This document shows positions 1 through 21,760 of a stretch of 21,760 nt of DNA, piece after piece. Positions within the stretch are counted from its first letter, which is position 1. Every line of letters starts with the position of its first letter. The DNA is from a virus. The translations under genes were made by a program, and so were the position numbers. The notes under the pieces were generated by a model, which made no database searches, was not told where the DNA came from, and saw nothing but the letters and a program-made list of their open reading frames with translations. The DNA is taken from positions 1 through 21,760 of the IMG/VR virus record IMGVR_UViG_3300028008_000123. The stretch is one strand, 5' to 3'.

Positions 1-177
1 ATTTGTAGACTATCTGATGATTTGTCTAATTTTTTATTTATATCATACAACATTTTGAATAAAATATTTAATATAGATTTTAATAAATTGAATGCTTTTG
101 AAAGAATGAGTATAGCTAAAATGTCTTCTAAGAAAAGAAAAAATAGAATATTAAATATGTTGAAGTACGAGAAGTAA
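1..177 (+). CDS. 3' end of an unidentified AT-rich gene (5' truncated by the window)
   Basis: Frame 1 is open from the first base to a TAA at 175-177, leaving the last 58 residues of a protein that starts outside the window. The peptide is rich in Ile, Asn, Lys, Phe and Ser and ends in a basic tail (KMSSKKRKNR...LKYEK). I recognise no family. Base composition is far more AT-rich than the packaging genes that follow, by eye only about one fifth G+C, so the gene probably has a different history, such as a cargo or recently acquired gene beside the terminase. An intrinsic terminator follows 2 bases after the stop, which supports this being a real gene end. It could still be chance reading through AT-rich DNA. 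Confidence 0.5.
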   Translation: MCRLSDDLSNFLFISYNILNKIFNIDFNKLNAFERMSIAKMSSKKRKNRILNMLKYEK

Positions 178-179
178 TT

Positions 180-209
180 AGAGAGTCCACCTCCGGGTTG
201 GCTCTTTTT
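180..209 (+). terminator. Rho-independent terminator before the terminase genes
   Basis: AGAGAGTCCACC (180-191) pairs with GGTTGGCTCTTT (196-207) around a TCCG tetraloop. The 12-position stem has one C/T mismatch and two G-U pairs and runs into a short T tract (205-209). It sits just after the stop of the AT-rich gene and about 40 bases before the small terminase start, so it probably separates that gene from the late operon. Confidence 0.7.
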
Positions 210-246
210 GTATACATCAAAACGAAACGATTGAGAGGTGGTGAGG

Positions 247-1017
247 GTGCCGCGGAAATTGGATGAGCGAGCTGTGAAGGCAAAGGAGATGTACCTGAAC
301 GGAAAGAAATTAGTTGAGATTGCAAGTCAACTAAATTTGCCGGAAGGGACTGTTCGGCGTTGGAAGAGCACATATAAGTGGGGAAGCGAGCGCTCGTTAA
401 ATAAAAGCGAACGTTCGCAAAGGAGGAAGGGCGGGCAGCCTGGCAACAGAAATGCCGTAGGTCACGGTGGAACAGGTCCGCCGGGAAATAAGAATGCAGT
501 CAAGACAGGAGAGTTTGAGACTCTCTTTTTTGATGCCCTGGAGCCAGAAGAGATGCGGCTTATCGGTATGGTACAGCCTGACAAAGAACAGCTCTTACTG
601 CAGGAGATACAGCTTTTAACAGTCCGGGAGCGCCGGATGCTGAAACGCATAGATAGCCTGCGCGAATTGGAAGAATGCGCACCAGAGGAAGAAGATGACG
701 AGCCAGGCGTCATCTCAACAAAAGTTCCGCCGGGCATGACAGTGACAAAATACACTGCAGGATTTGAAAAAGGCAAGATCACAGACTTGCGAGAATTTAC
801 GGGTATCCTTGGGCAGATACAGGCAGTTGAGGAGGCTCTTACCAGGGTGCAGGCAAGGCGCCAGCGTGCCATAGAGGCATTGCATAAGTTTGGGTATGAT
901 GACGCACATCTGGAGCTTATAAAAGCCCAGGTGGATAAATTAAACCGAGAAGGGCAGGACGACGATGGAGAGGAAGGAGTGGAGATATACAATGATGCAC
1001 CAAAAGAAGCAGATTAA
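247..1017 (+). CDS. Phage terminase small subunit (PBSX/XtmA-like)
   Basis: DNA-recognition subunit of the packaging motor: it binds the packaging start site and hands DNA to the large subunit. Residues about 20-41 (KKLVEIASQLNLPEGTVRRWK) form a helix-turn-helix. The next 40 residues hold the family-typical linker with GNRNAVGHGG and GPPGNKNAV, as in the Phage_terminase family (PF10668). The C-terminal half is charged and helical (ERRMLKRIDSLRE, EEALTRVQARRQ), typical of the oligomerisation region. The length, 256 residues, is normal. GTG at 247 is chosen because GAGGTGG lies 5 bases upstream; in-frame GTGs at 238 and 241 fall inside that ribosome binding site. The 3' end overlaps the large subunit gene by 26 bases, implying coupled translation. 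Confidence 0.9.
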   Translation: MPRKLDERAVKAKEMYLNGKKLVEIASQLNLPEGTVRRWKSTYKWGSERSLNKSERSQRRKGGQPGNRNAVGHGGTGPPGNKNAVKTGEFETLFFDALEPEEMRLIGMVQPDKEQLLLQEIQLLTVRERRMLKRIDSLRELEECAPEEEDDEPGVISTKVPPGMTVTKYTAGFEKGKITDLREFTGILGQIQAVEEALTRVQARRQRAIEALHKFGYDDAHLELIKAQVDKLNREGQDDDGEEGVEIYNDAPKEAD

Positions 1018-2332
1018 GATATCTGATATAGTGATTCCAAAGTATCTCCCCCTGTTTAATGACCGGAAACATCGGCATATCATTCTTACTTCCGGGCGTG
1101 CTGGAACAAAGTCCAGTTATGTGAGTATCGCCACAGATTTCCGCATCCTGGACGAGAAAAACGCATCCTGTGTTGTTCTGCGTAAGCACCACAATAAGCT
1201 GCGCAAGACGGTTTACAAAGAGATGATACGAGGTATCAACCGTCTGGGCGTCAGCAAAAAGCGGTTCAAGATCGGGAAATCCCCAATGGAGATCACGTAC
1301 AAAAAGAATGGCAACACTATTTATTTCTCCGGATCCGATGGAGTGGACGATACAAAGGGTATCATTGATGAGGACAAGCCTATCAAACTGGTCGTACTGG
1401 ACGAGCTGACAGAGTTCTTTGACGACGGTGAGGGAGAGGAAGAGCTGGCAAATATCGAGGCAACCTTTGTCAGGGGTAACCAGGGCGGGTTCCAGATGAT
1501 ATATCTCTACAATCCACCGAAGAATCCTAACGCTCCTATCAACGAGTGGTGCCGCAAGATGGAGGAGCGACCAGACTGCATCCACATCCACACAAATTAT
1601 AAGGACGTGCCCGAGGACTGGTTGGGACCGGATCTGATAGAATCGGCAGAAGTGATGGAGCAGGCAGACCCTAAGATGTATCGTTGGGTGTGGCTGGGAG
1701 AAAGTATAGGCATAGATGATCTTGTCTATTACATGGTCAATGCGGAGCTGCATTATTATGATGGCCTTCCTGATGAGGATAAAAAGACAATCGGGGAGAT
1801 TGGCGTAGGCGTTGACTACGGCCAGAAGAACCCTACGGTATTCGAGGCGTTCGGTGTGGATTACAGCCGGCAGGCATTGCGTGGTTTGGATGAGTGGTAC
1901 CATTGTGGCAGAGATGAGGGGCAGAAATCCCCCTCAGAATACGCAAAAGAACTGAAAGACTTTTGCGACCGACTGGAAAAAGAATACGACCGGGTGGTGA
2001 GCTGGGTATTCATCGACCCTTCTGCAGCCGGTCTCATTGAGGAGGTGCGGCGGATCATGCCGCACATAGAAGTTATCCCGGCGTTCAACGACGTAAAACT
2101 GGGGATCAGTCGTGTACAGAAATTCTTTTCTTTCCGGAGGATTCTCATTAACCGGAATCAGAAACAATTGATCAGAGAATTGGGGTTATACCAATATGAC
2201 CCCGAAAGCATCAAGAAGGGCAAAGAAGAAGTGCTGAAGGTCAACGACCACGCTGCGGATGCCACAAGGTATCTTGTATGTGGTATGTGGGGCCTGATAG
2301 CCGTATTCCTGCCTGTATCCGATAGAGAGTGA
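992..2332 (+). CDS. Phage terminase large subunit (PBSX family)
   Basis: Packaging motor: an N-terminal ATPase translocates DNA into the prohead and a C-terminal nuclease cuts it. The Walker A region is TSGRAGTKSS (residues 33-42), the deviant form usual in the PBSX/Terminase_3 group. Walker B is LVVLDE (133-138). The RNase H-like nuclease is marked by acidic residues in VGVDYG (D275), FIDPSAAG (D342) and HAADATRY (D423). The length, 446 residues, is normal. ATG 992 is preferred over the upstream in-frame ATG at 965 because GGAG lies 7 bases before it; ATG 995 is an alternative. The pairing with an SPP1-type portal and minor capsid protein 2 suggests SPP1-like headful packaging, but that is inference. 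Confidence 0.95.
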   Translation: MMHQKKQIKISDIVIPKYLPLFNDRKHRHIILTSGRAGTKSSYVSIATDFRILDEKNASCVVLRKHHNKLRKTVYKEMIRGINRLGVSKKRFKIGKSPMEITYKKNGNTIYFSGSDGVDDTKGIIDEDKPIKLVVLDELTEFFDDGEGEEELANIEATFVRGNQGGFQMIYLYNPPKNPNAPINEWCRKMEERPDCIHIHTNYKDVPEDWLGPDLIESAEVMEQADPKMYRWVWLGESIGIDDLVYYMVNAELHYYDGLPDEDKKTIGEIGVGVDYGQKNPTVFEAFGVDYSRQALRGLDEWYHCGRDEGQKSPSEYAKELKDFCDRLEKEYDRVVSWVFIDPSAAGLIEEVRRIMPHIEVIPAFNDVKLGISRVQKFFSFRRILINRNQKQLIRELGLYQYDPESIKKGKEEVLKVNDHAADATRYLVCGMWGLIAVFLPVSDRE

Positions 2333-2342
2333 GGTGATAAGC

Positions 2343-3719
2343 ATGATACAGTATGAGAGCATAAAAAAGGCCCTGGGCGTCGATATCGCGGTGTCACCAG
2401 AGATGGCAGACGCCATATACCGTTGGCAGCGTATGTATAGCAATAAGCCACCCTGGCTCAGTAAGGATGTTAAGGGATTAAACCTGCCTGCTGCTGTCAG
2501 CTCTGAGTTTGCCCGGCTTGTTACAAACGAGGCAAAGATAGAGATCAGCGGCAGTCCCAGGGCGGAATTTATAGACGGAATACTGACAGGATTCCGAAGC
2601 AATCTCCGCAAATATGTAGAGTATGCCGGTGCTGCAGGCGGTATTTGTTTCAAACCATATCCCTCTGGCGATACAGTTGCAGTGGATGTGGTGAGGGCCG
2701 GTAACTGTTATCCAACGGAGTTTGATTCTTCTGGAGCGATGACCGGGGCTATCTTCCCGGAATTTAGACGTAAGGGGAAGAAACTATACACAAGGCTGGA
2801 ATACCATAGCCTGCGGGATGGCAGATACACCATTGAGAATCGGGCATTTGTGAGTACAAAGGCTATCGTAAAGACCGATGAGATCGTTCAGCTTGGCACG
2901 GAAATAAAACTGGAGACTGTTGACGAGTGGGCCGACATTTCGCCATACGAGGAATTTCAGAATGCGGACTGTACGCTCTTCTCATACCTCAAAATGCCAC
3001 TTGCAAACAACATAGACCCGGATTCTCCTCTGGGAGTGGCGGTCTATTCCAGGGCTGAGAAACAGATACAGGATGCGGACGAGATATACGGGGCCACGCT
3101 CTGGGAATACAAATCAAAGGAGACGGCCATCCAGGCGTCGAATGAATTTTTTAAGAAAAACCGACAGGGTGAAGTACTCCTTCCAAAAGGACAGGAGCGC
3201 TTGTATTATCCGATGGGTAACAGCATTGCTGACCCCACAACCGGAAAGCCCCTGTTCAACGTGTATTCACCAGATATCCGTGACCAGAGCTTTTTTAACG
3301 GGTACAACCGTATCATACAAAAAGTGGAGTTTAACAGCGGCCTAGCATATGGCACACTGTCTGACCCGCAAAACGTGGAGAAGACAGCGGAGGAGATCAA
3401 GACCAGTAAACAAAGGTCCTATTCCACGGTAAAGGACATCCAGAATAGTACAGAGGAGGCTATCCGATCCCTTGTCAGGTCAATAGAGGTGTGGGTGGAA
3501 TTTGGTCACCTTGCCCCGCCTGGAAAAGTAGAGGTGTCATGTGACTGGGATGATTCCCTTATTGTGGATAAAAAGTACGAGCTGGAGCAGCTCAGAGCCG
3601 ACCTGGCTGCCGGGATCATCGGCCCGGTGGAGTTTCGTATGAAGCGTTTCGGTGAGACGGAGGACCAGGCAGTCAAGGCACTTGCGAAGATACAGTTCCC
3701 GGATGACATACAGGAGTGA
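2343..3719 (+). CDS. Phage portal protein (SPP1 Gp6-like)
   Basis: Forms the dodecameric portal at one capsid vertex, through which DNA enters and to which the connector and tail attach. It has 458 residues, normal for the Phage_prot_Gp6 family (PF05133). Typical features include an N-terminal WQRMYSNKPPWL stretch, an AGAAGGICFKPY-like core segment, the SPLGVAVYSRAEKQIQDADEIY region and a helical C-terminus (EDQAVKALAKIQ). ATG 2343 follows GAGGTGAT with good spacing; the GTG at 2334 is part of that ribosome binding site. It lies directly after the large terminase and just before minor capsid protein 2, the standard order. Confidence 0.93.
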   Translation: MIQYESIKKALGVDIAVSPEMADAIYRWQRMYSNKPPWLSKDVKGLNLPAAVSSEFARLVTNEAKIEISGSPRAEFIDGILTGFRSNLRKYVEYAGAAGGICFKPYPSGDTVAVDVVRAGNCYPTEFDSSGAMTGAIFPEFRRKGKKLYTRLEYHSLRDGRYTIENRAFVSTKAIVKTDEIVQLGTEIKLETVDEWADISPYEEFQNADCTLFSYLKMPLANNIDPDSPLGVAVYSRAEKQIQDADEIYGATLWEYKSKETAIQASNEFFKKNRQGEVLLPKGQERLYYPMGNSIADPTTGKPLFNVYSPDIRDQSFFNGYNRIIQKVEFNSGLAYGTLSDPQNVEKTAEEIKTSKQRSYSTVKDIQNSTEEAIRSLVRSIEVWVEFGHLAPPGKVEVSCDWDDSLIVDKKYELEQLRADLAAGIIGPVEFRMKRFGETEDQAVKALAKIQFPDDIQE

Positions 3720-3724
3720 TGTAG

Positions 3725-4948
3725 ATGCGACCGGAAGAAATGGGGAGCCTGCCCCTGCAGGTGGAAAAGCTATTTTACAGCCTCCAGGACAGGATCATGT
3801 CAGATGTGGTCAGGAGGATCAAGAAGACCGGGGAGATAACCTCAACGGCAGACTATCAGCTTAACCGTATCAAGATACTGGGAAATTCCAATGCGTTCAT
3901 CGAGGATGAACTGAAAAGGCTGTTAGATGCAGCATACCCAGAACTGTTTGCGCTGTACGACAAAGTGATAGACTGGGAGTATGTGCGTAACAAGAGCCTG
4001 TATGAGCAGGTAAACGAGCAGTTTATCCCACCCGAAGAGAATGACTGGCTGCAGGGACTGTCATCCGCGATCGTCAGCCAGACGGAAGGGGAGATCAAGA
4101 ACATATCGCAGTCCCTTGGATTTTCGCTGGATTACGGAAACGGGAAAAGGGTATTTACACCACTGTCCGAATACTATCAGCAGTATTTGGACAGGGCCTG
4201 CGTGGACATTGCATCTGGTGCCTTTGATTACAACACGGTATTGCGCCGTGTTGTCAGGGATATGACAGGCTCAGGGATACGGACTGTTGACTATGCAAGC
4301 GGGTATTCAAACCGTGCTCCCGTGGCGGCACGTAAGGCTGTTATGACGGGCGTGCATAATCTCAGCAACAAAATCAACGAACAACTTGCAAAAGAGCTGG
4401 AAACGGACGATTACGAGGTCACAGCGCATTACGGTGCACGGCCAACGCATGCGGTATGGCAGGGCAGGGTATACAGCCGCCGGGAACTGGAATCTGTTTG
4501 CGGCCTTGGCAGTGTGACCGGTCTCTGCGGTGCAAACTGTACGCATTCATACCTGCCCTTTATCCGTGGGATATCAACCAGGACTTATACAGATGAGATA
4601 CTGGAGGATATTAGAGAGGATGACGCCAGGATAAGAAAGTACAGAGGAAAGGAATATGATGGGTATACATGTCGACAGAGACAACGCGAGATGGAGACAA
4701 CCATGCGGGCGCAGCGGGAACGGATCAAATACCTGAAAGAGGGTGGTGATCACGATGCAGTGCTGGCAGCTCAAGCAAAGTATCTGCAGACGTTGCATGA
4801 ATACAAAGCATTCTCGAAAAACATGGGCCTTCAGCCGCAGATGGAGCGTGTGTACATGGACGGTCTCGGGAGGATGTCAGGCGGGAGAATACCTGCAAAA
4901 GCTGTTGCAAAATTAGGAAGAAATGGTACAATAAAGTCGAATGTATAA
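3725..4948 (+). CDS. Phage minor capsid protein 2 (MuF-like head morphogenesis protein)
   Basis: A few copies of this protein sit inside the head near the portal and help head assembly or DNA entry. At 407 residues it matches the Phage_min_cap2 family (PF06152). The family signature is visible at about residues 236-285: THAVWQGRVYS, then CGLGSVTGLCGANCTHSY and LPFIRGIS, with conserved Cys and His that may form a metal or structural site. The C-terminal third is charged and helical (CRQRQREMETTMRAQRERIKYL). It begins 5 bases after the portal stop, with GGAGTGATG upstream as ribosome binding site. No toxin domain is fused to its C-terminus, unlike some MuF proteins. Confidence 0.9.
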   Translation: MRPEEMGSLPLQVEKLFYSLQDRIMSDVVRRIKKTGEITSTADYQLNRIKILGNSNAFIEDELKRLLDAAYPELFALYDKVIDWEYVRNKSLYEQVNEQFIPPEENDWLQGLSSAIVSQTEGEIKNISQSLGFSLDYGNGKRVFTPLSEYYQQYLDRACVDIASGAFDYNTVLRRVVRDMTGSGIRTVDYASGYSNRAPVAARKAVMTGVHNLSNKINEQLAKELETDDYEVTAHYGARPTHAVWQGRVYSRRELESVCGLGSVTGLCGANCTHSYLPFIRGISTRTYTDEILEDIREDDARIRKYRGKEYDGYTCRQRQREMETTMRAQRERIKYLKEGGDHDAVLAAQAKYLQTLHEYKAFSKNMGLQPQMERVYMDGLGRMSGGRIPAKAVAKLGRNGTIKSNV

Positions 4949-4997
4949 GCGGTACAAGAGATACCACCCCAAATTGCTACGGTAAGGAGATGAGTGA

Positions 4998-5246
4998 GTG
5001 AAATACATGGTAAAATTAAAAAACATAAGTAAAAATGGTGCCATTATAGAGTGTGAAATCTACCCGGAGGATAGTGAGACCCCAGGGTATGTATCGGTTA
5101 ACTCTATGACCGAGGAGCTTGTAAGCTATCACCTGCCGCCTGGCTATGAATGGTGCAAAGGGCATGTGATGCATGCGCGTAATGCTCTTGTAGGAATATC
5201 AAAGGAAAAGGAAATCCCCAATGATAAATTGGTGATGTGGCATTAA
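4998..5246 (+). CDS. Small conserved phage protein of unknown function
   Basis: This 82-residue protein has no motif I can tie to a function. The segment LPPGYEWCKGHVMHARNAL resembles a small protein often found at this place in Firmicute phages, between the minor capsid gene and the protease or scaffold, but I cannot name a family. It has no signal peptide or membrane segment. GTG 4998 is favoured by AAGGAG 8 bases upstream; ATG 5007 is an alternative. It follows the minor capsid gene by 49 bases and precedes prp, so a head-assembly or late regulatory role is possible. Confidence 0.7.
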   Translation: MKYMVKLKNISKNGAIIECEIYPEDSETPGYVSVNSMTEELVSYHLPPGYEWCKGHVMHARNALVGISKEKEIPNDKLVMWH

Positions 5247-5277
5247 TATCACCGGTCAATATTGACTGCGCGGTATT
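5245..5277. repeat. Palindrome and imperfect hairpin upstream of the prp-like gene
   Basis: GTCAATATTGAC (5255-5266) is a perfect 12-bp palindrome. It is embedded in a longer imperfect stem, in which AATA and CCG (5245-5248, 5252-5254) pair with CGGTATT (5271-5277) around a 3-base bulge. It starts at the stop of the preceding gene and ends about 12 bases before the prp ribosome binding site. It could be a protein-binding operator or an RNA element; there is no clean T tract for termination. Confidence 0.4.
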
Positions 5278-5302
5278 TTGTGCCTTTTGGAGGTGATGTT
5301 AC

Positions 5303-5596
5303 TTGATTGTAGTAACTATGGGGCGTACCGGAGTAGATATCAGCGGCCATGCAGGATATGACAAACAGGGTCGTGATATCGTATGTGCTGCGGTTTCTGT
5401 CCTTGCATATAACCTCGTGCTGTCCCTGGAGGCGCTGACGCCTGATCAGGTGTTTGTGGAAGAGCGGCAGGGATATACAGAGATTATCTGGGATGACCTC
5501 TCAGAAAGAGGTAGAACATTGGTGGATTCCTTTTTCCTTGGCATATGTGCCATTGAGAGGGATTATCCAGGGATACAAATCAAATATGGTAAATAA
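5303..5596 (+). CDS. prp: Prp-like cysteine protease (phage copy of the L27-processing protease family)
   Basis: Residues 15-32 read GHAGYDKQGRDIVCAAVS, the signature of the ribosomal-processing cysteine protease Prp family. His16 and Cys28 are 12 apart, as are the catalytic His22 and Cys34 of Staphylococcus aureus Prp. The length, 97 residues, is normal for the family. Host Prp removes the N-terminal extension of ribosomal protein L27 in Firmicutes. Phage copies sit in head operons and are thought to process structural proteins. Here the likely substrate is the major tail protein at 9108, which starts with an L27-like motif. The start is TTG 5303, 5 bases after a near-perfect GGAGGTGAT. A terminator follows directly. 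Confidence 0.85.
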   Translation: MIVVTMGRTGVDISGHAGYDKQGRDIVCAAVSVLAYNLVLSLEALTPDQVFVEERQGYTEIIWDDLSERGRTLVDSFFLGICAIERDYPGIQIKYGK

Positions 5597-5597
5597 G

Positions 5598-5624
5598 CAC
5601 GCGGGGACGCCCGGGTGTTTTTTT
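5598..5624 (+). terminator. Intrinsic terminator between prp and the scaffold gene
   Basis: CACGCGGG (5598-5605) pairs with CCCGGGTG (5610-5617) around GACG, with one G/G mismatch, followed by seven T residues (5618-5624). It starts 2 bases after the prp stop. As it lies inside an otherwise continuous late operon, it should lower readthrough, be anti-terminated, or be paired with a promoter for the scaffold and capsid genes. I found no convincing promoter downstream. Confidence 0.75.
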
Positions 5625-5634
5625 ATGTCCAATA

Positions 5635-5672
5635 CCGGTTAAGACGTTTAAAAGGTCTCGGAAACTGACCGG
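5635..5672 (+). promoter_or_regulatory. Possible structured leader before scaffold and capsid
   Basis: In the 137-base gap between prp and scaffold, CCGGT (5635-5639) can pair with ACCGG (5668-5672), enclosing AGAC/GTCT (5642-5645 with 5655-5658). GTTT (646-649 of this block, i.e. 5646-5649) in that loop could also pair with AAAC (5662-5665), a pseudoknot-like fold. A direct repeat CACCGGA follows near 5696 and 5706. The stems are short and may be chance. Confidence 0.3.
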
Positions 5673-5739
5673 CAAGTCATATAAACTGTGCAGCCACCGG
5701 AAGACACCGGATATAAAAACGAAGGCGGAAAGGATGAAT

Positions 5740-6375
5740 ATGGATTTAAAAGAATTACTTGGGGATGAGCTTTACGCTCAGGTAGATGCAAAAATTGCAG
5801 AGGTAAATGGTGCTGATGACAGGAAAGAGAACCCTGTAAAGTTTGTTGATCTGTCCGAGGGGGCGTATGTCAGCAAGGAGAAATATACCGGCCTGAAAAC
5901 AGAAGCCGATGGGTATAAGAAGCAGCTCACGGAGGCAAACACCACCATTGAATCTTATAAGGAAATGGACATTGAAGGCATTAAAAAATCTGCGGATGAA
6001 TGGAAACAAAAGTATGAGACTGACACAGCGGCGCTGAATCAGCAGATCGAGACCCAGAAGAGGACATTCGCGGCCGAGAAGTACCTCGATGGTCAGAAAA
6101 TTAAGTCCCCTCTTGCAAGAAAAAGTATTCTCTCGGATTTCATGGCTCAGAATCTTGAATTTAAGGATGGCACTTTTGTAGGTGCGGAAGACTACATGAA
6201 AAAGATGAAGGAGCAGTATCCGGATGACTTTGAATCCGAACAGAAAGAGGAGCCACCCCAGAAAAAAACATGGGTGAGAGGAACCAGTGGTACCTATAAG
6301 CCCGGAGTTGTAGACTCTGAAGAATCCTATTTAAAACAGAAGTATGGTAACAACAAATATTACAGAGGTAAGTAA
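5740..6375 (+). CDS. Phage capsid scaffolding protein (GP20-like)
   Basis: An internal scaffold that directs capsid assembly and then leaves the head. The protein of about 211 residues is highly charged and mostly helical. A coiled-coil-like stretch runs from about residue 50 to 115 (KYTGLKTEADGYKKQL through IETQKRTFAAEKYL), followed by a compact C-terminal region ending in basic LKQKYGNNKYYRGK, which may bind the capsid. This matches phage minor structural protein GP20 (PF06810), as does its position directly before the capsid gene. GGAAAGG 6 bases before ATG 5740 supports MDLKELLG; ATG 5734 (MNMDLK) is also possible. It lacks the L27-like Prp motif. Confidence 0.88.
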   Translation: MDLKELLGDELYAQVDAKIAEVNGADDRKENPVKFVDLSEGAYVSKEKYTGLKTEADGYKKQLTEANTTIESYKEMDIEGIKKSADEWKQKYETDTAALNQQIETQKRTFAAEKYLDGQKIKSPLARKSILSDFMAQNLEFKDGTFVGAEDYMKKMKEQYPDDFESEQKEEPPQKKTWVRGTSGTYKPGVVDSEESYLKQKYGNNKYYRGK

Positions 6376-6388
6376 AGGAGATTGAACT

Positions 6389-7255
6389 ATGGAATATGGT
6401 GGATATAACGTAACGGAAAAATACAGCAATATTGTAGAGCCGAATTTATACTATGACTCTATTTTTCAGCCGGGCATGACCTATACGGATAAATTCCAGG
6501 GTGATGCGGCATCTGGTCTGGTTAAGATCTTTAAGGTTGGAGCTGATGGTGTACAGGACCCGAAGACCCCGGCGGCTGATTTTAGCCATGAAAAGGTAAC
6601 TAATGAGCTGATTGACCTGAGGCTGAACAATATGCAGCAGAAATCTAAGAAAATCTATAACATTCAGGCGCAGGGTGTACCGTACAACATGGCGGAAGAG
6701 CATTTGTCCCAGGCCGTTATGGATTGTAAGGAAGGATGGCAGGCGTCCGGTCTTGCTTGCCTTGCAAATGAGGGCACAGCAATGAGTGACACAGAAGCAC
6801 TCACCGCGGCAAACATCAAAAAGAAAATCATCGAGGCCCGTAAAGTAGTGCGTAAAGGAAAAGCCGTGGCGAACATCGTGCTTGCATCCGTTGATGCGTA
6901 CTCCACTATGCTGGAAGCTGCCGGCGAGCAGTATACACCGGTCACAAATGACAGCATCATGCAGTCCGGACAGATCGGCAGATGGCTGGGCATGTTGTGG
7001 GTTGAAGCAAACATGCTGGATGTGCTGAGCGCTGCTAAGTATTACAACTATGCAGGTGACCTTAAGACAGTAGATCTGACCGGTATTGACTTTATCATGT
7101 ACGACTGGAACGGATTCTCCATCGTGGACAACCTGGAGATGATCCGTCTGAAAGATTCCGAGAATTTCAACGGCACACTTGCTCAGGTTGAGATCAATAC
7201 CGGTTATCGCGTTCCGACAGCCGCAAAGGTAGTCGTAAAAAAACACGGAGCTTGA
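6389..7255 (+). CDS. Major capsid protein (short form)
   Basis: Directly downstream of the scaffold, with AAAGGAG before ATG 6389. The 288-residue protein begins MEYGGYNVTEKYSNIVEPNL and continues with DSIFQPGMTYTDKF, a pattern I associate with SPP1-like/HK97-fold capsid proteins of clostridial phages. Position and size are the main evidence. No L27-like cleavage motif is present at its N-terminus. The last codons (GTA AAA AAA CAC GGA GCT TGA) hold a run of seven A residues that makes an A_AAA_AAA slippery heptamer, and the next reading frame continues in -1. Some ribosomes may therefore make a 380-residue form fused to the beta-rich domain that follows. Confidence 0.9.
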   Translation: MEYGGYNVTEKYSNIVEPNLYYDSIFQPGMTYTDKFQGDAASGLVKIFKVGADGVQDPKTPAADFSHEKVTNELIDLRLNNMQQKSKKIYNIQAQGVPYNMAEEHLSQAVMDCKEGWQASGLACLANEGTAMSDTEALTAANIKKKIIEARKVVRKGKAVANIVLASVDAYSTMLEAAGEQYTPVTNDSIMQSGQIGRWLGMLWVEANMLDVLSAAKYYNYAGDLKTVDLTGIDFIMYDWNGFSIVDNLEMIRLKDSENFNGTLAQVEINTGYRVPTAAKVVVKKHGA

Positions 7256-7320
7256 CAAGTTTGACGGTTACCTCCGTAGCAGGTAGCACGAGCGGCTCTA
7301 CTAAGATCACAGTAGAGCCG
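7237..7320 (+). promoter_or_regulatory. Candidate -1 programmed frameshift signal at the end of the capsid gene
   Basis: The slippery heptamer A_AAA_AAA occupies 7237-7243 in the correct phase (codons GTA AAA AAA). One base later ACGGAG (7245-7250) pairs perfectly with CTCCGT (7272-7277). A separate 10-bp perfect stem, CGGCTCTACT (7293-7302) with AGTAGAGCCG (7311-7320), follows. The zero-frame TGA is at 7253-7255. The -1 frame runs through TRS into the next open frame and ends at 7530. Alternatively the second frame is started independently from TTG. Confidence 0.6.
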
Positions 7321-7530
7321 GCGCTGTCAAGCGGTAACAGCTACAAATACAAAGTGGCGGCAAACCCGACCATGCCGAATGCAGGACAGGAATGCAAGAG
7401 CGGATACACAGCATGGGACGGTACAGCAGATATTACAGCGGCAACAGGTCAGAAAATTGTTGTTGTCGAGGTAGACGCAGATAACCGCTGTGTTGGGGCA
7501 GGTATGACAGTAGTAACTGCCGCAGAATAG
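7261..7530 (+). CDS. Small beta-rich capsid-associated domain (probable -1 frameshift extension of the capsid protein)
   Basis: An 89-residue reading frame (92 if TTG 7252 is used) begins at the capsid stop and lies in the -1 frame relative to it. It reads TVTSVAGSTSGSTKITVEPA, then GNSYKYKVA, SGYTAWDGTADITAATGQKI and VVVEVDADNRCVGAGMT, an alternating hydrophobic and polar pattern typical of a small beta-sandwich like those that decorate capsids. The only starts near the front are TTG codons (7252, 7261). The nearest ribosome binding site, CGGAG (7246-7250), lies in a potential stem. I therefore favour production by frameshifting as a 380-residue capsid fusion, with coupled reinitiation as the alternative. 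It may be displayed on the capsid surface. Confidence 0.65.
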   Translation: MTVTSVAGSTSGSTKITVEPALSSGNSYKYKVAANPTMPNAGQECKSGYTAWDGTADITAATGQKIVVVEVDADNRCVGAGMTVVTAAE

Positions 7531-7540
7531 AGGTGAATAT

Positions 7541-7945
7541 ATGCCACGGATAGATGTAGATTATCAATACTACGTTGATGTTTTTAAGGGAGACACCCTT
7601 ACGGAGGCTGACTTTAAAAAACACAGCCGCCGGGCTGAATTGATGGTGAACCGGATGACATACGGCAGAATCCATGAATTTGAACTGCGTCCTGGTGATT
7701 CAGAAGCTGTGAAGGCTGCCATATGCGCTGTAGCCGAAATTTTAGCCGAGGACCACCGGCAGAAAGAAATGACTGGCGGGCGATTGGTAAAGAGTGTCAA
7801 TACCGACGGAGAATCCGTGACATATGCGGACATCCCCGACAATCGGCCACCAGAAGAGGCACTATACAGTAAATGCTGTTCTGAAGCCCGTCTTTACCTG
7901 GAAGACACGACACTCTTATATCCGGGGGTGTACTATGATTATTAA
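7541..7945 (+). CDS. Head-tail connector (adaptor) protein
   Basis: A 134-residue protein directly after the capsid genes, the usual place for the SPP1 gp15/HK97 gp6-like adaptor that docks on the portal ring. It is mostly helical: ADFKKHSRRAELMVNRMTYGRI, then SEAVKAAICAVAEILAEDHRQKE and YSKCCSEARLYLEDTTLLYPGV. These are the recurring helices of the family, with a loop holding the VNTDGESVTYAD-like segment. AGAGGTGAATAT provides the ribosome binding site for ATG 7541. Its 3' end overlaps the next gene by 11 bases, fitting equimolar, coupled synthesis of connector proteins. Confidence 0.8.
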   Translation: MPRIDVDYQYYVDVFKGDTLTEADFKKHSRRAELMVNRMTYGRIHEFELRPGDSEAVKAAICAVAEILAEDHRQKEMTGGRLVKSVNTDGESVTYADIPDNRPPEEALYSKCCSEARLYLEDTTLLYPGVYYDY

Positions 7946-8348
7946 CGCAGAGGTGACCATATATAACCGCAAGGTGAATCCGGATACGCGGAAAATAGAG
8001 TATTTCGGGCATATATCTCCTTGCCATTATTACTGCGAAAATAAGGTGATAACGGGCGATAAAGGAGAAGGTGGCCTAAAGCATGCTGATGTATTTAAAA
8101 TCCGGATTCCGGCCGAATATCTTGACGGTTATGTGCCGCCGGATGAGTATGTGAAGCTGCCGTACAGCAATGATATGGCTGCGTGGACAGTGGACAAGGA
8201 AGACTTATTCATCTTAGGTAGACATGACCTGCGGATAAAAGGGGTTAGTGATCTGCAGAAGACGCACAGGCCATATGGCTGTATAGATAACTATGGGGAT
8301 AACCGCAAAGGCGGAATCCCCCATATAAGATTTGGAGGTTGTAAGTAA
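7935..8348 (+). CDS. Probable head closure/stopper-position protein (DUF6751-like)
   Basis: A 137-residue protein starting MIINAEVTIYNRKVNPDTRK. This opening and the position between the adaptor and the minor capsid/tail completion genes match small phage proteins I remember as DUF6751, and the slot where SPP1-like phages encode the head closure protein. The sequence looks beta-rich, with FKIRIPAEY, YVKLPYSND and DLFILGRHDLRIKGV. ATG 7935 is chosen because GGGGGTG lies just upstream and homologous proteins begin this way; the frame stays open further left but only as an out-of-frame overlap with the adaptor. Function is inferred mainly from gene order. Confidence 0.7.
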   Translation: MIINAEVTIYNRKVNPDTRKIEYFGHISPCHYYCENKVITGDKGEGGLKHADVFKIRIPAEYLDGYVPPDEYVKLPYSNDMAAWTVDKEDLFILGRHDLRIKGVSDLQKTHRPYGCIDNYGDNRKGGIPHIRFGGCK

Positions 8349-8674
8349 TGGGACAGTCTAAATTTGTACTTAGGATGGACCCTGCAGATAAGATTTTATT
8401 AAAACGTAAGATGGGCGACAACGGGCAGGCCCAGCTTTTTTTATCAAAGAATTTTGCAGATAAGTCACTTCCTTATGTCCCCCGGTTGACAGGGGCATTA
8501 AGGGACAGTGCCAGGGTTAACCCGAAAAGTGTTTCGTGGAATACGCCGTATGCAAGAAGACAGTTTTATGAGCACAAAAGTAAAAGTATGTGGCATATAA
8601 AAATGTGGCGTGACAGGGGAAAGGAAATCGTGGATAGCGTAGCACAGTTTTGCGATTGCAGGGTTAAGAGATGA
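8348..8674 (+). CDS. Minor capsid protein (Minor_capsid_2-like)
   Basis: A 108-residue protein whose ATG overlaps the preceding stop as TAATG, with TTGGAGG upstream. Visible family features are the acidic-basic start (MDPADKILLKRKMGDNGQAQ), the central VPRLTGALRDSARV motif and the aromatic, basic end (WNTPYARRQFYEHKSKSMWHIKMWRDRGKEI). The TGALRDS segment and following YARRQYY-like stretch are characteristic of phage tail-completion/minor capsid proteins (PF11114) and of HK97 gp10-like proteins in general. It probably sits at the head-tail joint. Confidence 0.8.
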   Translation: MGQSKFVLRMDPADKILLKRKMGDNGQAQLFLSKNFADKSLPYVPRLTGALRDSARVNPKSVSWNTPYARRQFYEHKSKSMWHIKMWRDRGKEIVDSVAQFCDCRVKR

Positions 8675-9105
8675 GTATTATTGAGTCAATCAGAGATTTT
8701 ATAGCAACCTGCCCGTTTATTGAGGAGCTGGATACCATGTTTCCGCCCGTAAATGTGGATAAGCTGGAGTCTGACCCGTCTTACAGCGTCGAAAGTGTTC
8801 CTTCCGACCCAATTGTGAAAAGGTGCATTAACGGGGACAGTATCCGCAGGGTGACTTTTTATCTGTGCTCCAGAAACCTTTATGGGGCAGAGGAGAACCT
8901 GGACACCAGTCAGTTTTATGAGAACTTTGCTGATTGGCTGGAGGATTGTACCAGGACAAAATGTCTTCCCGTATTAGGAGATGGGCAGACAGCGAGGGCA
9001 ATAAAAGCAAATACGCACGGATACATCAATGATAGTGAGGCAACATATGCCCAGTATCAGATCCAGTGCGAATTACAATATTATCAAAAAAGAAAGGTAG
9101 GATAA
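8671..9105 (+). CDS. Minor capsid/tail terminator protein (Minor_capsid_3-like)
   Basis: A 144-residue protein that overlaps the previous stop as ATGA. Recognisable elements are IRDFIATCPFIEE, the SYSVESVPSDPIVKRCINGDSIRRVTFYLCSR region and the C-terminal TAEYQIQCELQYYQ-like strand. These fit the Minor_capsid_3 family (PF12691), in older annotations sometimes mislabelled as chloramphenicol acetyltransferase. By gene order it occupies the tail terminator slot directly before the major tail protein, capping the tail tube at the head end. It is part of a tightly packed run of four overlapping connector genes. Confidence 0.8.
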   Translation: MSIIESIRDFIATCPFIEELDTMFPPVNVDKLESDPSYSVESVPSDPIVKRCINGDSIRRVTFYLCSRNLYGAEENLDTSQFYENFADWLEDCTRTKCLPVLGDGQTARAIKANTHGYINDSEATYAQYQIQCELQYYQKRKVG

Positions 9106-9107
9106 GC

Positions 9108-9662
9108 ATGAGAAGATTGGATTTACAGAGGTTTGCGGACACTGAAGCAGTGCAGCGGTATCAGGAGGCATTGTATATCAATGTCGGCGCTGCAGGCGCG
9201 GCCGCAACATACGAACTGTTCGGAACCGGTGTGACCAAAGCTGATGAGAGCTTTGACACGAAAACTAAAGAGAGCCGCTACATCAACCAGAAATCTACAT
9301 CTCAGAGTATTACGGGATATGGGTATTCCATTGGCTATGAATATGAGAATATCCCGTCCGAAAAGGCCGTCAAGATGATTGATTCTGTGGCAAAAAAGGA
9401 GAAAGTAGGCTCTGAAGCGGAGACAGACCTTGTGGTCGTATCCCTGTACATGGAAAAAGAAGAAAGCAAGGGGTATCCGGCAAGAAAAAGGAGAGTGACC
9501 ATCTCCCCGGATTCCAATTCCGATAACGACGGAACTATGGTAGGTTCCGGCAGCCTCCTGGGCAAAACAGACTGGGAGTATGGCTTCTTTGATGTGGAGA
9601 AAAAGGCGTTTACTGCAGACGCCACAGCTGCGGCAAAATTTGATGTGTCGGCGGGAAATTAG
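9108..9662 (+). CDS. Major tail (tube) protein, short form, with L27-like Prp cleavage motif
   Basis: A 184-residue protein in the tail tube slot between the tail terminator and tail chaperones. Typical phrases are KSTSQSITGYGYSIGYEYENIPSEK, TDLVVVSLYMEKEE and DSNSDNDGTMVGSGSLLGKTDWEYGFFD. It starts MRRLDLQRFADTE, matching S. aureus L27 (MLKLNLQFFA...) in register at M1, L4, L6, Q7, F9 and A10. The phage Prp-like protease could therefore cut after F9. ATG 9108 is set by AAAGGTAGGA upstream; extending left to 9066 would run into the previous gene. The final codons GGA AAT TAG hold a canonical -1 slippery site, so a 217-residue long form is expected too. Confidence 0.92.
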   Translation: MRRLDLQRFADTEAVQRYQEALYINVGAAGAAATYELFGTGVTKADESFDTKTKESRYINQKSTSQSITGYGYSIGYEYENIPSEKAVKMIDSVAKKEKVGSEAETDLVVVSLYMEKEESKGYPARKRRVTISPDSNSDNDGTMVGSGSLLGKTDWEYGFFDVEKKAFTADATAAAKFDVSAGN

Positions 9663-9700
9663 TTGGTGCTCCGGTAACAACGGCAGCCGAAGCACCGACT
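9653..9700 (+). promoter_or_regulatory. Candidate -1 programmed frameshift signal at the end of the major tail gene
   Basis: G_GGA_AAT (9653-9659) is a canonical X_XXY_YYZ heptamer in the right phase, directly followed by the zero-frame stop TAG (9660-9662). AGTTGGTGCT (9661-9670) pairs with AGCACCGACT (9691-9700) over 10 positions with a single G-U. The strong inner six pairs start 5 bases after the heptamer. After slippage the -1 frame stays open to TAG at 9758-9760. Confidence 0.82.
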
Positions 9701-9760
9701 AAAGTGGCCGTAAATAAAGTAGCTATAGAGACCGCAAAAAGTGAGGCTGGGACTGAATAG
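9659..9760 (+). CDS. -1 frameshift extension of the major tail protein (33 codons)
   Basis: In the -1 frame the tail gene continues for 33 codons, LVGAPVTTAAEAPTKVAVNK and then VAIETAKSEAGTE, to TAG. The extension has no start codon or ribosome binding site of its own, and it fills the otherwise empty 125 bases between the tail protein stop and the next gene. It is rich in Ala, Thr, Val, Lys and Glu and looks flexible. Fused to the tube protein it gives a 217-residue minor form. Two-form tail tube proteins made by frameshifting are known in SPP1 and Listeria phage PSA, both +1; here the geometry is -1. Confidence 0.78.
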   Translation, partial: LVGAPVTTAAEAPTKVAVNKVAIETAKSEAGTE

Positions 9761-9772
9761 TCCTGGCCTTTT
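9744..9772 (+). terminator. Hairpin with weak terminator features overlapping the end of the tail extension
   Basis: AGGCTGGGAC (9744-9753) pairs with GTCCTGGCCT (9760-9769) over ten positions with two G-U pairs, loop TGAATA, then only four T (9769-9772). It spans the stop of the -1 extension. It may lower transcription into the chaperone and tape measure genes, which are needed in fewer copies than tail tube protein. Confidence 0.5.
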
Positions 9773-9787
9773 ACGGAGGTAGAGGAA

Positions 9788-10138
9788 ATGCAGGTAAATT
9801 TTGACACGCTTAACTTTGATGCAACAGATGCGGACACCCTGCAAAAGTATCTTGATGCAATGCAGATCGTTTCAGAAAAGGCGAATAGGCTTGATAAAGA
9901 CGCTCCGCAGCCAAAACAGTATCAGTATCTTTGCGAGACTGTTAAAACATGTTTCGATGATATATTCGGGGCTGGCACTGGAGAAAAAATCTGTGGGGCC
10001 AACAACTCTCTAAGAGCCTGCACAAATGCGCTTAGAGAACTGGTAGAAGAATATAATCACCAGATGAGCGAACAGAAGAGAGCGAATGAAGCGCTCATTG
10101 CGGAAATGGAAACTGGGAAGGCTGTTGATACAGAGTGA
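9788..10138 (+). CDS. Tail assembly chaperone (gpG position, DUF6673-like)
   Basis: A 116-residue protein between the major tail protein and the Gp15-like gene, the place of the first tail assembly chaperone. Chaperones of this class coat the tape measure protein during tail assembly. Sequence features are an acidic start (FDTLNFDATDADTLQKYLDAM), a basic-aromatic centre (CETVKTCFDDIFGAGTGEKICG) and a helical end (EEYNHQMSEQKRANEALIAEM). The DDIFGAGTGEKI-like motif resembles DUF6673. GGAGGTAGAGGAA provides the ribosome binding site. The stop overlaps the next start as GTGA. No slippery site is present for a G/GT-type fusion. Confidence 0.72.
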   Translation: MQVNFDTLNFDATDADTLQKYLDAMQIVSEKANRLDKDAPQPKQYQYLCETVKTCFDDIFGAGTGEKICGANNSLRACTNALRELVEEYNHQMSEQKRANEALIAEMETGKAVDTE

Positions 10139-10734
10139 GATTAACAGAACAGCTTCCAGTAACTGTAGAAATTGCGGGAGAAGCATATGCAATCAAAACG
10201 GATTTTAGAGATATCCTCCGTTATGATGAGACTATTAGGGGACAGAGTGATGGAGAAGCGGTATTAAAGGCCATAAACATGCTTTTGGGAGAAGAGGTGC
10301 TACGCAAACCAAATATGAGAGCTGACGATATAGCAGAGGCGATCGGATGGTTTGTCAAATGCGGGGATATCAACAAAAAGAATACTCTCCCGCGTGCTGT
10401 ACTGGGCCTTAACAATGCGGTACCTATGGATTTTGGCACGGATTCCGCTTTGATTTATACCGCCTTCCTACAGACATACGGGCTTGATCTGTATGATATC
10501 CCATATCTGCACTGGTGGAAATTTAATTGGATGCTGGAGGACATTTCTCCTTCGTGCCGTCTGTCAAAGGTAATTGAGTACCGGACGATAGATACGAAAA
10601 ACAAAAATCTGTCCAAGGAACAGAAGAAAGCTTATGCGGCCTTACAGCGGTATTTCCGTGTCCAGGAAAAGAAATCTGAAGAAGATGATGCCATAGTACA
10701 GGCACTCCTGGAAGGGAGGGACCCATTTGGATAA
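10135..10734 (+). CDS. Bacteriophage Gp15-like tail assembly protein
   Basis: A 199-residue protein of the Phage_Gp15 family (PF06854). It starts MRLTEQLPVTVEIAGEAYAI followed by KTDFRDILRYDETI, with HWWKFNWMLEDISPSCRLSKVIEYRTID-like text in the middle and a charged C-terminus with KNLSKEQKKAYAALQRYF. The WWKFNWML segment followed by a YR motif is the clearest family mark. It acts with the preceding gene in tail assembly around the tape measure. The GTG start overlaps the previous stop (GTGA), so translation is probably coupled. Its own stop overlaps the start of a tiny zinc-ribbon gene. Confidence 0.85.
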   Translation: MRLTEQLPVTVEIAGEAYAIKTDFRDILRYDETIRGQSDGEAVLKAINMLLGEEVLRKPNMRADDIAEAIGWFVKCGDINKKNTLPRAVLGLNNAVPMDFGTDSALIYTAFLQTYGLDLYDIPYLHWWKFNWMLEDISPSCRLSKVIEYRTIDTKNKNLSKEQKKAYAALQRYFRVQEKKSEEDDAIVQALLEGRDPFG

Positions 10735-10879
10735 AGACAAGAAGCGCATAAAGATTGTGTGCCCTTATTGCGGATATAAAATGCCCATAGCTTATGACCC
10801 GGCAAGGGTTATTTGCCAGGGTGTATACATCCAATGCAAGGGCCGAAAGTGCAAAAAAGAATTTGAAATAAGGATTTAA
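10727..10879 (+). CDS. Small zinc-ribbon (Com-like) protein
   Basis: A 50-residue frame runs from TTG 10727 to TAA 10877-10879, overlapping the Gp15-like gene by 8 bases. GGGAGGG lies 7 bases upstream, an excellent ribosome binding site. The peptide has CPYCG (C12, C15), C30, and CKGRKC (C37, C42), giving two Cys pairs plus one extra Cys, and ends EFEIRI. This is the pattern of a small zinc ribbon such as the Mu Com protein, which regulates translation of a neighbouring gene. In this slot, between the chaperones and the tape measure, it might regulate or chaperone the tape measure, but that is inference. Confidence 0.75.
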   Translation: MDKDKKRIKIVCPYCGYKMPIAYDPARVICQGVYIQCKGRKCKKEFEIRI

Positions 10880-10934
10880 GTGTCAAGTAGAGCCATTACG
10901 AGCCGATGACGCTTGCGAAAGGCAGGTGGGATTA

Positions 10935-13900
10935 TTGGCTGATGGCAAAATTACGATTGAAACAAGTATAGATAATGCTGGGGCGCTAAAAGACCTTAAA
11001 AAGCTGACAAGTAACGTCAGCCAACAGGGTAATGCGGCAGCAGGGGCGGCGTCCAGTGCTTTTAGTAAGATTGGTTCCGCCGCAAAGCATTCGGCGGCAA
11101 TCGCAGTAACGGCCCTTGCTGGTGTAGGGACGGCTGTCGCGGCGGCTGGTGGGCTAGCCGTAAAAGTTGGTTCTGATTTCGAGGCTGCCATGTCAAAAGT
11201 AGCCGCTGTTTCTGGTGCGACCGGGACAGACCTTAGCAAACTGACCGAAAAAGCTAAGGAGATGGGAGCGAAAACAAAATTCTCTGCTTCGGAAGCCGCT
11301 GAAGCCATGAATTATATGGCAATGGCCGGTTGGAAAACAGAGGAAATGCTGAATGGTGTAGAAGGTATCATGAATCTGGCGGCGGCGTCAGGAGAGGATT
11401 TGGCGTCTACATCTGATATTGTGACGGATGCATTGAGTTCGTTCGGATTACAGGCCAGTGACAGCGGGCATTTTGCTGATATCCTTGCAGCAGCGTCCAG
11501 TAATGCGAATACCAATGTTGCCATGATGGGCGAAACATTTAAGTATGCAGCGTCTGTTGCCGGTGCAATGGGGTATACTGCGGAAGATACAGCCCTTGCA
11601 ATTGGGCTGATGGCAAATAGAGGTATAAAAGCAAGTCAAGCGGGTACTGCACTCCGGAGTATCATGACAAGACTTGCAAAGCCAACAAAAGAGACTCAGG
11701 GAGCCATGAACAAGCTTAGTATCTCCCTGACGGATTCTGAGGGCAATATGAAGTCCCTGGATACTATCATGCAGGATCTGCGTGAGGGATTTTCTGGATT
11801 AAGTGAGGAAGAAAAAGCGGCTACTGCGGCAGCATTAGGCGGCCAGGAGGCAATGTCTGGTCTGCTGGCTATTGTAGGAGCCTCCCCAGAAGAATATGAA
11901 AAACTGCAAAGCGCCATTGCAAATTGTGACGGTACTGCTGAGAGAATGGCAGAAACCATGCTGGACAATCTTCAGGGAAGTCTAACCATTCTCAAATCCT
12001 CTCTGGAAGGTCTGGGAATCGAAGTATACGAGAGTATGCAGGAGCCTTTAAAGAATGCTGCAGATAACGGGATTGCGGACGTCAACAGACTCACAGAGGC
12101 TTTTAAGCAGGGCGGATTTGATGCTGCTGTCGAAGAGGCAGGAGACATACTGGCAGGACTTGCTACGAAGGTAGCACAATCAGCCCCAAAGATGATAGAC
12201 GCCTCAGTTTCCGTAGTTAAATCCTTTGTAAAAGGTATTGGCAAAAACAAGATGCAGCTTAAAGTTGCTGCGGATGATATCGTCAAATCTCTGTGTAACG
12301 GATTGGTAAAGCTCCTTCCGAAGGAAATGCAGAAACCTGCAAAGAAAGCCCTGGATTCTCTCGTAAGGACATTCAAGTCGGGGACTAAAAACCTCTTGAG
12401 CGTTGCACAGTCAGTTTTAAACGCTGTAGGTGCAGTGTTTAAAAGGCTGGGTGGGAATATGGATGACATTATCCCTACTGTTGTCAGCATTGTGGCGGCC
12501 TTTAAAACTTTCAAAGCCGTTACCGGTCCGGTGTCATCCGTTGTAAGCGTTATCACCAAATTAACAGGAGCCGCAAAAGGAGCAGGTCTTGCTACCACTG
12601 CCCTGAATGCTATTATGGCTGCAAACCCTGCGACCCTGATTGCCGGTGCCATTGCCCTACTTGTAGGCGGATTGGCTGCGTATGCACTCACGGCAGGTCG
12701 TGCGGATGAACAGCAGAGTGCCTTTAATGAGCGAATGGATAAGCTGGGAGCATCCATAGAAAAGAACCAAAATGCAATAGATCAGCTCGGGGAATCCATG
12801 AAGGATACCAGTTCTTCTATTGACGCATCAGCAGCACCTGTTGAACGTTTGCGAGGAAAATTATCTGAGGCATTTGACGAAACCGGTCACGTAAAAGAGG
12901 GGTGCGAGGATCTGGCCACATCCATCCTTAATCAGCTTAACGATGCGATGGGGACCAGTTACCACATTACATCTGAAGGCTTTATTGCAGATAATGACGA
13001 AGTTAAGCAATCATTACAAGATGTCAATACAACAATTGATGAATATGTACGCAATATAAAAAGCAAAGCATTATCTGAGGCGGCGTCTGGAAATTATACT
13101 GAAGCGATAAGAAATCAAGCAGATGCGCAGAAAGACTTAACAGATGCACAAAAAGAATATCAGAAAAGCTATGATGAATTAATTAAAGTTGATAAACAGT
13201 GGCGTGACGGTTTGGCCGATGATGATGCGTACGGCAAGGCACAAGAAAACTTAAAAAATACTACAAAAAAATTAACAGATGCAAGTCAAGCTGCTACTGA
13301 AGCCGACACAGTGGTAAAAGGCTTGGATAGTATTATGGATACCCTTGGAGAAGGTAGCCCTGAAAGTATACAAAAGGCAATGGATGCATATGCGAAGTTA
13401 CCTATTGAATCAGAAAAGGCTGCAAAGGGAGTAGCAGTAAGCGAACAAATGATTCAAGACGCACTTTCATCGACGGATTATAGTAAGATGGCAGAAGGCT
13501 TTCAATTGGCGGTAATGCAAATTGAAAAATCCGGAGGAGAAATACCTAAAAGTTTACAAGAATCAATTGTCAAAGCAGTTAATAACTTTGATAAATTAGG
13601 AACTGAAGGGAAAGAATCTGTTGCAAATTCTATGCGTCTGTTAATGGACGCAATGAAAGACAAAGTGCCCGAATTTGCTGATGTTGCGAATCTGACATCC
13701 GAGGAAATAATACAGACATTTGGAAAATACCTGAAAGACAGCGGCGCTCTTGGCGATATCGGAACAGAGGCTCTGGACAAGATGATGAAAAGCATGGAAT
13801 CTGCGGACGCCACATCTGTGCCGAATAAAAAGGGAAAAGAAGTCACTGAGACCGCCGCACAGTCTATGCGGAATGGTTACGATGTCATTAATACTGCATC

Positions 13901-15260
13901 AAAGGGCGCAGGCGAACAGATAGGCCAGGGATTTTCTGCAGCGGATTATTCGCTTGCAATCACTGCCGCAGCAAAAGCTTGTAATATGACTGTAGAGGAG
14001 CTGATGGGCCACCAGGAGCAGATATATGCTGTTGCAGCACAGGTTGCACAATCTGGAGCGAATGGATTCACGGCTGCTGATTTGGTAGGCATATTTGGTT
14101 CCAACGCACAAGCGGCAGCAGATGCGGCCAACTTTGCGCTTATAAATGGCTCCGCACAGGCAGGAGCAAGCGGTGCTAATTTTGGTAATTCCACAAATGC
14201 GGCTCTTATGGCGTCAAATATGCCAGGGGTATTTGCTGGTCAAGCAAATGGTGCGGCGTCAAATTTTGCGTTTGGTATGTTATCCGGTGCAGGCCAGGGG
14301 GCAGCGGCAGCAAGTAGTGTAGGCAGTTCCGCAGGTATGGCCCTGCAGAACTCGGGCATTAGCAACATGTTCCAGGTGACTGGATCCAACGCAACGAATA
14401 TCCTGAATAGTACCATTCAAGGGAGCCAGGGGACCATATCATCGGCGTCTGCAAATCTCGGGCGCTCGTCCGCATCTGCTTTAAAGGGTGTGAATTTGGG
14501 CAGCAATTTCCAGTCTCAGGCACGTTCTGCCGTTAATATGTTTTGTGCGGGAATACGTGGTCTTACATCGTCCGCCATAAGCGCGGCAAGGGCACTGGGC
14601 GCAGGTGCTATCAGAGGATTGAGTGGGTGTAATCTGTCTACAGAGGGTAGGACACAAGGTTCAAAATTTGCAAGATCATTCAGCGAAGGGATTGATTCAG
14701 GCCGAAGTTCTGCGTCTACAGCAGCATCCGGTCTTGGCAGTGATGCAGAAAGCAGTCTGAGTGGTTATTCCGGCAGTGGTTATGACATAGGTGTCCAGTT
14801 TTCTGCAGGCTTCGCCTCTGGTATTCGGGCAGGAGGCGGCGGTGTGGCAGCGGCGGCGGCAGACGTCGCAAATCAAGCTGTAGCAGCCGCACAGCGAAAC
14901 CTTAAAGTGGCATCACCGTCCAGAGTTATGCGTGCAATAGGCCGTTGGTATGACAAAGGTCTTGAAGTAGGTATCGACGAAAACAAGCGAGGTGTTGAAA
15001 AAGCTGTTGACCGGTTGTCTGACAAACTGACCTTTGACCCAAATTCCTTACTTGCGAAAATGCGAGGAGATTTTGACAACAATCTGAGCCGGATTGCCGG
15101 AAATCATCTGGCAAACAGGTATATCGCCACGGTAACAGCACCGGAACCGCAGGAACCGGCAAAGGTAGAGCAGACGGTGAATATATATCAGCCTGTTAAA
15201 TCGCCGGTAGAAACGGCAAGAGAACTGCGGAAAGTAGGAAGGGAGCTGGCATTTGGATGA
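10935..15260 (+). CDS. Tail tape measure protein (TP901 family)
   Basis: Sets tail length and lies inside the tail tube. At 1441 residues, and about 1.5 angstrom per residue, the tail should be roughly 215 nm. The TP901 core is near the front (GSDFEAAMSKVAAVSGATG to KAKEMGAKTKFSASEAAEAM and NYMAMAGWKTEEML). Hydrophobic segments lie at about 54-78 and 565-588. Most of the rest is helical and Ala-rich; SPSRVMRAIGRWYDKGLEVGI near the end is a common tape measure motif. TTG 10935 is preferred: AGGTGG lies 5 bases upstream and MADGKITIE is the usual family start; GTG 10926 is inside that site. A central block (about 12960-13690) is distinctly more AT-rich. I see no lytic domain. Confidence 0.95.
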   Translation: MADGKITIETSIDNAGALKDLKKLTSNVSQQGNAAAGAASSAFSKIGSAAKHSAAIAVTALAGVGTAVAAAGGLAVKVGSDFEAAMSKVAAVSGATGTDLSKLTEKAKEMGAKTKFSASEAAEAMNYMAMAGWKTEEMLNGVEGIMNLAAASGEDLASTSDIVTDALSSFGLQASDSGHFADILAAASSNANTNVAMMGETFKYAASVAGAMGYTAEDTALAIGLMANRGIKASQAGTALRSIMTRLAKPTKETQGAMNKLSISLTDSEGNMKSLDTIMQDLREGFSGLSEEEKAATAAALGGQEAMSGLLAIVGASPEEYEKLQSAIANCDGTAERMAETMLDNLQGSLTILKSSLEGLGIEVYESMQEPLKNAADNGIADVNRLTEAFKQGGFDAAVEEAGDILAGLATKVAQSAPKMIDASVSVVKSFVKGIGKNKMQLKVAADDIVKSLCNGLVKLLPKEMQKPAKKALDSLVRTFKSGTKNLLSVAQSVLNAVGAVFKRLGGNMDDIIPTVVSIVAAFKTFKAVTGPVSSVVSVITKLTGAAKGAGLATTALNAIMAANPATLIAGAIALLVGGLAAYALTAGRADEQQSAFNERMDKLGASIEKNQNAIDQLGESMKDTSSSIDASAAPVERLRGKLSEAFDETGHVKEGCEDLATSILNQLNDAMGTSYHITSEGFIADNDEVKQSLQDVNTTIDEYVRNIKSKALSEAASGNYTEAIRNQADAQKDLTDAQKEYQKSYDELIKVDKQWRDGLADDDAYGKAQENLKNTTKKLTDASQAATEADTVVKGLDSIMDTLGEGSPESIQKAMDAYAKLPIESEKAAKGVAVSEQMIQDALSSTDYSKMAEGFQLAVMQIEKSGGEIPKSLQESIVKAVNNFDKLGTEGKESVANSMRLLMDAMKDKVPEFADVANLTSEEIIQTFGKYLKDSGALGDIGTEALDKMMKSMESADATSVPNKKGKEVTETAAQSMRNGYDVINTASKGAGEQIGQGFSAADYSLAITAAAKACNMTVEELMGHQEQIYAVAAQVAQSGANGFTAADLVGIFGSNAQAAADAANFALINGSAQAGASGANFGNSTNAALMASNMPGVFAGQANGAASNFAFGMLSGAGQGAAAASSVGSSAGMALQNSGISNMFQVTGSNATNILNSTIQGSQGTISSASANLGRSSASALKGVNLGSNFQSQARSAVNMFCAGIRGLTSSAISAARALGAGAIRGLSGCNLSTEGRTQGSKFARSFSEGIDSGRSSASTAASGLGSDAESSLSGYSGSGYDIGVQFSAGFASGIRAGGGGVAAAAADVANQAVAAAQRNLKVASPSRVMRAIGRWYDKGLEVGIDENKRGVEKAVDRLSDKLTFDPNSLLAKMRGDFDNNLSRIAGNHLANRYIATVTAPEPQEPAKVEQTVNIYQPVKSPVETARELRKVGRELAFG

Positions 15261-16102
15261 CAAGAAAGATAATATTTACATTCCGGAAAGGGGAAGAGGA
15301 GCTCGTCTTGGACGACTCCTCTTTTTCCGTGGTGGCGTATGAGGGGCTGGAATCAACAGATTACGACATGTTGACTGAAGAAAACGTTGGATATGCGGGT
15401 GAGCGTAAAAGGCGGATGAAAATACTCAAAAGGCCGATAGCCATAGAGTTCGATTATCTCGGATATGAAGACATCCCAGAAGTAAGGCAAAAGCTGATCG
15501 GCTTTTTCTCCCCCTACAGCAGCGGCAACCTAACTGTTGATTTTATGGGAACAGAGAGAGCTATAGAATACGAGGTACAGAAACTGAAATTTAGTAGTCA
15601 GAATGTTTTTGAACCTATTTCCTGTTTACTTGAGCTTGTCTGCGTAGATCCGGATTTTCAGACACCGTATCACCTGATGGAGGCGATCAGCACGTGGGTG
15701 GATGGCTGGAAGTGGAAGTTCAAGCTCCCATTCCATATGAAACGGCGTGGAGATCCCAGGGTGAATATCGTAAATGACGGCCATGTGGAGACGCCTATAG
15801 AAGTTGAATTCCACGGTCCTGCAGAAAACCCCAGGGTAACAAACCTGACTACAGGGGAATATGTACAGGTGAACAGGACACTTACCAGTGATGATACCCT
15901 GTTCATCAACACCGCGTTCCGTAACAAGACTGTGGAGATTGAAAGAAACGGTGTCAGGGAGGACGCCTTTGATTATATCGACCTGGGCTCGACCTTCTTT
16001 TCCCTGCGGCTGGGGGATAACCTGCTGGAATACAGCACCCAGAATGACTTGAATCCACAGAGCGTCATCATCCGGTATAAGAAAAGGTATCTGGGAGTAT
16101 AG
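15257..16102 (+). CDS. Distal tail protein (Dit, siphovirus tail family)
   Basis: Forms the hexameric hub at the tail tip that joins tube, baseplate and adhesins. The 281-residue protein fits the Siphovirus_tail family (PF05709): an N-terminal half with FDYLGYEDIPEVRQKLIGFF and the PIAIEF strand, then a second half carrying a galectin-like fold with NIVNDGHVETPIEVEFHGP, TNLTTGEYVQVNRTL and LFINTAFRNKTVEIERNG. The GxxxxPxIxxxGP-type pattern in the C-terminal half is characteristic. ATG overlaps the tape measure stop (ATGA). A terminator-like hairpin lies within codons 13-24. Confidence 0.92.
   Translation: MTRKIIFTFRKGEEELVLDDSSFSVVAYEGLESTDYDMLTEENVGYAGERKRRMKILKRPIAIEFDYLGYEDIPEVRQKLIGFFSPYSSGNLTVDFMGTERAIEYEVQKLKFSSQNVFEPISCLLELVCVDPDFQTPYHLMEAISTWVDGWKWKFKLPFHMKRRGDPRVNIVNDGHVETPIEVEFHGPAENPRVTNLTTGEYVQVNRTLTSDDTLFINTAFRNKTVEIERNGVREDAFDYIDLGSTFFSLRLGDNLLEYSTQNDLNPQSVIIRYKKRYLGV
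15294..15326 (+). promoter_or_regulatory. Terminator-like hairpin inside the 5' end of dit
   Basis: AAGAGGAG (15294-15301) pairs perfectly with CTCCTCTT (15316-15323). After a one-base bulge, TCGTC pairs with GACGA around TTG, giving 13 pairs in all. Five T residues (15322-15326) follow. It is a convincing intrinsic terminator shape but sits about 40 bases inside a coding region, so it may be an attenuator for the baseplate genes or be masked by translating ribosomes. Confidence 0.5.
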
Positions 16103-16113
16103 GAGGAATATAC

Positions 16114-16728
16114 ATGGAAAGCTATGGTTTTTTTAATGGAGATACCGAGTACGGACAAGATGAGTTTAACCGGTACTTTAAAAATATATATGAGGATGGC
16201 CTGAGTAGGGGGAGTAACGGTAGCCTTACTCTATCAGCCTCACTAAGCGGTGAATCGGTGGTTTTAACGCCAGGTTTTGCTATCATGCAGGGCTTTTTTT
16301 ATTACAACGACAGCAACAAAACCATACCGATCACTCGTAATAGCACCTACAAAGTGATCTATCGTCTTGTGCTGCGCTTGGATTATGAAAGTAAAACAAT
16401 ACAGGCTGTGCTCAAAGCGGGAACTGCCGGTAGTACACCCACAGTGCCAGCCCTCACAAGAGATGCATCACGATATGAACTATCCCTGTATCGTATTGAT
16501 GTCCCTGTGACCGGTCAGATATCCATAACTGACGAGAGATTCAATACTGCGGTATGTGGTGAAATCAGACCGAAAAATTTGGCTGGATACAAAGAAATGG
16601 TAGAAGAATTTGATAGGCAGTTCCAGGCGTGGTTTAAAAACGTGCAGGGAACCGGCTGGCGTAACATTTTTGCACAGGCTACGGAGCCTGGAGGGGCGGT
16701 GACAGGAGCCATATGGATAAGCGGATAA
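16114..16728 (+). CDS. Baseplate/tail structural protein of unknown type
   Basis: A 204-residue protein between Dit and the Gp37-like protein, with AGGAGGAATATAC before ATG 16114. The first part, MESYGFFNGDTEYGQDEFNR to VVLTPGFAIMQGFFYYNDS, and the strand LRLDYESKTIQAVLK suggest a beta-sandwich like N-terminal attachment domains of baseplate or receptor-binding proteins. The end is helical (KEMVEEFDRQFQAWFKN) and stops with GGAVTGAIWISG. I have seen similar proteins in clostridial phages but cannot name a family. Its stop lies inside the next gene's first codons, so the three baseplate genes are probably co-translated. A role joining Dit to the adhesins is inferred. Confidence 0.7.
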   Translation: MESYGFFNGDTEYGQDEFNRYFKNIYEDGLSRGSNGSLTLSASLSGESVVLTPGFAIMQGFFYYNDSNKTIPITRNSTYKVIYRLVLRLDYESKTIQAVLKAGTAGSTPTVPALTRDASRYELSLYRIDVPVTGQISITDERFNTAVCGEIRPKNLAGYKEMVEEFDRQFQAWFKNVQGTGWRNIFAQATEPGGAVTGAIWISG

Positions 16729-18158
16729 ATATTCGGTTTTTTGACCCTGATATCAATTTTATCGGGGAGATCACAGACTACACGGCCCTGATCCATGTCA
16801 GCAAATGGAAAAGTTATGGAGATTTTGAGATTCATTCCTCTGTTATGTATGACCGGTTATTCCATGATGGAAATATCATCATGCTGGACAATGACACCAG
16901 GAAAACAGGGATTATAAAGTATATCGGGGTGGACGATGAAGAGGGAGGAACTGTGGAGCTCAAAGGTTTTTCTCTACTCCATATGCTCACACAGAGGATA
17001 ACAGTCCCGCCAAAGGGGAAGGCACACCACGAATTTAACAAAGCTGCGGCAGAGGATATCATGACCGCCCTGGTAAACACAAATGCAGTTGCCCCGGCGG
17101 ACAGTAAAAGAAAAATCCCTAAGCTTGTGATAAAGCAAAGCGCCGGCAGGGGTGACCGGCTGACATACCAAACAAGGTATGACGTACTTACTGACTGCCT
17201 GGAGGAGTTGTGTGGCGCCTCTGGACTTGGCGTCTGTGTATCACTGGACCCGTGGAAGAAGCAGTTTGTATTTGAAGTCCTGGAAGGTGTGGATCGGACA
17301 GTGAATCAGGCTGATCGTCCACCCATGATTTTTAATGTCAACTACGACAACATTGAAAATCGTGAGTACATCCGGGATAGCAGCGAATACAAAAACTGTG
17401 CTTACACCGGAGGACAGGGAGACGGAGTAAACCGAGTCATAAAAATCATTGGAAACGAGAAAACGGGTCTTGACAGGTATGAGCTGTTTGTGGACGCCCG
17501 GGACGTGGAAGATGAGGCAAACCTGCCGGACAGAGCTAAAGTTAAACTTGCTGAATGTGAGAAGATTTCCTCTTACACCTGCGAGGCTGATGCTGCTCTG
17601 TATCAAAAAAAGTGGAACCTTGGTGATGTGGTCACAACGAAGGACGCAGAATGGTCTCTTTTGCTGCATGAGCGAATCACTGAGGTCATGGAAACACTTG
17701 ATTCGGATGGATACGTAGTTGAGCCAACGTTCGGCACCGCTACGAAATCCATCATTGAGAAAGTCAATGCTGTCAGTGGAGATACTGCAAAAAATGAAAA
17801 CATACCTGGTCCTGAAGGAAAGCAGGGGCCACAGGGGTACAGCATACAGTACCGCTGGGACGGCACAAAACTTGGTGTAAAGCGTGAGGACGAGGGGACT
17901 TATAAATATACGAACCTGCAGGGACCTGCCGGTAAAGATGGGCAGGATGGTAAAGACGGCATGAGTGTCACATATACACATACGCAGATATCGGCTCAAG
18001 CCGTGTGGCAGATTGCACACAACCTTAATAAGTATCCCAGTGTTACCGTGGTAGACAGCGCCGGTTCCGTTGTCGTAGGCGATATCCGTTATATTGACCG
18101 TAACAACCTCACGGTAACATTTACCGCTGGTTTTGCAGGAAAAGCGTATCTCAATTAG
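16713..18158 (+). CDS. Tail tip protein, ReqiPepy6 Gp37-like, with collagen-like linker and C-terminal adhesin domain
   Basis: A 481-residue protein. The first 350 residues start RINIRFFDPDINFIGEITDY and look like the siphovirus ReqiPepy6 Gp37-like family (PF14594), which takes the place of the tail-associated Tal hub under Dit. Then come collagen-like Gly-X-Y stretches, GPEGKQGPQG and GPAGKDGQDGKDG, which form trimeric stalks. The final 60 residues (AHNLNKYPSVTVVDSAGSVV and DRNNLTVTFTAGFAGKAYLN) resemble the last domain of the next protein, which has ITHNLNTQDVTVTV, so the same adhesin tip is used twice. ATG 16713 overlaps the previous gene by 16 bases, preceded by AGGAG. No peptidase active site was noticed. 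Confidence 0.82.
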   Translation: MDKRINIRFFDPDINFIGEITDYTALIHVSKWKSYGDFEIHSSVMYDRLFHDGNIIMLDNDTRKTGIIKYIGVDDEEGGTVELKGFSLLHMLTQRITVPPKGKAHHEFNKAAAEDIMTALVNTNAVAPADSKRKIPKLVIKQSAGRGDRLTYQTRYDVLTDCLEELCGASGLGVCVSLDPWKKQFVFEVLEGVDRTVNQADRPPMIFNVNYDNIENREYIRDSSEYKNCAYTGGQGDGVNRVIKIIGNEKTGLDRYELFVDARDVEDEANLPDRAKVKLAECEKISSYTCEADAALYQKKWNLGDVVTTKDAEWSLLLHERITEVMETLDSDGYVVEPTFGTATKSIIEKVNAVSGDTAKNENIPGPEGKQGPQGYSIQYRWDGTKLGVKREDEGTYKYTNLQGPAGKDGQDGKDGMSVTYTHTQISAQAVWQIAHNLNKYPSVTVVDSAGSVVVGDIRYIDRNNLTVTFTAGFAGKAYLN

Positions 18159-18166
18159 GAGGAAAA

Positions 18167-20410
18167 ATGGATTTATTAACTAATTTAAATTTGGGTAAGA
18201 ATGAGCTGCAGAATGCGAGAATACAGAATCTTGCTACTGCGCCGGACAGCCCTGTAGAGGGTCAGATATACTGCAACACAACAGATCATGTGGTCTATGT
18301 GTATGTCAATGGCGCCTGGAAAAACATCATATATGCATACACCGGTGAGACATTTACTTCAGTTCTCAAATCAAAGCTGGATGGAATTACCGCGGGGGCA
18401 ACCAAGGTTGAAAAATCTACCACAAACGGAAACATAAAAATCAACGGATCTGAGACACAGGTGTATGTTCATCCTGGTAGTGGTACAAATCCACATGGTA
18501 CTACTAAAACGGACCTGGGACTTGGAAACGTCGAAAACAAATCGGCGGCAACAATCCTTAACGAGCTGACAAAGGCTAAGATTGTGGAGAAGCTGGGATT
18601 TACACCTACGAAGATAACCGTTGGGCTGGATGCTGATAAAGGGACAGCCTCCGGCAGCAAAGCCCTGTATATCGCGACAGATACGAAAAAGATCTGGTTG
18701 GATAACGCCGCTAATGCCTGGCTGCAGGTTGGCGGGCAGGATACGATCGCATGGGGAAATGTGACTGGAAAACCATCTACGTTCCCACCGGCAGCACATA
18801 ACCATGACAGTGCATATCTTGGGATCAATGCCAAAGCCAAAAGTGCTGTCGCTGCTGACAGTGTTCCGTGGACAGGTGTAAGTGGAAAACCATCAACATT
18901 CACGCCGCCTGTTGCAAGTGCTGCGGTATTAGGCGGTATTAAAGTGGGTGCTAATCTGAGCATTACTTCAGATGGTACGTTGAATGCTAATGATGACCCT
19001 ACGAGTTACATCGTAAAACAGCAGCGGTTCACAGCAACAGCAGGACAGACAGCTTTTACCCTGACCGGTGGGAAGTATCGCCCGGGAATAGGGGCCTTGG
19101 CTGTCTTTTTAAATGGAGCTAAAGTCAGCAATGAGATCATAACGGAGACATCACAGACAGTCTTCACACTTAAAACAGGAGTAGCTGCAGGGGACACGGT
19201 CCTCGCAGAATACGTGGAGCTGATAAATGTGGAGCCGTATCCGGTGCATGCTTCGGAGCATTTATCCGGAGGAACGGACCCGATACCAGTAGCAACGCAG
19301 TCAACCGCAGGCTTGGAATCAGCGGCCGATAAAAAGAAGCTGGATGGTATCGCTGAGGGCGCAAATAAATATGTCCATCCTGGCAGCGGAACAAACCCGC
19401 ACGGGACCACAAAGTCTGATATTGGCCTGGGGAATGTGCCGAATGTTGCCACCAATGACCAAACACCGACGTTTACTGAGGCTACGGCCCTTGCAAAACT
19501 GACGTCTGGAGAAAAGCTGTCTGTAGCATTTGGCAAGATATCTAAGGCAGTCACGGATTTGATTGCGCATATTGCAAACAAATCAAATCCACACGGCGTC
19601 ACGAAAGCACAGGTAGGTCTGGGGAGCGTGGACAATACATCGGATGCAAATAAGCCGGTTTCTTCAGCGCAGCAGGCAGCGTTAAATCTGAAGCTTAACA
19701 CCTCACTGAAAGGTGCGGCCAATGGCCTGGCAGAACTGGACAGTGCAGGAAAGGTTCCGGCGGCACAGTTACCGTCCTTTGTGGATGATGTGGTGGAAGG
19801 ATATTACTACAGCAGTAAGTTTTATAAGGAGGATACGCATACCACAGAGATCACAGGTGAGACCGGAAAAATCTATGTGAATCTTCCGACGAATAAGACA
19901 TATCGCTGGTCTGGTACTGCGTATGTGGTTATCTCAGACACAATCGCCCTTGGTGAAACAGCTTCGACTGCATATCGTGGTGACCGCGGAAAGGCCGCAT
20001 ACGATCACAGCCAGAGTGCACACGCCCGGACAGATGCTACCAAAGTAGAAAAGTCAGGAACAAACGGAAACATAAAAATCAATGGGTCTGAGTCAGTGGT
20101 ATATACGCATCCATCTACACATGCAGCAAGTATGATTACACCCGATGCTACGCACCGTTTTGTGACTGATACCGAAAAAGCGGCTTGGAATGCCAGGCCG
20201 AAGAAGTACAGTGCGGATGTGCCGGCCAGCGCTTCAGCGGCTATCACACACAACCTGAACACCCAGGATGTGACTGTTACAGTACGTGAGAAAGCAAGTC
20301 CATATAATGTCGTATTATGCGACGTACAGGTGACAGGTGTTAATGTGGTGACACTACTGTTCGCGACAGCTCCTGCGGAAGGAAAGTACAGGGTTACGGT
20401 GACCGGATAG
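18167..20410 (+). CDS. Main tail fibre protein with repeated modules
   Basis: A 747-residue fibre likely to bind host surface. GGAGGAAAA precedes ATG 18167. Two families of internal repeats are visible. NPHGTTKTDLGLGNVENKSA occurs near residue 110 and recurs as NPHGTTKSDIGLGNVPN and NPHGVTKAQVGLGSVDN, a phage tail-fibre repeat (Phage_fiber_2 type). TNGNIKINGSE occurs near residues 86 and 630. The N-terminal ATAPDSPVEGQIYCNTTDH block is a common attachment module, echoed in the next small gene. The C-terminus (AITHNLNTQDVTVTVREKAS, then VTLLFATAPAEGKYRVTVTG) is a beta-rich tip shared with the preceding protein. Some fibre repeats may recombine with each other. Confidence 0.88.
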   Translation: MDLLTNLNLGKNELQNARIQNLATAPDSPVEGQIYCNTTDHVVYVYVNGAWKNIIYAYTGETFTSVLKSKLDGITAGATKVEKSTTNGNIKINGSETQVYVHPGSGTNPHGTTKTDLGLGNVENKSAATILNELTKAKIVEKLGFTPTKITVGLDADKGTASGSKALYIATDTKKIWLDNAANAWLQVGGQDTIAWGNVTGKPSTFPPAAHNHDSAYLGINAKAKSAVAADSVPWTGVSGKPSTFTPPVASAAVLGGIKVGANLSITSDGTLNANDDPTSYIVKQQRFTATAGQTAFTLTGGKYRPGIGALAVFLNGAKVSNEIITETSQTVFTLKTGVAAGDTVLAEYVELINVEPYPVHASEHLSGGTDPIPVATQSTAGLESAADKKKLDGIAEGANKYVHPGSGTNPHGTTKSDIGLGNVPNVATNDQTPTFTEATALAKLTSGEKLSVAFGKISKAVTDLIAHIANKSNPHGVTKAQVGLGSVDNTSDANKPVSSAQQAALNLKLNTSLKGAANGLAELDSAGKVPAAQLPSFVDDVVEGYYYSSKFYKEDTHTTEITGETGKIYVNLPTNKTYRWSGTAYVVISDTIALGETASTAYRGDRGKAAYDHSQSAHARTDATKVEKSGTNGNIKINGSESVVYTHPSTHAASMITPDATHRFVTDTEKAAWNARPKKYSADVPASASAAITHNLNTQDVTVTVREKASPYNVVLCDVQVTGVNVVTLLFATAPAEGKYRVTVTG

Positions 20411-20419
20411 GAGGCAGCT

Positions 20420-20620
20420 ATGAGGATATTTGGCAAGGAGTTCACCTACAATGGATACAAGGTCTACCATACTGGTGATAAGCCGACCGCTGCAGACGTT
20501 GGAACATACACAAAGGCCCAGGTAGACCAAAAAATCACAGATGGCAATGGAACAAAGATAACCGCAGCAACCGCCGCACCGAGCAGCCCGGTAAAGGGTG
20601 AAGTGTGGATCAAAGTCTGA
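20420..20620 (+). CDS. Small fibre-associated protein
   Basis: A 66-residue protein 9 bases after the fibre stop, with GGAGGCAGCT before ATG 20420. It begins with a short aromatic stretch (MRIFGKEFTYNGYKVYHTGD), then TAADVGTYTKAQVDQKI, a phrase common in fibre repeats, and ends ATAAPSSPVKGEVWIKV. The ending matches the N-terminal module of the main fibre (ATAPDSPVEGQIY) but stops short, so it may be a detached or truncated fibre module or a trimerisation/attachment protein for the tail-tip protein downstream. Function is unknown. Confidence 0.65.
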   Translation: MRIFGKEFTYNGYKVYHTGDKPTAADVGTYTKAQVDQKITDGNGTKITAATAAPSSPVKGEVWIKV

Positions 20621-20634
20621 AAGGAGAATATATT

Positions 20635-21039
20635 ATGGCTACAACAAAAAAATCACAGTTTAAGATTAACAACGGGACGGATTGGGACACTTATCATTTT
20701 GAGACTGATAGTGCCCAGGTGAAGCACAAAAAGAGTGATGGTACAGAAACCACAGTGGAAGATGTACTAAACTCCACTTTAGGAGGGTATATGATACAGG
20801 CTGGAAGAATTAATATAACTCCTAAGGCAAATACTCCAACGACAAAACGCCTAACCTTTCCAAAACCATTCAAGGAGCAGGCGATAGTCTTGTTGACCCC
20901 TATTTCAGGAGTACCAGGTCAAAAGGTGCTTGGCGTAGGTACATTAAATAATACCAGTGATGGATGTGATGTTATTGTAACGAGAACGGAAACTACAGAG
21001 ACTACAATTGCTTGGATAGCAATAGGACCAGCGGTATAG
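20635..21039 (+). CDS. Tail-tip/receptor-binding protein with invertible C-terminus (expressed orientation)
   Basis: A 134-residue protein; AAAGGAGAA lies just before ATG 20635. Residues 1-45 (MATTKKSQFKINNGTDWDTY and the following short stretch) are a fixed N-terminal part like those that attach small tip proteins. Residues 46-51, NSTLGG, are encoded by the left copy of an 18-bp inverted repeat. Residues 52-134 form the variable domain: TKRLTFPKPFKEQAIVLLTP, a V-G-T turn, and an ending TIAWIAIGPAV, a pattern I associate with gp53-like/H-type lectin tip domains that bind receptors. The domain is about 63 percent identical by hand count to a silent copy on the opposite strand. Inversion would replace residues 52-134 by 82 others without a frame change. 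Confidence 0.85.
   Translation: MATTKKSQFKINNGTDWDTYHFETDSAQVKHKKSDGTETTVEDVLNSTLGGYMIQAGRINITPKANTPTTKRLTFPKPFKEQAIVLLTPISGVPGQKVLGVGTLNNTSDGCDVIVTRTETTETTIAWIAIGPAV
20769..20786 (+). repeat. Left inverted repeat (crossover site) of invertible segment
   Basis: AAACTCCACTTTAGGAGG is repeated exactly, inverted, at 21295-21312. The site has short dyad arms CTCC and GGAG around a 6-base centre ACTTTA, as expected for a site-specific recombinase site. It encodes NSTLGG in the tail-tip gene. Confidence 0.8.
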
Positions 21040-21044
21040 CCTTT

Positions 21045-21317
21045 TTACATTGGACCGATAGCAACCCACGTAAGTATGGTTTCCGTGCTATTTGTTCTTT
21101 TGACATAGGCGTCGAACCCTTCTTTTGTATTGTTGTCAGTACCCACGCCCTGTACCGTAGTACCTGGAACGGATGTTATCGGGGTAAGTATTACGTCAGC
21201 TTTATCTTTAAAAGGCTTAGGAAATGTTACACGCTTCATGGTAGGTTCGTTGGGTTTGGGTGTTATAGTCACTCTGCCCGTCTGAATCGCCTTTCCTCCT
21301 AAAGTGGAGTTTTGCAC
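21045..21317 (-). CDS. Silent alternative C-terminal cassette of the tail-tip protein
   Basis: On the reverse strand a frame reads NSTLGG followed by KAIQTGRVTITPKPNEPTMK, then RVTFPKPFKDKADVILTP, and ends ILTWVAIGPM. It parallels the expressed C-terminus over about 89 positions with roughly 56 identities (hand count). It has only a chance GTG (21315-21317) and no ribosome binding site in front, and no N-terminal attachment part, so it should be silent in this orientation. The third-position differences and substitutions at likely loop positions (for example LNNTSDGC versus DNNTKEGF) suggest selection for a different binding surface rather than decay. Confidence 0.8.
   Translation of the reverse strand: MQNSTLGGKAIQTGRVTITPKPNEPTMKRVTFPKPFKDKADVILTPITSVPGTTVQGVGTDNNTKEGFDAYVKRTNSTETILTWVAIGPM
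21295..21312 (-). repeat. Right inverted repeat (crossover site) of invertible segment
   Basis: CCTCCTAAAGTGGAGTTT is the exact reverse complement of 20769-20786. Just outside both copies a weaker match continues (TGT-C- in the same register), so about 22 of 24 bases agree. This outer match may be part of the recombinase site. Confidence 0.8.
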
Positions 21318-21352
21318 ACGGAAAGAAGGTGATTTATATAGAAATTAGAGCC

Positions 21353-21379
21353 AGACCGGAAACGGTCTTATTTTATTTA
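21353..21379 (+). terminator. Intrinsic terminator after the tail-tip switch
   Basis: AGACCG (21353-21358) pairs with CGGTCT (21363-21368) around a GAAA tetraloop, then TATTTTATTT. It ends transcription of the tail module before the lysis-side genes. The XhlA-like ribosome binding site starts about 12 bases later. Confidence 0.7.
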
Positions 21380-21405
21380 GCAAAATCATGAAGGAGACAG
21401 CATAC

Positions 21406-21633
21406 ATGGATACTATCATTTCGGCCTGCATATCTGCAGGCGTTACTCTAATTGTCTGCCTGATAAGCAACAAGAGCCAGCAGGAAAAAACGCGGGCATT
21501 GATGGAATATAAGCTGGAAGAGCTTACAAAAAAGGTAGAAAAACATAACTCGGTTGTGGAAAGAACCTACATTTTGGAAGAGAAAATGAAGGTTGCCAAC
21601 CATAGGATTGAAGATTTGGAAAAGGAGAGGTGA
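21406..21633 (+). CDS. XhlA-like small membrane protein (lysis accessory)
   Basis: A 75-residue protein with one hydrophobic N-terminal segment (TIISACISAGVTLIVCLI, about residues 3-20) and a long charged helix likely to form a coiled coil, ending EKMKVANHRIEDLEKER. The arrangement and the VANHRIEDLE ending match XhlA/hemolysin-like proteins found with holins and endolysins in PBSX-type phages, where XhlA helps the holin release the endolysin. AAGGAG lies 10 bases before ATG 21406. The in-frame ATG 21388 would include the ribosome binding site itself. Holin and endolysin genes are expected beyond the window. Confidence 0.8.
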   Translation: MDTIISACISAGVTLIVCLISNKSQQEKTRALMEYKLEELTKKVEKHNSVVERTYILEEKMKVANHRIEDLEKER

Positions 21634-21638
21634 AAAAA

Positions 21639-21760
21639 ATGAATAATGAAGAATTTTTAGAATTATGCAAGAAAACCGTTATGGATTATTTTAATGAGCA
21701 CGCTGACAAAACGGATCGGAAACAGATCACCGAAGAGGATGTATTTATTGTGTGGAGCTG
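21639..21760 (+). CDS. 5' part of a DUF6275-like phage gene (3' truncated by the window)
   Basis: ATG 21639 follows AAAGGAGAGGTGA, a very strong ribosome binding site that overlaps the previous stop region. The first 40 residues read MNNEEFLELCKKTVMDYFNE, then HADKTDRKQITEEDVFIVWS, and the frame is open at the window edge. This opening matches small (about 80-90 residue) phage proteins I remember as DUF6275, commonly located between tail genes and the holin/endolysin pair. No function is known. Confidence 0.72.
   Translation, partial: MNNEEFLELCKKTVMDYFNEHADKTDRKQITEEDVFIVWS

Follow-up and report, generated by a model that had tools for sequence, protein, structure and literature searches.

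The sequence studied here is a 21.8-kb IMG/VR virus record, and in the following "the window" refers to this whole stretch of 21,760 nucleotides. Its near kin are Blautia prophages, with a DNA match of 97% in one Blautia genome and of 84% in B. parvula (NZ_CP084061). The features under discussion are collected in Table 1. The product of the gene at their centre matches phrog_3099, a family without annotated function (E 3e-41). An AlphaFold model of this product, made with 36 homologues as input, reached a pLDDT of 89 and was aligned by VIA-align with the tail tube of 80alpha (Z 12.7), with SPP1 gp17.1 (Z 11.9, rmsd 2.9 over 143 residues) and with lambda gpV (Z 9.8), and the monocin tube was also among the fold matches. 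The gene follows a tail completion/connector gene and precedes DUF6673, Gp15 and the tape measure gene. Based on the tube-type fold of the model and this gene order, the product is the major tail protein, in agreement with the first-pass annotation of the sequence. Elsewhere in the window (20605-21317), the C-termini of two paralogous tail fibres, 64% identical over 87 aa, are placed in convergent (tail-to-tail) orientation, an arrangement known from invertible tail-fibre cassettes. Inverted repeats of at least 14 bp were not found between 20300 and 21760.

Table 1. Features at the ends of the tail-tube and major capsid genes of the window.
Feature	Coordinates	Strand	Basis
Major tail (tail-tube) protein, 184 aa, phrog_3099	9108-9662	+	PHROG match, predicted fold, gene order
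Slippery heptamer G_GGA_AAT	9653-9659	+	sequence; invariant in 4/4 lineages
Zero-frame stop TAG directly 3' of the heptamer (TAA in relatives)	9660-9662	+	sequence
Hairpin, arms 9660-9670/9691-9701, core 9665-9670/9691-9696, inner stem 9672-9675/9686-9689	9660-9701	+	predicted fold, conservation
Putative -1 frame C-terminal extension, 33 codons, stop TAG 9758-9760	9659-9760	+	open in window, L004, L006
Terminator-like hairpin 9745-9754/9759-9768 with TTTT; loop spanned by the -1 stop codon	9745-9772	+	RNAfold
Candidate -1 site A_AAA_AAA, the second of the window, towards the 3' end of the major capsid gene (6389-7255)	7237-7243	+	heptamer scan
Ig-like domain (Pfam S-l_SbsC_C) in the -1 frame, putative extension of the major capsid protein	7243-7530	+	Pfam E 1e-18

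The tail-tube gene ends in GCG GGA AAT TAG (9651-9662), with the heptamer in phase and the stop as the very next codon. Stop readthrough was ruled out because the next zero-frame stop comes after four codons, and a +1 shift because the +1 frame is open for 13 codons only; a -1 shift is therefore the only productive one. The -1 frame holds 33 sense codons from 9659 (LVGAPVTTAAEAPTKVAVNKVAIETAKSEAGTE). An independent start inside it was rejected, as it contains no ATG or TTG and a single GTG without a Shine-Dalgarno sequence. The first-pass annotation had described the phase, the adjacent stop, the 33 open codons and the missing start signal in the same way, but let the -1 frame fill the whole gap to the next gene, which it does not quite do: 27 nt remain before the ATG at 9788, and they hold part of the terminator-like hairpin and the next Shine-Dalgarno sequence. 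Its description of the site as canonical is right for heptamer and phase, but overstates the likely efficiency, since the Asn tRNA in the A site would re-pair from AAU to AAA non-cognately. The analogous heptamer G_GGA_AAC has a low efficiency in E. coli, yet it is used by insertion sequences and is among their commonest frameshift sites (PMC4066793). The -1 sites of the IS3/IS1 families share with the window the non-cognate Asn heptamer in the A site, but lead to a transposase fusion and not to a virion protein. On G_GGA_AAY sites, weak shifting is to be expected in E. coli (PMC4066793). No Shine-Dalgarno-like stimulator was seen upstream of the heptamer.

Downstream of the heptamer, a hairpin of 11+4 bp is predicted whose core GGTGCT/AGCACC begins 5 nt past the slip site, in keeping with bacterial -1 signals, where an RNA structure lies about 5-8 nt downstream. 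The 10-bp stem noticed at first (9661-9670 with 9691-9700) was recovered by folding together with its six strongest pairs at this spacing, and the fold adds the pair 9660-9701 and the 4-bp inner stem. The fold energy of the 50 nt after the heptamer is -22.7 kcal/mol (z about -4; z -3.4 for 55 nt), which belongs to the lowest 0.1% among all 50-nt segments of the plus strand. A search of the region against Rfam returned nothing. When in-phase X_XXY_YYZ motifs were counted in 25 genes of the window (6,886 codons), 47 canonical heptamers were found (0.7% per codon). The -1 frame runs beyond the stop of its own gene at two of these 47, namely at the tail-tube site and at the capsid site, and the strongest downstream fold among all 47 is that of the tail-tube heptamer.

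The signal was then compared across four lineages, the window and three relatives at 72-84% DNA identity (L004, L005 and L006, the last being the prophage of Blautia parvula NBRC 113351); a hunt for further close homologues in about 1,600 genomes plus viral contigs yielded five lineages. G_GGA_AAT is identical in all three relatives, where it is followed by TAA, and so is the six-pair core stem, with its first pair likewise 5 nt past the slip site. Heptamer and core stem are hence invariant in the four lineages, as would be looked for in a bacterial -1 signal. Within the hairpin 29/32 positions are invariant, compared with 19/43 in the stretch 3' of it (Fisher P 3e-5). The hairpin z-scores of the relatives are about -1 only. 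Covariation of the stem was not seen within the clade, a check that is uninformative because the core stem is invariant.

The 99-nt extension shows no indels among the four lineages, whereas the spacer just 3' of its stop has non-triplet indels. In L005, a premature stop shortens the extension by seven codons to 26. Between the window and L004, 11/25 changes in the extension fall on third positions, and its amino-acid conservation is barely above the neutral expectation (P 0.02-0.48 by pair). The peptide found no match among phage proteins, and the DNA of the region found none in collections of phages and plasmids. With 33 aa, the extension is shorter than an Ig-like domain (about 80-100 aa). 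Given the weak amino-acid signal and the early stop in L005, it looks like a loosely constrained arm rich in Ala, Pro and Lys rather than a folded domain. The terminator-like hairpin at its end is kept in the relatives; it falls under the T-run threshold of the terminator tool.

The second heptamer with an overrunning -1 frame belongs to the major capsid gene, which ends in GTA AAA AAA CAC GGA GCT TGA. L005 and L006 have exactly this slip site, despite capsid proteins that are only 65% identical. Changes in the -1 frame are distributed over the three codon positions as 9/4/36 and 7/1/28, a pattern by which the frame is clearly coding. In-frame fusions of the S-l_SbsC_C domain occur elsewhere: L008, another phage, has it on its capsid protein, and L009 and L029 have it on tail proteins. 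A conserved hairpin was not found downstream of the capsid site, and a separate TTG start for the Ig-like reading frame is an alternative. The same phage probably uses a -1 shift on its capsid protein too.

Equivalent layouts were found in other phages. In L007, with a tail protein 66% identical to that of the window, the gene ends in GTG GGG TAG and thus carries a different slip site. Its hairpin of 12 pairs is unrelated and stronger (-25 kcal/mol), but has its first pair at the same +6 position as in the window, and its -1 frame of 46 codons likewise has its stop in a terminator loop. The distant tail-tube genes of L017, L037 and Ruminococcus phage RG-TP1 (L011) end in GGG GAR TAR with a hairpin at +5 to +7, and their -1 extensions comprise 36, 136 and 20 aa, respectively. 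The -1 stop shares bases with the ATG of the following gene in L017 and RG-TP1. In RG-TP1 (about 2987-3065) the tail-tube gene ends in ATG GGG GAG TAG, followed by the hairpin, and the ATGA overlap closes the -1 frame. In L037 (1501 down to 1092, minus strand) the 136-aa -1 domain comes right after CCG GGG GAA TAA, is without a start of its own and has a weak PHROG match only (phrog_31690). A capsid gene of the gut phage clone L146 (MT835625.1, about 1485-1899) ends in GCG GGG GGT TAA before an 18-pair hairpin, and its -1 frame encodes a domain of about 130 aa that is akin to the one in the -1 frame of L037.

Among 83 non-redundant tail-tube gene ends, those with a G-rich slip site have a longer -1 frame (median 33 versus 8 codons, P 0.0007; +1-frame control across the same ends, P 0.11), a result that is supportive only, as the motif classes were set after seeing the data. 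Four further genes with an open -1 frame were left uncounted: L067, L031 and L041 lack both a slip site and a matching hairpin, and L116 has GGGGAA before the stop without the full G_GGG motif or a matching hairpin. In L067 (about 1989-2120), an open -1 frame of 43 aa lies behind the tail-tube stop without a slip site or strong hairpin. Both site and extension are absent from most of the distant homologues and from the great majority of phrog_3099 genes, and the feature is therefore optional. We tentatively raise the possibility that gut Clostridia phages share a recurrent and possibly mobile layout, consisting of a G-rich slip site at the stop, a hairpin 5-7 nt later and a -1 arm or domain, which tail-tube and capsid genes would have acquired repeatedly, by new origin or by transfer between them. 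Such a layout would include the window clade, L007, L017, L037 and RG-TP1 for the tail tube and MT835625 for the capsid, and with them the non-canonical sites G_GGG_GAR_TAR and GTG_GGG_TAG, at which the stop codon itself may act as the pause.

According to our analysis, a programmed -1 frameshift likely makes a minority long form of the tail-tube protein in this Blautia phage. A -1 frameshift that extends the major tail protein had been the central proposal of the first-pass annotation; it is the best explanation of the locus and is backed by the comparative evidence. Most ribosomes would terminate at the TAG at 9660. Stop codon and hairpin would slow a minority of them, which would slip back one base on the heptamer and read 33 more codons, resulting in a tail protein of about 217 residues with the junction ...SAGN-LVGAPV.... 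In the P site, tRNA-Gly would move from GGA to GGG, an allowed wobble, and tRNA-Asn would move from AAU to AAA with a third-position mismatch. The share of the long form may be guessed at a few percent. The tail tube would take up both forms, with the C-terminal arm pointing outward as a decoration or as a tether between rings. We infer the slippage, its rate, the incorporation into the virion and the role of the arm, the latter from precedents in which C-terminal arms and Ig domains stick out from the tail tube (PMC9022992).

We regard it as unlikely that no functional frameshift takes place, in which case the hairpin would shield the 3' end of the mRNA or be the decayed terminator of a highly expressed tail gene, with a fortuitously open -1 frame behind it. 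Hairpins or terminators after the stop are indeed common in tail-tube homologues that have no extension, and the weak amino-acid constraint, the truncation in L005 and the partial overlap of the conserved C-terminus with the terminator-like hairpin fit such a reading. However, the first hairpin is without a T-run, and the terminator-like hairpin is a different one, located 43 nt further downstream. The invariance of the heptamer itself and the lack of indels in the extension also argue against it, as does the recurrence of unrelated hairpins at the same spacing, together with a -1 frame, in L007, L017, L037 and one capsid gene.

Among known systems, Lactobacillus phage A2 is the one to which the proposed frameshift bears comparison in both genes. 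Work by Garcia in 2004 and Rodriguez in 2005 reportedly described -1 frameshifts in its gp10 (major tail) and gp5 (major head). Shifts of -1 in both the major head and the major tail protein of A2 are cited in PMC7260188, and in the A2 sequence (AJ251789) C_CCA_AAA stands at the ends of both genes. The earlier suggestion that a -1 version would be a variation on the theme of the +1 shifts of SPP1 and PSA thus fails as an argument for novelty, because A2 already shifts -1 in its major tail protein. In A2 as, by prediction, in the window, one phage shifts -1 in its major tail gene and in its major capsid gene, in each case close to the stop, and thereby gains C-terminal extensions; shared as well, at the tail site of the window, is the succession of heptamer and hairpin. 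In A2, however, C_CCA_AAA lies one codon before the stop in both genes and Ig-like domains are added, whereas the tail site of the window combines G_GGA_AAT flush with the stop, a 33-residue arm and a phrog_3099 tail protein.

In SPP1 (gp17.1/gp17.1*) and the Listeria phages PSA, A118 and A500 (Tsh), a shift at the tail-tube stop gives rise to a long form, a layout also predicted here with the TAG as next codon and the 33-codon -1 frame. SPP1 in addition has the same tube fold (Z 11.9). These phages differ in the +1 direction, documented for the tail protein of Listeria phages (PMC5009743), in the proline shifty stop (CCC_UGA in Listeria phages) and in the extension. The MTP-TpeX of Lactococcus 936 phages, made by a +1 shift at CCC.UAG (PMC4759559), is likewise an optional tail-protein extension, but one that adds a larger host-binding domain and has been shown in virions, while the form in the window is predicted. 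The lambda gpG/gpGT site G_GGA_AAG differs from the window heptamer in its last base only, but serves tail assembly chaperones and not the tube protein. The two chaperone-position genes of the window (9788-10138 and 10135-10734) overlap by GTGA with no heptamer near the overlap, and the only heptamer in the first of them lies near the gene start, unlike a lambda-type G/GT arrangement. The candidate frameshift differs from those of known frameshifted tail proteins in its slip site, in its position flush with the stop and in its short non-Ig extension.

These precedents also bear on the notion that slippage is real but incidental or regulatory, with the long form unused in the virion. The short, low-complexity and fast-changing extension would suit this notion, but A2, SPP1 and the 936 phages put the long form into the virion, and slip site and stem are retained in the window clade; we therefore consider it very unlikely. 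That a recent frameshift mutation or a sequencing error split one longer gene, as the direct continuation by a -1 frame without its own start might suggest, can practically be dismissed, since GGGAAATTA(A/G) is identical in independently assembled viral contigs and two Blautia genomes (72-100% DNA identity) and the fused frame occurs in no homologue. The case named at the outset as speaking against the frameshift, homologues with the gene intact but without heptamer and -1 frame, did not arise either, as no fused-frame homologue lacking the site was found, although both site and extension are missing from most of the distant homologues.

With the probable programmed -1 frameshift at the tail-tube stop, the few known frameshifted tail-tube proteins gain a well-supported -1 case. 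RG-TP1, being a cultured phage, offers a convenient experimental test case, and apparently weak heptamers such as these are usable for tests outside E. coli. In phages of abundant gut bacteria, extensions of this kind are missed by annotations. Judging from the pattern across the family, -1 shifting close to the stop may be a common means of dosing tail and head decorations.

Follow-up and report, generated by a model that had tools for sequence, protein, structure and literature searches.

The tail-tip gene of a virus of gut Blautia is followed, tail to tail, by a second and silent version of its own C-terminal end, an arrangement that raises the question of whether the two ends are exchanged by DNA inversion, by which class of recombinase, and whether the exchange still occurs. 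The window, as we call the entire 21,760-nucleotide stretch analyzed here, carries Dit, Gp37-like and tail-fibre genes upstream of the tip gene and a small gene after it, and the locus type belongs to temperate siphophages of Blautia. The original prediction described a module that swaps, by DNA inversion, the probable receptor-binding end of the tip protein, and gave positions for the gene, the reverse frame and the repeats; these positions are correct (Table 1), and the module itself is supported by the analysis presented below.

Table 1 Features of the two-cassette locus, in window coordinates
Feature	Position	Strand	Basis
Constant head of the tail-tip gene, residues 1-45	20635..20768	+	ORF 20635-21039
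Recombination site 1, AAACTCCACTTTAGGAGG, core CTAAA-CTCCAC-TTTAG	20769..20786	+	
Cassette A, in expressed orientation; C-terminal domain of the gp53-like tail-fibre type, with a predicted lectin-like fold	20770..21036	+	PF21882, model and fold search
Cassette B, silent orientation, headless	21045..21311	-	PF21882
Recombination site 4, inverted copy of site 1	21295..21312	-	
Right flank	21313..21374		82% identity to the sequence that lies past site 4 in the L006 shufflon

The tip protein has 134 residues (20635-21039), and the reverse frame spans 21045-21317. As had been proposed, the two encode versions of one C-terminal domain, with 57 of 89 positions identical by BLASTP (64%, E 8e-40) compared with 56 of 89 in the earlier hand count. 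The constant head, which is 90-94% identical in L004, L005, L006 and L016, ends at the point where homology switches between phages. Direct string comparison confirmed that the two 18-bp repeats are exact and identified the AAACTCCACTTTAGGAGG pair as the sole exact inverted repeat of at least 14 bp in the window; an automated repeat search returned no inverted repeat here. In both copies the site is translated as NSTLGG, in identical codon phase, and inversion in silico yields the intact 133-residue protein that had been foreseen. The reverse frame was rightly described as headless, because no ribosome-binding-site-like sequence lies upstream of it and its GTG is part of a GTGCA/GTACA flank common to the silent sites of relatives. 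The Blautia phage Montmirail (L027 5004-5267 and 8026-8250) carries a single member of the tip-cassette family without any site, and thus a fixed version of the tip with no switch; its downstream gene is 97% identical to window 21388-21633.

Two relatives carry a larger form of the locus. In the Blautia parvula prophage L006, the elements downstream of the same head are, in order, cassette D, an inverted cassette E, a tyrosine recombinase gene, A' and an inverted B', with sites at 8135 (+), 8655 (-), 9817 (+) and 10345 (-). The viral contig L025 has four sites in the same +,-,+,- order and a recombinase 86% identical to that of L006, again encoded between sites 2 and 3; its head (MAEVTGKK...) differs from that of the window. 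The recombinase of both loci contains PF00589 and an N-terminal SAM-like domain and resembles XerC, XerD and XerA, and its proximity to and co-occurrence with the sites suggest that it acts on them. Directly after the L006 shufflon, where the window has its downstream genes, lies an integrase-like tyrosine recombinase (10606-11796), and the L006 prophage may be rearranged or may end in this region.

The window matches what remains of such an array once its first and third sites are joined. The homologue of cassette A is silent at position 3 of L006, and cassette B is 95% identical in amino acids to the cassette at position 4. Joining L006 sites 1 and 3 in silico removes 1,682 bp with the recombinase gene and cassettes D and E. 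The resulting product is 84.6% identical to window 20535-21375, compared with 67.5% for the undeleted locus. Identity to this product is even along its length (head 83.7%, cassettes 85.5%, right flank 82.3%). The same reduced layout is found in L016, in L014/L026 and in G011, a genome of the same genus as B. parvula that holds an L016-like prophage (99.8%) in the same reduced form. Assembly collapse is conceivable as the cause of the missing recombinase in the window itself; it is unlikely as a general cause, because the G011 copy lies on a 6.1-Mb contig. The descent of the window unit from a tyrosine shufflon is well supported. The event would have been a deletion, and the reverse, insertion of a circle, is a possibility.

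Our favored reading, to which we assign a probability of about 0.8, is that the window segment represents a receptor-binding-protein shufflon unit with two cassettes, which was reduced by site 1 × site 3 recombination and which either needs an outside recombinase or is fixed in the A-on state. Strands would be exchanged at the dif-like core CTAAA-CTCC(A/G)C-TTTAG by an Xer-like tyrosine recombinase of phage origin, inverting 20769-21312 and joining the constant head to either of two lectin-like ends. The parent would be an array of four cassettes, its sites in +,-,+,- order and its recombinase gene located between sites 2 and 3, from which recombination of the direct sites 1 and 3 would remove D, E and that gene, the window being the remainder. 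The two inverted sites left behind would then be served by a recombinase from a co-resident prophage, the host or the unsequenced part of the phage, or else A would stay on.

The site itself fits this class of enzyme. The consensus of 15 aligned sites is GTRYW-AAACTCCRCTTTRGG, with a few departures in the flank, and around the center site 1 shows short inverted arms (CTAAA and TTTAG) and a six-base asymmetric spacer, CTCC(A/G)C. Such geometry is expected for a Xer-type tyrosine recombinase. A scan for the site pattern covered viral contigs and about 400 host-family genomes; among these genomes G003 alone gave exact matches, and G011 was found through a genus search. In a distant relative with a tail protein 65% identical (L086 8438-8647), a different cassette start follows the AAACTCCGCTTT core, soon after which the contig stops.

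Signs of inversion and exchange at these sites are visible among the relatives. On contig 2878502230, E is on and D is off, the reverse of L006; the segment, which contains a 10-N scaffold gap, aligns reversed to L006 8680-8135 at 81.8% identity, breaks at the sites and stands beside a different head. A flipped form in related genomes, which the original prediction had proposed to look for, is thus present for the sister pair D/E (L006 versus L139/L140/L190; L006 versus L190, 81.8% identity). For the A/B pair none was found in the viral-contig site scan or in searches with the tip protein, the tail-fibre protein and the cassette profile. Single cassettes also differ in state between phages: B2 (90% identical) is on in L025 and off in L004, and A is on in the window and L004 and silent in L006. 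Two different heads are combined with the same cassettes, the second (MAEVxGKKIKELEL) at L014 6269 and L025 5735, and because homology breaks at the site in these loci, heads and ends are exchanged between phages there. Finally, three contigs, those of L004, L005 and L139, stop at a site or inside one (rough chance 3e-6), which suggests mixed configurations in the sample, as an 18-bp repeat is shorter than the usual assembly words.

Whether the unit still flips depends on a recombinase that the reduced loci do not encode. The window contains neither a tyrosine nor a serine recombinase, and the locus lacks a recombinase gene in the reduced relatives too. No tyrosine recombinase is encoded anywhere in the longer reduced records G064 (33.9 kb) and G001 (36.8 kb), or in the G011 prophage region. 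The whole G011 genome is likewise without a shufflon-type recombinase, its closest match being Xer-like and 29% identical. Since the window and this Blautia-genus genome of the same layout lack a cognate enzyme, flipping would occur only with outside help, or the unit is frozen. It follows from these data, from the A/B pair being seen in one orientation only and from selection that may predate the loss that activity in the window phage today has about even odds.

The possibility that the unit stopped flipping after recombinase loss, leaving A fixed and B as a leftover, comes close to an even chance. It agrees with the recombinase-free records and with the identical A/B orientation in L016 and G011. 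However, cassette B is intact and under strong purifying selection (window versus L006, dN/dS 0.047, probability under neutrality 1e-9), as are silent cassettes in general (dN/dS 0.02-0.05). Cassette B3 behaves likewise between two recombinase-less lineages, L016 and L014, with 1 nonsynonymous and 13 synonymous changes (dN/dS 0.02, neutrality probability 2e-7). Furthermore, both window sites read CTCCAC, a core change absent from the relatives, whose aligned sites read CTCCGC; this paired change is best explained if, in the lineage of the window itself, the copies exchanged sequence or matching spacers were selected for. Purifying selection on the silent cassettes may nevertheless predate the loss, and a recent loss would still fit both the selection on B and B3 and the paired change.

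The same selection on B and paired site change speak for an active two-state switch whose recombinase acts in trans or comes from the unsequenced part of the phage genome, a reading that we regard as a substantial possibility, short of an even one. The window is a fragment. In G447, the phage from which L092 is taken, a related recombinase (30% identity) is encoded at a distance of about 21 kb from the tail-to-tail cassettes of that phage; cross-acting enzymes are known among serine invertases. Against it stand G064, G001 and the G011 prophage region with no tyrosine recombinase.

That the second copy arose by simple tandem duplication, the repeat being due to chance or ancestry and recombination playing no part, is highly improbable. 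An 18-bp inverted repeat is expected by chance 0.003 times per whole window and 0.0003 times within 1 kb, but since the two domains are homologous, some exact match is to be expected, and we rely on a codon test instead of these figures. Common ancestry of the domains alone could conceivably leave 18 matching bases, although by our own estimate with a probability of about 2%. The first three site codons show no synonymous variation in 16 cassettes (AAC 16/16, TCC 16/16, GCT in 14/14 of the Ala copies), whereas at other conserved residues the commonest codon averages 58%. One L025 cassette, unrelated in sequence, still keeps AAACTCCGCTTT. These two observations mark the repeat as a site that is conserved as DNA. 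The switch of homology at the site between phages and the inverted isomer in a relative also argue against simple duplication.

The Gin/Cin-type switch that the original prediction brought in by analogy, a serine invertase acting on dix-type sites, resembles the locus in layout and purpose, with tail-protein ends in opposite orientations, but retains next to no probability, because the window, whose repeat was already doubted as a dix-type site, has no match to the dix consensus used (one weak core-like string lies at 16118, away from the locus) and no PF00239, the serine recombinase frames of relatives are large and integrase-sized (486-580 aa), and the full relatives carry an Xer-like tyrosine recombinase and a dif-like site. 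Gin of Mu, Cin of P1 and Min of p15B share with the locus the swapping of a tail-protein end by inversion; they differ in having a serine invertase and dix sites, neither of which is found in the window, and in acting on long fibres. Multi-cassette inversion by a tyrosine recombinase is known from the R64 shufflon (Rci), which differs in being plasmid-borne, in serving a pilus adhesin and in its recombinase and site.

The locus works like the Rin-type tyrosine shufflon of Bifidobacterium prophages, its nearest described counterpart, which shares with it a receptor-binding protein with a constant head, exchangeable C-terminal ends and short repeated sites, as well as an Xer-like tyrosine invertase without an arm-binding domain, the recombinases being likened by description (PMC6109161). 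In Rin the site, TTCCCTAACCC, is 11 bp long, the cassettes stand in tandem and the invertase lies at the array edge (PMC6109161); the Blautia loci have the core AAACTCCRCTTTRGG, tail-to-tail cassette pairs and, in the full relatives, the recombinase gene inside the array. L006 and L025, which encode the recombinase at the locus, fit this phage type, and the window is a reduced derivative of it: the constant head, the exchangeable cassettes and, where each cassette begins, a short repeated site in inverted orientation to the constant gene are all present, the recombinase gene is missing, and inverted isomers exist for the sister pair D/E. A Rin-like locus of Eggerthella lenta prophages similarly combines a tyrosine recombinase with small variable genes, often with H-type lectin domains; it differs in host phylum, site and arrangement, and its recombinase is present (PMC8778435). 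No shufflon of a Blautia or Lachnospiraceae phage was found in the literature searched.

The recombinase family also occurs in other shufflon-like loci of related genomes. L064 (G022:C7:50000-64000) is a phage shufflon whose recombinase is 51-52% identical to that of L006; it has about seven ACTCCTCTTTAGCA sites, which occur in either orientation, and several silent cassettes beside a constant tail gene (9415-10482). L065, L066 and L067, all from G035, combine a recombinase 42-43% identical with repeated GCACTTAGGGCTTG sites and Gp10_C-like cassettes. L068 (G026:C39:2000-16000) is an hsdS-type inversion locus, in which a relative of the recombinase (39%) lies beside type I restriction specificity-like genes and inverted ATAAACGATAATTTAGCGG repeats. 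More distant homologues, in L029-L033, have no cassette-flanking inverted repeats. In L091 (8345-9030) and L092 (8345-9149), tail-to-tail tail-fibre ends lie between inverted copies of an unrelated site, GTTAAATCAGAATTTA; the cassettes differ between these contigs, and L091 ends at the second GTTAAATCAGAATTTA site.

As to what would be exchanged, both cassette copies have matches to PF21882, which is the gp53-like tail-fibre C-terminal domain, and to a PHROG tail-fibre family. In the AlphaFold2 model, confidence is high over the cassette (block pLDDT mostly 90-95) and low over the head. The fold matches that rank best, at E about 0.001, include the R1 pyocin fibre, Helix agglutinins (H-type lectins) and phage tailspikes; the model also matches viral proteins named H-type lectin or receptor-binding protein. 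The cassette profile had no match among the sequences of solved structures. The cassette is thus predicted to adopt a fold of the H-type-lectin/R-pyocin-fibre-tip type. Fold and position suggest that the tip is likely sugar-binding, and family and fold together point to a receptor-binding role, in which case the switch would choose between receptors.

The Rin study asked how arm-less tyrosine shufflons flip inverted sites yet avoid deletion between direct ones (PMC6109161). The Blautia tip family suggests that deletion does occur, that it removes the recombinase gene, and that it leaves a recognizable minimal product. The question is directly testable, with a defined site, a recombinase gene and a sequenced carrier, Blautia parvula NBRC 113351. 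Because the gene lies between directly repeated sites, the recombinase could delete its own gene; we consider it a speculative and rather unlikely extension that the shufflon trims itself in this way, from a four-state switch to a two-state or locked one, and that the excised circle (about 1.68 kb, with the recombinase and two cassettes) could re-enter any site-bearing phage. Variation of the receptor-binding end helps decide which gut bacteria a phage enters, and re-entry of such circles, if it takes place, would spread both switching and receptor modules between Blautia phages.
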